Below are positions 1 through 64,000 of a stretch of DNA of 64,000 bases, one piece after another. Position numbers and translations under genes: made by a program. Location: assembly GCA_018820855.1 (NCBI GenBank), contig JAHJNL010000007.1, positions 1 to 64,000 of the forward strand. Reading direction: 5' to 3'. Each line of letters starts with the position of its first letter. Position 1 is the first letter of the stretch. Below the pieces are notes generated by a model that saw only the letters and a program-made list of their open reading frames with translations, was not told the DNA's origin and did no database searches. This DNA is from Pseudomonadota bacterium (GTDB lineage Bacteria; Desulfobacterota; Desulfobulbia; Desulfobulbales; Desulfocapsaceae).

Positions 1-123
1 TCGATGACCAAAATTCTTCGGATTTTGCAGCTTAATCTCTTTGAGAGAAGGATTTTAAGCGACTTTTTTAGACCGCCAGACAACCAACACACTGTTTCTC
101 CGCAACTATTGCTGTGGGGATAA
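1..123 (+). mobile_element. C-terminal end of a probable IS4-family transposase, cut by the window edge
   Basis: An open frame enters from the left edge and stops with TAA at 121-123, giving about 40 residues. It reads like the tail of IS4-type DDE transposases: a short stretch ILQLNLFERR followed by a proline-rich segment and a final LLLWG. The catalytic part lies outside the window, so the family call rests on tail resemblance only. It is the only plus-strand coding signal in the first 43 kb and lies next to the end of the glycosylation genes. No terminal inverted repeat could be identified in 124-198. Confidence 0.4.
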
Positions 124-198
124 ACTATGAGACAGCACTGAGAAAGGACCTAACTCTATACTCTGTTTTTTGAAAGTATCAGCACCACGTTGTTATAC

Positions 199-1425
199 TC
201 AATAGACCCGTAATGTATCATAAAGTTGTACTATTCGTTCCTTGGGGACACCTGAATTTATGCAGTTTTCAGCTATAATGTTTTGACTGCCGTAACTGGA
301 AATCACCAATATTGCATTTGACCAATCAACCGTAGTCAGAGTCTCAGGATGATGAATATGTATGCCACGCCATGTTTTTCCCTGTTTCAAAGGGTCGCTG
401 TCTATAATAGCAAACTCGGTACTCTTATTATGAAACAGGCTGGTTACTTGATAGAGGAACTCCGTATGAAGTCCGGCTCCCCATATTACATACTGCGGAG
501 TCTTTTCTGTTTGATTCAATTTTCTGTTAACATCTTTCAATGCATTATACCATGCTGCCAAATAGTGGTATAGCGTGCCGATATCCTCTCTGTTGCCTAT
601 GATATTTTCAACTGTTTCCTGAGGGGTGGCCAACACTCGGCAACCGTTATAATCCGGCTGCTCAAGCCATTCTTCTATTTTCCATCCGCTGCGCAGTAAA
701 CAATTCGTCAAGCTGCGCCGACTGAAATGGGTCATGTGTTGGACGGAAAAAAAGCCATTGATATCATTGGTGATTCCATTTTCAAGAATCGGGACCTCAA
801 CCACCAGTTGTGTATTGGTCTGGGCAATTGTGCGTAAATTTCTTAGTACTTTCAGAGGATCAGGTAAGTGCTCCAATACATGAAACATACTTATGGTATC
901 AATGGGCTTTTCATAGAGGAATTTGTCGAAATCAGCTAAAATAAATTCTATTTGCTTCTCTTTATGATTCTTACGTCCTCTGCTGATAGCCTGTTCATCA
1001 ATATCTATACCTGCTTTTTTTATGTTTTCAGGAAGGCCGGCAAGAAACTGTCCTTCATAACAGCCCACATCAAGAAATCGACTGCCGGCCTTAAGAAGGC
1101 CTTGTTTGGCCAACCAGTCAATTTGTTCCTGAGGGCGCCCCTCAGATGAACCATAAGATTGACCTGCTTCGGCAAATAATATCGGAAAACCATATTCAGA
1201 ATAACAAGGGTTAAGATACAAAGCGAAACATTCATGACATTGGTTAACCCGCACTGGCACACGTTTCGCTGAAACTGATGAATCACTGAAAAATTGAAAA
1301 TTCTTGAACTCTAATACCGTTTTTGTATTCACTGCTCCGCAAATAGGACATGGTCTGAAAAAAACCAACTCTGCTGTGGTGTTATCTCCCCTGTGTGAGT
1401 CAATAGTTGTCCATTGAATGCTCAT
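199..1425 (-). CDS. Class I SAM-dependent C-methyltransferase with N-terminal zinc-binding domain
   Basis: 408 residues. The N-terminus has two Cys pairs, CPIC near residue 26 and CHEC near residue 63, as in the zinc-binding domain of sugar C-methyltransferases (Methyltransf_13 type). The SAM-binding motif FLDVGCYEGQF follows near residue 118 and HVLEHLPDP near 180. The C-terminal third starts with YVIWGAGLHTEF, like the Methyltransf_14 domain. The ATG overlaps the pseF stop as ATGA (1422-1425), so the two are translationally coupled. Its place after pseB-pseC-pseF suggests it modifies a nonulosonic acid or another flagellin glycan sugar. That substrate is inference. Confidence 0.75.
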   Translation of the reverse strand: MSIQWTTIDSHRGDNTTAELVFFRPCPICGAVNTKTVLEFKNFQFFSDSSVSAKRVPVRVNQCHECFALYLNPCYSEYGFPILFAEAGQSYGSSEGRPQEQIDWLAKQGLLKAGSRFLDVGCYEGQFLAGLPENIKKAGIDIDEQAISRGRKNHKEKQIEFILADFDKFLYEKPIDTISMFHVLEHLPDPLKVLRNLRTIAQTNTQLVVEVPILENGITNDINGFFSVQHMTHFSRRSLTNCLLRSGWKIEEWLEQPDYNGCRVLATPQETVENIIGNREDIGTLYHYLAAWYNALKDVNRKLNQTEKTPQYVIWGAGLHTEFLYQVTSLFHNKSTEFAIIDSDPLKQGKTWRGIHIHHPETLTTVDWSNAILVISSYGSQNIIAENCINSGVPKERIVQLYDTLRVY

Positions 1426-2117
1426 TCTTTTTCCTGTTCCAAAACTTTAAAAATTAATTCAGCATGATGCCAATCATCGACGGTATCAATGTCCAGGACT
1501 CTCCAGCTTGGCAGTAAGACAACGGTAGTACTGTCACCAAAGCCTTTTGACGGTTCAAGCCAGGCTTTGGTATGGGCCCAGTAAAATTGACCGGCATCAT
1601 GTACTGCTTCAGGAAGATCCTGGGAGCGTGAGTTAAAATGCTCTGGAAAAAACATCTTAACTCCTCCGTTCTCCTGAATAGAAAATGATCTGAAAATAGG
1701 GTAGGTAAAACGGGTTGCTGCAAATACACTTCCCCATTTACCCTGATTCAGTAATTCTAATCCTTTTACCAAATCCTGTTGTTGGATGAAGGGTGCAGTC
1801 GCGTATATGCAGCATACCTCTTGTACATCCATTCCGGAGTCTAGCAGCCACTTTACAGCATGACTGACCACTTCGTGTGTACCGGTGAAGTCGTCAGAAA
1901 GCTCCGGGGGGCGTATAAAAGGCGTCTCTGCACCAAATTTGTTGGCTGTTTCTGCAATTTCCTGATCATCGGTAGAGACAATAATCTTATCGAATAAACC
2001 ACTTTTTTTAGCGGTTTCAATGGAATGGGCGATGATAGGTTTTCCGGCAAATAGGCGAATGTTTTTTTTAGGAATGCGTTTACTGCCACCTCTGGCTGGA
2101 ATAATCGCAGCTCTCAT
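1422..2117 (-). CDS. pseF: Pseudaminic acid cytidylyltransferase (CMP-nonulosonate synthetase)
   Basis: 231 residues, normal for this family. It starts with AAIIPARGGSKRIPKKNI, the nucleotide-binding signature of CMP-sialate synthetase-like enzymes. Further conserved segments are IVSTDDQEIA, YATAPF near residue 105, and VLDIDTVDDW near the C-terminus. It activates pseudaminic (or a related nonulosonic) acid with CTP to give the CMP-sugar donor in the cytoplasm. It lies 43 bp after pseC and overlaps the downstream methyltransferase by 4 bp. The PseF rather than NeuA/LegF assignment rests on similarity by eye and on linkage to pseB and pseC. Confidence 0.85.
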   Translation of the reverse strand: MRAAIIPARGGSKRIPKKNIRLFAGKPIIAHSIETAKKSGLFDKIIVSTDDQEIAETANKFGAETPFIRPPELSDDFTGTHEVVSHAVKWLLDSGMDVQEVCCIYATAPFIQQQDLVKGLELLNQGKWGSVFAATRFTYPIFRSFSIQENGGVKMFFPEHFNSRSQDLPEAVHDAGQFYWAHTKAWLEPSKGFGDSTTVVLLPSWRVLDIDTVDDWHHAELIFKVLEQEKE

Positions 2118-2160
2118 ATCATCTCATTGTAAAAAATTATAAAGAAGCAACCGATGTCCT

Positions 2161-3321
2161 TCACTGTTGTAATGCCTTTTGCAACGCGCTAACGACTTTA
2201 TTCAGTTGCTCATCTGTCATCGTAGGATAAAGCGGTAAACTCATTGCTTCGTTGTAATAGGATTCAGCTTGAGGAAAATCACCTTGTTTGAATCCGAACT
2301 GTTTATAGTATGGCTGGGTATGAATGGGAATATAATGAATATTCACCCCAATTCCCTGTTCTCTAAGGTTCTCAAATATCTGTCTCTGGCTGACATTCGT
2401 GTTTTCTTGCTGCAGGCGCACTACATACAGATGGTAGGCTGAGTATCCGTCGTCATGCTGATGAGGGGTTGTTAGAGGTAAGTCAGCAAGAAGTTCATTG
2501 TATTGTTCAGCAAGGGCATGTCGTCTCACAACATACTGGTCTAATCGTTTGAGTTGACTGACACCCAACGCAGCCTGCAAATCTGTCATGCGGTAATTAT
2601 AGCCTAAATCTACTTGCTGGTAATACCAGGGGCCGTCAGGTTCGTGAGTCATTTGTGCGGCATCGCGGGTAATGCCATGGCTGCGCAACAGCTCTATACG
2701 TCTGGCCAGTTTGGCATCATTAGTAAGGGCAGCTCCACCTTCAGCGGTGGTGATGATCTTTACAGGATGAAAGCTGAAAACGGTGATATCGCTATGGCGG
2801 CAAATTCCAATTGATTCATTTTGATACTTTCCGCCAATGGCGTGGGAGGCATCTTCTATAATTTTAAAGCCATATTTTTGTGAAAGGGTGTGGATAGCCT
2901 GCATGTCACAGGATTGTCCACACAGGTGGACCGGAACAACGATTTTTGGAAGCTGTCCTGACTGTTCAGCGGCAATCAGTTTTTTTTTCAATGATTTTGG
3001 ACAGAGGTTGTAAGTATGCGGGTCAATATCAACAAAATCCACATTTGCCCCGCAGTACAGACCGCAATTTGCTGAAGCGACAAAGCTGATCGGGCTGGTC
3101 CATAACCAGTCTCCCGGGCCTAAATCCAGGGCTAAACAGGCAAGGTGGAGGGCAGATGTCGCAGAATTTAAAGCAATTGTATACTCGCTGCTGCAATAGT
3201 CTCCTATTGTCCTCTCAAAGTGAGGCACCATCGGTCCCTGAGTGAGAAAATCAGAGCGGAGAACAGCAATGACAGCATCAATATCAGCTTCAGTGATATC
3301 TTGGCGACCGTACGGAATCAT
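2161..3321 (-). CDS. pseC: UDP-4-amino-4,6-dideoxy-N-acetyl-beta-L-altrosamine transaminase
   Basis: 386 residues from the ATG at 3321; an in-frame GTG lies one codon upstream. This is a PLP-dependent DegT/DnrJ/EryC1 aminotransferase. ALNSATSALHLA sits near residue 55, the aspartate motif IIEDASHAIGG near 155, and the Schiff-base lysine in FSFHPVKIITTAEGG near 185. It follows pseB by 6 bp and takes the 4-keto product of PseB to the 4-amino sugar in pseudaminate synthesis. The closing part LPLYPTMTDEQ is typical of the family. The next pathway genes pseH, pseG and pseI are not in this window. Confidence 0.9.
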   Translation of the reverse strand: MIPYGRQDITEADIDAVIAVLRSDFLTQGPMVPHFERTIGDYCSSEYTIALNSATSALHLACLALDLGPGDWLWTSPISFVASANCGLYCGANVDFVDIDPHTYNLCPKSLKKKLIAAEQSGQLPKIVVPVHLCGQSCDMQAIHTLSQKYGFKIIEDASHAIGGKYQNESIGICRHSDITVFSFHPVKIITTAEGGAALTNDAKLARRIELLRSHGITRDAAQMTHEPDGPWYYQQVDLGYNYRMTDLQAALGVSQLKRLDQYVVRRHALAEQYNELLADLPLTTPHQHDDGYSAYHLYVVRLQQENTNVSQRQIFENLREQGIGVNIHYIPIHTQPYYKQFGFKQGDFPQAESYYNEAMSLPLYPTMTDEQLNKVVSALQKALQQ

Positions 3322-3327
3322 CACTGA

Positions 3328-4326
3328 TTAAATCTTACCAATTTTTTCGTAGTTTTTCTTAATCCAATGCTGCAGGGTTTCAATGGACATCCATTCGCTA
3401 TTATTATCCGAACGGTAGGAAAAATCTGCTGACACTTTTTTTCCATTATTTATACGTTCAGGATCGCAATCCCAGCTATGAATTGCGGGCAGTATTTTAA
3501 AATAGCTATCATATTCATAGGTGTATAGGGCGTCATCAGGGCTGATCATTTGTTCATGGATCTTTTCACCAGGCCTGATTCCTATGATTTCGTGTCGTGC
3601 ATTTGGCGCAATTGTTTTTGCTATGTCTGTAATTGTCATAGAAGGGATCTTTTTGACATAGATTTCACCACCTATCATATTGTCAAATGCATGCCAAACC
3701 ATATCAACTCCTTGTTCCAGAGTGATCATGAAACGTGTCATACGGTCATCGGTGATTGGCAAAACTTGCTGTTCTGCAATGCTTTGAAAAAAAGGAATGA
3801 CTGAACCGCGAGAACCCATAACGTTCCCGTATCGGACAGCTGCAAATCTTGTGTTTTGCCCGCCGGCATATGAATTGCCGGCGATAAAAAGCTTATCCGA
3901 AACAAGCTTTGTAGCACCGTAGAGATTAATGGGGCTGCTGGCTTTATCAGTTGAGAGGGCCACGACACGCTTTACTTTACTATCTATACAGGCATCAATC
4001 AGGTTCATTGCCCCATTGACGTTGGTCTTGACACATTCAAATGGGTTGTATTCTGCCGTTGGCACAATCTTTGTTGCAGCTGCATGGACTACATATTCAA
4101 TACCATCCAACGCTCGATGAAGTCGTCTCTGATCGCGTACATCTCCAATAAAAAATCGAACCCGTTTGTCGTTCCCATAAATTTTTGCCATTTCCCATTG
4201 TTTCATTTCATCGCGGGAATAGATGACCAGTCTTCGGGGGTTATATTTGGCAAGAGTTAAGGGAATAAAAGTATGTCCAAAAGAACCGGTGCCACCTGTA
4301 ATCAGAATAGACGAATTTGTTAGCAT
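3328..4326 (-). CDS. pseB: UDP-N-acetylglucosamine 4,6-dehydratase (inverting)
   Basis: 332 residues, the usual PseB/FlaA1 length. An extended SDR fold is shown by the NAD-binding GGTGSFGHTF near residue 11, and the family-typical VIYSRDEMKQWEM near residue 35. LSTDKASSPINLYGATK carries the modified active-site region (Asp/Lys with the YxxxK tyrosine). It catalyses the first step of pseudaminate synthesis, turning UDP-GlcNAc into the 4-keto-6-deoxy-L-arabino sugar. It is first in a tight run pseB-pseC-pseF-methyltransferase, downstream of the Maf glycosyltransferase (29 bp gap), which fits flagellin glycosylation. Confidence 0.92.
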   Translation of the reverse strand: MLTNSSILITGGTGSFGHTFIPLTLAKYNPRRLVIYSRDEMKQWEMAKIYGNDKRVRFFIGDVRDQRRLHRALDGIEYVVHAAATKIVPTAEYNPFECVKTNVNGAMNLIDACIDSKVKRVVALSTDKASSPINLYGATKLVSDKLFIAGNSYAGGQNTRFAAVRYGNVMGSRGSVIPFFQSIAEQQVLPITDDRMTRFMITLEQGVDMVWHAFDNMIGGEIYVKKIPSMTITDIAKTIAPNARHEIIGIRPGEKIHEQMISPDDALYTYEYDSYFKILPAIHSWDCDPERINNGKKVSADFSYRSDNNSEWMSIETLQHWIKKNYEKIGKI

Positions 4327-4355
4327 GTTTACTCTCTAACGATCAGTTTGTTCAG

Positions 4356-6458
4356 TTAAGTATAGAACTCAATCTCTAACTCACTTTCTATAGATTCCAG
4401 AATTTTTGCCAAATCCTCCCTGATATCATCAATGTACTCAATTAAAACTTCCTTGGCTTTTTCAAAAAAATGCGCTGCAGAAGCGTCATTCGGTTCCATA
4501 GCCGTCTGTATATAGACATTATTAATGAACTGTTTGAAACCGAAAGAAAGAAGCGAGGTCGGTAGGAAGTGCGTCTGATTATTTCCGATATCTACAGCCT
4601 TATACAAGAGTGACAGGGTATTAATGATTTCTTCTCTGGTCTGCGGGAAAGAATCTGTAAAACCTAATAGAGCCTGGAAGTATTGCTCAATTTGCAGCAT
4701 ATGCTCTGTTTTTAATCGATCCAGGACCTCTTCAGGGGAATAGTGGTTGTTGAAGCATGCCGATATTTCATCATGTAAACGCATTTTCTCTATCTTTTTG
4801 GAAAATTTGGCTGGCAACTTTTCGAGTGCCACAGGAACAGTCCCTGCAATGAGAGCTCCTTCTTCCACATTGAACCACTGCACGTCAGGATGGAGTTCTA
4901 TTCTCTGTTCTGTTGTCTTATGGGACCAGGATAATGCGGTGGTGGTTCGAATCATTGCCCCTAAGTTTCCCGGTAAATCAGGACATACTTTTGAGACAAC
5001 ACTGTCATCAATAGATTGAACATCGTAAATGGTATTTGAGGCATGCATGTTTTTGCCATGAACCGGTGCGCCATAGTCTATACCAAAAAGATAAGCCTCA
5101 TCCACTCCAAGTTCTGCGGCCATCGAGATACCTGCGTTTGTAACGGTCGGGTTGACGGCCATGGTTACGGCGTAATTATTTCCTAATAAAACGGATCCAG
5201 GGTCTTTGAATTTTTGAAAAACAAGAGTTTCTTTAAAGTGTTTATCTATCTTCGGGCTGACTACATTGAGCTTCAACAGTGATACTTTCTTCATTAAGCT
5301 GAGGTCATGCCTTTCTTCAATTTTTTCTCTATGCCATGTACGTTCCTGGATAACCTGGTAGTCAGGTACGATCCCTGCTTTTAGCAGCGGAGTGATGGCT
5401 GATCCACAGGAAATGATGATGGCATCATTTTGATGCTTTTTGATATAGTCTATTGTGTCGTTGAGTGATGGTCCACTTCCAACAATGAAGGCACGAAAAA
5501 AGCTTTTTGCTTTTTGTCCTGAAAAAACCTTGTTGGCTACTCGTATGTTTCTTGCACTGAAATAGAATCCAATTCTTTGATCTTCATACCAACCTGAATC
5601 AGATTGGTGTCTCTGGAATTCATCCACTTGCGGTTCTTTTTCGATTGTTTCCTGAATGGTAGAAGTGTTGTTGAAATGACTGAATCGGTAGAAATAGCTG
5701 GTGAGCGGCACAAGTCTCTGTTGAATGAATGTCATGCAACTGTTGATATAGATGTCGGGTGTAGTGGCGACCACGAGATTGATGCCTTTACCCTTGCCTT
5801 CAAAGTATTTGAAGATGAGTTGCCAGGGGATTGTGTAGAGAGAGGTGTAAAAGAGATCTATATGAGGTTCATAAACGGTCATGTAACTGATCGTTTTTTG
5901 TTTGATCAGTTCAGTCAGATGATAACCCAGACCTATTCCATATACTCTGATAAAAGGAAGATAATCAGTGCGGTAGCCTTGCAGGGGGCGTAGCTCTTGA
6001 GAAGTCAGTTTCATTTCTTGAAAGATACCATTTTCATACAATCTATCCATCATCTTGACCTGAATCGGATTGTTTCGTTGCCATCTTTCATCAGCGCTTT
6101 TCAGACAGTTTGCCGGTAACAGGCTATTGCAGGCTAACTTTTGAATACTAGAATGAATGGGAGTGAGAATTTCATCCATGGTGAAGGCGTTATAAACCAG
6201 GGTCTTATCTGGCATGTGTAGGATGTTTGGACTTCCGTCAGGATTGCTGCAAAGTCTGAACTTCTGGCACTCGTGGTTGAATACTAAGTTATATAGTGCA
6301 GGTTGATTTCCCTTTAGATATTCCAGATTGCGTTTGAACATCTCGTTGCTGTAGTTTTCTGGCAGCAGAGTGATTGTCTTGGTGTTAGAAGGTTCAGTTA
6401 CATCAGTTGCTGGCCCTGCATTTTCATTTTGGGATTTGTTTCTGCTGGTTGTTTTCAT
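4356..6458 (-). CDS. maf: Motility accessory factor (Maf) flagellin glycosyltransferase, DUF115
   Basis: About 700 residues. The central DUF115/MptE-like domain is marked by AFIVGSGPSLNDTIDYI, IISCGSAITPLLKAGIVPDYQV and the segment ELGVDEAYLFGIDYG, all diagnostic of Maf proteins. Family knowledge: Maf transfers pseudaminic or legionaminic acid from the CMP-sugar to Ser/Thr of flagellin before export. The next genes make such a donor, so the context agrees. I chose the ATG at 6458; a GTG at 6476 is in frame and neither has a clear ribosome binding site. The C-terminal 200 residues are helical and poorly conserved. Confidence 0.85.
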   Translation of the reverse strand: MKTTSRNKSQNENAGPATDVTEPSNTKTITLLPENYSNEMFKRNLEYLKGNQPALYNLVFNHECQKFRLCSNPDGSPNILHMPDKTLVYNAFTMDEILTPIHSSIQKLACNSLLPANCLKSADERWQRNNPIQVKMMDRLYENGIFQEMKLTSQELRPLQGYRTDYLPFIRVYGIGLGYHLTELIKQKTISYMTVYEPHIDLFYTSLYTIPWQLIFKYFEGKGKGINLVVATTPDIYINSCMTFIQQRLVPLTSYFYRFSHFNNTSTIQETIEKEPQVDEFQRHQSDSGWYEDQRIGFYFSARNIRVANKVFSGQKAKSFFRAFIVGSGPSLNDTIDYIKKHQNDAIIISCGSAITPLLKAGIVPDYQVIQERTWHREKIEERHDLSLMKKVSLLKLNVVSPKIDKHFKETLVFQKFKDPGSVLLGNNYAVTMAVNPTVTNAGISMAAELGVDEAYLFGIDYGAPVHGKNMHASNTIYDVQSIDDSVVSKVCPDLPGNLGAMIRTTTALSWSHKTTEQRIELHPDVQWFNVEEGALIAGTVPVALEKLPAKFSKKIEKMRLHDEISACFNNHYSPEEVLDRLKTEHMLQIEQYFQALLGFTDSFPQTREEIINTLSLLYKAVDIGNNQTHFLPTSLLSFGFKQFINNVYIQTAMEPNDASAAHFFEKAKEVLIEYIDDIREDLAKILESIESELEIEFYT

Positions 6459-6600
6459 AGGAGAATCCGGATTCACTGATTAAGTTCTTTGATGTGATTG
6501 CTCTCTCTATTAAACAAGGTAGGGCAATCTGCACAAAGGCAGCAGGAGATATATGTATTCTGTACTGAGGATAAAAAATAATCCAGTGTACGATAACGAC

Positions 6601-6650
6601 AAAAAAAAAGAAAAAATGTAGTATCTTAACAGCCCGTGCTGGCGCTACAC
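6601..6650 (-). terminator. Probable rho-independent terminator after fliW
   Basis: Read on the minus strand, TGTAG (6645-6649) pairs with CTACA (6617-6621), with an inner CAGC/GCTG pair. The 3' side runs into a tract of T residues (plus-strand A run at 6601-6616). It lies about 100 bp downstream of the fliW stop and ahead of the maf-pse genes. It therefore probably separates the csrA-fliW transcript from the glycosylation operon. The outer stem is short, so strength is uncertain. Confidence 0.5.
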
Positions 6651-6752
6651 TGCGGTGTTATCACAGATTCTGATGTCTTATTGTTACGAGATTGACTTGG
6701 TAAAGAGGCGACAGAATATAATTGATCATGTTAATCGGATTTTCACAGATGC

Positions 6753-7172
6753 TTACCCTGGAAGGGGAGTTTTAGATTTATAATCAGTTTTTTCTAAAAT
6801 GACCTGAATCGCTCTGTTGGTTTTAGGGGAGAAAAGTATAGGAGCAGCCAGATTGACGGTTATTTTCTGATCAGGAGGTACAGTTACTACACTTAAAGTG
6901 AAACACTCATCTTCCTCTTCAATCTGTAGCAGATTTCTCTCAGAAGTGTCAGGGATCACCTTGTACTCCAGAAAGAAATTGCTGGGGTCGGTGAGAACAA
7001 AGGCAATATCAGCATCATCTATACTCTGGATCCAGAAGAGTGGTCCTTCCTTTTTATTCGGCATCACGATGAAGTGGTGTAACGTGGGGAATCCGATCAT
7101 TCCGGCAGGGAAATGGAGAAGATTTTCCGGGTCGTACTCGATTTCACCAAAACGTGTCTGTATTTTTCTCAT
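6753..7172 (-). CDS. fliW: Flagellar assembly factor FliW, CsrA antagonist
   Basis: 139 residues, typical of FliW. The start [19 protein letters not shown] and the middle [18 protein letters not shown] are the conserved core of the family. FliW binds CsrA (and flagellin when it is not secreted) and relieves CsrA repression of flagellin translation. The ATG overlaps the csrA stop by 4 bp, the common csrA-fliW arrangement, so the two proteins should be made in fixed ratio. No flagellin gene lies in this window. Confidence 0.93.
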
Positions 7173-7411
7173 TTTTTTGTTTTTCCGGATGAAAGATTCA
7201 AACTGATGGCATCTAGGTCAGTTATATCCCACTGTGAGGCTTCAAGATTTTCCTGGGTGATCTTGTCGTAGAGTTCCTGTCTGTATATCTTTCGATCTTT
7301 AGGAGCCTCGATTCCAATTCGAACACCGCCTCCTTTTAATTCAATTATCTTGATTGTGATATCATCGCCGATGACAATTCCTTCGCCGGCTTTTCTGGTT
7401 AGAACGAGCAT
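7169..7411 (-). CDS. csrA: Carbon storage regulator CsrA
   Basis: 80 residues from the ATG at 7411. A longer frame would start at TTG 7423, but GGAG lies 7-10 bases before the ATG and is a better ribosome binding site. This start also gives the standard N-terminus [21 protein letters not shown]-binding residues of the family, including [10 protein letters not shown] and the RKIYRQELY region, are present. The C-terminal tail is longer than in E. coli, as in other FliW-containing bacteria where it contributes to FliW binding. CsrA represses translation by binding GGA motifs in leaders. Confidence 0.93.
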
Positions 7412-7718
7412 GGGGTGCTCCAAGAAAATTATTGCATAACATCTGAAAATAAATAACGAATGAGTTCATGCTATGCCGAATAAGAGAGAATGTCAAATAG
7501 TGGTAACTGTTTTTTTAGAAAAGAGATTATTTACCTAGCCAGCCTAATAAGCAAATAGCTGTTTCGTTAGGCCGACGATCTGCAGGTCATGTTGTCAGAT
7601 TAGCCGACGCCTTAGTGAACATGACATATCAATATTCTATTAAGTTACAAATATCGAGGAAGCAATGAGGTCTGAATATATCTGTCATATCCTCAATGGT
7701 AACAGTGCGTAACCTGTT
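7412..7718 (-). promoter_or_regulatory. csrA leader region with inverted and direct repeats
   Basis: About 300 bp without a gene between flgL and csrA. It holds an 8-bp inverted repeat GTCATGTT / AACATGAC (7586-7593 and 7618-7625). It also holds a near-direct repeat TTAGGCCGACG (7567-7577) and TTAGCCGACG (7600-7609). No clear sigma-28 or sigma-54 promoter could be read on the minus strand. The region could be a csrA promoter/leader or a weak terminator for flgL; it lacks a T tract next to the repeat. Confidence 0.3.
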
Positions 7719-8729
7719 CTAAAAATAATCCAGAATGGAAATATCGGAAACTTTAGCGGTGATACTCAGGGCTGCCTGAAAAGCGGTTTCCTGCTGGATG
7801 ATATCGTTAAACGTTTTAATGGCATCTGCATCTTCGTAGCGTGAGAGAATCTGTTGAAGATCTATTTTTACTTCTTCCTGATGCATCATTGCTGAATCTA
7901 CTCGTGACGCCCGATTACCTAACTGACTACGGAGGCGTCTGTTCTGGTCAGCCGCTATGTCAAGTTCATCAAGTTTGGCTTGGAGTCCACCCCCTGCTCC
8001 AAGGGGATCATCGATATTTCCGGCCAGCAGCGCTTCTTCAGTGCGTGTGAGAATACTGAAGATATCAACTCTGCCAGGATCTGAGGCATATATAGCAGGA
8101 GGGGACGGACCACCTGCCTGCATGACGCTGTTGCTGATTCCCATGAAAAGATCATTGCCGGTAAGGTTCGCCTCAAGGTATTCACCTGGGGTTATTTCCA
8201 GTTCGGTTGGGTTTGGATCTCCTGCATAATAATAAGGCCAGGTAGTTGAATCGAGAGGGTTGTATGCAGCAGCGGTATAGGCTGTATTTTCAATGAACGG
8301 CGGAGTGGTTTCGGAGTAGCCTGAAAAAATATATTTTCCATCTACCTGGGCATTGGCAGCATCCAGAAGTTCTGCTTTCATGTTTGCAACTTCATCTGCA
8401 AAAGTATTTAAGTCTGCCTGGCTCATGGCGCTGTTGATAGAATTGATGGTAATCTCTTTCACACGTTGCAGGATGTTTTCAACATGATTCAGATGTCCGT
8501 CAGTGGTTTCCATCTTATCCGAAGTGACACCCATGGTCTCCAGGTATCGGTCCGTGTGCATCAGCTGGGTACGAGTGGTAAGCACTGGACGAATGGCGGA
8601 AGGGTCATCAGAGGGATTGTTCAGTTTTATGCCTGTGGCACCTTGAGTGCGAAGCTCTTCCAGGCGGGTAGTGATGCGACCGAGGTTGGTCTGGAGCATA
8701 CGATAGGTGGTACCTTCAGTGGCTTTCAT
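7719..8729 (-). CDS. flgL: Flagellar hook-associated protein 3 (hook-filament junction)
   Basis: 336 residues with a flagellin-like N-terminus and C-terminus. The N-terminal coiled-coil segment contains LGRITTRLEELRTQ and the conserved SDDPSA near residue 42. The C-terminus ends with TFQAALSITAKVSDISILDYF, typical of FlgL. It forms the second junction ring between hook and filament after export through the type III apparatus. A GGAG ribosome binding site precedes the ATG. It follows flgK by 22 bp, the usual FlgK-FlgL order. Confidence 0.9.
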   Translation of the reverse strand: MKATEGTTYRMLQTNLGRITTRLEELRTQGATGIKLNNPSDDPSAIRPVLTTRTQLMHTDRYLETMGVTSDKMETTDGHLNHVENILQRVKEITINSINSAMSQADLNTFADEVANMKAELLDAANAQVDGKYIFSGYSETTPPFIENTAYTAAAYNPLDSTTWPYYYAGDPNPTELEITPGEYLEANLTGNDLFMGISNSVMQAGGPSPPAIYASDPGRVDIFSILTRTEEALLAGNIDDPLGAGGGLQAKLDELDIAADQNRRLRSQLGNRASRVDSAMMHQEEVKIDLQQILSRYEDADAIKTFNDIIQQETAFQAALSITAKVSDISILDYF

Positions 8730-8751
8730 AGGTTATCTCCAAACAGATCAA

Positions 8752-10176
8752 TTATCTTCTTAGCCCAATGATTGATGCCATCATCTCATCCACCGTGGAA
8801 AGAAATTTTGCTGAGGACTCAAATCCTCGCTGGTATTGAATGAGGTTGATCATTTCTTCATCTAAAGACACACCGGCAAGTCCATCACGCATATTCTGCA
8901 GTTGAACCATGGCATCTTCTGCACCTCCAAGGGCCAGTTGGTTCTGATTGGACTCTATTCCAACCTTTGCTGTCATCTTTCCATAATAGGCACCAAAAGT
9001 GTCGTTGCCGTCGATGAGAAAGGTTTCTCCGAGACTGGAAAGGATGAGGGCGTTCCTGTTGTCACCAGGTGCGACGGTTGCCGGAGGAGTTGGGGCAAAA
9101 GCAGCTGCTACCTGACTAGAATCGGTGAGGATTACAGACATATTACGTGCTGCATCCAGCCAGGGATCTGATGCAGGTGGTGGTGGAATAGGATTGGGAG
9201 CAGAGAAAAAGTTTCGTTGGTCAACTGAATCAAGGCCCGCTCCTGCATAATGGGCAGTGTTGACTGCTTCGGTGATCTCATAGGCAAGCCTGTCAAGATC
9301 GTCTTTGAGAGAAGGGATGAATTGATCACGAATATTGACTAACCCTTCAAATTCCCCACCAAGGTTGTTCAGGCCGATGTTTCTGGTTACTCCTCCGGTA
9401 TGGAGGACAAGATCCATCTCACTACCATTGATAACGGCCTCAACTTCCATGGCCATTGTGCCTTGTACCAGAGGAAGGCCACCGGGTAACTGGACAGCAA
9501 GCATGCCTTTCGAATCGTTATACGTCTGAACGCCAAGTGTCGTTGCCAATCCTTTGGCCAGCGTATCGCGGCGATCGCGGGCACTGTTGGCAGTCTGTCC
9601 CTGGATCTCGATGGTGAAAATCCGTTCGTTGAGCTCGGCAATTTCAGATATCTGGGAGTTGACATCATCAACCTTTGATATCAGAGAATCATTGATGTTG
9701 TCTTTGATTTTGTTGAGATCATTGACGGTAAGATTGAATTTTTCGGCAAGCAGTTCGCCTCGCTGGATAACAATGTCTCTTTCTACAAGGCCGGAAGGGT
9801 TAGCGGAGAGCTCTTGCCAGGAGTCAAAGAATTTATTTATTTCAGTGGAGATATTTTCATCACTGATGTTGAAGAGTCTTTCAAGTTCTGAAAGTGCTCT
9901 GGTCTGACCATTCTGCAGACCATATTCTATGGATTTTTCCTGGAGCATATTGGTAACAAAGACATCATGGTCACGACTCACATCTGAGACGACAACACCC
10001 TGGCCAACAAAAAAACCACCGAAGTTCATGGAAGGGTAGGGAGAGAGCTCAGCACTTTGCCGAGAATAGCCTTCGGTGTTGACATTGGAGATGTTGTTGC
10101 CGATGATCTCAATGGATTTTTGATTTACACTGAGAGCGGTTTTACCGGCGTTGAGTGATGTAAGTAGTCCTCCCAT
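8752..10176 (-). CDS. flgK: Flagellar hook-associated protein 1
   Basis: 474 residues. The N-terminus has the rod/hook signature SLNAGKTALSVNQKSIEIIGNNISNVNTEGYSRQ split across residues 7-40. The C-terminus ends with EEMINLIQYQRGFESSAKFL and a final helix, as in FlgK. It sits between flgN and flgL, 2 bp after flgN. Length is at the short end for FlgK (about 450-600), so the variable middle domains are reduced. It forms the first junction ring on the hook. Confidence 0.92.
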   Translation of the reverse strand: MGGLLTSLNAGKTALSVNQKSIEIIGNNISNVNTEGYSRQSAELSPYPSMNFGGFFVGQGVVVSDVSRDHDVFVTNMLQEKSIEYGLQNGQTRALSELERLFNISDENISTEINKFFDSWQELSANPSGLVERDIVIQRGELLAEKFNLTVNDLNKIKDNINDSLISKVDDVNSQISEIAELNERIFTIEIQGQTANSARDRRDTLAKGLATTLGVQTYNDSKGMLAVQLPGGLPLVQGTMAMEVEAVINGSEMDLVLHTGGVTRNIGLNNLGGEFEGLVNIRDQFIPSLKDDLDRLAYEITEAVNTAHYAGAGLDSVDQRNFFSAPNPIPPPPASDPWLDAARNMSVILTDSSQVAAAFAPTPPATVAPGDNRNALILSSLGETFLIDGNDTFGAYYGKMTAKVGIESNQNQLALGGAEDAMVQLQNMRDGLAGVSLDEEMINLIQYQRGFESSAKFLSTVDEMMASIIGLRR

Positions 10177-10178
10177 GT

Positions 10179-10538
10179 TTACACCTGTCCTGAAAGAAGT
10201 CGACCGTTAACTTTAGAATTTACCATCCCGGCATTGGCCGAGTAACCGGAGGTTACAGTTCGTTTTCCAAAGAATTCCATGGTTTCTCTGATCCAGCCAA
10301 GGGTGGCTTTGAAGAGATAGGCGTTGCGTCTGTTTTCGTGGCGGATGATTCCTGCAATTTCCTTATCCTCATCGTCCAGTTCTTTCATATGGGCCAGAAT
10401 CTGAATGAGTTCCTCTTTTTCCTGCATAGTCCTGGCCAATGACTCCATGTCCAGGGCTTTGGCGTTTTCCCGCTCTTTCAGGATAACGTTGTGCAAGCGT
10501 ATAAGGTACTCGTGAGTTGTTCCGGCGGTCATGATCAT
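10179..10538 (-). CDS. flgN: FlgN-type export chaperone for FlgK/FlgL
   Basis: 119 residues, all helical, with LQEKEELIQIL-like heptads near residues 30-60, as in FlgN. It lies between flgM (stop overlaps this ATG as ATGA at 10535-10538) and its expected clients flgK and flgL. The second ATG, at 10532, is also possible. FlgN proteins diverge strongly, so the call relies on size, helical make-up and position. Confidence 0.72.
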   Translation of the reverse strand: MIMTAGTTHEYLIRLHNVILKERENAKALDMESLARTMQEKEELIQILAHMKELDDEDKEIAGIIRHENRRNAYLFKATLGWIRETMEFFGKRTVTSGYSANAGMVNSKVNGRLLSGQV

Positions 10539-10819
10539 TTTGTCTCCATCAGAAACTGAAGCAGGTTTGAGGCAACCTTATTGAGATCGGGCTCATAGGA
10601 GCCATTGGCGATTTGGGCTTTGAGTTCTGCAACCTTTTCCGCTCTGGCAGTGTTAATGCCGCCAGCCTGAGCCTTATGCACATCCTGCAGAACTGAGGAA
10701 AATTGAACCTGATCCGCTTCCTGCATGGAACCGGTCTTTTTCTCGGTCTGCGCCTTTTCACCTTTTTTCATGCTGCCTATCTGTCCCAGGCCGCCAATTC
10801 CGAAAAATTCAACACTCAT
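10535..10819 (-). CDS. flgM: Negative regulator of flagellin synthesis, anti-sigma-28 factor
   Basis: 94 residues. The C-terminal half, ARAEKVAELKAQIANGSY followed by EPDLNKVASNLLQF, is the conserved sigma-28-binding region of FlgM. The N-terminal half is polar and probably disordered, as expected for a secreted anti-sigma factor. FlgM holds FliA inactive until the hook is complete and FlgM is exported. FliA is encoded in this window at 17180-17908. It is followed directly by flgN, flgK and flgL. Confidence 0.88.
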   Translation of the reverse strand: MSVEFFGIGGLGQIGSMKKGEKAQTEKKTGSMQEADQVQFSSVLQDVHKAQAGGINTARAEKVAELKAQIANGSYEPDLNKVASNLLQFLMETK

Positions 10820-10844
10820 TTTGTCACCTGTATTCGTTCTCGAT

Positions 10845-11426
10845 TTAAGATACCTGTTCCTGGCTGTCTACGTCTGCCCAGGTGTCAAGTTTGTTCATTA
10901 CTGCATCATAGGTTTCGTAAGAGATGTCAGGAAGTGAGCCGCCAAAGGCCTCAAGGGCTTCGCTGAATCCTTTTTCTATCCCTTCTTTAATGGCTGCCAG
11001 TCTTGAAGGATCACCACCTGCAATACCTATGGCAAAATCTACAATACGATCGGACGTTTGTCCAACTCCAAAGTAGCCATCTTCACCAATAAGTTCAGTG
11101 GCCTCTTCCTGGCTGAGATTGCTGATGTCAATTTCCTGCTCGCCATTGGCTGTTTGAAATTCTATACCCTGTTCTTTAAGCATGTTGACCACCAGTTCTC
11201 TCAGCAGACCGTATTTGTCCTGCGTGTTTCCTGTCTCGATGGTGAGAGAACTGGAGTAGGTCATGGATGCTTCCTGGTGTTGGTTGATAGTGACTGAATC
11301 GGATTCTTTTACTGGTTCGTTTTGATTATTTGTCTTTTTTTCTGCAAGGCGAGCTATGTTTTTATTATTATGCTGTCGCAGTTCGACAGGATTGAGATGC
11401 GCCTGATTGCTAATTGTATTTGCCAT
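10845..11426 (-). CDS. Hypothetical protein heading the flgM-flgN-flgK-flgL cluster
   Basis: 193 residues, not recognised with confidence. The N-terminal 75 residues are polar and low in complexity. The C-terminal half is folded and contains DGYFGVGQTSDRIVDFA, then GDPSRLAAIKEGIEKGF and a final LPDISYETYDAVMNKLDTW. Similar C-terminal segments occur in uncharacterised proteins of proteobacterial flagellar loci (possibly DUF5610), which I recall but cannot verify. There is no signal peptide or membrane segment. It lies 25 bp before flgM and is the first gene after a sigma-28-like promoter, so a late flagellar role is inferred. Confidence 0.6.
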   Translation of the reverse strand: MANTISNQAHLNPVELRQHNNKNIARLAEKKTNNQNEPVKESDSVTINQHQEASMTYSSSLTIETGNTQDKYGLLRELVVNMLKEQGIEFQTANGEQEIDISNLSQEEATELIGEDGYFGVGQTSDRIVDFAIGIAGGDPSRLAAIKEGIEKGFSEALEAFGGSLPDISYETYDAVMNKLDTWADVDSQEQVS

Positions 11427-11504
11427 TGTTTTTGCCTCCTTGCGGTCTTTTTATGCATCCGTGCATGAAAATTAAGAGATCCTTGTAACTTCCTCTTGTA
11501 TTCT

Positions 11505-11532
11505 ATATCGGAATCTTAGCTGTAGAAGTTTA
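11505..11532 (-). promoter_or_regulatory. Candidate sigma-28 (FliA) promoter of the flgM cluster
   Basis: On the minus strand, TAAA (11529-11532) is followed after 16 bases by TCCGATAT (11505-11512). The FliA consensus is TAAA, 15 bases, GCCGATAA; here 6 of 8 bases of the -10 match and the spacer is one base longer. It lies about 80 bp upstream of the first gene of the flgM-flgN-flgK-flgL group, which is a usual FliA target. Confidence 0.5.
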
Positions 11533-11841
11533 GTGCCTTAGAGGTAACTTCTTAACTTTTTGTGACAAACTAACACAAAAGGAAAGTATCTCCTCAGAGT
11601 TACTTTCTACAGTTACGGCACTTTCACCCCTCAGGAGGTTATCGGAAAGTCTTTTAGCTTAGTGTAGTGAAAAGACAGGTGAGATCAAGGCGGGAAAAGA
11701 ATGGCGGTTTGTACCGGATTGGAATTTTTAGATAACGCTCTGTTTTGATATCCTTTGTTGTATTGACCAATGTTCTTCGGTTAACAGAATCCTCCCCTGT
11801 TATGCTGGAAAATGACTGAAGACAAAAGTAACCTTATATTC
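11533..11841. other. Non-coding gap between flgJ and the flgM cluster
   Basis: About 310 bp with no convincing frame on either strand. A short inverted pair AACAG / CTGTT near 11785-11805 lies just downstream of the flgJ stop and may be a weak terminator. Nothing else could be supported. Confidence 0.4.
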
Positions 11842-12174
11842 TTATTCCGATTTGTTTTTACTTTTAGAAGAAATTTGTTCTTTCAACTGGTCATACATTG
11901 CCTCACCGACTCCCATGCCTTTCCCGGCTGCAGTCTGTTTGGCCAGTTCCATATCGAGCATTTCCTTATAGAGCTCGCTTGACATATCTTTTTCAAAGAG
12001 TCCGCTGTCAGGAACGGTTTTACGCATGGCCTTGTACATCTCGTTGATGTAGATAGCTTCAAATTCTCGACATGATCGACGCAGAGCGAGCAGTTCTTTC
12101 TCTTTGGGGTCCGTAGCCTGGCTTTTTGTGTTTGTTGCTGAAAGCATTGTTCTTGGGTCGATAGAAAGATCCAT
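11842..12174 (-). CDS. flgJ: Rod-binding protein FlgJ, short form without muramidase domain
   Basis: 110 residues covering only the N-terminal rod-capping domain: CREFEAIYINEMYKAMRKT near residue 35 and LYKEMLDMELAKQTA near 68. The C-terminal glucosaminidase domain of enterobacterial FlgJ is absent, which is usual in Deltaproteobacteria. A separate peptidoglycan hydrolase must therefore open the wall; none is seen here. It follows flgI by 25 bp and ends the flhB-to-flgJ run. Confidence 0.88.
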   Translation of the reverse strand: MDLSIDPRTMLSATNTKSQATDPKEKELLALRRSCREFEAIYINEMYKAMRKTVPDSGLFEKDMSSELYKEMLDMELAKQTAAGKGMGVGEAMYDQLKEQISSKSKNKSE

Positions 12175-12199
12175 GTGATTTTTTTCCTATATTTTTGTA

Positions 12200-13312
12200 T
12201 CAGAGGACGATAAATTCACCCTGCATGGCTCCTGCCGCCTTGATCGCCTGAAATATGGCGATAAGATCCCGTGGTGTTGCGCCTATGGCATTGAGAGCAT
12301 CAGCCACCTCGCCTATAGAAACACCTTCTTCCACCACCATGATCTCTCCCTCATCTTCAATAATATCTATTGTGGTCTCAGGTGTAACCACAGTTTGACC
12401 TTGTGCAAGAGGATTAGGTTGAGAGACCTCTGCGCTTTCTCTGATAACAAGGGAAAGATTCCCGTGAGAAACGGCTACAGTGGAAAGGCGAACATCCTGG
12501 CCCATGACAATGGTCCCTGTTCTCTCGTTAACGACTACTCGGGCATTGGCGTCGGTTTGCACCTTTGTTCCCTCGATGGAGGCGATGAAATCAACAGTAT
12601 TATCGATAAATTTTTCTGGGATAGTGACGTTAACTGTTGCAGAATCAACCGGAAATGCGGTGCCTTCACCATAAATTTGATTGATGGCAGTACTCATGTT
12701 GGATGCAGTAGTGAAATCTGAATGACGCAGAGTATAGGAGAGGAGACCGTTCTCTCCAAAGCTGGTAGGAACCAGCCTCTCTATTGTTGCACCACTGGCA
12801 ATTCTGCCGACTGTTGGATGATTTCGTTGAGCCTTGGCAGCCTTTCCGCCAAAGGAGAAGGCCCCAATGGTTAAAGGCCCTTGTGCCACGGCATAGACTT
12901 TTCCATCCGGTCCCTTCAAGGGCGTAAGAAGAAGATTCCCGCCAGCAAGACTATCAGCATCTCCTATGGAAGAGACTTGGACATCAATGGTAGAACCGGG
13001 TTTGGAAAAGGGAGGCAGCGTGGCCGTAACCATAACCGCGGCGACATTATCAACCTTGATTTTCTCAAATTCTGTTGGGTTGACTGTAATGCCTTGACGC
13101 ACCAGCATATTATAGAGAGCCTGTCTGGTGAAGAGGACTTTTTTGAGGTCGTCTCCAGTACCGGCAAGACCGGTAACCAGGCCATAGCCAACGAGCTGAT
13201 TGTTACGTACACCATTGATTTCGGCAATATCTTTAATTCGTGCTCCCCAGCCATTGGAGCTGAGAACAGTTAAAAGAAGGAGTAAGGTTATGGAGAAATG
13301 TATTCGACGCAT
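12200..13312 (-). CDS. flgI: Flagellar P-ring protein
   Basis: 370 residues with a cleavable signal peptide (about residues 1-23, ending SNGWG-A). The mature start ARIKDIAEINGVRNNQLVGYGLV is highly conserved in FlgI. The C-terminus ends in TPRDLIAIFQAIKAAGAM, also family-typical. It forms the periplasmic bushing ring around the rod in the peptidoglycan layer. It lies 15 bp after flgH. Confidence 0.95.
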   Translation of the reverse strand: MRRIHFSITLLLLLTVLSSNGWGARIKDIAEINGVRNNQLVGYGLVTGLAGTGDDLKKVLFTRQALYNMLVRQGITVNPTEFEKIKVDNVAAVMVTATLPPFSKPGSTIDVQVSSIGDADSLAGGNLLLTPLKGPDGKVYAVAQGPLTIGAFSFGGKAAKAQRNHPTVGRIASGATIERLVPTSFGENGLLSYTLRHSDFTTASNMSTAINQIYGEGTAFPVDSATVNVTIPEKFIDNTVDFIASIEGTKVQTDANARVVVNERTGTIVMGQDVRLSTVAVSHGNLSLVIRESAEVSQPNPLAQGQTVVTPETTIDIIEDEGEIMVVEEGVSIGEVADALNAIGATPRDLIAIFQAIKAAGAMQGEFIVL

Positions 13313-13327
13313 TACGATTCCAGAAGG

Positions 13328-14014
13328 TTAAAAGGGCCAGATATTATCAAGTGCTCGCATGAGCCATCCTGGTTTTTGTTTGTCACTGATCGCGCCTTTA
13401 CCGGTATAGGAAATCCTGGCGTTGAGAACATTTTTGGAATCCACGGTATTGTTTGCAAGAATATCAACAGGACGTATAATTCCAGTCATATAAATTATTT
13501 GTACCTCGTTGTTTACTCGAACTTCTTTCCCTCCGCGGATCTTCAGATTGCCGTTTTGATAGACCTTGATGACCTGCGTCGTGAGAGAGGCGATCAGGTC
13601 TTCTTTTCTGACAGTGGTACCGCTTCCTTCGAATTTGTTGGCAAAATTGGCTTCAACCAGATTGGCGATATCAATATTCGGATTGTTGGCAACCAGTGTG
13701 GAATTCTCAAGCCCAAAGAGATGGGGGATTCCGGCAGACATACTGGAGCTGCGGTCGGTATTGGTGGACGCCTGCTTGGAGGCACTGGCCTTTTCCGCAA
13801 TTGTGACGGTCACCAGATCACCAACAGCTCTGGCCTTATGGTCTGCATAGAGTGAATGCTGTTCGCCGGGCCAGAGCGAACCGTTTGTTTGGGGGGTATC
13901 TCGGGTTTCCTGGATTTCTTCAAGCGGTTCCGGAATTTCAACAACCTGCTGCTCTATTGTACTGCAAGAAGCAAGGCAGAATCCTATGACGAGGAAGAGT
14001 AATGATTGTTTCAT
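13328..14014 (-). CDS. flgH: Flagellar L-ring lipoprotein
   Basis: 228 residues. A lipoprotein signal with lipobox LASC sets the modified Cys at residue 17. The motifs GSLWPGEQHSLYADHKARAVGD and GIIRPVDILANNTVDS are characteristic of FlgH. The C-terminus reads YTGKGAISDKQKPGWLMRAL. It forms the outer-membrane ring. Its stop is 15 bp before flgI and it follows flgA by 1 bp. Confidence 0.95.
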   Translation of the reverse strand: MKQSLLFLVIGFCLASCSTIEQQVVEIPEPLEEIQETRDTPQTNGSLWPGEQHSLYADHKARAVGDLVTVTIAEKASASKQASTNTDRSSSMSAGIPHLFGLENSTLVANNPNIDIANLVEANFANKFEGSGTTVRKEDLIASLTTQVIKVYQNGNLKIRGGKEVRVNNEVQIIYMTGIIRPVDILANNTVDSKNVLNARISYTGKGAISDKQKPGWLMRALDNIWPF

Positions 14015-14015
14015 G

Positions 14016-14966
14016 TTAGATTTTCACCTCCACAAGTCCGGGTGCGACCACCTTGCAGAATATTATTTTTTGAGATCCTGTGTTTTTGACACGAATAACC
14101 TGATCCTGTTTTCCATTCATGATGGAAATTCCGGTTGCAGTGAGATGGAGTTCGTTATGGTTGAGGAGTATTTTAACCAGCTGTCCTTTTTGAATAAGCG
14201 GGGGGAAGTCGATGCTGCTGAGGTCAAGGACGCTTTCAGATCGTTGGCTTTTGATAATTCTTTTTCCGAGTACTTCCCGCAGGTCGGTACAGGGTGTACG
14301 CAGCGACGAAAGATCCCTGTCTTCCATGCGAACCATATCGGGATGGAGAATAGTGTCACGCTGCACATTTTGGGTAAGGACAGCAACAGGAGCCATCGCC
14401 TTCAGGTTTCCCCTGACAGAGATGTTATTCGCGATTTTACCGTCAACTTTGTAGATCAAAGAAAATCTCTTGGTACCGATGATTCCTGGTTTTGCCGAAA
14501 TAACTTCAATGTCGAGTTTGCCGGTGGGGATAACAAAGGGAAGAGGAATATCGTAGGGAACAAAGGAATATTCCGCCTGAGGAAGGTTGTCTCTCTCTGA
14601 CTCTATGTATGCAGTAATAGATGAATCAATTTCACTGGGGCCAATAGTGATGCCTGTTCTTCTCAGAAGAATGGATGATGATCCGTTCCAGTGGATAGCG
14701 CTGTTCTGGGAAAGGGTCAGGTGCAGATTGTTTATGACAGTATTGGTGTCCAGTGACATGCTTTCTCCAGCGGCCGGCGCGAGTCCGATTCGTTGACTGG
14801 CGAGGGCGATGCTGAGTGAAGTCTCCTCGTCAAAAACGGCAATATCACCCAGGGTAACAAAGGGGGATGAAACTTCAGCCGATTCTGAAAAGGTTACCTG
14901 CAGTGCAAGTGCAGAAGTCGGTAAGGAAGATAAAAGTACTGTAAAAATAAATAAGAATTTAATCAT
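14016..14966 (-). CDS. flgA: Flagella basal body P-ring formation protein FlgA
   Basis: 316 residues with a signal peptide (residues 1-21). The C-terminal SAF/FlgA region has VAVLTQNVQRDTILHPDMV, LREVLGKRIIKSQ, and the end VIRVKNTGSQKIIFCKVV, the conserved block of FlgA. The N-terminal extension with an FDEETSLSIALASQRIGLAP segment is seen in longer FlgA forms. It is the periplasmic chaperone of P-ring assembly, and precedes flgH and flgI. Confidence 0.9.
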   Translation of the reverse strand: MIKFLFIFTVLLSSLPTSALALQVTFSESAEVSSPFVTLGDIAVFDEETSLSIALASQRIGLAPAAGESMSLDTNTVINNLHLTLSQNSAIHWNGSSSILLRRTGITIGPSEIDSSITAYIESERDNLPQAEYSFVPYDIPLPFVIPTGKLDIEVISAKPGIIGTKRFSLIYKVDGKIANNISVRGNLKAMAPVAVLTQNVQRDTILHPDMVRMEDRDLSSLRTPCTDLREVLGKRIIKSQRSESVLDLSSIDFPPLIQKGQLVKILLNHNELHLTATGISIMNGKQDQVIRVKNTGSQKIIFCKVVAPGLVEVKI

Positions 14967-14968
14967 GC

Positions 14969-15754
14969 TTATACCAGATTATTAGTGGTCTGCATCATCT
15001 CATCAGAGGTCTGGATAGTCTTAGAGTTGATTTCATAGGCCCGCTGGGTAGTGATCATTGCTGTCAATTCTTCAACAATGTTGACGTTGGATCCTTCCAG
15101 AAAACTTTGCAGCAAAAGTCCATATCCGTCTCCTCCAGGTGTACCGGCCTGAGCAGTTCCTGATGAGTTGCTTTCTCTGAAAAGGTTTTTGCCGACGGCA
15201 ACGAGCCCACCGTTGTTGGTGAAAGTAACGGTTTCGAAGGTTCCAATTTCAGTACTTTCAGTGTCGTCTCCTATGATGGCACTGATTATACCTGTTTCAC
15301 TGATAGTGATCTGGCGGGAGCCGTCCGGGATAGTAATACCGGGAGTGATCGGGTAACCGTCTGAATTGGTTACACGACCATCGCCGTCTCGTTTTAAAGC
15401 ACCGGCTCTTGTGTATGCCGTGACCCCGGTAGGTAATTCAACCTGAAAGAAACCTGCCCCTTCAATGGCCACGTCGAGTTCGTTACCGGTCTGAATCAGG
15501 TCTCCCTGGGTGAAGAGCTTCTGCACAGCCGCCGGACGAACGCCGAGGCCCACTTGTATACCAGAGGGCGATTCAGTATCTGCCGAGGTTTGAGAACCTG
15601 GAACCTTCATGATCTGGTACATGAGATCTTGAAAATCAGCACGACTCTTTTTGAAACCGGTGGTAGAGACATTGGCGAGATTATTGGCAATAACATCAAG
15701 ATTCAGCTGTTGGCCGTTCATGCCGGTGGTACCGGTCCAGAGAGATCGAATCAT
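14969..15754 (-). CDS. flgG: Flagellar distal rod protein FlgG
   Basis: 261 residues, the exact family size. It starts with MIRSLWTGTTGMNGQQLNLD and NNLANVSTTGFKKSRADF, and ends with ELTAMITTQRAYEINSKTIQ plus a final amphipathic helix. Both terminal segments are diagnostic of FlgG. It lies 55 bp after flgF and 2 bp before flgA. Confidence 0.95.
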   Translation of the reverse strand: MIRSLWTGTTGMNGQQLNLDVIANNLANVSTTGFKKSRADFQDLMYQIMKVPGSQTSADTESPSGIQVGLGVRPAAVQKLFTQGDLIQTGNELDVAIEGAGFFQVELPTGVTAYTRAGALKRDGDGRVTNSDGYPITPGITIPDGSRQITISETGIISAIIGDDTESTEIGTFETVTFTNNGGLVAVGKNLFRESNSSGTAQAGTPGGDGYGLLLQSFLEGSNVNIVEELTAMITTQRAYEINSKTIQTSDEMMQTTNNLV

Positions 15755-15809
15755 GGTTTTCCTTTTTACGAGTGGTTGTGTCTATGAAAAGACTGTGTCT
15801 GGTTGGGGA

Positions 15810-16559
15810 TTAGGCGAGACTTCCCAGTTCATCTTGCTTCTGGCCTAAGGCGCCATAACTCTTCAGGACCTTTTGATAGGTCTCAAAGGTCCTGAGTGTA
15901 TCTATCATAAGCGTCATTTCTTCTGTCATGTTCACGTTGGAGATTTCCAGACTGGCTATGGCAAGTCTGGGTTCTGGTACGGGAATTTCCTGACCGCCTT
16001 CTTTGAGGGAAAAGAGGGTATCTGATTCTCTTTTTAACAGGTTGTTATCGTTTATGGTGTAAACGCCGACTCGTCCTATTACATTTCGTGTTCCGTCAAT
16101 GGAAAGAATAGATACCTCTCCAAGATTGTTGACCGATACTTTACTGGTGTCAGTATCAGGGATGGTGATAGGCTGGTTGCCATCATCCAATATCGCCATG
16201 TTGTTTTTCGTCTGCAGGAGGCCATTCTGGTCAACTTGCAGATCCCCTCTGCGGGTATATCTGTTTCCATCCGGGCTGCTGACTTTGAAAAAGCCATCTC
16301 CATGGATAGCCAGATCCAGAGGGTTGGCTGTTTCTTTAATTGGCCCCTCGGTAAATTCAGTGAAGTTTTCCCGAACACGACTGTAATTGATGCCTTTTGC
16401 TTCCTGGGTCTGTTTTTCGCCACGAAGAAGGGACTCGAAGCTCATACGGGTTTTCTTGTATCCAACAGTATTAACGTTGGCCAGATTTGCGGAAATATTA
16501 GCCAGCCGTTGTTCTCGAGAAATGGCTCCTGCAAGGGCACTGTATTTTCCTGATACCAT
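15810..16559 (-). CDS. flgF: Flagellar proximal rod protein FlgF
   Basis: 249 residues with the rod signature NISANLANVNTVGYKKTRMSF near residue 20 and a C-terminal EEMTLMIDTLRTFETYQKVL. It is more divergent from FlgG and ends with LGQKQDELGSLA, as in FlgF. It precedes flgG, the normal order. Upstream, the 158 bp to the DUF2802 gene contains no recognisable promoter. Confidence 0.88.
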   Translation of the reverse strand: MVSGKYSALAGAISREQRLANISANLANVNTVGYKKTRMSFESLLRGEKQTQEAKGINYSRVRENFTEFTEGPIKETANPLDLAIHGDGFFKVSSPDGNRYTRRGDLQVDQNGLLQTKNNMAILDDGNQPITIPDTDTSKVSVNNLGEVSILSIDGTRNVIGRVGVYTINDNNLLKRESDTLFSLKEGGQEIPVPEPRLAIASLEISNVNMTEEMTLMIDTLRTFETYQKVLKSYGALGQKQDELGSLA

Positions 16560-16717
16560 AGTTTTTTTTCTATCTCTCTGTAAAAGGGGAAAGTCCTATT
16601 TTAAAACTTTCTTTCTTTATTAGAATCGGTTGATTGCCTTTATTTCTTAAGGATAAAGAGCGTTATGCATAACCAGAGATCAGATTAAGAGAAGGCCTGT
16701 CTGATGATATCGGGTGA

Positions 16718-17167
16718 TCATGAAGCCGCCACATTTGTTTTTCGTCCAAGGCGGTTTGTGTTTTCTGCAAGGGCTGACAAATTGCGTAGTTGCGAAATTT
16801 CGTGGCAGGACATCCCTAAGGTCAGGGCTACATCTTCTGTCTGCATACCGGAACGAAACATGCTTTGTACATAGGCATAGCGCTCAGGGACCTTTAGCTT
16901 TTGCCGATCCTGGTGGAAAGAAATTCTCGATTTCTGGAGTTCGGTGGTAACTTCTGCCTGCTGCAGGCTGGTTTTGAAATATTGTTCTCGGATCACTGAC
17001 TGTTCTATCTGAGAAAGCTCCTCCTGGTATTTTTGCAGGGCGATCTGCTGTTCGTAAAGAAGATCAGAGTGTGCAGCGGCGCGTCTACGCAATACAATGG
17101 AACGGGCAAACAGGAGTGAACAGAGCAAGAGGCTCGCTAAGGTCAGGAAAAGATGGTAGTCCAACAT
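16718..17167 (-). CDS. DUF2802-type membrane protein with C-terminal helix-turn-helix-like domain
   Basis: 149 residues: one N-terminal transmembrane helix (residues 5-25), a coiled coil (about 30-90), and a C-terminal segment VPERYAYVQSMFRSGMQTED followed by LGMSCHEISQLRNL. This layout matches DUF2802 proteins, which are regularly found after fliA in polar-flagellum gene clusters. Function is not established. The C-terminal part resembles a short helix-turn-helix in which a hydrolysed or regulatory role is unknown. The gene lies 12 bp after fliA. Confidence 0.65.
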   Translation of the reverse strand: MLDYHLFLTLASLLLCSLLFARSIVLRRRAAAHSDLLYEQQIALQKYQEELSQIEQSVIREQYFKTSLQQAEVTTELQKSRISFHQDRQKLKVPERYAYVQSMFRSGMQTEDVALTLGMSCHEISQLRNLSALAENTNRLGRKTNVAAS

Positions 17168-17179
17168 GGTGTCACCGTT

Positions 17180-17908
17180 TTAGATAAGATGTTTTGCCTT
17201 GGTTTTCAGTTTTAACAGAGCTTGGCTGTGCAGTTGTGATATTCGTCCTTCCGATACCTCGAGAACTTCTGCAATTTCTTTCTGCGTTAATTCTTCATAG
17301 TAATAGAGCGAGATAACCAGTCTTTCTTTTTCCGAGAGCTCTTCAAGGATTCCTGCAATGATTTTTGTCAATTCGTGTTGTTCAAGCCTGTTGACAGGTG
17401 AAGAATCGATACGGGTATCCATCAGGGCATCCTGGAAGGAGCGACCCTGGTTGGAATGGTCAAGAGTTTCGTTTAGACTGACGCACCCGAGATGGCTGAC
17501 TTGGCCAAGGAGCGTCTGGTATTCTTCAAGTGTTACTTCCAGCTCCCTGGCCATCTCTTCTTCCTCAGGACATCTGCCAAGTTTTTTTTCAAGGTCAGCC
17601 ATGGTTCGGCTCAGGTTGTTCTGCTTTTCTCTGAGAGATCTGGAAAACCAGTCGAGCTTACGCATATCATCGAGAATGGCGCCTCTGATACGATATTCAG
17701 CAAAAGTCTTAAAGAGAATTTTTTTGTCTGGCTGGAATTTATTTGCGGCATCAATGAGACCCATCATTCCGGCACTCCGCATGTCATCCCTGTTCATAAA
17801 TGAAGGAACTTGAGTAACCATTCTGCCGACTATGATATCGACAAGGGTGAGATGGTCTTTGATCAAAGTTGTTCGATCTTCAGGGAGTTGTTGAGGAGTA
17901 TATGTCAT
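17180..17908 (-). CDS. fliA: RNA polymerase sigma factor for flagellar operons (sigma-28)
   Basis: 242 residues. Region 2 contains GMMGLIDAANKFQPDKKILF and FKTFAEYRIRGAILDDMRKLDW; region 4 contains LSEKERLVISLYYYEELTQK and EVLEVSEGRISQLHSQAL. These are the FliA/WhiG-type motifs. It lies 3 bp after flhG in the usual flhF-flhG-fliA order. It should read the sigma-28-like promoters noted at 11505-11532 and 45601-45628 and be held by FlgM (10535-10819). Confidence 0.96.
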   Translation of the reverse strand: MTYTPQQLPEDRTTLIKDHLTLVDIIVGRMVTQVPSFMNRDDMRSAGMMGLIDAANKFQPDKKILFKTFAEYRIRGAILDDMRKLDWFSRSLREKQNNLSRTMADLEKKLGRCPEEEEMARELEVTLEEYQTLLGQVSHLGCVSLNETLDHSNQGRSFQDALMDTRIDSSPVNRLEQHELTKIIAGILEELSEKERLVISLYYYEELTQKEIAEVLEVSEGRISQLHSQALLKLKTKAKHLI

Positions 17909-17911
17909 GAC

Positions 17912-18820
17912 TTAGCGTCTTCCTCCAATATCAAGAATTTTTTTCCAGAAAAACTGCACTCCGCCTTTGGGCTCAGAGGTTGGTTGTTCGGCACAGATAG
18001 TCACTGCCAGGTTGGCAAAGGCTGCAGAAACTTTTGATGAGGGATAGAGATCTACGATGACGCGTTGTTTGCGTATGGCATCGATCATCTGTCGGTCTGC
18101 TGGTATTGATCCGAGAAAGTCTATGGATATATCCAGGTAACGATTGGAAACCATAGTCAACTTACGAAATACGTCCAGTGCCTCATTTTCGTGTTGAATC
18201 TGATTTACCACCAGATTGAAACGTTTTTCATGATATTGGGTGGAAAGCAATTTCATCAGGGCATAGGCGTCGGTAATGGCTGTTGGATCAGGGGTCGTGA
18301 CAATGAGTATCTCTTGAGCGGCTGTGTTGAAATAGGTGACATTCTCCGAGATTCCGGCCTCTGTATCGATGAGGACAAAGTCGAAATCATTGTGCATCAT
18401 GTCGAGCCCGTCGAGTAATTTGAGCTTCTGCTGGGAGTCGAGCCTGGTGAAGTTCTGAACGCCTGAACCTGCCGGTAATATCTTGATACCGTGAGGGCCA
18501 TCGGCAAGGATGTCGGCTAATTCCTGTTCTCCTGCAAAAAAATGATTGAGGTTGAATCGTGGAGCCAGGCCAAAGACTACATCTATATTGGCCAGGCCCA
18601 GATCGGCGTCGAGGATGAGTACCTTCTTGCCGAGCCTGGCAAGCGAAACGGCAACGTTGGCGACCACTGCGGTTTTGCCAACGCCTCCTTTTCCGCTGGT
18701 TATGGCATAGACCCTGGTAGGATATTCCCGGCCTTGGCTGAGAGATCCTGACCGCACCGTGTCACTAAGAGTTCGTAGTGTGTCGGCTTGATCCTGCACT
18801 GCAGAACGTGTTCTATTCAT
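17912..18820 (-). CDS. flhG: MinD-like ATPase FlhG/FleN, flagellar number regulator
   Basis: 302 residues. The deviant Walker A motif SGKGGVGKTAVVANVA lies near residue 45, followed by VLILDADLGLANIDVVFGL and the switch region DFVLIDTEAGIS. It lacks the degenerate C-terminus of plasmid ParA. Together with FlhF it fixes the number and polar position of flagella; in several species it also binds a FleQ-type sigma-54 activator. It overlaps flhF by 8 bp. Confidence 0.93.
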   Translation of the reverse strand: MNRTRSAVQDQADTLRTLSDTVRSGSLSQGREYPTRVYAITSGKGGVGKTAVVANVAVSLARLGKKVLILDADLGLANIDVVFGLAPRFNLNHFFAGEQELADILADGPHGIKILPAGSGVQNFTRLDSQQKLKLLDGLDMMHNDFDFVLIDTEAGISENVTYFNTAAQEILIVTTPDPTAITDAYALMKLLSTQYHEKRFNLVVNQIQHENEALDVFRKLTMVSNRYLDISIDFLGSIPADRQMIDAIRKQRVIVDLYPSSKVSAAFANLAVTICAEQPTSEPKGGVQFFWKKILDIGGRR

Positions 18821-20138
18821 TTGGTAATCCTTTACCAGGGGTCATGATAAGCTGGGTCAACAACTCTTTATCTGCTTCCAGCAGGTCTTCAGGTACTCTC
18901 TGGCCATTTGTGATATAGGAAAAAGGGACTTTTTCGCGGATCTGAATGTCCAGTAAAAGGCCAAGGCTGCTGCATTCGTCTATCTTGGTAATGATGGTGT
19001 TGTCGATGTCGAGAATGGAAAAACGATGCATTGCTTCAAACAGCTCTTTCTCTCGCGTAGTTGCTGAAAGAACGAGATGTTTTTGTATACCCAGATCCGG
19101 AGATAGAAAAGATGCCAGTTCTTCAATACACAGGGTGTCCTGTGGACTACGCCCCGCTGTATCAATGAGGATCAATTCCTTGTCTCGATGTTTGAGCAGC
19201 ATTTGTTCAAGCTGTTCCGGGTTGAGCACCACCTCTACCGGCAGGTTCATGATCTCGCCATAGACCTTTAACTGCTCCACTGCAGCTATCCTGTAGGTGT
19301 CAATGGTAATGAGAGCAATAGACGCTGAGTGTTTACTGAGGTAGTCGGCTGCAATCTTGGCAAGAGTTGTTGTTTTTCCAACACCTGTCGGACCAACCAG
19401 TGCCAGGCGATGCTGTCGTTTATGACCGGGAAAAATATCTGTCTGGACATTGAGCAGGTCGTAAATGGTCTTGGCAAGATATTCCTGCTGTTTGAAAGGG
19501 TCGGAGAGCTCATCCAGGGTGAGGGTTTCCCGTGCGTAATTACTTATGGTCTGTGCCGTTTCCGCACCGATACCATAGTCAAGAAGGCGTTGGTGCAGTG
19601 AGCGCAGCCCACGATTGTCTTCAGGAAGAAGACGGGCGTCCAAAGACTGGAGATTGTTTTGCTGCCCTGGGTCGGAAATTGGTGGTGATACATTTATCCT
19701 GTTCATCTCCTGTGCCAGATTCTTGATCATACTCTTCAGTTCATTAACCTCTGACTGCAGGTTGTTATTTTCTGAGGATGTCAGTGGAGATGATTGTGGT
19801 GTTTTCTCAGGGTCTGCAGCTGGATTCCGGTTAAGGTGAAGGGAAGAATTGTAAGTGGGCAGCTCTTCTCTGTTGTCATCTTGATAGATTCCGGGGGAAT
19901 TGTCGGTCTTTTTCAAAACGCCTGCGTTTTGCTTGGTCACTGTCTGTGAAGAATATTTCTTGCTTGGCCATGCTGAATCGATGGCCGCAGTAATCTCCAG
20001 TCTTGGTTTACCTAGTAATCCAAGTTTTCCAGAACGGATTGTTTTGGTAGAAAGAATCAGGGCATCAGGACCAAGTTCTTTCTTGATCATTTGCAATCCA
20101 GTCGCCATGTCTGATGATTCAAATACCTTAACTTGCAT
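18813..20138 (-). CDS. flhF: SRP-like GTPase FlhF, polar flagellum placement
   Basis: 441 residues. The N-terminal B domain starts MQVKVFESSDMATGLQMIKK, typical of FlhF. A low-complexity linker occupies about residues 70-150. The NG domain follows, with G1 GPTGVGKTTTLAKIA near 250, LITIDTYRIAAVEQL, G3 DTAGRSPQD and G4 TKIDE. It recruits the first basal-body components to the cell pole. It overlaps flhA and flhG. Confidence 0.95.
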   Translation of the reverse strand: MQVKVFESSDMATGLQMIKKELGPDALILSTKTIRSGKLGLLGKPRLEITAAIDSAWPSKKYSSQTVTKQNAGVLKKTDNSPGIYQDDNREELPTYNSSLHLNRNPAADPEKTPQSSPLTSSENNNLQSEVNELKSMIKNLAQEMNRINVSPPISDPGQQNNLQSLDARLLPEDNRGLRSLHQRLLDYGIGAETAQTISNYARETLTLDELSDPFKQQEYLAKTIYDLLNVQTDIFPGHKRQHRLALVGPTGVGKTTTLAKIAADYLSKHSASIALITIDTYRIAAVEQLKVYGEIMNLPVEVVLNPEQLEQMLLKHRDKELILIDTAGRSPQDTLCIEELASFLSPDLGIQKHLVLSATTREKELFEAMHRFSILDIDNTIITKIDECSSLGLLLDIQIREKVPFSYITNGQRVPEDLLEADKELLTQLIMTPGKGLPNE

Positions 20139-22227
20139 TGAAAGTTACAGTGCCTAGAGATTTTATTTTAACATTAGGCAGTATCTCATTATGGGAGAGA
20201 ACCACCAGTGAAGGATAATAACGTTCAGTCAGTTTACGAACATGGGGACGAATCTGCGGGGCTGCCAGGAGAGTGGGTTGTTGGCCACCGCCAAAGAGGG
20301 GGATCGACTGACCGATGGAGTCGAGTATGAGTTGGGCTTTACCGGGGGCAATGGCCAGGTAACTTCCTGTCTCTTTGTGTTGTATCGATTTTGCTATTTC
20401 ATCTTCTACGGATTTGTCCAGAGTGATTAATGGGATGATGCCGTCAGTGGCAAGATCGCTGCTGATTGATCTGGCCAGGGCATGGCGTACATATTCGGTG
20501 AGAATATCAGTATCTTTGGTTACAGGTGCCCAGTCAGCCATGGCTTCCAAAATAGTTCGGAGATCTCTGATAGAAACGCCTTCGGAGAGCAGGTTCTGAA
20601 GAATGCGCATGATGGTTCCCAGGGAAAGAACTGAGGGGACCAGCTCCTCCACAAGTTTCGGGTAGGTCTTGGCCAGGTTGTCGAGAAGGTTCTGTACCTC
20701 TTGCCTGCCAATCAGCTCATGGGCATGTTGCTTTATTATTTCTGAGAGATGGGTGGCCATTACAGTTGTGCAGTCTACAACGGTATATCCTGCAATTTGA
20801 GCCCGTTCCTTTTTGTCTTCAGTTATCCAAATGGCAGGCAGACCAAAGGCAGGTTCCTTGGTGGGTACACCTTTGATAGTTTCAGTGACCATGCCAGGAT
20901 CCATGGCCATAAAATGGCCGGGGAGCATTTCTGCCTGAGCTATCTGCACACCCTTTAAGGCTAACGTATATTGATTGGGAGAAAGCTGCAGGTTGTCTTT
21001 GATATGGACAGGGGGAACGATAAAACCGTTATTTGATGCAAACTGGCGGCGGATGGATTGGATACGAACAAGGAGCTCACCATCCTGGGAGGCATCAACA
21101 AAGGGAATGAGGCCGTAACCCACCTCAAGTTCCAACAGATCCACATTAAGGAGTTCTTCGTAATTTTCTTGAGCTTTTGGAGGTGGTTCTTTTGTTACTT
21201 CTGCTTCGGTTTTTTCCTTTTCTTCCTTTTTTGTTTTATCGAGTCGAAAACCGATGAATCCCATAGCAAGTGACAAGAGAAGAAAGGGAATGAAAGGGAG
21301 ACCAGGGATGAGGGCAAAGGTCATGAGGACTGCAGAGACAACCCAGAACGCGATTGAATAACGACTGAACTGTTGTTGCAGGTCGGAACCGAAATCAGAG
21401 TCTCCGGTGGATCGAGTGACCAGAAGTCCGGCGGAGGTGGAAATGATTAGAGCAGGGATCTGACCAACAAGACCGTCTCCGACTGTGAGGATGGTATAAT
21501 TGGCCGCGGCTTCTGCCATGGGCATTCCTTTTTGCAGGACACCTATAATAAATCCGGCTCCGATATTTACCAGGGTGATGATGATACCGGCTATGGCATC
21601 ACCTTTTACAAATTTCGAGGCACCGTCCATGGCGCCGTGAAAGTTTGCCTCGTTGCTGATATCCAATCTCCGCTCTCTGGCGTCGTTTTCAGTGATGAGT
21701 CCGGCATTAAGGTCGGCATCAATGGCCATCTGTTTTCCAGGCATGGCATCAAGGGTAAAGCGTGCTGCAACTTCAGCGACACGGCCGGCACCCTTAGTGA
21801 TGACCATGAAATTGATCAACACAAGGATAATGAAAATGACCAGACCTACAACATAGTTTCCTCCAACGACGAATTGACCAAACGACTGAATTACTGATCC
21901 GGCAGCGGATGGTCCCTGATCTCCCTTGAGGAGGATTAATCGTGTTGAGGCAACATTTAAGGAAAGACGAAAAAGTGTTGTTGCCAGTAGAACAGCTGGG
22001 AAAATTGAAAAGTCTGTGGCTTTGATGGTATATAAACTGATAATGAGAATAAGCAGGGCTATGGTGATATTAACTGATAAAAACAGATCGAGCAGCAGGG
22101 ATGGGAGGGGGATGATCATGATCATCAAAATGGCAACCAGTCCAAAAGCCGCCATTATATCAGAGCGCTGAAGAATAGCATTTAACTGGCGCTGACTGAA
22201 GATGTTTTTGTAAGCTGTCAATTCCAT
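20128..22227 (-). CDS. flhA: Flagellar export gate protein FlhA
   Basis: 699 residues with eight N-terminal membrane helices and the conserved cytoplasmic FHIPEP-region equivalent [12 protein letters not shown] plus [20 protein letters not shown]-type segment (here [15 protein letters not shown]). The C-terminal cytoplasmic domain (from about residue 330) has [15 protein letters not shown] and [18 protein letters not shown], binding sites for chaperone-substrate complexes. It overlaps flhB by 10 bp and flhF by 11 bp, so translation is probably coupled. Confidence 0.96.
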   Translation of the reverse strand: [699 protein letters not shown]

Positions 22228-23297
22228 TGCTGTGAGTTCTTTTTCAGAGAATATACATGTGCAAGTATTTCAGCCACCGCCTTAAATAATTCTTCAGGAA
22301 CGGTGGCCCCTAGATCCAGTTTATGCAATAATCGAGCCACAGGCGGGTTCTCTACCAGAGGGATGTCGTTCTCCCTGGCAATCTCACGAATACGCATGGC
22401 TACCAAATCAGCACCTTTTGCAATAACTATTGGTGCGTCCATTGATTGCATGTCATATTTTATTGCAACTGAGAGGTGTGTAGGGTTGGTGATAACAACA
22501 TCAGCCTCAGGAACTTCAGCCATCATCCGTTTTCTTGCCATCTCCTGTTGAATTCTTCGAATCTGACTTTTGATAAAGGGATCACCTTCCATCTCTTTGT
22601 ATTCTTCTTTGATTTCCTGTTTAGTCATTTTCATTTTTTCTTCCATTTCATAGCGCGTATAGAAGAAGTCCACGGCAGCAATCAGGATTAAAAGCCCGCA
22701 CACCTTTGCAAGGATAAGCGCTGCAATTCGAGCCATGTACAAGACAGCAGTCCAGGGGCTGGTGTCTATGAGAGCGAGTGCTTCTTCAAAGTTGTTGAAG
22801 ACAGTAGAGTAGGCAACCCAGCCAATCAGGATAACTTTTGCTATGGACTTGATCATGTCTACAAGACTTCGAATGGAAACAAAACGGGACATTCCCTTGA
22901 TTGGATCAAGTTTTGATAAGTCAGGGGTGAGCGGTTGAGTGGTAAAGAGCCAGCCTATTTGGAAAACACTGGAGAAAAAGCCAACTACGATAACAAGAAG
23001 AAAAAGAGGATAGAGGAGAATGGCAAGTTCTTTTGTGATAAAAAGAAACAGTGATGTCACTGCAGTAGCCGTACCCTGGAATTCAGAAATAGAACTGAAA
23101 ATAGAGGTGATCAGTTGAGAAAGACCGGCCCAGAAACGAGGCATATAAAAGATCCATAAAAGAAGAACCATGGTGAAAATGGCTGCGGTCTGAACTTCTT
23201 TACTTTGAGATACTTGGCCTTTATTGCGAAAATCCTCCCTCCGTTTCGACGAGGGAGCTTCTGTCTTTTCTCCGCCTGATGTTGACTCTTCTGCCAT
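22218..23297 (-). CDS. flhB: Flagellar export switch protein FlhB
   Basis: 359 residues. The N-terminus GEKTEAPSSKRREDFRNKGQ is the family signature. Four membrane helices follow. The autocleavage motif NPTH (in VITNPTHLSVAIKYD) is intact near residue 270, so switching of export specificity from hook to filament should work. It opens a long operon through flhA, flhF, flhG, fliA and the rod/ring genes. A sigma-54 promoter lies about 180 bp upstream. Confidence 0.96.
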   Translation of the reverse strand: MAEESTSGGEKTEAPSSKRREDFRNKGQVSQSKEVQTAAIFTMVLLLWIFYMPRFWAGLSQLITSIFSSISEFQGTATAVTSLFLFITKELAILLYPLFLLVIVVGFFSSVFQIGWLFTTQPLTPDLSKLDPIKGMSRFVSIRSLVDMIKSIAKVILIGWVAYSTVFNNFEEALALIDTSPWTAVLYMARIAALILAKVCGLLILIAAVDFFYTRYEMEEKMKMTKQEIKEEYKEMEGDPFIKSQIRRIQQEMARKRMMAEVPEADVVITNPTHLSVAIKYDMQSMDAPIVIAKGADLVAMRIREIARENDIPLVENPPVARLLHKLDLGATVPEELFKAVAEILAHVYSLKKNSQQWN

Positions 23298-23476
23298 GAT
23301 GGAAAAATATCAAATAGAGAGTGAATAAAGAGAAATCAGCCAGCCTCTCAATACGTTATGATTGAAAGATCAGCAAGGTGGGCCCGGTTGGGCTTACGAA
23401 ATTCAACCTGCATATAATTCGTTATCATTGATTACCGGGCAATTACGAACCTATTGGTTTGGTCGCTTTTTTACAG

Positions 23477-23492
23477 TGCAATTAGTTTGCCA
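23477..23492 (-). promoter_or_regulatory. Sigma-54 promoter of the flhB operon
   Basis: On the minus strand the bases read TGGCAAACTAATTGCA: GG and GC separated by exactly 10 bases, with TGGCA and TTGCA both matching the -24/-12 consensus. Transcription would start near 23466, about 170 bases before the flhB ATG. It lies in the gap between fliR and flhB, where a promoter is expected. Confidence 0.7.
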
Positions 23493-23589
23493 TGAGTGAA
23501 GAACAGGGTTTAATGGGAGATCGCGAGCTTTTGCAGAAAGTGGAAACGTAGATGGTTGCAGGCTATAATGTTGAATGATTCGGCAAAAA

Positions 23590-24369
23590 TTATTGCAGGA
23601 ATTGAAGAAGAGTTACAAATCGTTCGCCAAGTTTGTCAAATTCCCGTCTCAAAAGAATAGTAATCAAGGGAAGTGTCAAACCAATGACGGCAAAAGCAGT
23701 TCCAATATTTATTGGAAAGGAAAGAAGAAAGACGTTTAACTGGGGAAAAACTCTTGCCAGGATACCAAGAATCAGACCGGAAAGGAGAAGAACGGCCAGT
23801 AACGGAGCACTGAATTGGATTCCAAGTGAAAAAATCTTGGAAGAGAGACTCATTAGATAAGGAATGGCTTCACCTGAAATGTTGAGTGCCCCCGGTGGCA
23901 GGATTTCGTAAGATTTTGCAGCGATATGGAGAAAAATATGGTGTCCGTCCACTGCAAGGAAGATCAGAATGGCAAAGATGTTTTGAAATTGAGAAATGAG
24001 TTCAATCTGTCGCTCACTTGAAGGGTCAAAGACATTGGCTGCGGCAAAACCCATCTGGTATCCGATAATCGTTCCTCCGTATTCGACCGCAGTAAAAACC
24101 ATTCTAGCGATCAATCCTATCATACTGCCAAGCAATACCTCGTTGAACATGAGAAGAAGAAAACCTAACGGAGGCATGGTGAGAGACACCACCGAAGGGG
24201 ACATGATCGGATAGAGGACAAGAGAGAGCATGAAGGCAAGTCCTGCCTTGATACGAGCCGGTGTCTGGTTACTCATGATGACAGGGATTGCTCCGACAAA
24301 TCCTGCAACCCTGCCGAAGCAAATGAGAAAAGTCTGAAACTGGTCTATGGGCAGAAGCTGAATGTCCAC
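23590..24369 (-). CDS. fliR: Flagellar export gate protein FliR
   Basis: 259 residues with about six hydrophobic helices. Conserved segments are VGAIPVIMSNQTPARIKAGLA near residue 27, MVFTAVEYGGTIIGYQMGFA near 90 and the C-terminal VFPQLNVFLLSFPINIG. It is the last gene of fliL-M-N-O-P-Q-R, 6 bp after fliQ. Confidence 0.93.
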   Translation of the reverse strand: MDIQLLPIDQFQTFLICFGRVAGFVGAIPVIMSNQTPARIKAGLAFMLSLVLYPIMSPSVVSLTMPPLGFLLLMFNEVLLGSMIGLIARMVFTAVEYGGTIIGYQMGFAAANVFDPSSERQIELISQFQNIFAILIFLAVDGHHIFLHIAAKSYEILPPGALNISGEAIPYLMSLSSKIFSLGIQFSAPLLAVLLLSGLILGILARVFPQLNVFLLSFPINIGTAFAVIGLTLPLITILLRREFDKLGERFVTLLQFLQ

Positions 24370-24375
24370 AATCGG

Positions 24376-24639
24376 CTAGAATCCGGCAATGGAAGTGAAA
24401 ATACCTTTGGCAAAGGAGCTCATTGTCTGGATTAGCCAGGGGGTCATGAGGAGGAGGGTGATGAAGACTGCTACGATTTTGGGGATAAAGGTCAGGGTCT
24501 GTTCATTAATCTGAGTTGCAGCCTGAAAAATGGAAACAATGAGCCCTACAATCATGCCTGCCAAAAGCATGGGGGCGGCCATAAGGAGAGCGGTTTGCAC
24601 GGCCTTCCTGCAGATATCGACGACAAATTCTATGGTCAT
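24376..24639 (-). CDS. fliQ: Flagellar export gate protein FliQ
   Basis: 87 residues, two membrane helices, with the conserved LLAGMIVGLIVSIFQAATQI and NEQTLTFIPKIVAVF. Size and sequence are standard. It forms part of the FliPQR export gate. It lies between fliP (46 bp upstream) and fliR. Confidence 0.95.
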   Translation of the reverse strand: MTIEFVVDICRKAVQTALLMAAPMLLAGMIVGLIVSIFQAATQINEQTLTFIPKIVAVFITLLLMTPWLIQTMSSFAKGIFTSIAGF

Positions 24640-24685
24640 AGTATCTTCTCGGGTTGAATGGCGAATCTGTTGTGATGTTGAATAG

Positions 24686-25462
24686 TTATTGAAAGCTTTG
24701 GATAAGTGAACCTACTATTAATGCCCACCCGTCTACTAAAACAAAGAGAAGAAGCTTGAAAGGCATGGAGATGATAACCGGCGGTAACATCATCATACCC
24801 ATGGACATGAGGATGGAAGCAACAACCATGTCAATGACCAAAAAAGGAATATAGATCATAAATCCCATTTGAAAGGCTCGTTTGAGTTCAGAGAGCATGA
24901 AGGCCGGGATAAGGGTCATGGTGGGGATATCATTTTTATCATATGGCTCATTATTCATGGTGATGTCGGAAAGGAGGCTCAGTTCATTTTCCTTCACTTG
25001 AGAAAACATGAAATCACGCATGGGATTCAGAGCCAGGTTGAGTGCCTCTTCCTGATTGATCTGTTCATTGAGGTAGGGTTGTAGTGCTTTATCATTAATA
25101 GTATTTATGGTTGGAGACATGATAAAAAAAGAAAGAAAAATTGCAAGGCCGATAATAACCTGAGTCGGTGGCATATTCTGGGTGCCCATGGCCTGACGGA
25201 CAAAAGCAAGGACGATGACGATACGGGTGAAACAGGTTGTCATAAGGACAATACCTGGGGCAACAGAGAGAATGGTCAGAAGAAACAGGACCTGCAGGCC
25301 GGTTGAAACCTGTTGCGGAGTGTTTGCATCTGCTACTCCAAAGCTGATGGTTGGCAATCCAATGGCCAACGTCACAGTAGGGGCAAGAAGTACCAGTAAC
25401 GGGACAAGAATGACAGATCCCTTCAATATAGGGATAAGCCGGTTAAATGCGATTTTGTTCAT
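24686..25462 (-). CDS. fliP: Flagellar export gate protein FliP
   Basis: 258 residues from the ATG at 25462; an upstream ATG at 25585 would add 41 non-conserved residues lying inside fliO. The chosen start gives a cleavable signal peptide (MNKIAFNRLIPIL..., ending TLA), known in FliP. Conserved motifs are MTCFTRIVIVLAFVRQAMGT, then LIPAFMLSELKRAFQMGF and SILMSMGMMMLPPVIISMPF. It overlaps the fliO end by 20 bp; no clear ribosome binding site, so coupling to fliO is likely. Confidence 0.93.
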   Translation of the reverse strand: MNKIAFNRLIPILKGSVILVPLLVLLAPTVTLAIGLPTISFGVADANTPQQVSTGLQVLFLLTILSVAPGIVLMTTCFTRIVIVLAFVRQAMGTQNMPPTQVIIGLAIFLSFFIMSPTINTINDKALQPYLNEQINQEEALNLALNPMRDFMFSQVKENELSLLSDITMNNEPYDKNDIPTMTLIPAFMLSELKRAFQMGFMIYIPFLVIDMVVASILMSMGMMMLPPVIISMPFKLLLFVLVDGWALIVGSLIQSFQ

Positions 25463-25850
25463 GCTGTTTTGCGGCAGTTTCAAGGGTAGCGGAAAAATTG
25501 TGACTCTCATTGGTCTCGACTGTGGAAAGAAGCGTGATTGTTTCACTGCCCAGGCCAAGGAGATACTGTCTGCCAGCAACTTCAACGAGACAGAGGGATT
25601 TTTTAGCCATGAGGGGGCGCATCTCTATGATTTTAATTTTAGATTTCTTGCTGGAGTGCACGAGAGAGAGCTTCTTTCTGGCAAAACCATAGACGATAAG
25701 GAGAATACCCAGGACAACAAGCAGTCCCCAGAACATTCTCAGACCAACGGCTCCAAAGGAAGGGTCTGCGGTACCAGCCATTGCGCGATCCGTTGTCAGG
25801 ACTAAAAAAACAGCAGAAGAAAGGAGAAGTACTTTAGTTAGCATCCTCAA
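25443..25850 (-). CDS. fliO: Flagellar export accessory protein FliO
   Basis: 135 residues: N-terminal signal/anchor (1-25), a single membrane helix near 32-53 (LRMFWGLLVVLGILLIVYGF), then a cytoplasmic domain with LCLVEVAGRQYLLGLGSETI, the conserved core of FliO. It helps assemble FliP rings. The gene lies 3 bp after fliN and before fliP. Confidence 0.85.
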   Translation of the reverse strand: MRMLTKVLLLSSAVFLVLTTDRAMAGTADPSFGAVGLRMFWGLLVVLGILLIVYGFARKKLSLVHSSKKSKIKIIEMRPLMAKKSLCLVEVAGRQYLLGLGSETITLLSTVETNESHNFSATLETAAKQHEQNRI

Positions 25851-25853
25851 CTC

Positions 25854-26258
25854 TTAACCTAGGTGCTCAATTCGATCGCTTGGACTGACCACCTCGGTAA
25901 GCCGTATACCGAACTTGTCTCCCACCATCACCGCCTCTCCTTTGGCGATAAGTTTGGAGTTGACGTAAAGATCAAGAGGTTCGCCGGCAAGTTTGTCGAG
26001 TTCAATAACATAGCCCTCTCCCATCTTTAAAAGATCTTTGAGGAGAATTTTACTACGTCCAACCTCCACCGAGATCTGTAGGGGGACATCATAGAGAAAT
26101 TCAAGTCCACGTTGCTTAGGAGACGAAAATGAGGCTGTTGGCGTCGAAGTTTCTTGATTCCCTGAGGAAGCAGGGGTGTCATTCTCATCACTATCCAAAA
26201 GCTCTTTGATCTCGTCTGGGTCTGGTTTGGCGTTGTTGCGAATATTATCTGTGTTCAT
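25854..26258 (-). CDS. fliN: Flagellar motor switch protein FliN
   Basis: 134 residues from the ATG at 26258, which has AGGAG 7 bases upstream; the in-frame ATG at 26282 lacks this. The N-terminus is acidic and flexible. The C-terminal SpoA domain has VPLQISVEVGRSKILLKDLL, ELDKLAGEPLDLYVNSKLIA and KFGIRLTEVV, the full FliN core. It forms the lower C-ring and binds FliH. The start is next to the fliM stop (TAAGATG). Confidence 0.94.
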   Translation of the reverse strand: MNTDNIRNNAKPDPDEIKELLDSDENDTPASSGNQETSTPTASFSSPKQRGLEFLYDVPLQISVEVGRSKILLKDLLKMGEGYVIELDKLAGEPLDLYVNSKLIAKGEAVMVGDKFGIRLTEVVSPSDRIEHLG

Positions 26259-26259
26259 C

Positions 26260-27252
26260 TTATTCTCCTGGGTCATAAACACCGGTCAAGTGTATAGCTT
26301 TCTTCCCGCTGATGGTCCCGGGGATTGCAAAAAATTTGAGGTTGTCCTCAACCAGTATTTTTAATGGTGCATTAGGGTCGTAATCAATGTTGATGATGTC
26401 GCCTTTCTTGAAATTCATTATTTTCTGAACGGGCAGAGTTATCGTCCCTGATTGGGCGATAACGGTTGTAGACATGTCTTTCAGTTTAGCAATCAGCAGA
26501 TGTTGCCATCCAGATTGGCGCACTGTTTTAATAGTCAGTAGATCTCGCAGTTGGTCACGGACCGGATCGAGTGTTGCAGTGGGAAAGACAATATCGAAAA
26601 TTCCAGAGAGGCCTCCAACTTTTATTTTGAAGCGACCGACAAGGACATCCGCATCCGGCTCGGCAATTGAAACCAGTCTTGAATTACTTTCAATCTTGAC
26701 GATTGAAGATTCAATTTTAATAACTTGCGCCAAGGCCTTGTCAATATCTGAACAGGCCTTGGTCATAATCGATTTGAGGACATTGAGCTCAATGGTAGTC
26801 GGTTTGCGATCAAGTTGTATGGGGGCCAGTTCTGTTGACGCACCGAGCATAATTTCAATAAGAGAAAAGCAGAGTTCTGAATCCAGAACCATGAGCGCGC
26901 CATTTTTCAGGGGCTCGAGATTCAATACACTTATAGCTCCGGCATCCTTCTGGGACATCAGATAATCCTGAAACTCAATACTATTAATTTCTGTCCTTGT
27001 TATTTTGAATGTCCGTTGCAGTTGATTAGTCAGGGTGATTGAAAAATTTTGGGCAAAAGCATCCAGGATAATGTCGAGATTGGGAATACGGTGCTGCTCG
27101 TCTGACGATCCTGTCATCTGAAAGAGATTAAGGGGGGAAACATTTACGTCGGAAAAACGTTTGTCATCGCCCTTAAGGTCTGTAGATACCTGGCCGCTTT
27201 TGATGGCAGCCAATAACTCGGCGATCTCTTCCTTTTTTAGAATTGGTTCCAC
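26260..27252 (-). CDS. fliM: Flagellar motor switch protein FliM
   Basis: 330 residues. The N-terminus MEPILKKEEIAELLAAI contains a CheY-binding-type segment, though shorter than the usual LSQDEIDALL version. The middle domain has LFLQMTGS-like and LEPLKNGALMVLDSELCFSLIEIMLG segments, and the C-terminal SpoA domain IMNFKKGDIINIDYDPNAPL. CheY-P (a CheY is encoded at 43842) would bind here to switch rotation. It follows fliL by 54 bp. Confidence 0.93.
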   Translation of the reverse strand: MEPILKKEEIAELLAAIKSGQVSTDLKGDDKRFSDVNVSPLNLFQMTGSSDEQHRIPNLDIILDAFAQNFSITLTNQLQRTFKITRTEINSIEFQDYLMSQKDAGAISVLNLEPLKNGALMVLDSELCFSLIEIMLGASTELAPIQLDRKPTTIELNVLKSIMTKACSDIDKALAQVIKIESSIVKIESNSRLVSIAEPDADVLVGRFKIKVGGLSGIFDIVFPTATLDPVRDQLRDLLTIKTVRQSGWQHLLIAKLKDMSTTVIAQSGTITLPVQKIMNFKKGDIINIDYDPNAPLKILVEDNLKFFAIPGTISGKKAIHLTGVYDPGE

Positions 27253-27306
27253 TGATTTTTCCTGTTGTTAGTCAGCTAATGAAATGACCTTGTGGTTCCG
27301 ATATGT

Positions 27307-27822
27307 TTACTGGACAACAAAATCTGTAAAATAAATGGCTCTTATCTTACCATGCTGCAAGAACGAGTTGATTTTGCTGACGAGCTCTGCTTTAAGCTGT
27401 TTCTTTCCCTGCAGGTCGTGGAGCTCTTCATAGGTCTTATTTCCGACAAGGAGAAGGATAGCGTCCCTGATCTGTGGCATGCGTTTGTTTACCTCGTCAA
27501 GTGCTTCTGCTTTGTTTAACTCAATGGTAAGTGCCGCCTTCACGTAATGACTTTCGTCTTCACTGATGATGTTGACGATGAACTCTCTGATTTCAACCAT
27601 TGGCCCGATTTCACCACTCTGACTGATTTCGGGAACAGGCACGTTTAATCCTGGATCTTGTTCTGCCACGGGTACTGGCTTAGTTCTCAAAACAAAGAAA
27701 TAGAGTAAGGCACCTGTAACAAGGAGAAGAATCAGGGTCGCGGCACCGATGATAATAAGTTTTTTCTTTTTGTTGCCGGGTTGTTCAGGAGTATCTTCTT
27801 TGCTTTTCTTTTTTTCGGCCAT
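27307..27822 (-). CDS. fliL: Flagellar basal-body protein FliL
   Basis: 171 residues: lysine-rich cytoplasmic N-terminus, membrane helix at about 23-45, periplasmic domain with MVEIREFIVNIISEDESHYVKA and the C-terminal FLQHGKIRAIYFTDFVVQ, typical of FliL. It surrounds the stator and supports torque. It is the first gene of fliL-to-fliR. No sigma-28 or sigma-54 promoter of good quality is visible in the 276 bp upstream. Confidence 0.92.
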   Translation of the reverse strand: MAEKKKSKEDTPEQPGNKKKKLIIIGAATLILLLVTGALLYFFVLRTKPVPVAEQDPGLNVPVPEISQSGEIGPMVEIREFIVNIISEDESHYVKAALTIELNKAEALDEVNKRMPQIRDAILLLVGNKTYEELHDLQGKKQLKAELVSKINSFLQHGKIRAIYFTDFVVQ

Positions 27823-27994
27823 TTATTTCTCTCTTATTGTGTTTAATGCCCCAAGATAGTTTTATAATCTTTCAGGACAAGTAATTTTAAAATAAAATAT
27901 TTTATTGATGTCCCGTTGATTGCTCACACACTTATTTTTTTTGAGGGTTGATTCGTAGCAGTTTCAGTAATGATACTGTTAGCTGTTAAGCAAA

Positions 27995-28011
27995 CTCTGT
28001 TTTGAACAGAG
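27995..28011 (-). terminator. Small hairpin between motB and fliL, possible weak terminator
   Basis: A perfect 7-bp inverted repeat CTCTGTT / AACAGAG with a 3-base loop. On the minus strand it is followed by TTTGCTT, a poor T tract. It lies about 90 bp downstream of the motB stop. It may end motAB transcription only partly. Confidence 0.3.
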
Positions 28012-28098
28012 GAAAATTGTGCGTACAGTAGTTCCGATACGAATTAATCCCAGTTAATTTGAAAGGTTGTTCAGGTTAAGTACCTTTCTGAGAGCTTA

Positions 28099-28890
28099 TC
28101 AGAGAGGAATCTCACCAGCCTTGGCTCCAGTAGGACCGATACCGATGGTGTTGTTGGCACGAAGGACGAAATCAACTCTTCTGTTTTTTGCCATATTTTC
28201 TTCACTTGTATTAGGGGCTACAGGCCTTTCTGAACCATAACCAATGGCAGCCATGCGATCTAATGGCAGAAGATCACTTTTTTTAAAAAAGCGCATAACT
28301 GAAACAGCTCGTTCAACAGAGAGGTCCCAGTTTCCATTCTTGCGATTGGAAATCGGGTTGGAATCAGTATGTCCCTCAATTCGTAAACGCATGGGTAACG
28401 GTCTGATAATATCAGCTATTTTTCGTAACAGAGGATAGGCAGTAGGAGAAACCGTAGCCTGTCCTTTTTTAAAAAGAACAGAATTGTTGATTCGCAGGAT
28501 GATAGTGTCATCATCTTTTTTTATCAGTTCAATGTCCTCAGGGACCTTTGATGCGTTAATTTGAGATTCGATACGTTTATAGACCCTTGTCGCCATCTCG
28601 TTCTGGATAGGGGCAAATTTGGATATTGGCGGTGTCGGGAGAATCGGTAGAGAGAAGTCTATCTGGGCAGGTTTGGAATGGACCCCAAAGGCATCTCGAA
28701 TGGAACTTGAAGCTGCGGTAAATTTCACTTCATCCATACTGGCCATGGACAAGAGAAGAACAAAAAAGGTGAGGAGTAAGGTTACCAGATCGGAATAGGT
28801 AACCATCCATGCCGGTGCTCCTCCGCTGCAGTCACATTTCGGGCACGGTTTTTCATTTTTGGAGGTCTTGTCTTGATCGTTGTCTGCCAT
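28099..28890 (-). CDS. motB: Stator protein MotB (peptidoglycan-binding)
   Basis: 263 residues. One membrane helix near residues 30-50, with the proton-channel aspartate in MVTYSDLVTLLLTFF. The C-terminal OmpA-like domain has RLRIEGHTDSNPISN near residue 180 and ERAVSVMRFF. A Cys cluster CPKCDC precedes the helix; it is common in deltaproteobacterial MotB and unexplained. It lies 12 bp after motA. Confidence 0.93.
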   Translation of the reverse strand: MADNDQDKTSKNEKPCPKCDCSGGAPAWMVTYSDLVTLLLTFFVLLLSMASMDEVKFTAASSSIRDAFGVHSKPAQIDFSLPILPTPPISKFAPIQNEMATRVYKRIESQINASKVPEDIELIKKDDDTIILRINNSVLFKKGQATVSPTAYPLLRKIADIIRPLPMRLRIEGHTDSNPISNRKNGNWDLSVERAVSVMRFFKKSDLLPLDRMAAIGYGSERPVAPNTSEENMAKNRRVDFVLRANNTIGIGPTGAKAGEIPL

Positions 28891-28902
28891 AATGCGAGAA
28901 TT

Positions 28903-29670
28903 CTATTTGTTAAAGGTTGATTCTCGAAGTTTTGGGGCAATGAAGGCATGGAGTTTTTGCTCCATGATCCTTGGATTTTCGCCAGAAAGAATGGACTGCA
29001 TGCCTTCAATAATTAAAGTCTTGGTGAGAACCTCAGATGCTGATCTGTTTTTTAATTTACCTGCCATGGGTGCAAAAAGAACATTGGCGAGAACTGCTCC
29101 ATAGAATGTGGTCAGCAGGGCAACAGCCATTGCAGGACCAATTGCATCAGGATCGCTCATGTTCATAAGCATCTGGACCAGACCGATCAAGGTTCCGACC
29201 ATACCCATGGCAGGTGCATATGCAGCTAGAGAAACAAATATTTCTGCACCCTTGTCATGTCTCTCTTTGATATATTCAACTTCCGTATTGAGCATAGAGC
29301 GAAGGGTGTCTGGTTCCTGTCCGTCAACCGCCATCTGCATGGCCTTGAGAAGGAATTTATCTTCCACATTATCCATCAGTCCCTGCAGGGAAAGGATACC
29401 TTCCTTTCTTGCCTTATTGGCAAATTCCATGAGTTGCACAATCAAGGCATTTGGAGATTCATCCTTGCTGAGAATGGTTTTTTTGGCAACTGCCATGGCC
29501 CCGGCAATATCTTTAAAAGGATAATGGACCAGGGCCACACCGGCCGTACCTCCAAAGACAATAAGGATGGAAGGTATATTGAAGAAAATGGATAAAGGGC
29601 CGCCCTGCACAATAGCCATGAGCATCAGGCCAAAGGCAATGGCGACTCCTAAGATTGTTGCAAGATCCAA
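28903..29670 (-). CDS. motA: Stator protein MotA
   Basis: 255 residues with four membrane helices and the MotA/ExbB region PAMGMVGTLIGLVQMLMNM and AVALLTTFYGAVLANVLFAP. The cytoplasmic loop is short (about 100 residues), as in the PomA-like class. The ion used cannot be decided by eye, although the MotB partner looks proton- or sodium-type without clear markers. It has a candidate sigma-54 promoter upstream. Confidence 0.94.
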   Translation of the reverse strand: MDLATILGVAIAFGLMLMAIVQGGPLSIFFNIPSILIVFGGTAGVALVHYPFKDIAGAMAVAKKTILSKDESPNALIVQLMEFANKARKEGILSLQGLMDNVEDKFLLKAMQMAVDGQEPDTLRSMLNTEVEYIKERHDKGAEIFVSLAAYAPAMGMVGTLIGLVQMLMNMSDPDAIGPAMAVALLTTFYGAVLANVLFAPMAGKLKNRSASEVLTKTLIIEGMQSILSGENPRIMEQKLHAFIAPKLRESTFNK

Positions 29671-29746
29671 AAGAAAAGCCTCCGCTTCACAAAATGATGT
29701 TAGTACAGTTTTTTTTCATCATATAATCTGGCGTCTTTAAAAACAA

Positions 29747-29763
29747 TGCAAAATGCATTCCCA
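29747..29763 (-). promoter_or_regulatory. Candidate sigma-54 promoter of motAB
   Basis: On the minus strand, GG and GC are separated by exactly 10 bases in TTGGGAATGCATTTTGCAT (29746-29764). The -12 element TTTGCAT is good; the -24 element has GGGAA instead of TGGCA, so it is the weakest of the sigma-54 sites listed. The start would lie near 29736, about 66 bases before the motA ATG. Confidence 0.4.
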
Positions 29764-29985
29764 ATAGTTTTGAAATTTGGTGAATATCTTTCTTGCTGAT
29801 TTGATGTGCTTTTGTCACGCATTGCATAGGAGTAGATATCATGTCACTTCTGACAAAGGGAAGAGTGTCAGAAAAATGACACGAGGCGGTAATGAAAAAA
29901 AAGTAGGAAGAAGGGTTGAGTTGAGGACGCAAGCGGGGAAAATAGAAAAATGACTATTTTTTTCAGAAAGATTTGTTGACTTAGA
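29764..29985. other. Non-coding stretch upstream of motA
   Basis: Together with the flanking elements this is a 435-bp gap between flgE and motA. A small minus-strand frame (29687-29932) has no family resemblance and covers the promoter, so it is not called. No other feature seen between 29764 and 29985. Confidence 0.4.
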
Positions 29986-30035
29986 GGGGGGGGGCGATCT
30001 CATGGCTAATTATGAGGAAAAAGCCATGAGATCGC
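29986..30035 (-). repeat. Perfect 14-bp inverted repeat with a run of nine G, downstream of flgE
   Basis: Arms at 29994-30007 (GCGATCTCATGGCT) and 30022-30035 (AGCCATGAGATCGC) with a 14-base loop. A homopolymer of nine G occupies 29986-29994, touching the first arm. It starts 72 bp downstream of the flgE stop. It could act as a terminator-like or RNA-stabilising stem for the flgE transcript, but there is no T tract on the minus strand directly after it. Confidence 0.6.
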
Positions 30036-30106
30036 AGGAGGTGTGAACGGATTACTTATTGGTTGTAACAGTTAATCAAGTATCCAATTGGTCCGTTCAG
30101 ACAATA

Positions 30107-31378
30107 TTAACGTTTCAGATTAATCAATTCACCCAGAAGTTCATCAACCGTGGTGATAATTTTGGAGTTGGCCTGAAATCCCCTTTGAGTCGTAATCATT
30201 TTGACGAACTCCTGTCCCATGTCGACATTGGACTGTTCAAGGGAGTTGGTGAAAATTTTTCCAAGTTCCGGGCCGGGGAGACCGCTACGAGCGGCACCGG
30301 AGGCGTCTGTGCCAACGAACATATTAGAACCGACCATTTCCAGGCCACCAGGGTTGTTGAATTTTGCAAGAACCAGATTGGAAACTTTGACCTGTTGGCC
30401 ATTGGAGTAGGAGGCAATGACAATTCCCTCTTCATTAATACCGACATTGGTCAAGTTGCCTGCCCCATATCCGTTTTGGTCTTGAGAAATGACGGTGGAG
30501 GCACTGTTGAACTGGGTGGTGTCAAAGGTGATGTCAATTCCTGTGGCAACAGAACCGTTGTCCCAATCAATATCTGCCGCCAGGATTGCTCCGGTGCCAT
30601 TTCCGGCAATGGTCTCATCAAGGGTACCATCCTCGTTAAAGATGATTTGACCCATAGGGACGGCAGGTGGATTTCCTAAGGGATTACCATTAGCATCCTC
30701 AGCGGTCCAGTGCCAGTTCCAGGTGTTGTCAGCGGCATCCTTCACGAAGTAGAGGGATACCAGGTGTGAGTTACCGAGAGTGTCAAATGTCGTGGTCGAT
30801 GCCGAATAATTAAAGGTCGCAGGAATATCCGGATTAAAGGCTGCCAGAGGAGGTACTTCACTGGCATCCAGGTTGGTGTTCAGGATTAGTTCATCCGTGA
30901 CTTTGGCCGGTACCAAACCTACATTAGCGACCTGGATATCAGTGGGGTCGCCTGGTATAATATTGCCATCTACATCAAAGGCCTTGCCCTGGACATGAAA
31001 GCCTTCAGGGTTTACCAGAAAGCCGTCTGCATCAAAGCGAAAAGCACCAGCCCTGGAATAAAAAGTTGTGTCATTGCCTACTTCTTTGAGCATGAAAAAA
31101 CCCTCACCCTCAATGGCTACGTCGGTGTTTGAGGCTGTGGCTTCGAAGGTTCCCTGGCTGAAGATGTTATCAACTTTTGAGATATTGACACCACGTCCGA
31201 CCTGGGAAGATCCTCCTGACCCTGAAATGTTACTGGAAAGGAGATCAGAAAAAACGGTTCGTGCCCCCTTAAATCCGAGGGTATTGGTGTTGGCAAGATT
31301 ATTGCCGATTACGCTCATTGCCTGTGAGTTCGTATTGAGTCCGCTTACTCCGCTGTATAGTGCACTGGTGATACCCAT
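30107..31378 (-). CDS. flgE: Flagellar hook protein FlgE
   Basis: 423 residues. The N-terminus GITSALYSGVSGLNTNSQAM, then NNLANTNTLGFKGARTVFSD, and the C-terminus EFVKMITTQRGFQANSKIIT are the hook signatures. The middle has the FlgE core NYSASTTTFDTLGNSHLVSLYF. It is the last gene of the flgB-to-flgE run, 48 bp after flgD. Length is normal for a hook protein. Confidence 0.96.
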   Translation of the reverse strand: MGITSALYSGVSGLNTNSQAMSVIGNNLANTNTLGFKGARTVFSDLLSSNISGSGGSSQVGRGVNISKVDNIFSQGTFEATASNTDVAIEGEGFFMLKEVGNDTTFYSRAGAFRFDADGFLVNPEGFHVQGKAFDVDGNIIPGDPTDIQVANVGLVPAKVTDELILNTNLDASEVPPLAAFNPDIPATFNYSASTTTFDTLGNSHLVSLYFVKDAADNTWNWHWTAEDANGNPLGNPPAVPMGQIIFNEDGTLDETIAGNGTGAILAADIDWDNGSVATGIDITFDTTQFNSASTVISQDQNGYGAGNLTNVGINEEGIVIASYSNGQQVKVSNLVLAKFNNPGGLEMVGSNMFVGTDASGAARSGLPGPELGKIFTNSLEQSNVDMGQEFVKMITTQRGFQANSKIITTVDELLGELINLKR

Positions 31379-31426
31379 AAGTAAATCCTCCCGTTTGGTC
31401 TGGATGATGAAATCAGTTTGCTACTT

Positions 31427-32254
31427 CTATCTTTGTAAGTAGTACTGGAGTTGTTCGAGCGCGAGCTGATCTTCATATTTGAGAGAAGATTCTGTAGTAT
31501 TAAGTGAAGCTGCCGTATTGGCCGCTTCGGTGATAATTTCCGTGGAAGAAGCTGTCTCTTCAGTTGTTTTGCTATTTGCCTCATAAGCGGCAACTATGCT
31601 GGATAAGTTTACTTGTCCGGCCTGGGTGTAAAGGGTTGCCCCCCCCGTTTCGGTGTTGAAATCTATACCGGTTACCATGGATCGAATGAGGGGAGAAATA
31701 GCGACTGATGTCTCATCCCCCCCTGCGTTTGCCTGGAGAACTATATGATATTTGCCGTCAGGAACGATGTTTCCTTCACTATCCAGGCCATCCCATTCCA
31801 TAAAATGATTTCCTGCTTCCAGGTCAGTCGGATTCAGGGTGGCAAGAGTGGCACCGTATTCGTTTTGAATGGTCATTGTGACTGAGGATGCGGTGCCGTC
31901 AAGCTGATAGCCAATATCTACAGGGTTTCCGTCAAAGGCAAATTCACTTTCCTGGTAGACAACATCCTTACCTATAAGGTCTATGGACGTGAACCGATCG
32001 GACTGTATTTGTGCATCAGTCATTTCGGTCATGCTGTCGTTGAGGTTTACCAACTGTTCCAGAGAACTGAACTGGGCAAGCTGAGCGGTAAATTCAGTGG
32101 GGTCGTTAGGGTTTAAAGGGTCCTGATTTTGCAACTGGGCAACGAGCAGGGTGAGAAACTCTTCTTTCCCCATGATCTCATCTTTAGTCGAGGTGGTAGA
32201 AGACTCTGCCGGTGCAGTACTTGGGAATTGATAAATCTCTGATACACTACTCAT
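31427..32254 (-). CDS. flgD: Hook cap / hook assembly protein FlgD
   Basis: 275 residues. The N-terminal FlgD signature GKEEFLTLLVAQLQNQDPLN near residue 29 and FTAQLAQFSSLEQL near 54 are clear. The middle has the FLG-type fold with DGLDSEGNIVPDGKYHIVLQ. The last 60 residues form a Ser/Thr-rich, coiled extension beyond the usual FlgD end. Runs of C (31639-31646, eight; 31717-31723, seven) lie within the gene. Confidence 0.92.
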   Translation of the reverse strand: MSSVSEIYQFPSTAPAESSTTSTKDEIMGKEEFLTLLVAQLQNQDPLNPNDPTEFTAQLAQFSSLEQLVNLNDSMTEMTDAQIQSDRFTSIDLIGKDVVYQESEFAFDGNPVDIGYQLDGTASSVTMTIQNEYGATLATLNPTDLEAGNHFMEWDGLDSEGNIVPDGKYHIVLQANAGGDETSVAISPLIRSMVTGIDFNTETGGATLYTQAGQVNLSSIVAAYEANSKTTEETASSTEIITEAANTAASLNTTESSLKYEDQLALEQLQYYLQR

Positions 32255-32318
32255 TGCTTTTTCCTTTCCACTAAAATTCTGATAGGAACATGTGACGGAA
32301 ATCCTGCTGTCTTGATGT

Positions 32319-33878
32319 TCATACCGTTACATTGACACCTGGATTGCCTGTGGCAGTGACTGCTGGTTCGTCAATGTTGTTCAACACCAGGCCGAAAGAT
32401 TCTGTCTCTTTAGCGGAAGACCTGGTGAAGAAAGATTCCTGCTGTTGTGAAGAGAAATTTTCCTGGAAATGTTGCTGCTGCCTTCCACCATCGCTATCCA
32501 TTGTTATTTTAAAGGAATCCACGGTAAAACCTTGATTCTCAAGTAGAGTACGAAGGCGTGGCATGTTCTTTTCAAGTGTATCAAGTACTTGTTGACTTTG
32601 GGCGACAATATTTGCTTTGATTGAACCTTCTTTTACCTGAATATCTATTTTTATCTCACCTAATTCGGCAGGATGGAGCTGCATGCTAATTTTACTGGTT
32701 TGTAGTCTTGGGTTGACACTGAAGCGTTGAATCAGTTGGTTGACAATTTCCTTTTCAGGGACAGTTACCTGGGAACCAGGTATGTATTTTCCTTCAATAC
32801 TTGTCTGATCTGAGGAAGCAGTGTTCAGGCTGAACTGAAATCCTGATGCAGATTCACCAGAATTCGCAGGTGAAAGGGAAGAACTGATAACTTCGATTAC
32901 AGGTTGTGATCCATTCTTATTTTGCTCTCCAGAAGTCTGTTGTTCAGAACCTGATTGTTGAAACTGGTTGGCTGTTTTGCTGTCTTTGCTGTCAGATCCT
33001 CCGATTTTAGCGGAGAGATACTGTCCAGTAATGTCTTGGCGATTCCCCTCCAGTTTTACAGATCTGCTCGACTCAAAGCTCTTTCCTTCTTCTACAGTAA
33101 CAGCAGCAAATGTCTGCTGGGCAAGGATTTCACCATTCTTGGTGCTCAGTAATGCTGGGCTTGTTAACTTCTGCAGTTCTTCGGCTTGTGCTTGACCGGC
33201 AGTGCTTTGCTGCGTGGTGTTCTTTATTGTTATCGGGCCCTTGTTTTGTCCTTCATTCAGCAGTTGCTGGATCTGTTGAAGGAGTAATGTTTCAGCTTTT
33301 GAGGGAGGACTAATATTTTCTCCTGATCCTTTTTGAATGAGAGGGGCCAAAGGTTGCAGTTCGCTTTGAGAATCCTCCCGGACCGCCCCTATCGTGAAAA
33401 GCTGATTTTGAGAAGATCTTTGTTGGAAGAAGTCTGCTTGCTCAGATTTGATAGATACTGATGTTTCCGGGGAGTGTTCTGATTTGACAGATACTGATGT
33501 TTCCGGGGAGTGTTCTGATTTGACAGATACTGATGTTACCGGAGAGTGATTTGATTTGCTGGATAATGGTATTTCTGGAGAATCTTCCATGGAAGACAAT
33601 AAATTTGCGAGAACCAGGGCATCGCTTGAAACGTCTGTCTCGGGAATGTCAGAAGATTCTGCAATGATTTCAGTATCATCAATGTTTGTTTCTTCATTCT
33701 GTTCAGTATCTTGAGACGCAACACTTTCCGTAGGAATTTGCCTACTTTCCCGGTTGTTGATCGTCTCATTGAGTAGAGGGGCGAATCCTCCCTTATTGGA
33801 TTCTGAGGTGTTCTTCTGGTTCTGCGCCTGCATTGGCTTCTGCGCAGGGGCATTGGGGGAAAGAAGGAAGGCTTCCAT
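32319..33878 (-). CDS. fliK: Hook-length control protein FliK
   Basis: 519 residues from the ATG at 33878, which lies 8 bp after the upstream gene; an earlier ATG (33953) would start inside that gene. The C-terminal FliK domain has KISMQLHPAELGEIKIDIQV and MPRLRTLLENQGFTVDSFKI, which interact with FlhB. The N-terminal two thirds is a disordered ruler, rich in Ser, Gln and Glu, with four 12-residue repeats. The export-switch logic with FlhB (22218) should be complete. Confidence 0.88.
   Translation of the reverse strand: MEAFLLSPNAPAQKPMQAQNQKNTSESNKGGFAPLLNETINNRESRQIPTESVASQDTEQNEETNIDDTEIIAESSDIPETDVSSDALVLANLLSSMEDSPEIPLSSKSNHSPVTSVSVKSEHSPETSVSVKSEHSPETSVSIKSEQADFFQQRSSQNQLFTIGAVREDSQSELQPLAPLIQKGSGENISPPSKAETLLLQQIQQLLNEGQNKGPITIKNTTQQSTAGQAQAEELQKLTSPALLSTKNGEILAQQTFAAVTVEEGKSFESSRSVKLEGNRQDITGQYLSAKIGGSDSKDSKTANQFQQSGSEQQTSGEQNKNGSQPVIEVISSSLSPANSGESASGFQFSLNTASSDQTSIEGKYIPGSQVTVPEKEIVNQLIQRFSVNPRLQTSKISMQLHPAELGEIKIDIQVKEGSIKANIVAQSQQVLDTLEKNMPRLRTLLENQGFTVDSFKITMDSDGGRQQQHFQENFSSQQQESFFTRSSAKETESFGLVLNNIDEPAVTATGNPGVNVTV
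33443..33586 (-). repeat. Tandem 36-bp repeats in fliK
   Basis: Four head-to-tail units of 36 bp encode variants of SVKSEHSPETSV. The middle two units differ by almost no bases; the outer two are more diverged. Phase is kept, so the reading frame does not change with unit number. Unit number could alter the ruler length. Confidence 0.85.
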
Positions 33879-33885
33879 ATTCTGT

Positions 33886-34455
33886 TTACTCCACCTGTAG
33901 GATCGAAAATGTGGTACTGAGTTGCGATGCTTTGGCTTTGTCCATCTGATCAAGAATTTTGGCAGCAGATTTGATCTTCATGTTAGCCAGAAGATCAGCA
34001 GCGAGCTGTTGGTCAAGGTTTTCCATGGAACGTGCCGCCTTTTCAGGAGTCATTTTTGCATAAATAAGACTCAATTCTTTCATTTTTTTGACTTCCTCAG
34101 CATCTTTTTTTGCCAATGAGGCGTCTATTTTCTTCTGTATTGCTTTTAATTCGTCTAGCTTTCTGTCCATTTGCACAAGTTTCTTATCGACTTCCTTCTG
34201 GAGAGTCTTTAGCTCCTTTTCCTTGAGGGCCAGTACTTTTTTCTCTTCTTCAAGGTTATCGCGTTCATTTTGCAGAAGGGTACTGATTCTTCGCTCTTCC
34301 ACGGAATCAAATGATTTTTCTTTTGGCGTTATAACGACCTGCTCGTTATCTGCCATTTCTTGGGGTTTTTCTTCGACGGCGAAGCTAATGGCAGAGAGGA
34401 GTCCATTGCTAAGCAAAAGGAGAGAAATCGTGAAAAGTTTGATTCTGTTATTCAT
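33886..34455 (-). CDS. MotE-like periplasmic coiled-coil protein (MgtE N-domain-like)
   Basis: 189 residues: signal peptide (1-26), a long lysine/glutamate-rich coiled coil (about 50-125), then a C-terminal segment IYAKMTPEKAARSMENLDQQ and LLANMKIKSAAKILDQMD, which resembles the N-terminal domain of MgtE. Such proteins sit near fliJ/fliK in many flagellar clusters; the alphaproteobacterial MotE acts as a periplasmic chaperone for a motor protein. A similar role here is inference. The stop lies 8 bp before fliK. Confidence 0.65.
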   Translation of the reverse strand: MNNRIKLFTISLLLLSNGLLSAISFAVEEKPQEMADNEQVVITPKEKSFDSVEERRISTLLQNERDNLEEEKKVLALKEKELKTLQKEVDKKLVQMDRKLDELKAIQKKIDASLAKKDAEEVKKMKELSLIYAKMTPEKAARSMENLDQQLAADLLANMKIKSAAKILDQMDKAKASQLSTTFSILQVE

Positions 34456-34625
34456 AACAGTTCCTTCTGGGAAATTTCTAAGATAAGATTATTAACTTCA
34501 GGTGGCTGGTAGTACTCTTTTGAGCGAATGCATCTGGATAAGACGAAATATTATGTTACCCCGTTGTTCCCTATGCAGAGGGTATTGGACAGAGGAAAGT
34601 TGAAAACAGAACGTGCCGTTATCGT

Positions 34626-35081
34626 TCAATTAGTGTCACGGTCATTTCTTTCGTGATGGAGAACGGCAATTTCATCAAGCATGGCTGCCTCCTTTTTGTT
34701 TTGATACTCTTGCCATGCTATGTTCTGGTTTTCCTTTAGTTTTTCAAGTATTTTGTGTTCTTTGCTCTTCTTGAGAAGCATGATCTTCTTGTGTTGTACT
34801 ACCTTTTTTTTTTCTTCGAGTTCACGTTTTGTAAGACTGATCTGCTGTCGAAGATAGTTGATTCGTTCCTCATAGCGCGCTAACTCAAAGGTCAGTATTC
34901 CTGTTTCCTGCTTTTTTTCCAACGTCTGAATGAGAGAGCTGAGTTCCTGCTGGAGCACATGAAGGCTTTCTTCAACTTTTTTTTCCTCGATCTGAGCCAG
35001 AACAAATTTCTGTCTTGCCAAATCCTCCTGTTGTTTTCTGAATTGAAGGATAGATCCCAGTGAGAATTGTTTTATTGCCAT
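34626..35081 (-). CDS. fliJ: Flagellar export protein FliJ
   Basis: 151 residues, entirely alpha-helical coiled coil. The N-terminus FSLGSILQFRKQQEDLARQK and heptads continuing to residue 130 match FliJ. It lies 20 bp after fliI, its ATPase partner, where it forms the central stalk. The sequence is weakly conserved, so position is an important part of the call. Confidence 0.82.
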   Translation of the reverse strand: MAIKQFSLGSILQFRKQQEDLARQKFVLAQIEEKKVEESLHVLQQELSSLIQTLEKKQETGILTFELARYEERINYLRQQISLTKRELEEKKKVVQHKKIMLLKKSKEHKILEKLKENQNIAWQEYQNKKEAAMLDEIAVLHHERNDRDTN

Positions 35082-35101
35082 CAGAGATAGTCAAGTTTAG
35101 A

Positions 35102-36469
35102 TCAAGACGTTTTGCCTTGTTGATCACTTTTTCTTCTGTCGAGTCGCTGTGTACCATCTTTTTCACGTTCACTGAGTAAGTTGCCGAGTTCTTCAAGGGT
35201 CTGTTTCAGGGGAGTCACCTCGTCATATCCCTGACGAAGAAATTCATTGATAGCATCAATCTTACTGATGGCAAAGTCTATTCCGGGATTGGATCCTTTG
35301 GCATAGGCCCCGATGTTAATGAGATCTTCGGCTTCTGCGTAGGTTGCAAGTACTTTTCTTGCTTTTCCGGCCAGTTCTATATGGCGTGGCGTGGTGATTT
35401 CGCGCATAATTCTGCTGGCGGAATTAAGTACGTCTATGGCCGGATAATGGTTTCTGGCAGCTATTGCCCTGGAAAGAACGATATGCCCATCCAGAATGGA
35501 ACGTACCGAATCAGCAACGGGTTCGGTCATGTCATCTCCATCAACAAGTACGGTGTAGAGGCCGGTAATGGAACCCTGTCCCTGAAATTGTCCTGCCCGT
35601 TCCAGGAGTTTGGGAAGGGTTGCAAAAACAGAAGGTGTATATCCTTTGGTGGTTGGCGGTTCACCAACTGCCAGGCCGATTTCACGCATGGCCATAGCAA
35701 AACGGGTAACAGAATCCATCATCAGCAGGACATTTTTTCCTTGTTTGCAAAAATATTCGGCGATGGAAGTGGCAACAAATGCTCCTCGCATACGTAACAG
35801 CGGAGATTGGTCGGAAGTAACAACCACTATGACTGAGCGGGCAAGGCCCTCCTTCCCAAGGTCTCTTTCTATAAACTCACGAACCTCTCTTCCGCGTTCA
35901 CCTATCAAGGCAATGACATTGACATCGGCTCGTGCATAGCGGGCCATCATGCCAAGGAGGACACTTTTGCCCACACCGGATCCAGCCATGATTCCCAAGC
36001 GTTGCCCGGTACCACAGGTAATAAGTCCATTGATTGCACGAACGCCAAGATCCAACGGCTCAGTGATATTTCTTCTCTCCATTGGTCCTGGCGGATGGGA
36101 ATAAATTTGCTTTTCTTCTTCAAGAAGAGGGATGGGTTTTCCGTCAAGGGGATTTTCCATGGCATCGATAACCCTGCCAAGCAAATTACTGCCGACCTTA
36201 ATGGTTGCACTGGCCTTGACGACACGGATTCTGCTGCCAGGGCCCAGTCCTCTCAGGTCGCCAAGGGGCATGAGAAGGGCGCGAGAATCTTTGAAGCCGA
36301 CGATTTCTGCAAGGACGGGTGGGGTGTCATCAAGTGGGGTGAGCTCGCAGAGTGAACCAATAGAGGCATAGGGACAGTACCCTTCAACAATGAGTCCCAC
36401 AATCCGTGTAACTTTGCCCCATATACGTATGGGGTGAATGGTTTTAAGAGATCCTGTGAAAAGTGACAT
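35102..36469 (-). CDS. fliI: Flagellum-specific ATPase FliI
   Basis: 455 residues. Walker A GSGVGKSVLLG near residue 175, Walker B VLLMMDSVTRFA near 255, and the ATPase signature region PSVFATLPKLLERAGQF. N-terminal beta-barrel starts VTRIVGLIVEGYCP. It powers substrate loading at the export gate with FliH and FliJ. It follows fliH by 39 bp. Confidence 0.96.
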   Translation of the reverse strand: MSLFTGSLKTIHPIRIWGKVTRIVGLIVEGYCPYASIGSLCELTPLDDTPPVLAEIVGFKDSRALLMPLGDLRGLGPGSRIRVVKASATIKVGSNLLGRVIDAMENPLDGKPIPLLEEEKQIYSHPPGPMERRNITEPLDLGVRAINGLITCGTGQRLGIMAGSGVGKSVLLGMMARYARADVNVIALIGERGREVREFIERDLGKEGLARSVIVVVTSDQSPLLRMRGAFVATSIAEYFCKQGKNVLLMMDSVTRFAMAMREIGLAVGEPPTTKGYTPSVFATLPKLLERAGQFQGQGSITGLYTVLVDGDDMTEPVADSVRSILDGHIVLSRAIAARNHYPAIDVLNSASRIMREITTPRHIELAGKARKVLATYAEAEDLINIGAYAKGSNPGIDFAISKIDAINEFLRQGYDEVTPLKQTLEELGNLLSEREKDGTQRLDRRKSDQQGKTS

Positions 36470-36508
36470 AAGGTATAGTATCAGTCGCTGGCTTTATTTT
36501 CAGATAAT

Positions 36509-37297
36509 TCACTCAGAGGCCATAATCGAGTTGCGTATTACTTTGAGTTGACTGGCCATGCTGGCGTCTATTGTGCATGAGGTAGATTCAATTTTGCAGC
36601 CGCCGCGTTCCAGAGTGGCATCAGGTTTCAGGACAATGTTGTCCAGTCCGCTGATTTGGGCAATGATTTCGCTTTTTCTCCCTTCAACACAGGCCAAGTC
36701 ATCAGGATTTAATTGGATTTGAAATTCGTCTGATTTTACTGCTAAATGGATTGCTTCTATTATGGTCGCGGTTATGGTCTCGCTTTGTTCTTCAACTGAA
36801 TGTCTGATGATTTTCTCGGCAATGGCGAGGACCAACTCTCTCATCTCTCCTATGCTGTTCTGAAGGATAGTTTCCCGGAGACGATCCAGCTCGTTGCATG
36901 TGCAAAGCATTGTTTTAGCAATGTTATCGCAATCTTCCTCGGCTTGTTTTCTGCCGGCTAATACACCTGAGTTAAAGCTCTCTTCACGAATAGCATCAAT
37001 ATTTATAGGGGGTTTTGAAGGAATCTCTCGGGGAGTGGGCACGGGTATATCTGCAACAGGTTCCTCCTGAACTTGCTCCTCCTCAATGTTTATATCCGGT
37101 ACGGATTCAACAAGAGGAGTGTTCTTTTTCTGTTTTTGGTTAGGTTGCAGAGCCGGTTCGAGAGTTTCTGTAACAGGTTCTGCGGCAGCAGGTCTCACAA
37201 TTGATTCCCATACAGGGCTACTGTCGTATAGGTTTCGTTCCAGTACTACTGTTGGTATAAAATCACTGTTGGCTTTATAAAACTTAGACAAGCTCAT
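36509..37297 (-). CDS. fliH: Flagellar assembly protein FliH
   Basis: 262 residues from the ATG at 37297, which has AGGAGG five bases before it; an upstream frame start at 37315 lacks one. The N-terminal 100 residues are flexible and Pro/Glu-rich. The C-terminal V-ATPase E-like region contains MRELVLAIAEKIIRHSVEEQ and QIQLNPDDLACVEGRK, then ERGGCKIESTSCTIDASM. It negatively controls and recruits FliI. The start lies inside the last 14 bp of fliG. Confidence 0.9.
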   Translation of the reverse strand: MSLSKFYKANSDFIPTVVLERNLYDSSPVWESIVRPAAAEPVTETLEPALQPNQKQKKNTPLVESVPDINIEEEQVQEEPVADIPVPTPREIPSKPPINIDAIREESFNSGVLAGRKQAEEDCDNIAKTMLCTCNELDRLRETILQNSIGEMRELVLAIAEKIIRHSVEEQSETITATIIEAIHLAVKSDEFQIQLNPDDLACVEGRKSEIIAQISGLDNIVLKPDATLERGGCKIESTSCTIDASMASQLKVIRNSIMASE

Positions 37298-38288
37298 CAG
37301 CGCCTCCTGAACCAAGAACCAGTTTTCCTTCTTCCTCCAGTTTCATAGCTATTTTGACAATGGCCTGCTGCATGGCCTCCACTTCAGAGAGTCGGACAGG
37401 ACCCATGGCTTCAAGGTCATCCCGTATCATATCTGCAGCGCGGGCCGACATGTTGGCGAAAATTTTCTCTTTTATCTCATCAGAAGCGGTTTTGAGGGCC
37501 AGAGTAAGAGAATCGTTGTTTACCTCGCGCAGGATCATCTGCAGTGAACGACCATCAAGTGCTACCAAATTTTCAAAAGTGAACATGCGTTTGCGAATTT
37601 CTTCTACCATGTCCGGATCATTTTCTTCGATATCGTCAAGAATATCAGCATCTATGTTGTTAGTGAGGTGATTGAGTAGGTCAACGACCTTGTCAATGCC
37701 ACCAACCTGTTTCTGCTCTTTTCCTGCGACAAGGCCTATCTCACGATGTAGGGCATCTTCAATTCTGGCAATGACTTCGGGAGATACCTTTTCGATCTTG
37801 GCAATACGATATACAACGTCTGCACGTATTTCCTCCGGCAAGTTTGACAGAATTTCGCTGGCATGCTCAACATGCTGAGTGGAAAGTACCAAAGCAACAG
37901 TCTGTGGATGTTCTTTCTCAAGCAAACCGGCTACCATACGCGGTTGCATGAGAGCTATTGTTTCCAGAGAATGGGATTCTGTGCCGGAGATAAACTGTTC
38001 CAGCAAGATATCGACTCTCTCTTCAGACTCCAGCGAAGAGATTGCCTTTTTGGCAAATTCGTCACCTTTAATAAAAAGTCCTGCATATTCGAGTTGTGCT
38101 TCATGGAAATTGGCGAAAACCCTTTCCTTGATGTCCTCAGGAATGTGGTCGATGGCGGCGATGGCACGCGTGACCTGGCGTATTTCATCATTGCTCAGTT
38201 CAGAGAAAATTTTTGCCGAGGCCTCCTCTCCCAGGCACATCAGCAGCACGGCAGCTTTGTTCACACCGGTTAAGGTTTTAATACTCAT
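37284..38288 (-). CDS. fliG: Flagellar motor switch protein FliG
   Basis: 334 residues. Typical segments: GVNKAAVLLMCLGEEASAKI near residue 8, MEKEHPQTVALVLSTQ-like (here LLEKEHPQTVALVLS) near 127, and the torque helix region MRDDLEAMGPVRLSEVEAMQ-like (here MIRDDLEAMGPVRLSE) near 290. It couples the stator to the MS and C rings. It lies 3 bp after fliF and overlaps fliH. Confidence 0.96.
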   Translation of the reverse strand: MSIKTLTGVNKAAVLLMCLGEEASAKIFSELSNDEIRQVTRAIAAIDHIPEDIKERVFANFHEAQLEYAGLFIKGDEFAKKAISSLESEERVDILLEQFISGTESHSLETIALMQPRMVAGLLEKEHPQTVALVLSTQHVEHASEILSNLPEEIRADVVYRIAKIEKVSPEVIARIEDALHREIGLVAGKEQKQVGGIDKVVDLLNHLTNNIDADILDDIEENDPDMVEEIRKRMFTFENLVALDGRSLQMILREVNNDSLTLALKTASDEIKEKIFANMSARAADMIRDDLEAMGPVRLSEVEAMQQAIVKIAMKLEEEGKLVLGSGGADELV

Positions 38289-38291
38289 ATC

Positions 38292-39920
38292 TCAGCCTTC
38301 CTGGATCCAGTTTTTGATAATATAGGCGGTGGGTACATGATTGCGCATGATTTGCTGGCGCAGAGTGATGATTGAATCGGGAATGATCTCTTCCTCTTCA
38401 ATCTCTTCCACTAGTTCAGCTGCAGCTTTGGCTTCAAGGGCATCGCGTTCAAGTTCTGAAATTGTTTTGTTGTGTTCAGTCACTTCTTTCTTCATGGTCT
38501 TAATAATCGGCCTGACAAGAAGGAAGTAAAAGAGAAGGGCACCAAGGAATAACAGGCCGATTTTGAGCAGTGGCAGGTATTCGTAGAGCAGATTTTTGGG
38601 TAGACCCTCTGCAATCAACTGTTCCTCAGCTTTTTCCATAAAAGGCATAGAGGTAACATTGATGATGTCTCCACGTTCAGACACAAGTCCCAAGGCACTG
38701 GAAACCATAGTTTCGATGGCTTTAAGCTCTTCTGCACTTCTGGGGGTAATGGCAGCTTCACTTTTTTCATCTTTTGGTGGAATAATCTTGTCTGCAATCA
38801 AAACTGAGACAGAAAGCGTTTTGATTGCTCCTACCGGGTTGATGATTTTACTGATAGATTTGCTGATCTCATAATTGATGGTTCGCGAAGATTTGTTTGA
38901 CCCTGGAGTAGTGACTGTCTGTCCAGCACTGTTTCCCTGAAGGTTTGACTGGACACCTGGAATGCCTCCGGTACCCTGACTGCCGCTACTTTCTTGCTGA
39001 AGTTGTTCGCTTCGGATAACAGGATCGTCTGCGTCAAACATTTCCTCGGTCTTTTCGACCTTGGCAAAGTCCAGAGAGGCAGTGACTCTGACCATTGCCC
39101 GGCCGTAGCCCATTGTTCTGTCCAGAAGATCTTGGGCTCGTATCTCTAAACGATGCTCAACTTCCTGTTGAAAGGCAAGCATGTCGACGGAGATTCGCTG
39201 TTCGTCCTTTTCAGTATCCATGCCTTCAAGTATCTTTCCGTTGGCATTGATCACTGTCACATTTTCTGGGGCAAGACCGGTAACAGAGCCGGAGATGAGA
39301 TGGATAATGCCCTGAACCTGTTCTTTGTCAAGAGAGCGACCGGGAACCAGCGTGACGATTACGGAGGCAGTGGCTAGTTTTTGTTGATTTTTAAAGAGTC
39401 GTTTTTCCGGAAGGGCCAGGTGAACCCTGGTTGATTCAACAGGACCAAGGGAAGTAACGGTCCTTGCCAGCTCTCCCTGCAGTGCCCTGGTGTAATTCAC
39501 CTTTTGCACAAAGTCGGTAAGGGCAAAGGACTGTTTGTCAAAGACTTCAAATCCCACGCCTCCACCAGAGGGAAGATCAATTGCGGCCAGATCAAGCCTG
39601 CTTTCATAAATTTTATCAGCAGGAATCCAGATGTTTTTACCATTGTTTTTCAGTTGATAGTCGATCCGTTGACCTTTAAGCCAGGTGGTTACGGAGGAGG
39701 CATCTTTTTGCTCAAGATTTGCATAGAGCAATTGAAAATCCGCGGTTCTAGCCTGGAAAATGATCACTGCAAACAGAGCAATTGAAATAACAGCCACGGC
39801 CCCCAGGGCAATTTTTCTGGAAAGAGGCCATTCTTTTAACAGAGTGAGCAGATCCTTTCGTTCAGGAATCGTGGGCTCTTTTTCTGTATTCTGTTCTTGG
39901 ATGAGGTCTTCTTCAGCCAT
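38292..39920 (-). CDS. fliF: Flagellar MS-ring protein FliF
   Basis: 542 residues with membrane helices near 37-53 and 448-468. The ring-building motifs are AIDLPSGGGVGFEVFDKQSF and FVQKVNYTRALQGELARTV, with LVPGRSLDKEQVQGIIHLIS. The C-terminal cytoplasmic tail binds FliG. It follows fliE by 76 bp and is a core basal-body gene. Confidence 0.96.
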   Translation of the reverse strand: MAEEDLIQEQNTEKEPTIPERKDLLTLLKEWPLSRKIALGAVAVISIALFAVIIFQARTADFQLLYANLEQKDASSVTTWLKGQRIDYQLKNNGKNIWIPADKIYESRLDLAAIDLPSGGGVGFEVFDKQSFALTDFVQKVNYTRALQGELARTVTSLGPVESTRVHLALPEKRLFKNQQKLATASVIVTLVPGRSLDKEQVQGIIHLISGSVTGLAPENVTVINANGKILEGMDTEKDEQRISVDMLAFQQEVEHRLEIRAQDLLDRTMGYGRAMVRVTASLDFAKVEKTEEMFDADDPVIRSEQLQQESSGSQGTGGIPGVQSNLQGNSAGQTVTTPGSNKSSRTINYEISKSISKIINPVGAIKTLSVSVLIADKIIPPKDEKSEAAITPRSAEELKAIETMVSSALGLVSERGDIINVTSMPFMEKAEEQLIAEGLPKNLLYEYLPLLKIGLLFLGALLFYFLLVRPIIKTMKKEVTEHNKTISELERDALEAKAAAELVEEIEEEEIIPDSIITLRQQIMRNHVPTAYIIKNWIQEG

Positions 39921-39996
39921 GAAAACTTCCCTTTATTAAAATGGTTGATATGGGCAGGTCAGTGCTTTTTTTTGTCGGGCCTGTTGTGTGAGTCAA

Positions 39997-40296
39997 TTAA
40001 ATTTGCAATCGCATAATATCATCATAGGCCTGTAAAGCTTTGTTGCGAAACTGGACAAGCATTTTGAGCGAAATATCGGCTTCTTCAACGGCTATCATCA
40101 CTTCATGCAAATTTTTGGCCTCACCGCTGTTAAGCTTGTTAATGGCTGCATTGCTGTATTGTTCAGCTTCCGTAGCCTGATCAATGGTAGACTTGATCAT
40201 TTTTGCAAAGCCCGATTCGGCTTTTGCCACGGGATGCGAATCAGGTTGAGTTAAGGGCAGAGGGGTTGAATTGATCTGCATATTTATTGGATTCAT
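39997..40296 (-). CDS. fliE: Flagellar hook-basal body complex protein FliE
   Basis: 99 residues. The C-terminal half contains LHEVMIAVEEADISLKMLVQ and FRNKALQAYDDIMRLQI, highly conserved in FliE. It joins the MS ring to the rod. The order flgB-flgC-fliE-fliF-fliG is the standard one. Confidence 0.95.
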   Translation of the reverse strand: MNPINMQINSTPLPLTQPDSHPVAKAESGFAKMIKSTIDQATEAEQYSNAAINKLNSGEAKNLHEVMIAVEEADISLKMLVQFRNKALQAYDDIMRLQI

Positions 40297-40302
40297 TTGG
40301 TC

Positions 40303-40722
40303 TTATCTCCCAATTTCAAGCGCTTTTAGAGCCATGCGCTTTGCTGATTTGATAACTGTGGTATTTGCCTCATAAGAACGTGTGGCTGACATCATATCCA
40401 CCATTTCCTTGAGAACACTGATGTTTGGCATATCTACATACCCGTCTTCCCGGGCATCAGGGTGAGAGGGGTCATATATCTTTTTTGGCTCTTCAGTATC
40501 TTCTAAGATTTCAGCAACTTCTACACCCTTGATTGAGGCGTCCAGCTCTTCTTTGAAAGAGACCGGACGAGTCTGAAAGTAGACGGATTTTTTCTTGTAG
40601 GGTCCCCCCTCAGGAGTAGAGGTCGTCTCCACATTTGCGAGATTGGAACTGATGGTGTTAAGTCTGATTCGCTGGGCTTTAAGGGCCGAGGAACTAATGT
40701 CAAATGTAGTAAAGATATCCAT
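40303..40722 (-). CDS. flgC: Flagellar proximal rod protein FlgC
   Basis: 139 residues. The N-terminus has SSALKAQRIRLNTISSNLAN and the C-terminus NISVLKEMVDMMSATRSYEA followed by NTTVIKSAKRMALKALEIG, typical of FlgC. It is 17 bp after flgB and 6 bp before fliE. Confidence 0.95.
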   Translation of the reverse strand: MDIFTTFDISSSALKAQRIRLNTISSNLANVETTSTPEGGPYKKKSVYFQTRPVSFKEELDASIKGVEVAEILEDTEEPKKIYDPSHPDAREDGYVDMPNISVLKEMVDMMSATRSYEANTTVIKSAKRMALKALEIGR

Positions 40723-40739
40723 GCTGTTTCCCTCCCTTT

Positions 40740-41153
40740 TTATTTGCCTTCTGAGATCGCGTAATTGAGCATAGTGAGTTTTTTCTTTAATATCTGGGCG
40801 GCTGTTTCGTAGAGGAGTTCATTTTCAGACAGGGCGATCATCTCCTCATCAACGCTTACTCCGTTTTGATCGCCGATACCGGTTTTGTCTTCAATTTGAT
40901 GGATAGTACCGGTTACGGAGTCAAGACTTGTTGGTCCAACTGGTATATGTCTCTGGTGGGTGGTGACCAGAGGGCTGCTGCTTTTATTGATTGCCTGCTG
41001 CAGTTCTTCCTCAAATTCGAATTTTGCTCTGGCATATCCTGGGGTTTCGGCATTGGCAATATTTGCAGCAATGACATTCTGATTTGCAGAACGCAAATCC
41101 AAAACCTTTTGCAGGAGTTTTATGTTGGAATCAAAAGGGGCTAATGGTTTCAT
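40740..41153 (-). CDS. flgB: Flagellar proximal rod protein FlgB
   Basis: 137 residues. Key segments are LDLRSANQNVIAANIANAET and PGYARAKFEFEEELQQAI, and the C-terminal SVDEEMIALSENELLYETAA. Standard FlgB size. It follows the TPR gene by 33 bp. Confidence 0.95.
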   Translation of the reverse strand: MKPLAPFDSNIKLLQKVLDLRSANQNVIAANIANAETPGYARAKFEFEEELQQAINKSSSPLVTTHQRHIPVGPTSLDSVTGTIHQIEDKTGIGDQNGVSVDEEMIALSENELLYETAAQILKKKLTMLNYAISEGK

Positions 41154-41173
41154 GGCGTTTTCCTTGCGTATAC

Positions 41174-41188
41174 AACCTGTATCAGGTT
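41174..41188 (-). promoter_or_regulatory. Small hairpin at the TPR gene / flgB junction
   Basis: A perfect inverted repeat AACCTG / CAGGTT with a 3-base loop overlaps the TPR gene stop codon and lies 20 bp before the flgB ATG. There is no T tract. It may set the ratio of the two products by RNA processing or translation, but this is speculative. Confidence 0.3.
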
Positions 41189-43613
41189 ATTGGGTGACGT
41201 TGGCATACTCCAGCTCTTTCTGTGCCAATTTTATCCAAAGGGGGTTTTTACCTGTTTCGACAAGTTCTCCGTATATTTTTAGTGATGCTTCATTGTCACC
41301 GTTGTCTTTAGCAAGCTCAGCAAGTCGGTAAAGGGATTGGTCGTGATGGATAGAGCTTATTGGAATAGTTGCATACAGCTTTGCCGCCTTGTCAAAAATG
41401 CCGAGTTGGAATAGGCTTTCCGCAAGCATGAAATCGATCCGGGAACGTTGCTCACCGCCTACCTCAATCGGTTGTTCGAGAGTCTCAACGACCTTGCTGT
41501 AATTGTTTTCGTGAAAGTAGAGAGAAGCCGCTATGAGTGAAAAATCAACACTATCTGGAATAGGATGAGGGAGAAGTTTGTTGGCCTCTTGGTAATGGTC
41601 TTCTATGATAAGACTCTTTATGCGAAGGAGTAAAATGTCGTTACCGTATATCCCCTTGGGGTAGTGGTAACTGTATTGGTCGGAATAGTCTTCTACTATC
41701 TTGTAATCTCCATGGTCGTATGCAGCTGATATGAGTGGCAGGTAATACATTTCTTTCTGATCCTCAGAGGAAATGTTTATGAGGTAAAGGTATAGTTTTG
41801 ATGCTTCATTAAAAATACCCAGAGCATGATATGATTGGGCCATTTCTGCAAGAAGGCTGATATCCACCCAGTTTTTCAGGAACAGTTTTCGGTTTTGCTT
41901 GGCAATAACGAGTGCATCCATATACATTCCCTTCTGAACATATTCTTTGATGACCTGAGGGAGGAGTTCTATGAGTAGGGCTTGGCCTGTTTCGTACAGT
42001 TCACCATTTCTGAAATTTCGAAGAAACTCCATGAGCAGGTTGATACTTTTTATTTTTTCATTATTCAGGCTGTAAACAAGAGCTTCTTTAAAGCTTGCCT
42101 CTTCTCTTGCAGCTCGGGTGACAGATTTTTCAGCAAGGGCCTCATAATAAAGCAATGCCTGGGAAGACCAGTTTTTGAGATTGATATATTTAATATCAGT
42201 TTTCTTCAGTGCTCCCCTGAAACCTGCATCAGTGCCGGGATATGTGTTTTCGATTCGCGCAAAGTAATCTGCCATTTCCAGTTCTGGTTTGTAATGGAGC
42301 TCTGCCATATGTCTTCGATAGTTTATTATCCCAAGTAGTTGTTTGTCATCAATGTGGTTGGCTAACATAGTGTAATAAAGAGCAGCCTCAGGGAATTTTT
42401 TTTGTTGATACAAGGTGTCACAATAGCCGTTTAGGGAGAATGTTTTTCCGGGCAGGATGTCATATTTTTCAAGTAACTGATATCCAACATAGGCCTTTAT
42501 TGAATCTCCGGTTGCATACCAGTAATCGGCTTGTCGTAGTTCTTTGATAAGAACTGTTTGACCTGGGTAGGGAATGTCATCCCGGTTAAGAAGTTCTCGC
42601 ATGCGCTCTAATTGACCGGTTGCCAGGGCGGTTTCAATTTGGGTCAGAAGGAAATATGGTGTCAAGGGATTGGCAGGTGTCATGAAAGGTTCGAGATTTC
42701 GCAGTTCATAGTCTGCAATGTAGGGGTCTTGAAATTTGGCTCTTAACAGAGCAAGAAGGTATTGTGCAAAGACACCAATCTCCTCTTCCGCATATTCTTC
42801 GGCGAGGAGATAAAACTGTTTGTAGGCGTCGGGAAAATTCCCCTCCCTCAACAGGGCGTCACCATAGGTGAGAGCGAGCTTTTTTTTCACCTCTGGATCC
42901 TTTTCCATGGTCATGCTTTTGAGGAGTAAGGTCTGAGTTTCATCCCAAAGTTTCTGATCGGCAAGTTTATAGATTTCCGGATCGAGAAGGGTTCTGTTTT
43001 TCTCTCTTTCAGGAGGAAGAAGAGTTATGGCAGGAAAGGGAAGAGCTGTGATCTGAACAGGGAGCGAAATCGTAACCTTGGATTCGTAAATGCGAAAGAA
43101 GCTCTTCCAGTCTGCTGCATAAGGTGAAGCAACAAGGGGATTTGAGTAATCTTTAGTTGTTCTTTTAACTAGGGTCAATCCTTCAAGTTTTGCTGAGAAG
43201 TCAGGCAGTGCAGCACTGTAAGGATTTCCCAGGAGAATGTTGACGGTCATTTTTCCTTCATTTTCATTGGGCACAACATTGAATTGTTGTGGGGGATAGC
43301 GAAAAAAGAATGAAATAATGGTTTTGTTGTTCTTGTCGAGTGACAAAATTTTGACTATCTTCTCATCAGGCTCAAAAAAGGTGAAATCAGGCTTTAATTT
43401 TGTATTTTCAAGAATGAAATCTACTCTTTTTTCCCTGATATTAGTGCGATAGCCGGGTGTTTTTGTAAAGGAACAATACAGTTCTATTGTATCTTTTCCA
43501 TCCACCTTGTTTATCCGCGTAAGAATGCTTTCGGCCAGAGTCGGGCTAGGAGCCAGGCACAGAAGGACAGAGAGAATAGGAAGCAGTATTTGTATTATAT
43601 TGTTCATAGGCAT
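41187..43613 (-). CDS. Secreted TPR-repeat protein leading the flgB operon
   Basis: About 808 residues from the ATG at 43613; the longer frame start (43655) would place a sigma-54 promoter inside the coding region. The chosen start gives a normal signal peptide (hydrophobic ILLPILSVLLCLAP, cleavage after TLA). The N-terminal part (about 20-130) is beta-rich and AMIN-like. The rest is helical tetratricopeptide-type repeats (e.g. near 215-420 and 480-780). Large TPR proteins occur at this position in deltaproteobacterial flagellar clusters; a periplasmic scaffold role is an inference. Confidence 0.7.
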   Translation of the reverse strand: MPMNNIIQILLPILSVLLCLAPSPTLAESILTRINKVDGKDTIELYCSFTKTPGYRTNIREKRVDFILENTKLKPDFTFFEPDEKIVKILSLDKNNKTIISFFFRYPPQQFNVVPNENEGKMTVNILLGNPYSAALPDFSAKLEGLTLVKRTTKDYSNPLVASPYAADWKSFFRIYESKVTISLPVQITALPFPAITLLPPEREKNRTLLDPEIYKLADQKLWDETQTLLLKSMTMEKDPEVKKKLALTYGDALLREGNFPDAYKQFYLLAEEYAEEEIGVFAQYLLALLRAKFQDPYIADYELRNLEPFMTPANPLTPYFLLTQIETALATGQLERMRELLNRDDIPYPGQTVLIKELRQADYWYATGDSIKAYVGYQLLEKYDILPGKTFSLNGYCDTLYQQKKFPEAALYYTMLANHIDDKQLLGIINYRRHMAELHYKPELEMADYFARIENTYPGTDAGFRGALKKTDIKYINLKNWSSQALLYYEALAEKSVTRAAREEASFKEALVYSLNNEKIKSINLLMEFLRNFRNGELYETGQALLIELLPQVIKEYVQKGMYMDALVIAKQNRKLFLKNWVDISLLAEMAQSYHALGIFNEASKLYLYLINISSEDQKEMYYLPLISAAYDHGDYKIVEDYSDQYSYHYPKGIYGNDILLLRIKSLIIEDHYQEANKLLPHPIPDSVDFSLIAASLYFHENNYSKVVETLEQPIEVGGEQRSRIDFMLAESLFQLGIFDKAAKLYATIPISSIHHDQSLYRLAELAKDNGDNEASLKIYGELVETGKNPLWIKLAQKELEYANVTQ

Positions 43614-43632
43614 TAATTTGTTAACTTGTTTA

Positions 43633-43648
43633 TGCAAAAAATGAACCA
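43633..43648 (-). promoter_or_regulatory. Sigma-54 promoter of the TPR gene and flgB operon
   Basis: On the minus strand the sequence reads TGGTTCATTTTTTGCA: GG and GC exactly 10 bases apart, with a perfect TTGCA -12 element and a partial -24 element (TGG-TTC). Transcription would start near 43622, just before the ATG at 43613, and this supports the shorter start for that gene. It probably drives the whole flgB-to-flgE operon. Confidence 0.6.
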
Positions 43649-43841
43649 TTCTCAAAGCTGTCTGCGGATTTGTGAGTCTTTTTTTACAGATGGGGTCTGG
43701 GGCATTATTTTTTTAAAGTTATTTGATTTTTGTTCTTGTTTGTTGATATGATTTATTCGAATGAATTCGGACCGCAATCCTGGATATTCAGGATTGGTAC
43801 TGTTCGATTTTTATAACATAACGCGTTACAGGAGGTAACGG

Positions 43842-44213
43842 ATGGGTAAAAATGTATTGCTAGTAGATGATTCCAGCACAATGAGGAAAATTGTTGGAAG
43901 ATCGCTTCGTCAGGCAGGTATTGAATTTGATAATATCTTTGAGGCGGCTGACGGTATAGAAGCTTTAGAAATACTCGAAAAAGAGAAAGTTGATATTGTC
44001 CTCAGTGATATAAATATGCCTAATATGGATGGTATCAGTTTCCTTCGTGAAAAGGCAACCCGAGATAATATGAAAGGAATCCCGGTACTGATGATATCGA
44101 CCGAAACCGGAGATGATATTATTGGGGAAGCCAAAGCCCTTGGAGCGGTAGGAGCGATAAAAAAACCATTTACTCCAGATAAAGTAAATGAGGTCCTTGG
44201 ACCGCTTCTATAG
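43842..44213 (+). CDS. cheY: Chemotaxis response regulator CheY
   Basis: 123 residues, a stand-alone receiver. Acidic pocket DD near residue 9-10, phospho-acceptor Asp in IVLSDINMPNMDG near 58, Thr in MISTET near 87, Lys in AIKKPFTPD near 109: all conserved. GGAGG lies 6 bases before the ATG. It would bind FliM when phosphorylated. It is next to three CheX/CheC-like phosphatase genes, but no cheA or cheW is in the window. Confidence 0.92.
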   Translation: MGKNVLLVDDSSTMRKIVGRSLRQAGIEFDNIFEAADGIEALEILEKEKVDIVLSDINMPNMDGISFLREKATRDNMKGIPVLMISTETGDDIIGEAKALGAVGAIKKPFTPDKVNEVLGPLL

Positions 44214-44265
44214 ATTGCTTTAGAAAACAAGATGTTTCGATCAAGATAAGATCAGTGAACTCGGA

Positions 44266-44294
44266 GTCTCGAGTAATCCATGAGACTTCGAGAC
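44266..44294 (+). promoter_or_regulatory. Overlapping hairpins in the leader before the first CheX-like gene
   Basis: GTCTCGA (44266-44272) pairs with TCGAGAC (44288-44294), and AGTCTC (44265-44270) alternatively pairs with GAGACT (44282-44287). The two stems exclude each other, which could make a switch between structures. It lies about 180 bp upstream of the start codon. No ligand-binding family was recognised. Confidence 0.3.
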
Positions 44295-44469
44295 CTGCTT
44301 GAGATTTTGTCGCAATCGTCCTGCAGAAAATTTTCATGATGGTGGGTCATTTTCAGAGAGACGGTAAAATATTTTCCATAACGTCATGATGTTTGCTAAC
44401 TCAAGTTAACTTAGTGGATGTAGAAATGTTTTTTAAGGTGACCTGAAACTATAAAGTAAAGAGGGTAGT

Positions 44470-44922
44470 GTGGATATCGAAGACAAGATGATTGAAACGA
44501 CTAAGGAGATTTTTTCTTCTATGGTCATGATGGAAATAGACGTTAAAAGAATAATGGATGACTGCGGCCCTCTTAGCAACACCATTACCGGTATGGTAGG
44601 GCTTGCTGGTACTCACAAGGGGATTTTGGCTATCCATGTTCCTTACCCTGTTGCCATGGCCATCACCGGTAGCTTTCTGGGGATGGATGTAGAAGAAATC
44701 AATGCGGATGTCCATGATGCCATAGGTGAACTCGCCAATATGCTGGGTGGTAATGTAAAAACGATTCTTTCTGAGAATGGTAGAGATATCGAATTGTCAC
44801 TCCCGTCTACCATTTCCGGGAGTGACTATACTTTTCAGCTTGATAAAGAGGTCGACAAGGTGATAATTGAATTTGATACCGGCCAAGGTGTATTTATGGT
44901 AGAAATGGAACTGGAAAAATAA
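44470..44922 (+). CDS. CheX-like chemotaxis phosphatase (first of three)
   Basis: 150 residues starting with GTG. The signature DAIGELANMLGGNVK near residue 90 carries the E-x-x-N pair of CheX/CheC/FliY phosphatases, which insert into the CheY active site. A short N-terminal helix precedes it (IETTKEIFSSMVMMEI). It lies 256 bp after cheY and is likely to remove phosphate from that CheY. The exact partner is inferred. Confidence 0.82.
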   Translation: MDIEDKMIETTKEIFSSMVMMEIDVKRIMDDCGPLSNTITGMVGLAGTHKGILAIHVPYPVAMAITGSFLGMDVEEINADVHDAIGELANMLGGNVKTILSENGRDIELSLPSTISGSDYTFQLDKEVDKVIIEFDTGQGVFMVEMELEK

Positions 44923-45051
44923 GTTTAACAGCATTTTTTTTGATCTCTAATCTTAACTGTCTTTAAATATGCATGAGTCGGGTAGCCTTATGGGTTCGGT
45001 TTGCTGACATCATCTGCAACATTTTTAGAACAAATTGGCGTATCCTGACAA

Positions 45052-45528
45052 ATGAATGAAAAGGTAATGAATGTTGGGCAGGCTATTATAGAGGGCACTC
45101 AAGATGTTTTCAGTACCATGTTGATGGTTGAACTGGAAGCGGGGGAACCCATAGAAGGACATGGGGGCGAGGTTGATTCTAATGTGACAAGTATGCTTGG
45201 ACTCGGTAAAGATATTAGAGGAATGTTGGCTGTACATTGTCCAGAAGCTGTGGCAAAAGATATTACCGGGACATTCCTTGGGATGAAAGTAGAAGAACTT
45301 GACGAGGATGTCAAAGATGCCATTGGCGAAATTGCCAATATGATAGCTGGAAATCTAAAGATATTTTTTCAGGAACACGATAAAGATGTTGCCCTGGCTA
45401 TTCCAACTTCGGTTGTCGGGAAATCTTTTCGAACCAGCGGAATGTTTGGTGCCCAACGGGTTGCTGTTCCATTTTCCATGAACGGAGCGACCTTTCTTGT
45501 CGAACTGAAGTATATGGAAGTCATATAA
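45052..45528 (+). CDS. CheX-like chemotaxis phosphatase (second of three)
   Basis: 158 residues. The same signature occurs as DAIGEIANMIAGNLK near residue 92, with the E and N pair intact. The N-terminus IIEGTQDVFSTMLMVELEAG and MLGLGKDIRGMLAVHCPEA resemble the first copy, so this is a likely duplication. No strong ribosome binding site precedes the ATG. It lies 129 bp after the first copy. Confidence 0.82.
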   Translation: MNEKVMNVGQAIIEGTQDVFSTMLMVELEAGEPIEGHGGEVDSNVTSMLGLGKDIRGMLAVHCPEAVAKDITGTFLGMKVEELDEDVKDAIGEIANMIAGNLKIFFQEHDKDVALAIPTSVVGKSFRTSGMFGAQRVAVPFSMNGATFLVELKYMEVI

Positions 45529-45600
45529 CTCAAGTAATATCATTCTGTTTATCCCGCTATCGCCTTACGGTTATCTTTTCTTGTTTGTTCATTTGTATTG

Positions 45601-45628
45601 TAAAGATTTTTCTCTTTTCAGTCGATAC
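45601..45628 (+). promoter_or_regulatory. Candidate sigma-28 promoter of the triple CheC-like gene
   Basis: TAAAGATT (45601-45608) begins the -35 element and GTCGATAC (45621-45628) is the -10, with 16 bases between TAAA and the -10. Six of eight -10 bases match GCCGATAA. The spacing equals that of the site at 11505-11532, which strengthens both. The start codon follows about 50 bp downstream. Confidence 0.45.
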
Positions 45629-45682
45629 CTAATCAAGTGAAATATGTTTTTTATCGGATCCTTCTACGTTTAGAAGAGTTAC

Positions 45683-48244
45683 ATGTCTGACAATAAAGCC
45701 CAAAAAAAAATAGATAAGATAGTTGAAGTCGTTCAGTCCCGTATTGGCGAGGAAGTTGGCGGACTTATCGGTGCAACTCTTTCCCTTTCCAATATTTCAA
45801 CACGTCTTATCAGCAAGGGAAACATTTTTGGTGATTTATCTGGTAAGCTTGTTTTTGCAGAAATTGAAGTGGCTGGTGAGGTTGAAGGGAAAGGGGGACT
45901 GCTGATCCCGATCAAGGGAGCCATTCGGTTAGGTGGCACCCTTATTATGCTTCCAGATAATGAGTTGGCTTCAATTGTTAGCACAGAGGATTATAGCGAT
46001 GAATTAGCCGATTCATATGGTGAAATTGCAAATCTTATTGCTGGAGCCTATACATCAACATTTGAAGAGATGTACCCCAAGGCCTGTCGGTTCATTCGTA
46101 AGAATCTAGAGGTTATTACATCTGTCAAAGTTGTTGCTGAATCTGACGAACCTGTTCCTGACCAGAATTATTATCAGGTTACAGCGGAGATGTCCCTCAA
46201 TGACAAGGCGATGGGCAAGTTGATAATGCTCCTGCCGGCAGGCCCTTTTGGGGTAGATGAGATAGCTCCTGTTCCTGTGCAGGATGTCAGCGAATCCGTT
46301 GCATCATCAGGTGAGGCTGCTGCTTCGCAAGTTGCTACGAATTCAGAGAAAAAATCAGTATCTGCAGACACTTCTGCGACGAGTGCGGGAACAGAAAGCT
46401 CTGAGCAAGTAGCAGCACCTGTCCCCCCCCCATCTGTTGGCATGTCGCCTGAGAAGGCCAAAAAGAAATTAGATAATGTTCTTGAGGAAGTCCGCTCCCG
46501 TCTTGGAGAAGAGGTGGGAGGGCTCATCGGGGTAGCCCTTACATTCTCCGATCTTTCCACTCGTCTTGTCAGCAAAGAAAAATTTTTTGATGAGCCCTCT
46601 ACTAAGCTCATCTGCGCCGAAATTGACGTAACTGGTGAAATTGAAGGAAAGGGGTGTTTGCTGGCCTCAGTCAAGGATGCCATTCGACTGGGCGGAACAC
46701 TCCTTATGATTCCGGACAGTGAGCTGAATGAAATTGTGGCAACGGAAGAATATAATGAGGAACTTGCCGATTCATATGGGGAAATAGCAAATATTATTGC
46801 AGGTACCTATACCAAAACATTTGAAGAACTGTACCCGAAGGCTTGCCGCATAATCCGGAAAGAGTTAGCTGTTATTACGCCTGCAAAAGTTACTATTGAA
46901 TCTGATGAGCCCATTCCTGACCAGAATTATTATCAGGCATCAGCAGCCATGGTCATGAATAATAAGGAACTGGGCAAATTGATTCTGCTCCTGCCTGCAG
47001 CTGCCTTTGGCGTTGATGAAGAAGCTCGTGCTGCTGATGATGCTCATAACCCTGAAGGGCTGGCTGAGAGTAGAAATGCAACAGCAACGAGGAGTGACAC
47101 AGTTGAAAGCTCTGGGCTGGTATCGGAGTCTCCAGCATCTCCGCAAACGGTCGAAGCTGGTCCTGCTGTGGAGTCTATTGATATTGACAAGCAGAAGAAA
47201 CGCGTAGACGCTTGTTTGCAAGAATGTAGAAAACGTATGGCAGACGAAGTTGGGGCTATGCTTGGTACTGATGTGAAGCTGACAGGGCATGAGGCCCGTG
47301 TTGTCAGCAAGGAAGATTATTTCTTTGACGAGGCTTCCGGGAAACAGGTCCTTGCCAAAATGGATGTGGTAGGAGAGCTCGAAGGTAAAAGCTATCTTTT
47401 TGTTGGACTCAAGGATGCTATCTATATAGGTGGAACTCTGGTTATGCTGCCGCCTTCGGAGTTGGAAAACGTTGTCAGCGATGAAGATTTCAGTGAGGAT
47501 ACTGAAGATGCTTATGGCGAAATCGCAAATATTATATCTGGCGTCTATACCGCTGTTTTTGAAGAAAAGTATCCTCAGAAATGCCGATTTATAAAAAGCG
47601 ATATTGAGAAGGTAATACCTCTCAAGGTAGAGACTGATTCTGAGGAACCGATGCCGGATCAGCTTTATTATATGGATAGTAGCAGATTGACTATCGGAAC
47701 ACGGGAGATGGGAAAAATTCAGATGCTTTTTCCTGCAACTCTTCTCCAGCTTGAGCAATTAGGCCAGCGTGTTGCCGATACTTATGAGCAGGGTGAGGAA
47801 TCGGGAAGGACCGGTGTGTCTGCTGGGGCAGGAAGTGCTGCAGGTAGACCATCAGTGCGTGATAGTAACTACGGTTCAGAGTACCCAGACCTGCTCATCG
47901 TCAGTAATGACAAACTGGAGTGTGCAAAGATAACAGCTGTTCTGGATGGAAGAAATCTGGCATACAAAGTTCTCAACTATAAAGAGAGTGTCACTGATTA
48001 TCTGCCCGGAGAAGTCAGGGCTATTTTTCTAGTGATGACAGATGTTAATGAGAAGGGCTTGGGGGTGGCCATCAAAATTTCCGGTGTCAGTTCCCTCCCA
48101 CTGATAGCTGCAGGGCCGGAATGGACTCGGACCAAGGTGATCAAGGCGGTCAAGTATGGGGTCGATGATATCCTTCTTACTCCTGCAACCCCTGGTGATA
48201 TCGGGGAGAAACTCGATTCTATCTTGGCCAAAATGGCAGCCTAG
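45683..48244 (+). CDS. Triple CheC/CheX-like phosphatase protein with degenerate C-terminal receiver
   Basis: 853 residues. Three units of about 190 residues (approximately 5-195, 255-450, 500-690) each hold an E-x-x-N phosphatase motif, in DSYGEIANLIAGAY, DSYGEIANIIAGTY and DAYGEIANIISGVY. Linkers of about 50-60 residues are rich in Ala, Ser and Glu. The last part (735-853) folds like a receiver: start LLIVSND, a putative acceptor Asp in VMTDVNEKG, but no Lys at the LLTPAT site and no Thr/Ser at the LIAAGP site. It is probably a pseudo-receiver. It lies after cheY and two CheX-like genes, so a phosphate-sink or signal-integration role is inferred. Confidence 0.75.
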   Translation: MSDNKAQKKIDKIVEVVQSRIGEEVGGLIGATLSLSNISTRLISKGNIFGDLSGKLVFAEIEVAGEVEGKGGLLIPIKGAIRLGGTLIMLPDNELASIVSTEDYSDELADSYGEIANLIAGAYTSTFEEMYPKACRFIRKNLEVITSVKVVAESDEPVPDQNYYQVTAEMSLNDKAMGKLIMLLPAGPFGVDEIAPVPVQDVSESVASSGEAAASQVATNSEKKSVSADTSATSAGTESSEQVAAPVPPPSVGMSPEKAKKKLDNVLEEVRSRLGEEVGGLIGVALTFSDLSTRLVSKEKFFDEPSTKLICAEIDVTGEIEGKGCLLASVKDAIRLGGTLLMIPDSELNEIVATEEYNEELADSYGEIANIIAGTYTKTFEELYPKACRIIRKELAVITPAKVTIESDEPIPDQNYYQASAAMVMNNKELGKLILLLPAAAFGVDEEARAADDAHNPEGLAESRNATATRSDTVESSGLVSESPASPQTVEAGPAVESIDIDKQKKRVDACLQECRKRMADEVGAMLGTDVKLTGHEARVVSKEDYFFDEASGKQVLAKMDVVGELEGKSYLFVGLKDAIYIGGTLVMLPPSELENVVSDEDFSEDTEDAYGEIANIISGVYTAVFEEKYPQKCRFIKSDIEKVIPLKVETDSEEPMPDQLYYMDSSRLTIGTREMGKIQMLFPATLLQLEQLGQRVADTYEQGEESGRTGVSAGAGSAAGRPSVRDSNYGSEYPDLLIVSNDKLECAKITAVLDGRNLAYKVLNYKESVTDYLPGEVRAIFLVMTDVNEKGLGVAIKISGVSSLPLIAAGPEWTRTKVIKAVKYGVDDILLTPATPGDIGEKLDSILAKMAA
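46433..46441 (+). repeat. Run of nine C within the linker of the triple CheC-like gene
   Basis: Nine C bases at 46433-46441 encode part of a Pro-rich linker between the first and second unit. A one-base slip would cut the protein after unit one. Such tracts can be phase-variable, but this is untested here. Confidence 0.8.
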
Positions 48245-48356
48245 TCACCTTAACGACTCACTGCCATAGAGATTTCTGCTAAAAAGCACTTCTCCGAATC
48301 GCAACTCTATTCCTTTTCCTTTCAAGCAGGCATGTGTGAGCGTGTAAAGAAGGAGC

Positions 48357-48391
48357 TGTGGGGGTGGAGCCTGATCAGGATTCCTCCCACA
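48357..48391. terminator. Hairpin between convergent genes, possible terminator
   Basis: TGTGGG (48357-48362) pairs with CCCACA (48386-48391), with an inner perfect 10-base palindrome CCTGATCAGG (48370-48379). It overlaps the stop codon of the minus-strand regulator gene and lies 115 bp after the plus-strand gene. No T tract is present on either side, so a terminator role is uncertain. Confidence 0.3.
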
Positions 48392-49934
48392 TTCCTTGCA
48401 AATCTTTTTTCTTGATTTTTTCAAGCAGCGTAGTCCGTTTAAGGTTAAGCAGTTTTGCTGCTTCTTTTTTGTTTCCGCTGGAAAGTTTCATTGCCTGGAT
48501 AATAAGCTGCGTCTCATAATCATTGATCAGTTCGTTGAAGTCCACTTGTCCGGTTTCCAGCTGACTGTCAGTGGGTAGCGTTGTCTGTAGTGGCAGAGAA
48601 GCTTTAGTCTGAGTTTGAGAAGAAGACTTTCCGGCTAGGATATCTGCAATCATCTTCTGGTCTACTGCATCAGGATCAAATTCATCTAAGAATCGTTCCG
48701 GGAGATCCTCTATCTGGATCTCTCTGCCACTGTAGAGAACGGACATATGCTGGACCATATTTTGGAGTTCTCGTACATTGCCTTTCCAGTTATAAGAAAG
48801 GAGTACTGTCATCACCTCATATGGGATTGAAAATTTTTCTCTCCCGCGTTGAATAGTATGCTGATCAATGAACACATTCAGTAGAAGTGGAATGTCTTCT
48901 TTCCGATCTTTGAGAGGCGGAATGTGCAGTGGAATGACGGATAGCCGATAGTAAAGATCTTCTCTGAATTGTCCTTTGGCGACAAGCTGCTCAAGATTGC
49001 AGTGGGTTGCCGCAACAATACGGGTATCTACCGGAGTCGCCTTTAAGCCGCCAACAGGTTCGAATTCTTTTTCCTGGAGAACGCGGAGCAGTTTTGCCTG
49101 TAATGAAGGCTTCATATCACCTATTTCATCAAGAAACAGGGTACCTCCATCGGCATACTGAATTCTGCCAATCTTGTTTTGAGTAGCCCCGGTAAAAGCA
49201 CCTTTCGTGTATCCGAAGAGTTCACTTTCCAGGAGATCATCCGGAATTGCTGCGCAATTTACAGGGACAAAATTTTTATGTTTACGTCTGGAGTGCAGAT
49301 GGATAGCTTTGGCTACGAGTTCTTTACCGGTTCCTGATTCACCTCTAATAAGAACTGTTGCAAAATCATCTTCGGAAATCTTACTGATCAAGTCAAACAG
49401 AGTTCTCATGGCCTGGGTTTCGCCAATAAGGCCATAAAAATCATTTGTTTTTTTGGGGGCTTCCGGAGCAGAAGTATACTGAATGCCGAGTTTTATGCAG
49501 GCGCGTTTTAGAGCAAGTTGTACTTCTGCCTCTTGGTATGGGATGTTTATATAATAAAAAAGATTGCGGTCAAGAATCTCCTGCTCAAGTTCCAGGTCGT
49601 CTTGAGGAACGGCTGCGACGATAAGAAGATCAGGGAAACTGGCCTGGATTTTGTCTAGTAGTACTATCCCGTTTGTCTCAGGAGAGAGGGCGAGATCAAG
49701 AAAAAGAATGTCAATATTTCTTTGACGGAGTGTATCCACCACGTCTTCCTGATTGGAACTAACATGGAAATCACCCGAGGTGATCTGTTCAAAGAGCTGT
49801 AAGCAGGTTGTCTGCGTCTCAGGAGCTCGATCGGCAAAAAGTATGGTGGGTACTGCTGGCATAAGTATCGATACAGGTAGAACTGAATTTCCAAGAGGAT
49901 CTGGTGAAATTGTCTTTTCGGCAACTCTCTGCAT
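48375..49934 (-). CDS. Flagellar-type sigma-54-dependent response regulator (FlrC/FleR-like)
   Basis: 519 residues. N-terminal receiver-like part (about 25-150) with an Asp in FLDLALSPETNG but no Lys in the IPY position. Central AAA+ domain: GESGTGKE near 195, GAFTGA near 240, GGTLFLDEIGDM near 255, and the arginine-containing GQFREDLYYRLSVI. C-terminal Fis-type helix-turn-helix (KKEAAKLLNLKRTTLLEKI). It activates RNA polymerase with sigma-54, probably at the sites listed for flhB, the TPR gene and motA. That link is inference from location. A sigma-28-like element lies upstream. Confidence 0.85.
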   Translation of the reverse strand: MQRVAEKTISPDPLGNSVLPVSILMPAVPTILFADRAPETQTTCLQLFEQITSGDFHVSSNQEDVVDTLRQRNIDILFLDLALSPETNGIVLLDKIQASFPDLLIVAAVPQDDLELEQEILDRNLFYYINIPYQEAEVQLALKRACIKLGIQYTSAPEAPKKTNDFYGLIGETQAMRTLFDLISKISEDDFATVLIRGESGTGKELVAKAIHLHSRRKHKNFVPVNCAAIPDDLLESELFGYTKGAFTGATQNKIGRIQYADGGTLFLDEIGDMKPSLQAKLLRVLQEKEFEPVGGLKATPVDTRIVAATHCNLEQLVAKGQFREDLYYRLSVIPLHIPPLKDRKEDIPLLLNVFIDQHTIQRGREKFSIPYEVMTVLLSYNWKGNVRELQNMVQHMSVLYSGREIQIEDLPERFLDEFDPDAVDQKMIADILAGKSSSQTQTKASLPLQTTLPTDSQLETGQVDFNELINDYETQLIIQAMKLSSGNKKEAAKLLNLKRTTLLEKIKKKDLQGMWEES

Positions 49935-49962
49935 TATGGGGAAAACTGTATCCTTGGAATGG

Positions 49963-49989
49963 TTATCGGATTCCTGTGCTTGAAATTTT
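49963..49989 (-). promoter_or_regulatory. Weak sigma-28-like promoter before the sigma-54 activator
   Basis: On the minus strand, TCCGATAA (49963-49970) matches the FliA -10 in 7 of 8 bases. A -35 of AAAA (49986-49989) lies 15 bases upstream in place of TAAA. The start codon follows about 30 bp downstream. Confidence 0.35.
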
Positions 49990-50088
49990 TCACTGTCTTG
50001 GTGTCTTCGTTTGACTGATCATGAATAAAAAATTTGATTTTTTTTGTTAAGTACGCTTTCGCCGATCAGAAAAAGAGAGGGAAAATTA

Positions 50089-50583
50089 TCAGCTATTCGT
50101 TTGCAGCATGTCTGCGAGTTTACTAGATGTTCGACGCATGTTGAGGCTTAGTAATCTGGCTGTTTTTTGAATGACTTTCACACCAAGAAGTGGGGATTTC
50201 TCGGTGAGTCGGTCAAAACCTTTGCTTGTCAATGTTACCATGGTTGTCGGTTGTCTGCTGACGACTGTGGCAGAACGTGGAGATTTATCGATAAGGGCCA
50301 TTTCGCCAATGGAACTTCCTTTGGTAAGTCTGGCAATAACAATATTCTCTCCAGTAGCCGACTTCTTCAGGACTTCAAGGATGCCATGAACAACAAAACC
50401 CATAAAGTCTCCTTTGTCTCCTTCGACAAAGAGAAATTCCCCTCTCTGCAAATGGATAAAGCTCATGTGTTTTGCCAGGATTGTGAGCTCATCAACATTA
50501 AAACTGTCAAATAAAGGGAGGTTGAAGAGGAAGTCCCTCGTTTCTTCTTCAGACTCAGTCAGTTTTTTTGGTTCTAGTCCCAT
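50089..50583 (-). CDS. Cyclic nucleotide-binding domain protein (Crp-type, no DNA-binding domain)
   Basis: 164 residues. The cNMP-binding fold is shown by FDSFNVDELTILAKHMSFIH, FVEGDKGDFMGFVVHGILEV and the phosphate-binding signature GSSIGEMALIDKSPRSATVV. The C-terminus has a short helix but no helix-turn-helix, so it is not a CRP/FNR transcription factor. It lies 154 bp downstream of the sigma-54 activator. Its ligand and partner are unknown. Confidence 0.85.
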   Translation of the reverse strand: MGLEPKKLTESEEETRDFLFNLPLFDSFNVDELTILAKHMSFIHLQRGEFLFVEGDKGDFMGFVVHGILEVLKKSATGENIVIARLTKGSSIGEMALIDKSPRSATVVSRQPTTMVTLTSKGFDRLTEKSPLLGVKVIQKTARLLSLNMRRTSSKLADMLQTNS

Positions 50584-50825
50584 GTGGTCTCATTGCTGGC
50601 AAAAACGAATTTAATTCGATCATAAAAATATCTTAGTAAGAGACATCTAGAGAATAATATTATCTCTTTCTTACAAAGATAAGCTTATCATAGTGAAGGA
50701 AAAAATAACAAGAAGCTTTGCTTTCTTTTTTTCGGTAAGTAAGTTGGTAGTGATTCTACTCAACCAGCCTTTGATCTTGTTGTAAATACTTTATACCTGA
50801 TAAATTGAAAAAAGGATGCGAGAAA

Positions 50826-51410
50826 ATGGTTTCTTTACAGAGAAGAGCACATAAACAAGCAGTATTCATTGGATGCTTTGTGATGCAGGAAGGAAAAAGG
50901 AAAAAAGGCCAGTTTCTCACAAATGTTGTGGTATATCTGTTTACTGTTCTGCTGGTTTTCATTGCTGTGGCAACAGCAGCGGCAGGACAGCATTTTGAGG
51001 CGACTGTGACCAAGATCGTTGATGGAGACACTATTGAGGTTTTTCATAAGGGTAGGTCGATACGGGTGAGACTATGGGGAATTGATACCCCTGAGTGGAG
51101 GCAGCCTTTTTCCAAAGTTGCCAAGAAATATACAGCAAAGCTTATTGAAAATACAGAAGTAGAGCTGGAAGAAAAAGACTGGGATGATTATGGTCGTCTT
51201 GTAGCAATCGTTACCACTAAGCAAAAATTGTGTTTGAATGCGGAATTATTACGAGCTGGTTTGGCGTGGGTCCATATCTATTATTGTAAAGAAGCGATAT
51301 GTGACACATGGTACCAAATTGAACGAGATGCCCGGGAAAAACAATCCGGACTCTGGCGTGATAAGTCACCTACACCTCCTTGGGTATGGAAACGGAAGAA
51401 ACATTCCTAA
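50826..51410 (+). CDS. Secreted staphylococcal-type nuclease (SNase-like)
   Basis: 194 residues from the ATG at 50826, preceded by AAAGGA; a TTG further upstream (50805) is not needed. A membrane/signal segment lies at about 35-55 of the protein. SNase motifs: KIVDGDTIEVF, RVRLWGIDTPE, and DDYGRLVAIV, with Arg and Glu equivalents of Arg35, Glu43 and Arg87 in place. It would cut DNA or RNA outside the cytoplasmic membrane. It is transcribed away from the cNMP gene. Confidence 0.88.
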   Translation: MVSLQRRAHKQAVFIGCFVMQEGKRKKGQFLTNVVVYLFTVLLVFIAVATAAAGQHFEATVTKIVDGDTIEVFHKGRSIRVRLWGIDTPEWRQPFSKVAKKYTAKLIENTEVELEEKDWDDYGRLVAIVTTKQKLCLNAELLRAGLAWVHIYYCKEAICDTWYQIERDAREKQSGLWRDKSPTPPWVWKRKKHS

Positions 51411-51727
51411 CAGTGTCTCTTCAAGTATGAAATGATCCAAACTACAGCAGTTATTATTTGTACCTTTGATATTGAGCAAGTTCTATAGCGGAGATGAGAA
51501 AAAGAGTAAACAGGTAGGCATGGACTTCGAGATACGTCAATTAAGGGTACCTTGAAAAATTAGATTTTTTGTTCAAAATAGAGGAACAGATAAAAAAATA
51601 AGAGCAACATCTAGTTGATATGTGAGCATTATATTTTTGACTGTGACAACGAGCTTGGGCAAAAGGCAATTTTTCGAGGTGGCTTTAAGTATTGACGAAA
51701 TATTCGCTGGCTGTCTCTACAACTTAC
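51411..51727. other. Non-coding stretch downstream of the nuclease gene
   Basis: About 320 bp with no convincing frame. No promoter or repeat of note was seen. Confidence 0.4.
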
Positions 51728-51765
51728 AAAACCACGAGAGCAGAACTAAACCCTCCCGTGGTTTT
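51728..51765. terminator. Probable bidirectional terminator
   Basis: A stem formed by AAAACCACGAGAG-type bases at 51728-51740 and its near complement at 51753-51765 (one mismatch), followed on the plus strand by a T tract (51761-51771). It lies about 55 bp downstream of the peroxiredoxin remnant stop on the minus strand and about 320 bp after the nuclease gene on the plus strand. Confidence 0.6.
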
Positions 51766-51817
51766 TATTTTTACTCTTTTCTGTCACTTGGAAAAGTTTA
51801 TTTTTCAAAGTGCCTTG

Positions 51818-52207
51818 TTAATCAAAAGCCATATCTGTTTTCCATTTTTCCCAAACCTTGCCTACGAGATCTATACCGGGTTTCAGTGTCATTTTTCCTG
51901 GTCTCCAGCCGAAAGGTGTGGCTTCAGCACCTTGAGTTTCACGGACGAGTTGGAATGCCTGCACCTGCCGCATGGTTTCGCTGACATTTCTACCAACCGG
52001 AGGGGTGAGGACTTCATTGCCCCGGATAACGCCATCAGGATCAATGATGAATCGACCCCGGGCTTCAACTCCTGCATTTTCATCAAAAACTCCATACACT
52101 TTTCCAACTTTACCGCCTGCATCGGAAAGCATGGGAAAAGGGATGCCACCGTCTACCATTTTTGTTAACTCATCATCATTCCATATCTTGTGGACAAACT
52201 CAGTGAA
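51818..52207 (-). pseudogene. Remnant of a 2-Cys peroxiredoxin (AhpC-type), N-terminus missing
   Basis: The protein frame matches the C-terminal part of AhpC-like peroxiredoxins: VHKIWNDDELTKMVDGGIPF, PMLSDAGGKVGKVYGVFDEN, and RFIIDPDGVIRG. Homology runs upstream without a start until about 52207, then stops, and an in-frame TAG lies at 52229-52231. The N-terminal half with the peroxidatic Cys (usually FTFVCPTE) is absent. This points to a deletion rather than a small gene. A terminator lies downstream. Confidence 0.75.
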
Positions 52208-52233
52208 CAGAAGGCAATGGCATGAGGACTATT

Positions 52234-52548
52234 TTAATTTGAAATTGACCGTTTAGTTGCACTAGCTTGTTTTGGAGCCTTGTTTACATATTTAAAAAAT
52301 ATAGGGAAGGCTACGAAGAAGGCAACACAGATTAAATATTCGATGCCCTTAATATGTGTGTAGTAATCAACCAAGGTGTGCAGGGGTTTGATCATACCGG
52401 TTGCTGTCATGTATTGTCTTGCTAATTCACTTACAGACCAGTTTACATGGTAAAGGGCTCCCGTAAAGGCAGCTATAACCCAGAGACACATCATTGAGCC
52501 TGTTGCCAGAATAATTCGGTTTGCTATTTTTGTACTATTGTCCGCCAT
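52234..52548 (-). CDS. Small two-helix membrane protein of unknown function
   Basis: 104 residues. Membrane helices at about 11-33 and 69-90; the last 15 residues are Lys/Arg-rich and probably cytoplasmic. AGGAG lies five bases before the ATG. It follows the 64-residue gene by 45 bp and lies just upstream of the peroxiredoxin remnant. I do not recognise a family. With its neighbour it looks like an accessory of a membrane redox complex, but no residue pattern shows this. Confidence 0.6.
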   Translation of the reverse strand: MADNSTKIANRIILATGSMMCLWVIAAFTGALYHVNWSVSELARQYMTATGMIKPLHTLVDYYTHIKGIEYLICVAFFVAFPIFFKYVNKAPKQASATKRSISN

Positions 52549-52593
52549 GGTGTTCTCCTTAGCTCTTTGTCTTAGGCTGTATATACTATTCTA

Positions 52594-52788
52594 TTAGCCG
52601 ATTATTGCCGTGAGGTAACTCTTCAGTACATTCAGAGGTCCTCCATTAGTGAGAGCGCTTAAAATACATACTGTGCCCCAGAGACCAACAAGGGCTGCCA
52701 TGAAAATTCCTACACCGAGTGCGAATTTAGTAGTTTCGTATCCAACATCTTCCTGAGATTTTATTGTGGTTTGTGTGTCGGTAGTCAT
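52594..52788 (-). CDS. Small one-helix membrane protein of unknown function
   Basis: 64 residues with one hydrophobic segment (about 25-47, ALGVGIFMAALVGLWGTVCI). A strong ribosome binding site GGGAGG lies five bases before the ATG. It is the first gene after a near-consensus sigma-54 promoter (52846-52862), so expression is likely regulated and strong. I do not recognise a family. Confidence 0.6.
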   Translation of the reverse strand: MTTDTQTTIKSQEDVGYETTKFALGVGIFMAALVGLWGTVCILSALTNGGPLNVLKSYLTAIIG

Positions 52789-52845
52789 GATGTCCTCCCT
52801 ATCAATCCAATTTTATATCCTATTTTTGCTTCGTTACCTTATGCT

Positions 52846-52862
52846 TAGCACCTAAGGTGCCA
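52846..52862 (-). promoter_or_regulatory. Sigma-54 promoter of the two small membrane protein genes
   Basis: On the minus strand the bases read TGGCACCTTAGGTGCT: a perfect TGGCAC -24 element and a good -12 element (GTGCT), with GG and GC exactly 10 bases apart. Start would be near 52836, about 48 bases before the ATG at 52788. Confidence 0.75.
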
Positions 52863-52952
52863 GTTTGTGCGTCATGCTCGAGATAGGCGTTGTCCGACAG
52901 CTAGCTAATTGATATTGTTGTTTAATCTGTTTTATTTTCTCCGTTATTTCTG

Positions 52953-52983
52953 TACTACACTTCTGGAGTGTGGAAGTGTAGTA
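52953..52983 (-). promoter_or_regulatory. Perfect 11-bp inverted repeat upstream of a sigma-54 promoter, candidate enhancer
   Basis: TACTACACTTC (52953-52963) and GAAGTGTAGTA (52973-52983) are perfect complements around a 9-base loop. The centre lies about 132 bp upstream of the predicted start near 52836, a usual distance for a sigma-54 enhancer. The word TACTACAC also occurs in the repeat cluster at 60702-60762. Not followed by a T tract. Confidence 0.55.
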
Positions 52984-53268
52984 TGAACAGATGCGTTGCA
53001 GTAGACTGAAAGAGTGTGGTTTTTTTCCGACGAAAGTGTTGCAGGTTTTTGCAGATAGGTGAGAAACGATTGCTAAATCGGTAACTTGAATTGGACGTGA
53101 AAAAGGAAATGAATGTAGAGAAATGCTATGCACAAGAGAACTCTTCAAAGAGTATCAATTGCCGATCATTCTAGGCTGATATTGCAGGAGAAAGATGGTC
53201 CCTGTCTAAGTGAGAGAGGGCAGATAGTTGTTCCAAAAATGAAAAAGGGAAAATGGGAGGAGATTGAG
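52984..53268. other. Non-coding stretch between the small membrane protein operon and the kinase gene
   Basis: Together with 52789-52983 this is a 480-bp gap. Two short frames here (52852-53148 minus and 53128-53370 plus) have no family match and cover regulatory elements, so they are not called. Nothing further was seen. Confidence 0.4.
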
Positions 53269-54723
53269 TTAGGCACTGATCTTCCCATGACGAGGAATGG
53301 TAATAGTACAACGATTCGATTGATCTTCTTCTTCTCTGATTACAGCGAGGTTACCACCAAAGGTCTGTAAAAACTGTCTGCAGAAATTCATATTGTGCCA
53401 CGGCCTGTTTGAGCTGCGGCTGTGGAGAGAGTTGTCTAAGTTCCAAGGGATTCCATTGTCATAAATAGATATAGTTATATGGGATTCAGTTATGGACTCA
53501 TGATTGATGCTGATATCTATCCTCTTGGTATCTGATTCATTGTTTTGAAATCGGGTGTTCAGGGCAGTCCTGCTGCTTTGGATGGCTGCCAAAATGACCA
53601 ATTGGAGATCGCTGACATGGTTATTTAGTGAAATAGTACTGTCTGCGAGGCTGACATTCAACTCAATACTATCGGTTTTGAGCGTTCCTCTGATGAGGGT
53701 TGATACGTGGTCAAAAATCTCTCCCAGAGTCAGGGTTTGTCTTTCACCACTTTCACTTCCACTGGTAAATATAATCATATGGGTGAGTAGCTCCGACATC
53801 TTTTTCTCTTCGGAAAAGAGTTTTCGCAAAATAGATTTAAAATCGCTGTCTATTTGTAACTCATCAATGAGGTCTAAAAGTGCCTGCGTATAGTTTGTAA
53901 TGCCATTGGAGAGATTGGTCAGTTCATGACTCAGTCCACTCAAAAGATGTCCGATGCTGCTGTATCTATAGAGGCGGGCCAGTTCTTTTAGCGGCCATTG
54001 ATGCTCCATTTCTGCTGCCGTTTGAACTCCATCTTTTGACTGTTGTGAGGCCAGTGACTCTATCGCTGAATTGAGCGTAAAAAGAGATATTTCACCGGAT
54101 GATTTTGTCGGAAAAAGAGATCTGCAATAATGAAGGATAGGAGTCGTTATGTATTTAGCAACCACCAGAAGCATGATGCTGACGGTTGCAACTATGAGGG
54201 CAAGCATACCAACCAGTGCACGATGGAGTCCCAGAAGCTGTGTCTGGGTATATCTGCTAATAAGTTGATGAAAACCTGTAAGTTTTGTATTGATGGCTCG
54301 CAGTTGTCTGGAGAGTGAAGCAAGTTGTGCTGAGGTTGGTGTGTGTGGCGTGTTTTGGATATTGCGCAGGCTTACTGTTATATTGATCAGATCAACCTGT
54401 GTTATATAGGCGAGTTTAAACTCTTCAGGAATAAGGATGTCGCTCAAGACGATATTCAACTCTTCATCAAGTTCCTCGATTTCTTTTATAATATCAGCGC
54501 TGTTTAATGGCTTTTGACTCAGAAGGGTGTCATTGATATGCTCTTTTATGCCAGTAAACTGAAAAAGAAGATTCTGGCTGGAATTGACAAGCTGTTCACA
54601 ATGACGATAGAGGAAATACTGTTTACCGGCAAGAAAGATGACAACGAAGAGCAGACAGACCGTTAACCCTGTAAAGACATAAAAAACACTTTTCAATGAA
54701 ATTTTTGAAAAAATGAGCTTCAT
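53269..54723 (-). CDS. Membrane histidine kinase with degenerate ATPase domain
   Basis: 484 residues. Two membrane helices (about 12-34 and 172-194) enclose a helical periplasmic domain. The H-box region reads GLSHELTNLSNGITNY with a His near 270. The C-terminal HATPase part has IYDNGIPW at the G1 position, but no clear F-box or G2 glycine-rich loop, so ATP binding is questionable. AGGA lies seven bases before the ATG. It lies downstream of the redox operon, after a terminator, and upstream of the small membrane protein genes. No partner response regulator is next to it. Confidence 0.65.
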   Translation of the reverse strand: MKLIFSKISLKSVFYVFTGLTVCLLFVVIFLAGKQYFLYRHCEQLVNSSQNLLFQFTGIKEHINDTLLSQKPLNSADIIKEIEELDEELNIVLSDILIPEEFKLAYITQVDLINITVSLRNIQNTPHTPTSAQLASLSRQLRAINTKLTGFHQLISRYTQTQLLGLHRALVGMLALIVATVSIMLLVVAKYITTPILHYCRSLFPTKSSGEISLFTLNSAIESLASQQSKDGVQTAAEMEHQWPLKELARLYRYSSIGHLLSGLSHELTNLSNGITNYTQALLDLIDELQIDSDFKSILRKLFSEEKKMSELLTHMIIFTSGSESGERQTLTLGEIFDHVSTLIRGTLKTDSIELNVSLADSTISLNNHVSDLQLVILAAIQSSRTALNTRFQNNESDTKRIDISINHESITESHITISIYDNGIPWNLDNSLHSRSSNRPWHNMNFCRQFLQTFGGNLAVIREEEDQSNRCTITIPRHGKISA

Positions 54724-54759
54724 CTTTCATCCTGTGTCATAGACATATTGAGTAACAAG

Positions 54760-54794
54760 AACAAAGGCCCCCAGAAAAACTGAGGGCTTTTGTT
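54760..54794 (-). terminator. Probable rho-independent terminator of the redox operon
   Basis: A 15-base stem (54760-54774 with 54780-54794), imperfect by one wobble and one mismatch, with a 5-base loop. On the minus strand it lies directly after the NrfD-like gene stop (54803) and is followed by a T-rich stretch. It should end the transposase-like-ftsH-cytochrome-HybA-HybB transcript. Confidence 0.55.
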
Positions 54795-54802
54795 ATTATC
54801 TT

Positions 54803-56056
54803 CTATTTCTCACCTTTCCATCCATATACGATGGGTAGTCGATAGACGATGAAGCGGTAGGTCAGGAAGTAGAGGGAGTAAACAGTAATTGTAATCCATA
54901 CTTCTTTCCAATGTGGAATTTCCTGATATAGCTGCCAGTTATAGCAAATCATTGAAGTGTTGAGACGATTCCAGATAATTCCTAAGGCAGCGATAAGGGC
55001 TGCAAATCTGATCAGTCCAACATAGTGATTTCTGATTCCTACGGCAAACATGAACATAGGTAAGACAACGGCTATTCCCAATTCCAGCATGTAGTAACTT
55101 CCCCAGCCGGTAAGGAGATAGGACCATTCTTGGTCATGGGCAACAGCGACGATTTTAATTATCAAATAGGTAATCATGGCATAGGAGCAACCTTTTGCAA
55201 GTCCTATGGTTATGTAGTCCAAATTGTCCTTGAACTCATCATCACAGCGCCATGCCATAAAATTTCTGATTAACGTTGAGGAGATGATGACCATGGAAAG
55301 TCCGGCAAAGATGGATGAACAGAAAAAATGAATCCATTGGAAATTGACTGACAACCATAATGGATGGACCTTTGATGGCGCATAGGTAAATAAGGCACCT
55401 AGTGCTCCTTGGTGGAGGGTAGAAAGAATAATACCAGCGATTGTCAGCCCCAGGACCATCTTGCGAATGACCCGTTTTCCCTTGAGCCAGCCAATCCATT
55501 CAAAAAATGCCGGGAGAACTTCTGCAATTTGGACGGAGAGATAGGTTGCAACATGCCAGGCAACAAGGAAAAGAACAGCTGCTGGTCCAAGAGAGACAAA
55601 CATCGGATAAGGGAGCCGCCAGGGCATACCAAGGTCTACTTCGAGAAAAAGAACAGCAAAGAAATAACCCAGAAGCCCGTTCAGCAGGGCCAAGCGTTCA
55701 ATGGGATGAAAATCTTTTCTGCCAAAGAGTTCCACTGTGGTGCCCAGCATGAATCCAGATGCTGAAAGGGGAACCATTCCGAAGAGACCGAAACCAAGAA
55801 AAAGTCCCCAGGGGTAATCATTGGAGGCGTGGGTGACAGCTCCAAGACCATAGATGTAACGCTGAAGGATAAGGGGTACACCAAGGGCAAAGATACCTAT
55901 CATCAGCCAGTTTACAGGATTTCTGAAAAATTGTTTTTTGTATTCGGCAACAGACAGCCCTAACCATAGCTTTTCCTTGATGGTCCACTCTGTTCCATCT
56001 GCTTTCAGATGATTGACAATCGGAATTTCAGGTCTTTCCTTTGAAAAGAATCTCAT
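54803..56056 (-). CDS. HybB/NrfD-family quinone-interacting membrane subunit
   Basis: 417 residues with about ten hydrophobic helices. Similar by eye to E. coli HybB: RYIYGLGAVTHASNDYPWG near residue 45, and LSTLHQGALGALFTYAPSKV followed by HPLW near 215. It exchanges electrons between quinones and the membrane-bound iron-sulfur partner. It overlaps the HybA-like gene by 4 bp. No hydrogenase large subunit is here, so the partner is probably the pentaheme cytochrome. Exact complex type (Hmc-like, Cbc-like or other) is not decided. Confidence 0.85.
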   Translation of the reverse strand: MRFFSKERPEIPIVNHLKADGTEWTIKEKLWLGLSVAEYKKQFFRNPVNWLMIGIFALGVPLILQRYIYGLGAVTHASNDYPWGLFLGFGLFGMVPLSASGFMLGTTVELFGRKDFHPIERLALLNGLLGYFFAVLFLEVDLGMPWRLPYPMFVSLGPAAVLFLVAWHVATYLSVQIAEVLPAFFEWIGWLKGKRVIRKMVLGLTIAGIILSTLHQGALGALFTYAPSKVHPLWLSVNFQWIHFFCSSIFAGLSMVIISSTLIRNFMAWRCDDEFKDNLDYITIGLAKGCSYAMITYLIIKIVAVAHDQEWSYLLTGWGSYYMLELGIAVVLPMFMFAVGIRNHYVGLIRFAALIAALGIIWNRLNTSMICYNWQLYQEIPHWKEVWITITVYSLYFLTYRFIVYRLPIVYGWKGEK

Positions 56057-56982
56057 ACCTGTTCCTCCTTTTCTTCTTGTTCTTTGATCTTTTCTTTTCT
56101 CGTTGCCAGCAGATGGAATCCAGCGAAAAGACCAGGCCAGATGGTGAGGACCATGGGAACAATAGCTAAGAATTCTTTAACGGAATTCAAGATCGGTTCT
56201 TTAGGGACATGGGTATCAAAACCAACCTTGTCAAAAGAAACACTGGAAAGGTACATCCAGGCAGTCCCGCCCACTTCAGTTTCTCCATAAATATGCTCTA
56301 CATATTTTCCGGGTGTCTCACGAATTCGCTGGCGACCCATGTTGATCAGGTCGTTGCGTCGACCAAATGTCAGTGCTTCCTGAGGACAGGCTTCGACACA
56401 TGCTGGTGGCTTTCCATCTTTTAAACGGGTATCGTAACAGAAAATACATTTCATGATCCGGGGATTAAAGGCACTGGAATATTTAAAGGTTGGAATGTAA
56501 AACGGGCAGGCGATCATACACGTTCTGCAACCGACACATACTTTTGAGTTATAGATAACCGCACCTTCAGGTGTCTTGGTGTAGGCATTGACAAAGCAGG
56601 AGGTCAGACAAGCTGGTTCCTGGCAGTGATTGCATTGGACCTTGCGGAAGAGGGGATGGTCGAGCTCGGGAATATCGTATTTATTTACAATCGTATAGGC
56701 AGTTTCGTCGGTTCGTCTCTTCTGTCCATGTTTGATTTCGTCAAAGACTGAATAATCATCAAAGGGCTTGGCCGGTTCTGGAAGTCCCTGTTCTTTGTTA
56801 CAGGCCGCTTCACAACTTCTGCATCCGACACAGCGAGTGAGGTCAACAAGCACGCCCATTCCCTCAGGATAGCCCTCAAACGTTTGCGCCGCTTGCGTTT
56901 CATTGTTTTTCATTACTGCAATAGCTGCAGTACCGGCAAGCCCGCCTTTTAAAAGATTTCTACGGCTTACTGTTTTTTTCAT
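56053..56982 (-). CDS. HybA-like periplasmic iron-sulfur protein, Tat-exported
   Basis: 309 residues from the ATG at 56982, with AGAGGA upstream; the longer frame start at 57120 is not needed. The start carries a twin-arginine motif SRRNLLK. Cys clusters CVGCRSCEAAC, CNHCQEPACLTSC, CVGCRTCMIAC and CIFC...ACVEAC (the last split by 13 residues) bind four [4Fe-4S] centres. A C-terminal membrane helix follows (near 272-292), as in HybA. It passes electrons between the NrfD-like subunit and the cytochrome. Confidence 0.87.
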   Translation of the reverse strand: MKKTVSRRNLLKGGLAGTAAIAVMKNNETQAAQTFEGYPEGMGVLVDLTRCVGCRSCEAACNKEQGLPEPAKPFDDYSVFDEIKHGQKRRTDETAYTIVNKYDIPELDHPLFRKVQCNHCQEPACLTSCFVNAYTKTPEGAVIYNSKVCVGCRTCMIACPFYIPTFKYSSAFNPRIMKCIFCYDTRLKDGKPPACVEACPQEALTFGRRNDLINMGRQRIRETPGKYVEHIYGETEVGGTAWMYLSSVSFDKVGFDTHVPKEPILNSVKEFLAIVPMVLTIWPGLFAGFHLLATRKEKIKEQEEKEEQV

Positions 56983-57116
56983 ATTTTTTTCCTCTCTTGA
57001 AGAACTGTCGCTTTCGCACGTTACGAAATAACTGTCTGTATCTTTTTGACAGCAAATTATTAGGTAAAGATACTTGTACCGGCCCTTCGCTCTGGTTACC
57101 TGTGCAACCACACCAG

Positions 57117-57644
57117 TCAATGACCAGACTGTTGGCCTTTTGCGGGGCTGTGGCTACCGGTGTTAAACATTTTCTCACCGGACTCGGTCATGGTATGACA
57201 GTCCAGACAACCGGTTGGGCCGGATGTAGTCTCATGGCAACTTACGCAGTTGAGGTGATAGGCACCTTTTAGTCCAGGCTTGTCAATATGGTAAAGTTCA
57301 GGAGCTTCTAGGGCTCTGATATAGGTTTCGCTAAAACGATTCGTCGCATGGCATCCGGTACAGGTTACTTCATCAGCTTCTCCACTGTTACGATGACAGC
57401 GGGCACAATTTGGGTTAACAACCGCTCCTCCGGTGGTGTGGTGATGGCATTCCTGACAACTTGCATATTCTACGTGCATGGCATGGTTAAACTCCACACC
57501 CGTATAGAGATTGGCAAGACTATCAATAGTTACAGACTCAGGAGCATCCTCCGCATCCATTGACCAACCGTGAGTAGGAATTATCAATATTCCTCCAAAT
57601 GCCAGAGCGAATGCTGTCTGTATTATTCTTTTTCGTGTTCGCAT
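57117..57644 (-). CDS. Pentaheme cytochrome c
   Basis: 175 residues with a signal peptide (1-28). Five CxxCH haem motifs are visible: CQECH, CARCH, CTGCH, CVSCH and CLDCH, in residues 64-152. AGGAGG lies seven bases before the ATG, inside the last codons of ftsH, so translation is strong and overlaps ftsH by 22 bp. Extra His residues near haem 1 (CHHHTT) suggest bis-His ligation. It is the likely periplasmic electron carrier of the HybA/HybB-like pair. Confidence 0.88.
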   Translation of the reverse strand: MRTRKRIIQTAFALAFGGILIIPTHGWSMDAEDAPESVTIDSLANLYTGVEFNHAMHVEYASCQECHHHTTGGAVVNPNCARCHRNSGEADEVTCTGCHATNRFSETYIRALEAPELYHIDKPGLKGAYHLNCVSCHETTSGPTGCLDCHTMTESGEKMFNTGSHSPAKGQQSGH

Positions 57645-59521
57645 TTTGTTTCCTCCTTATAAAAACTTCTGGGTAATCCTGAAATTCTTTGGTTTTGTTG
57701 TGCCCTTTCCTCCTTCTGATGTTTCATAAGTTTTTTCTCAATACTCTTTTCATTCATATAGCAATAGTGGACGATATCCATTTCTTCGCCATCTACGGTT
57801 TCGTTGACGAGTAGCGCTTCGGCAAGTTTGTGAAGGAATTTGTTATTCTCGGTAAGGAGTACCAACGTTTCGTTGTAGCATTCTTCTATGATTCGTTTGA
57901 TCTCTTTATCTATATTCTCAGCTGTTTTTTCGCTGTAGGGCCTGGTTGTTGGGGATCCTCCCAGAAATCCGCCCTGTTCCTGAATGTATGCAACAGGTCC
58001 AATGGTTTTGCTCATGCCAAATTCGCAGACGAGACGGTTGGCTATATCAGTCGCTGTGAGGATATCATTGCTGGCACCAGTCGTCTGATGACCAAAAACA
58101 ATGTCTTCAGCAACACGTCCACCCATGAGAATTTTTATTCTGTTGATCAGATATTCACGTGAATAGGTGTATCTGTCATCAAGGGGCAGTTGTTGGGTGA
58201 GACCTAATGCCCTCCCTCGCGGCATAATGGTGATTTTATGGACAGGATCAGTCTCTGGAAGGAGTTTGGCTGTGATGGCATGGCCGGCTTCATGATAGGC
58301 CGTGACTCGCCTGACTGTTTCATTGATAACGACATTCTTACGTTCAAGACCGAGACTGATTTTGTCTTTCGCTTCTTCGAAATCAGAGAGTTCTACAGCG
58401 GTCTTGTTGTGTCGTGCGCCAATTAATGCAGCTTCGTTGACCAGGTTGGCAATTTCCGCACCACTGAATCCTGGGATGGACCTTGCAACTTCAGAAAGAT
58501 CGACGCCAGGTGCCATGAGAATTTTTTTGGCATGAACTTCGAGTATCTTACGTCTGCCTTTTGCATCTGGCAGACTAATGGTTACCTGGCGATCAAAACG
58601 ACCGGGACGGAGTAGGGCAGGATCAAGGATGTCAGGACGATTGGTGGCTGCAATGATAATGACAGTCTGGTCGGAATTAAAGCCGTCCATTTCCACAAGC
58701 AGGGCATTTAAGGTCTGCTCGCGTTCATCATTGGAACCGGTTGCATTGCCACCACTGCGTTTCCCGCCAATGGCATCTATTTCATCGATAAAAATAATTG
58801 CTGGTGCATTTTTCTTTGCTTCTGTGAAGAGTTCCCTTACTCGAGATGCTCCAACTCCTACAAACATTTCGACGAAATCTGATCCGCCTATGGAAAAGAA
58901 GGGGACCGATGCTTCGCCTGCAATCGCCTTGGCAAGGAGAGTCTTGCCTGTTCCTGGAGGACCCTGCAGGAGAACTCCTTTGGGGATGTATCCGCCAAGA
59001 CTGCTGAATTTCTCAGGGTTCTTTAAGGACTCAACTATCTCTATAAGTTCAGATCGGGCTTCACTGATACCTGCAACATCCTCAAAGGACACTTTCGTAT
59101 TTTTACTTGGTACAAAAGAGCTGTATTTGTTTTTTCCTAAACCTGAACCGCCTTTTTTCTGTGTTCGGCTGAAGATCAGGTATCCACCGAGAATGAGAAA
59201 AACAGGGACCATTGATTTGAGAAAGCCTCCAATATTCTCTGTGTCTTTTTCCGCTGTTATCAGAACCGATTTTTCTCTAAGAATGGTTAAGGTGGCGGGG
59301 ACATCAGGAATAAATGAGCTGAAAGCTTGTTTTCTACAGTCTTCGCCTTTTACTGCCCCGCCTTTTAAATGGACGGCTTTAATTTCACCTTTTTGCAGTT
59401 GCTCCATGAAATCTGTATAGGAAATTTCATTGGGAGTTGTTTCGCTAAGGTAAACATTGTAGCCAACGACCCCTAAAAGTGTGAGGAGCAGTAAGAGTAA
59501 TCCTATTTGAATTTGGGACAT
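57623..59521 (-). CDS. ftsH: ATP-dependent zinc metalloprotease FtsH
   Basis: 632 residues with two membrane helices (about 5-25 and 105-120) and a periplasmic domain between. AAA+ motifs: Walker A GPPGTGKT near 190, Walker [13 protein letters not shown] near 245, and [18 protein letters not shown] as second region of homology. Protease motif HEAGH near 413 is complete. It is probably an extra copy, since it sits inside a redox operon rather than beside hpt/tilS-type genes. Its ATG lies 4 bp after the transposase-like gene stop, and its end overlaps the cytochrome gene. A role in quality control of the haem/iron-sulfur membrane complex is inferred. Confidence 0.92.
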
Positions 59522-59525
59522 AGAA

Positions 59526-60440
59526 TCATTCCGTAGTAGTATTGGCAGTTATGTTTCTGTACGATCGTGATTTTTGTGAAAGAACTGCTGATAAGAGGAG
59601 ATGAAATATTGCCTCATTGTCGGAAAGCATTGCCACATTGCTGCGAAAGCAGAATTCATCTAAATAGAGCTGGAGATGTTTGGCTACCACCCCTCCTCTA
59701 TGAATCTTGTTCAACCAGATTTCGAAACTTTTTATTATTTGTTGGATGCGAACAGCTGTGGCACTTTTCGCATCGGTAACAGTTAGATATGCATCCTGGT
59801 CTCTTACGTGATAAGCAAGACTGTCAGGGACAACAAGTGATGATCCGGCAGCTACATGCTTGACTAGAAAATGGGTTACTGAGTTACTTGAGAGATCACT
59901 GATGGCTTCCATTTTAATTCTTCCGGTGATTCCTGATGGCAGAATGATCTCAGCTGCAGCAAGAATTTTTTCTTTGTGTCCCATATGGCCACCTAACAGT
60001 ATGCTGTCAGACCAGAGTTCGACGGTTCCACGACATGGCTTGTTATCTGCAACCGCCATAGCCATGCGAAGTTTCTGTAGCCATGTCCAGGCAGTTTGAT
60101 AACTTGAAAGGTTCAAGAGGCGCTGTAAATCTTTAGCGCTATGTCCTCCATCAGTAGATGCCAGCCACCAGATGCATGAGAGCCACTCAATTAAGGCCTT
60201 TTTCGTTCCATGCATTATGGTATTGGTTGTTATCGAGGTGGGATGTCCGCAATGACCGCAGGTTATGGTTTTTGTAGGTTCTTGTTCCTTCTTTCTCCAG
60301 TTGCAGTAAGGGCACACAAAGCCATTTGGCCAGCGTTTATTAAAGAGAAAATGTAGACTGGTAGTTTCGCTATGAAACTCTTTCCTGAATTCTTCTATTG
60401 TTTTTGGAAATCGATTTTTAGGAGCGAGAATGGCCTGCAT
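59526..60440 (-). CDS. IS1595-type transposase homologue, probably domesticated
   Basis: 304 residues. An N-terminal zinc ribbon (CPYC near residue 42 and CGHC near 61) is intact. The ISXO2-like DDE region follows, with YLDEFCFRSN near 265 conserved. Active-site residues look lost: where the family has VEVDE the sequence reads VELWSDSILLGG, and the Glu in the later NxxE-type position reads IKSF. A second Asp (VPDSLAY) remains. GGAG lies six bases before the ATG, and a sigma-54 promoter lies 46 bp upstream. The stop is 4 bp before ftsH. No terminal inverted repeats were found around it. It is best read as a retained DNA-binding protein, not an active insertion sequence. Confidence 0.7.
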   Translation of the reverse strand: MQAILAPKNRFPKTIEEFRKEFHSETTSLHFLFNKRWPNGFVCPYCNWRKKEQEPTKTITCGHCGHPTSITTNTIMHGTKKALIEWLSCIWWLASTDGGHSAKDLQRLLNLSSYQTAWTWLQKLRMAMAVADNKPCRGTVELWSDSILLGGHMGHKEKILAAAEIILPSGITGRIKMEAISDLSSNSVTHFLVKHVAAGSSLVVPDSLAYHVRDQDAYLTVTDAKSATAVRIQQIIKSFEIWLNKIHRGGVVAKHLQLYLDEFCFRSNVAMLSDNEAIFHLLLSAVLSQKSRSYRNITANTTTE

Positions 60441-60714
60441 GTGTTCTCCTCAAATTTTGAACTTATCCACTTTAATTTGAGTAATTGCACATACAATGCC
60501 AGAGAGTAGATCTCTTTTGTTTAAAGGCTAACTAACCGAAAGTACGTATTATTGGTGGGTGTTGTGTCGGTGGGATATTTTTAGAGGAAGAACTGGAAAG
60601 GAAGAGAGGTCAAGAAGATATTGAAGTTTATATTTGTTTAATGTGTTGTTAATACAACGTATTATCGTTTGTGTGCGGCTGTCAGATGGCAAAATGAAGG
60701 ATTACTACACAAGT
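60441..60714. other. Non-coding gap between the response regulator and the transposase-like gene
   Basis: About 325 bp including the elements listed above. Besides the sigma-54 promoter and the repeat cluster, no gene or RNA could be supported here. Confidence 0.5.
60486..60501 (-). promoter_or_regulatory. Sigma-54 promoter of the transposase-like/ftsH/cytochrome operon
   Basis: On the minus strand the bases read TGGCATTGTATGTGCA: TGGCA matches the -24 element and TGCA the -12 element, with GG and GC exactly 10 bases apart. Start would be near 60475, about 35 bases before the ATG at 60440. A sigma-54 activator gene lies just upstream. Confidence 0.7.
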
Positions 60715-60762
60715 GCTGTCAATGCCACACATGTGATTCTACACAAGTGTGGCATTGACAGC
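60702..60762 (-). promoter_or_regulatory. Nested repeats upstream of the sigma-54 promoter, candidate enhancer
   Basis: Perfect 16-bp inverted repeat GCTGTCAATGCCACAC (60715-60730) and GTGTGGCATTGACAGC (60747-60762), loop 16 bases. Over it lies a direct repeat CTACACAAGTG at 60705-60715 and 60739-60749 (34-bp period). The cluster centre is about 260 bp upstream of the predicted start near 60475, and begins 4 bp after the response regulator stop. No T tract follows, so a terminator alone is unlikely. Confidence 0.55.
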
Positions 60763-60765
60763 AGA

Positions 60766-62586
60766 CTAAATATCTATGGTGTTGATATTGATTTTTAGTT
60801 CTTTCAGTTTTCTATACAATGTTGATCTATCCATACTGAGCAATCTGGCTGCCTTGGCTTTGTTTCCTCCTGTTTTCTTTAAGGCGGCAATAATGCTATT
60901 TTGAAAGAAATGATGCTGTGATGGCGCAGTAAACGATACAGCAGTGTCAGATTGCCGCCGGGCTGGCTTCTCTTGCAGAAGGGAGGCTGTGTTCTCAGGG
61001 TGAGCGTAAGCTTGAGGATGCTGGATTTCCAGAGGAAGTTGTTCGGTTGAGATGGTAGAACCGTTACAGAGCACACATGAGCGTTCGATTACATGTTCAA
61101 GCTCTCTGATATTCCCTGGCCATTGATATTGGGAAAGTAATGCCATGGCCTGATCTGAAATACCGGTAATAGGTTTGTTCATTTTTTTGCTGAACAGCTG
61201 GATAAATTTATTTGCCAGCAGTTCAACATCGCCATTACGCTCGCGAAGGGCGGGGAGAATTATATCGATAACTCTGAGGCGAAAATAAAGATCTTCACGG
61301 AAGTTTCCCTGCTGCACCTTTTCACGTAGATTCACATTGGTTGCCGCAATCACACGGACATCAACCTGAATGGGCGTGTCTCTGCCAACGGGATAAAAGG
61401 TTTTTTCCTGAAGAAAACGTAGGAGTCGAAGCTGCACCATTGGGGAAATATCACCTATTTCGTCAAGAAACAGGGTGCCTCCATCAGCTTGCAGAATTCG
61501 CCCCATCCTGTCTTGATCAGCTCCGGTAAAAGAACCTTTTTTATGTCCAAAGAGTTCACTTTCCAAAAGGTTTTCTGGGATTGCTGTACAGTCAACTTTT
61601 ACCAGAGGACGGTTTTTTCTATGACTTTCCAGGTGCAGGGCTTCTGTGGCAAGCTCTTTACCGGTGCCGCTTTCTCCGGTAATAAGCACAGCGGAATCGA
61701 CCTTTCCAACATTTTCGATCATGGCATAGACAGTTTGCATGGCAGCGCTGGCACCGATCATTCGATGGAAAGATTCACGCTGTTTAGAGTTGCTTTGTGC
61801 CTGGCATGACATATCGCGGATAACAATCACGACACCATGGAATCCCCCTCTTCCGTCCTCTAGAGGAGAGATACAGAGACTGAATACTTTCTCAGTTCGA
61901 GACGCAGTGGTGAACTCAATTCTGTGTTCTTTGATTTCAATACCGGATCGTAATACTTTTTCTACATCATCTTTAAAAAAACAAGTGCTGTTGTCGGTGC
62001 AGGCCATGGAAAGATTGTTTCCTTCTCGGATCTCTGAATTAATTGATCCGAACATGGAGCGGGCTGCCTGATTCATTTTGATGATATTCATGTTTTCATC
62101 AATCGTCATAATACTGTCGGAGACACTTCTGAACAGCGTGATTAAGTAGCTGCGATACTTGTCTTTTTCTTCTGTCGCCAGTTGTTTTTCTTTCTGGAGG
62201 CGATGCTGTTGCAAGGCAAGGCGGGTTGTTTTGAGGAGTATTTCCTTGTCAACCGGTTTCTGGATGTAGTCAAAGGCACCAAAGCGCACTGCTTCAGAGG
62301 CTGTATTAACAGTAGGGTATCCTGTGATCATAATCACAGGGCTTGAGATTCCCAGCTCGCGGATTCTTTTTAATAGATCTATGCCTGAACTACCTCCAAG
62401 GACGATATCGCTGATAATCAAATCAAAGGGCCGGCTGGTAAGCTCGCTGACTGCTTCTTCAAAATTGGATGCCATGATAACAGGTCCATATCCTTCCCTT
62501 TTGAGAAAAATCTGAAAAGTATGGCGTAAACTTTCTTCATCGTCGACTATAAGAATTGGGGTTTCAGCGTTTGCTTCTTTATTCAT
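60766..62586 (-). CDS. Sigma-54-dependent response regulator with PAS domain (NtrC type)
   Basis: 606 residues. Receiver (about 8-125): VDDEESL, Asp in LIISDIVLGGSSG, Thr in ITGYPT, Lys in DYIQKPV, all intact. A PAS domain follows (about 150-260). The AAA+ domain has GESGTGKE near 310, GSFTGADQ in place of GAFTGA, and GGTLFLDEIGDI. C-terminal Fis-type helix-turn-helix GGNKAKAARLLSMDRSTLYR. It should be phosphorylated by the kinase encoded beyond 63770 and activate the nearby sigma-54 promoter at 60486-60501. The PAS part allows a second input. Confidence 0.92.
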   Translation of the reverse strand: MNKEANAETPILIVDDEESLRHTFQIFLKREGYGPVIMASNFEEAVSELTSRPFDLIISDIVLGGSSGIDLLKRIRELGISSPVIMITGYPTVNTASEAVRFGAFDYIQKPVDKEILLKTTRLALQQHRLQKEKQLATEEKDKYRSYLITLFRSVSDSIMTIDENMNIIKMNQAARSMFGSINSEIREGNNLSMACTDNSTCFFKDDVEKVLRSGIEIKEHRIEFTTASRTEKVFSLCISPLEDGRGGFHGVVIVIRDMSCQAQSNSKQRESFHRMIGASAAMQTVYAMIENVGKVDSAVLITGESGTGKELATEALHLESHRKNRPLVKVDCTAIPENLLESELFGHKKGSFTGADQDRMGRILQADGGTLFLDEIGDISPMVQLRLLRFLQEKTFYPVGRDTPIQVDVRVIAATNVNLREKVQQGNFREDLYFRLRVIDIILPALRERNGDVELLANKFIQLFSKKMNKPITGISDQAMALLSQYQWPGNIRELEHVIERSCVLCNGSTISTEQLPLEIQHPQAYAHPENTASLLQEKPARRQSDTAVSFTAPSQHHFFQNSIIAALKKTGGNKAKAARLLSMDRSTLYRKLKELKININTIDI

Positions 62587-62608
62587 TCATTTCCCCTGTG
62601 CATTAAGA

Positions 62609-63730
62609 TTAAGAAAAGGTGGTGAGATCTCGAAAGACCACCACTGCACCGGTAAGTTTATTACTTTCTATAATTGGGGTGGAAGTGTACTCTACGGTGA
62701 AACTGCTCCCATCTTTTGCCCAGAAGATATCATCCGACTTGAAGTGAACCTCTCCGTCCTGGCAGGCCATGTGAATTGGACAATCTTTATCTTTATAGTG
62801 GGTTCCGTCGCTATGACTGTGATGAACAAGGTCATGATGTGACCTGCCGATTAACTCTGCCTGTTCCCAACCAAGCATTATGGAAGCAGCCTTGTTCATG
62901 AACGTCACATTGCCGTCAATGTCCAAGCCGAAAATTCCTTCTCCGGCAGAATTGAGGATGAGTTCCAGCTGTTTTTTGAGTTTTTTTGTTTTGCCGATAT
63001 CTTTAAATACCACCACTGCACCTGTGACCTTGTTCTCATCAAGAAGCGGTGTGGATGTGTATTCTACGGAAAAGTTCTGGCCAGACTTTTTCCAGAAGAT
63101 ATCATCGGATTCAGAATAATCTTGTCCTTCTTTATAGGCTTTGAGGATTGGACAATCCTGAACCGGAAAATCAGTGCCGTCCTGGTGGGAATGGTGGACC
63201 ATGCTATGGTGGGGATTTCCGATGAGTTCTTCTGCACTCCATCCGAGTAATTCGGTCGCCTTCTGGTTGACAAAAGTTACTTTACCCTGAATGTCGAGGC
63301 CGACAATGCCATCGCCTGCGGAGTTAAGAATAGCCTGCAGCCTTTTCCTCAGTTTGATTCCTTCTGCTTCTGCCTGAATTCGTTCCGCTATTTCTCTGTT
63401 TAAGGAGCCATTGATTACAGACATTTCAAAGGTCTTTTTTTCCACAGCAGCATCAAGACTGGACTGGACATAGTTTAATGCTTCAGTAGTCGAGTTGAGC
63501 TTTTCTTCAAGTTGCAGCAGCCGTTTTTTATAAGAATTAGATGCGCCGATGAAAAGAAAGAGAGTGAAGCCGTAGAGTGAAGAGAGTGTTACAAGGGACC
63601 AGGATTCATAGGGAATATATGATATGCTATTTGCGTTTGCTGTAATTTTAAGGTCAAGGACGTACAAAATCACAGCCACAGAAATGAACGCCAAAGAAAG
63701 CAACAGAGAAAAACGGAATTTAGTGGTCAT
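62609..63730 (-). CDS. Membrane tandem-PAS sensor protein without kinase domain
   Basis: 373 residues: two membrane helices (about 8-24 and 47-63), a coiled coil (65-130), and two PAS domains (about 133-250 and 257-370). Each PAS has a repeated insertion with HHSHQDGT or HHSHSDGT and a later DCPI, so the domains are paralogous. No H-box or ATPase follows. AGGAG lies six bases before the ATG. It sits between a histidine kinase (stop 39 bp upstream) and the response regulator (22 bp downstream), so it is a likely third component of this sensory system. Confidence 0.85.
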   Translation of the reverse strand: MTTKFRFSLLLSLAFISVAVILYVLDLKITANANSISYIPYESWSLVTLSSLYGFTLFLFIGASNSYKKRLLQLEEKLNSTTEALNYVQSSLDAAVEKKTFEMSVINGSLNREIAERIQAEAEGIKLRKRLQAILNSAGDGIVGLDIQGKVTFVNQKATELLGWSAEELIGNPHHSMVHHSHQDGTDFPVQDCPILKAYKEGQDYSESDDIFWKKSGQNFSVEYTSTPLLDENKVTGAVVVFKDIGKTKKLKKQLELILNSAGEGIFGLDIDGNVTFMNKAASIMLGWEQAELIGRSHHDLVHHSHSDGTHYKDKDCPIHMACQDGEVHFKSDDIFWAKDGSSFTVEYTSTPIIESNKLTGAVVVFRDLTTFS

Positions 63731-63769
63731 AAAATGCTCCTTGCAAAACGTTACCAGAGACTTAATTCC

Positions 63770-64000
63770 CTAGTAATCTGAACTCGGCAAATCAATAATG
63801 ACCGAGGTAAATGAACCAAACTCACTCTTAATTCTGAGGAATCCTTTGTTGTCGTGAATAAGGCCGTGGCTTATGCTGAGTCCGAGTCCTGTGCCTTCTC
63901 CTTTGGGTTTTGTAGAATAAAAGGGATCAAAAACCCGATCGATAATATCCTGTTCAATTCCAGTGCCGTTGTCAGTTATTGTGAGGCGGATATATGTTTT
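63770..64000 (-). CDS. Histidine kinase, C-terminal ATPase end (cut by the window)
   Basis: 76 residues plus stop; the gene continues past the right edge. The HATPase boxes are clear: DNGTGI (G1), VFDPFYSTKPKGEGTGLGLS (F-box and G2). The last residues are VIIDLPSSDY. This is a normal kinase ATPase, unlike that at 53269-54723. It heads the kinase, tandem-PAS protein, response regulator order. Confidence 0.9.
   Translation of the reverse strand, partial: KTYIRLTITDNGTGIEQDIIDRVFDPFYSTKPKGEGTGLGLSISHGLIHDNKGFLRIKSEFGSFTSVIIDLPSSDY

Follow-up and report, generated by a model that had tools for sequence, protein, structure and literature searches.

The window (i.e., the whole stretch of 64,000 nucleotides of contig JAHJNL010000007.1 that was analyzed) carries an operon on its minus strand headed by tnp (positions 59526 to 60440), which encodes an IS1595-type transposase of 304 amino acids without conserved catalytic acids and was identified from its open reading frame, domain searches, and alignments. 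Behind it on the same strand follow ftsH, encoding an ATP-dependent zinc metalloprotease (57623 to 59521), and the genes for a multihaem cytochrome c with five CXXCH motifs (cyt; 57117 to 57644), an HmcB-like iron-sulfur protein (56053 to 56982; the frame is open from 57120, and an ATG followed by what looks by eye like a Tat signal lies at 56982), and an HmcC-like membrane protein (54803 to 56056). The scores against the equivalog models were below the cut-offs for both HmcB (397.8 versus 420) and HmcC (363.5 versus 550). A gene for a sensor-kinase-like protein, named by eye, ends the conserved block (53269 to 54723, minus strand). Upstream of the operon, also on the minus strand, are genes for an NtrC-type sigma-54 response regulator (60766 to 62586), which resembles many families of this kind at scores below their cut-offs, and for a PAS-type protein, named by eye, that belongs to the conserved block (62609 to 63730).

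The original prediction had described an intact tnp frame that stops 4 bp before the ftsH ATG and is preceded by a good ribosome binding site and a sigma-54 promoter. The sequence agrees on these points, to which the strand (minus) has to be added: the frame runs from an ATG to a TGA, the start of ftsH lies 4 bp past the stop, GAGGAG precedes the tnp ATG (ribosome binding site region, 60441 to 60455, minus strand), and a sigma-54-like -24/-12 box, TGGCATTGTATGTGCA, is found at 60486 to 60501 on the minus strand. This box scored 14.5/16 against the -24/-12 consensus, and none of 50 shuffles scored as high. An operator-like element, AAAGTGGATAAGT, occupies positions 60461 to 60473 (minus strand); with +1 placed by the usual sigma-54 spacing, it would extend from roughly +3 to +15 relative to the predicted start. 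The element thus falls in the predicted 5' leader, and it may act on the RNA.

Farther upstream lies an inverted repeat with two 22-nt arms, 95% complementary and 6 nt apart (60714 to 60763), which the NtrC-type activator probably uses as its upstream site; the palindromes fit such an activator because similar ones were seen by eye in several operons without tnp. On the same grounds, palindromes of the TTGCNACA...TGTNGCAA type were rejected as a site of the transposase. The near-perfect repeat at 60714 to 60763 lies directly behind the NtrC-type gene and could alternatively be its terminator. A search for known RNA families at the leader gave only sub-threshold microRNA-type matches, all of them to this repeat.

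The tnp protein comprises a zinc ribbon (residues ~23 to 70), a helix-turn-helix (HTH) region named from predicted helices (residues 71 to 135), an RNase-H-like domain (residues 136 to 251), and a C-terminal helix (residues 252 to 270). It scored above the cut-offs of the Pfam models Zn_ribbon_IS1595 and DDE_Tnp_IS1595 and of the NCBIfam model transpos_IS1595. Among 44 orthologues, Pfam detected the zinc ribbon in all 44 and the DDE domain in 34, and the zinc cysteines (C43, C46, C61, and C64) do not vary, which bears out the claim that the zinc ribbon is intact. An AlphaFold2 model based on 44 tnp sequences (pLDDT, 88.2; pTM, 0.87) has helices in the HTH region and indicates that the fold remains. 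With VIA-align, Z scores for the model rose to 12.3 against the Hermes transposase and were ~11 to 12 against retroviral integrase cores, with matches mostly over residues 136 to 273; the best Foldseek match was the ISCth4 transposase, with an E value of 1.8e-4 but a TM-score of only 0.35. Mean column identities in the operon set were 0.48 for the zinc ribbon, 0.56 for the HTH region, and 0.28 for the RNase-H part, and the corresponding values for 20 other IS1595 proteins were 0.37, 0.42, and 0.34. A protein search of the window's own genome (4.82 Mb; 106 contigs) gave a single tnp match, and a more sensitive profile search counted a second.

For the catalytic site, we compared 51 operon copies in one alignment with 20 IS1595 proteins encoded elsewhere and 7 relatives from Paenibacillus. 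Against the 20 IS1595 proteins, the window protein reads W, P, and S at the three catalytic columns. All three catalytic residues stand in the aligned columns in 17 of the 20 IS1595 proteins but in none of the 51 operon copies, so that scoring the acidic positions against the family, as the original prediction had proposed, left no operon copy with a complete set. The first Asp column is filled in 20/20 IS1595 proteins versus 13/51 operon copies, and the second is filled in 19/19 (one protein is cut) versus 0/51. The third column reads N in 17 of 19 IS1595 proteins and L in the other two; in the operon set it reads S (23), E (10), R (4), Q (4), H (3), G (3), C (2), K (1), and D (1). The window protein has a D two residues behind the first catalytic column and another D one residue behind the second. 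When the alignment was allowed to slip, suitable residues were nearby in 5 (one residue) or 12 (two residues) of the 51 operon copies. The best single columns among the 44 orthologues hold D in 13 (first region) and in 19 (second region), and D or E, always E, in 25 (third region). For the window protein alone, the catalytic loss therefore depends on the alignment. Across the operon clade, the predicted loss is clear, because an acid needed for catalysis would be expected to keep its column, yet no column is conserved. The suspicion that the first Asp and final Glu regions no longer fit the DDE motif was thus well placed.

All 51 distinct operon proteins group together in a single clade, with SH-aLRT support of 100 against the 20 IS1595 and 7 Paenibacillus proteins and of 99 after 17 nearer relatives were added. 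Its sister group consists of 20 transposases from the same phylum, 18 of which have the first two Asp (the exceptions are L207, which lacks both, and L099, which is cut); the third catalytic column reads L in this group. Distances between tnp proteins track those of HmcC (r = 0.92; 43 loci; 0 of 2,000 permutations as high) and of NtrC (r = 0.94; 35 loci). On the HmcC tree, the label tnp needs nine changes, a count in which 4 of the 20 rows entered as lacking tnp (L142, L144, L146, and L106) are cut by contig ends. The gene is under purifying selection, as the suggested Ka/Ks comparison brought out: dN/dS was 0.04 to 0.23 in 14 pairs, the values being rough in the 4 pairs with a dS of >1. In most pairs, these ratios exceed those of FtsH, NtrC, and HmcC (up to ~6 times HmcC) and are near that of the cytochrome; in six of seven pairs, the DNA-binding half gives a lower ratio than the RNase-H half.

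In a phylum sample of 395 genomes, 13 had a match at 1e-50, and 11 of these lie outside the order. Eight of these 11 (all but G281, G583, and G618) were placed in the tree and fell outside the operon clade, so that orthologues elsewhere in the phylum were rejected for the genomes placed. The sister-group member L207 (G440:C12:47046-47924) is a full-length IS1595-like frame outside the operon clade, on a long branch, whose Asp positions are lost (VEVGIVKVS and IIGQVASAT). The Paenibacillus loci L039 to L042, L045 to L047, L058, and L059 are IS1595-like as well; the seven compared lack both the first and the second Asp and group in a clade of their own, and the set may represent independent dead or domesticated transposases, two of which (L040 and L045) are in one genome.

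Some IS1595 match, true insertion sequences included, was found in 62 of the 93 genomes of the same family, and the operon HmcC (E value of 1e-90 or better) was found in 47. An orthologue of tnp occurs in 41 of these 47 genomes, always beside the NtrC or ftsH gene. Of the remaining six, two are cut by contig ends (G066 and G082), two have NtrC-ftsH-cyt-hmcB-hmcC without tnp (G068 and G069), and two carry HmcC at another kind of locus (G028 and G029). The place of tnp is also kept in a second family, named Desulfobulbus included. On contigs of sufficient length, the order kinase-PAS-NtrC-tnp-ftsH-cyt-hmcB-hmcC (the first two genes being named by eye) is seen again, also in genomes of the second family; it is present in Desulfobulbus rhabdoformis DSM 8777 and D. 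elongatus DSM 2908 and is conserved from tnp on in Desulfobulbus sp. GS12.

In 59 of the 60 rows listed, a few of which show the same locus again, tnp and ftsH are separated by -8 to +13 nt (median, -4). At L067, however, tnp is kept with no ftsH between it and the cytochrome gene, and G136, G155, G156, and G157 have ftsH without tnp. Because each gene is thus kept without the other, the durable unit is NtrC-tnp-(ftsH)-cyt-hmcB-hmcC rather than a transposase-ftsH pair. The tight linkage that had been predicted, and its recurrence in related genomes, stands, whereas the unit to which it belongs is the whole NtrC-regulated operon. Several lineages have lost tnp or never gained it, and it is dispensable, because these lineages have the operon without it; a search for tnp relics in 11 tnp-less gaps found none (best E value, 0.31). 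At L160 (G150:C48, 7657 to 8556), a tnp of the operon clade stands behind a kinase and an NtrC gene with no ftsH, cytochrome, or hmc genes; it has a long branch and is without the element, and it is perhaps decaying after operon loss. In G122, tnp is in two pieces on contigs C55 and C22 (profile positions 4 to 111 and 66 to 301), which reflects a contig break or a rearrangement.

No terminal inverted repeats (TIRs) were found flanking tnp: with up to one mismatch, the TIR core of the sister elements occurs between 59000 and 61500 only at one site, upstream of the ATG, and a repeat search around the gene gave no convincing flanking pair; in the best candidate (13 nt; 85%), one of the arms falls within ftsH. 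As positive controls, IS1595 insertion sequences in relatives do show ends, and 8-bp target duplications are present in control elements. Among the sister-group rows scanned, 16 of 20 gave ends, most of them like GGGGTATCCACTTnACTC, with an exact 8-bp duplication in 9; the scan found no ends for L194, L199, L099, the third L203 frame, L094, and L097. Near-identical IS1595 copies in G035 and G036 have ends of the TCTGATTAC type, with 8-bp target duplications at the G036 pair. Unlike an active insertion sequence, with its variable place and often several copies, tnp has one close copy and a conserved gene order. Where the original prediction had looked for evidence against domestication, we thus found catalytic acids that are not conserved, no flanking TIRs, and the tnp-ftsH pair present in relatives.

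Of 44 operons, 43 have the -24/-12 box ahead of tnp, as do all 8 further rows (L138 repeats L034, the two being the same region), and an NtrC-type regulator adjoins these operons wherever the contig reaches; L064 has no clear box. In clade 1, from which L160 was kept out, AAAGTGGATAAGT recurs at one fixed offset behind the box in 31/31 rows (30 distinct regions), with small changes in some, and carries 1.64 bits per position versus 0.17 behind the element. In nine operons without tnp, the box is conserved, the stretch corresponding to the element carries 0.02 bits, and AAAGTGGATAAGT is found in none of the nine. This set excludes the tnp-less loci L156 and L143, which gave no -24/-12 match; four of the nine (L147 to L150) represent one genus, a full ftsH is missing behind NtrC at L150 and L154, and the box of the tnp-less L102 lies at the very start of the ftsH frame and is doubtful. 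These comparisons support the view that the operator-like element goes with tnp in clade 1, being present with the gene and absent without it.

The pattern of box plus element has 30 matches in the 257 genomes of the order, with a maximum of one per genome, versus 0 for the reversed control. All 30 lie on the tnp strand, 16 to 150 nt upstream of the matched tnp start. That each genome has one such site points to a regulator that acts locally. For the window's own genome, a wider regulon was rejected: the 13-mer occurs there exactly once, and its one-mismatch copies are at the control level (7 versus 7). In clade 2 (13 operons), the best match of the clade-1 matrix is shifted by one nucleotide in 11 operons, where it falls on a related stretch such as CAGGATAGG (1.03 bits per position in this clade), but only 4 of these scores pass the 95% level of shuffles. 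Behind the box in clade 3 (six operons), no shared element was found. The tie between element and gene is therefore strong in clade 1, weak in clade 2, and not seen in clade 3. The tnp leader of L133 (G115:C96) contains the element twice, as the inverted repeat ACTTATCCAC-AGCAGA-GTGGATAAGT, an arrangement that would suit a dimer.

Read as its reverse complement, the element includes TATCCACTT, which is the TIR core of the sister IS1595 elements; the terminal Gs of those TIRs are missing from the operon. We built a first TIR matrix of 13 columns from 13 of 16 end pairs (L200, L206, and L207 were left out by hand). In the 140-nt promoter region, its best match fell at the same position, that of the element, in 31/31 clade-1 rows, with p values of ≤0.05 (100 shuffles each) in 29 of them (L026 and L136 miss). 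It matched at the element position in 1/13 clade-2 and 0/6 clade-3 operons and, among those without tnp, in 1/9 (L154; p = 0.5), none of the nine reaching 0.05. The stretch behind the box of L154 (G101:C4), CAAAGCATAAAT, shares CAAAG with the element; the likeness is not significant and may be a remnant or chance. A second matrix, chosen by script from all pairs of at least 16/18 (L200, L206, and L207 included) and including the terminal Gs, overlapped the element in 30/31 clade-1, 3/13 clade-2, 0/6 clade-3, and 2/9 tnp-less rows; column-permuted matrices gave at most 23/31 clade-1 overlaps in 200 trials. The TIR of another IS1595 subgroup (TCTGATTAC) was rejected as the source of the element, as it overlapped in 8/31 clade-1 rows versus 30/31 for the sister-group matrix. 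In clade 2, this unrelated matrix did no worse (4/13) than the script-chosen one (3/13), and the likeness to transposon ends is lost in the divergent clades. For the window region alone, the script-chosen score was reached by 75 of 5,000 shuffles, so that the single-site match is a moderate one; its force comes from recurrence in sequences that are related, not independent. The orientation of the element is that of a right end, so that it is not simply a left end that stayed behind.

As read from sequence, tnp combines IS1595 ancestry, unconserved acids, purifying selection, a fixed place, a promoter box, and an accompanying element, and it is very likely a domesticated transposase. We consider it probable that the transposase, once dead, retained the domains with which it bound transposon ends and turned into a local autoregulator of the redox operon. 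The gene descends from an IS1595 transposase whose catalytic residues were lost and whose zinc ribbon and HTH, the parts with which the related IS1 binds its ends, were kept. It has a fixed position at the head of a sigma-54 redox operon (tnp-ftsH-cyt-hmcB-hmcC) that is presumably activated by NtrC, and it seems to have stayed there over a very long period. The NtrC-type activator, probably on the upstream palindromes, would drive sigma-54 transcription of the operon, and the tnp product would bind the element that resembles a transposon end, a short way past the point where transcription of this operon begins, and damp transcription, giving negative autoregulation. FtsH may in turn remove this regulator, a speculation from gene order. 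A DNA-binding role is supported by an operator-like element that, in clade 1, is present with tnp and that operons without tnp lack; we infer the activation, the binding of the protein to the element, repression as the sign of the effect, and a physiological signal. Of the proposal that a former transposase serves as a DNA-binding or regulatory protein in a redox operon, the domestication is thus upheld, with an operator-like element accompanying the gene in clade 1, and the regulation is what we infer.

Alternatively, the element might belong to another factor, such as DnaA, or be a feature of the mRNA leader, with the transposase doing something else. Part of the element, TTATCCACT, resembles the DnaA box (TTATCCACA), and the element lies inside the predicted leader. 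We nevertheless regard this explanation as unlikely, given that the conserved stretch extends to CTT (1.5 to 1.7 bits), as in the TIR and unlike the DnaA box, that the core is absent from 11/11 tnp-less gaps, and that the stretch is altered where the transposase diverged (clade 2). Slightly less probable still is a domesticated protein that acts on FtsH, whether as an adaptor translated together with this protease or as its regulated substrate. The stop-start overlap or short gap in 59/60 listed rows would suit such a partnership, but tnp occurs without ftsH at L067 and at L160 (with NtrC and no hmc genes), ftsH occurs without tnp in G068, G069, G136, G155, G156, and G157, conservation is higher in the zinc ribbon and HTH than in the RNase-H part, and the conserved element would be left unexplained. 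That tnp is an ordinary IS1595 insertion sequence, active or recently dead, standing by chance before ftsH is hardly credible, since its Pfam and NCBIfam membership and the IS1595 elements with readable ends in the same order are set against catalytic acids that are not conserved, a lack of flanking ends, a fixed place in two families, purifying selection, and HmcC-like distances.

The autoregulatory reading can be placed beside several known systems. With the insertion sequences of the IS1595 family (ISXO2-like), reportedly described by Siguier and colleagues in 2009, tnp has in common the zinc ribbon, the HTH region, and the RNase-H-like domain, and it differs in its unconserved acids, its lack of flanking TIRs, its one close copy, and its fixed place. 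The sister IS1595 elements of the same phylum share ancestry with tnp, and their end sequence resembles the operon element. With the Hmc respiratory complex (HmcB and HmcC) of sulfate reducers, the operon shares an HmcB-like protein, an HmcC-like protein, and a multihaem cytochrome, but its HmcB and HmcC equivalog scores are below the cut-offs, and tnp and ftsH are also present. If the proposed regulation is true, it would add a new control layer to an Hmc-type electron-transport operon of sulfur bacteria.

Transposases co-opted as transcription factors are well known in eukaryotes, and in bacteria the turning of a transposon protein into a transcription factor is already known for TnpB (TldR). 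What is new here is an element (AAAGTGGATAAGT) at a fixed distance behind the box that goes with tnp and is like the sister TIR core. Among the matches listed in a literature search whose scope took in few subscription journals, nothing concerned a tnp-ftsH pair or an IS1595-derived regulator, and the available part of a review of recruited mobile elements (PMC8987985) contains no occurrence of IS1595 or DDE.

InsA of IS1 binds both IS1 ends with a zinc finger and an HTH and represses the IS1 promoter, which overlaps the left end (PMC12428005). This autorepression is a precedent for the binding and the repression proposed for tnp. InsA belongs to, and regulates, a still-mobile IS1, whereas tnp encodes a full-length transposase-derived protein, predicted to bind DNA, in a host operon. 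The fold of TldR differs from that of the tnp product. TldR is described as a nuclease-dead TnpB that lost catalysis, kept nucleic-acid binding, became a transcription factor, and is tied to non-transposon genes (PMC13418256). It is RNA-guided, whereas for tnp a protein-DNA site is proposed, and the tnp protein and the element form a directly testable protein-DNA pair. In its fullest form, which we favor by a narrow measure, our reading is that a DDE transposase became the dedicated autoregulator of a sigma-54 respiratory operon, having lost catalysis and kept its end-binding specificity, with an operator that descended from, or converged on, its own TIR, and that it has been kept across two bacterial families as a protein-only counterpart of the RNA-guided TldR repressors. 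If this is true, a DDE transposase whose TIR specificity was kept for a host operator would lay open the whole path of co-option, because sister elements with readable ends, most of them with the first two Asp, still exist.
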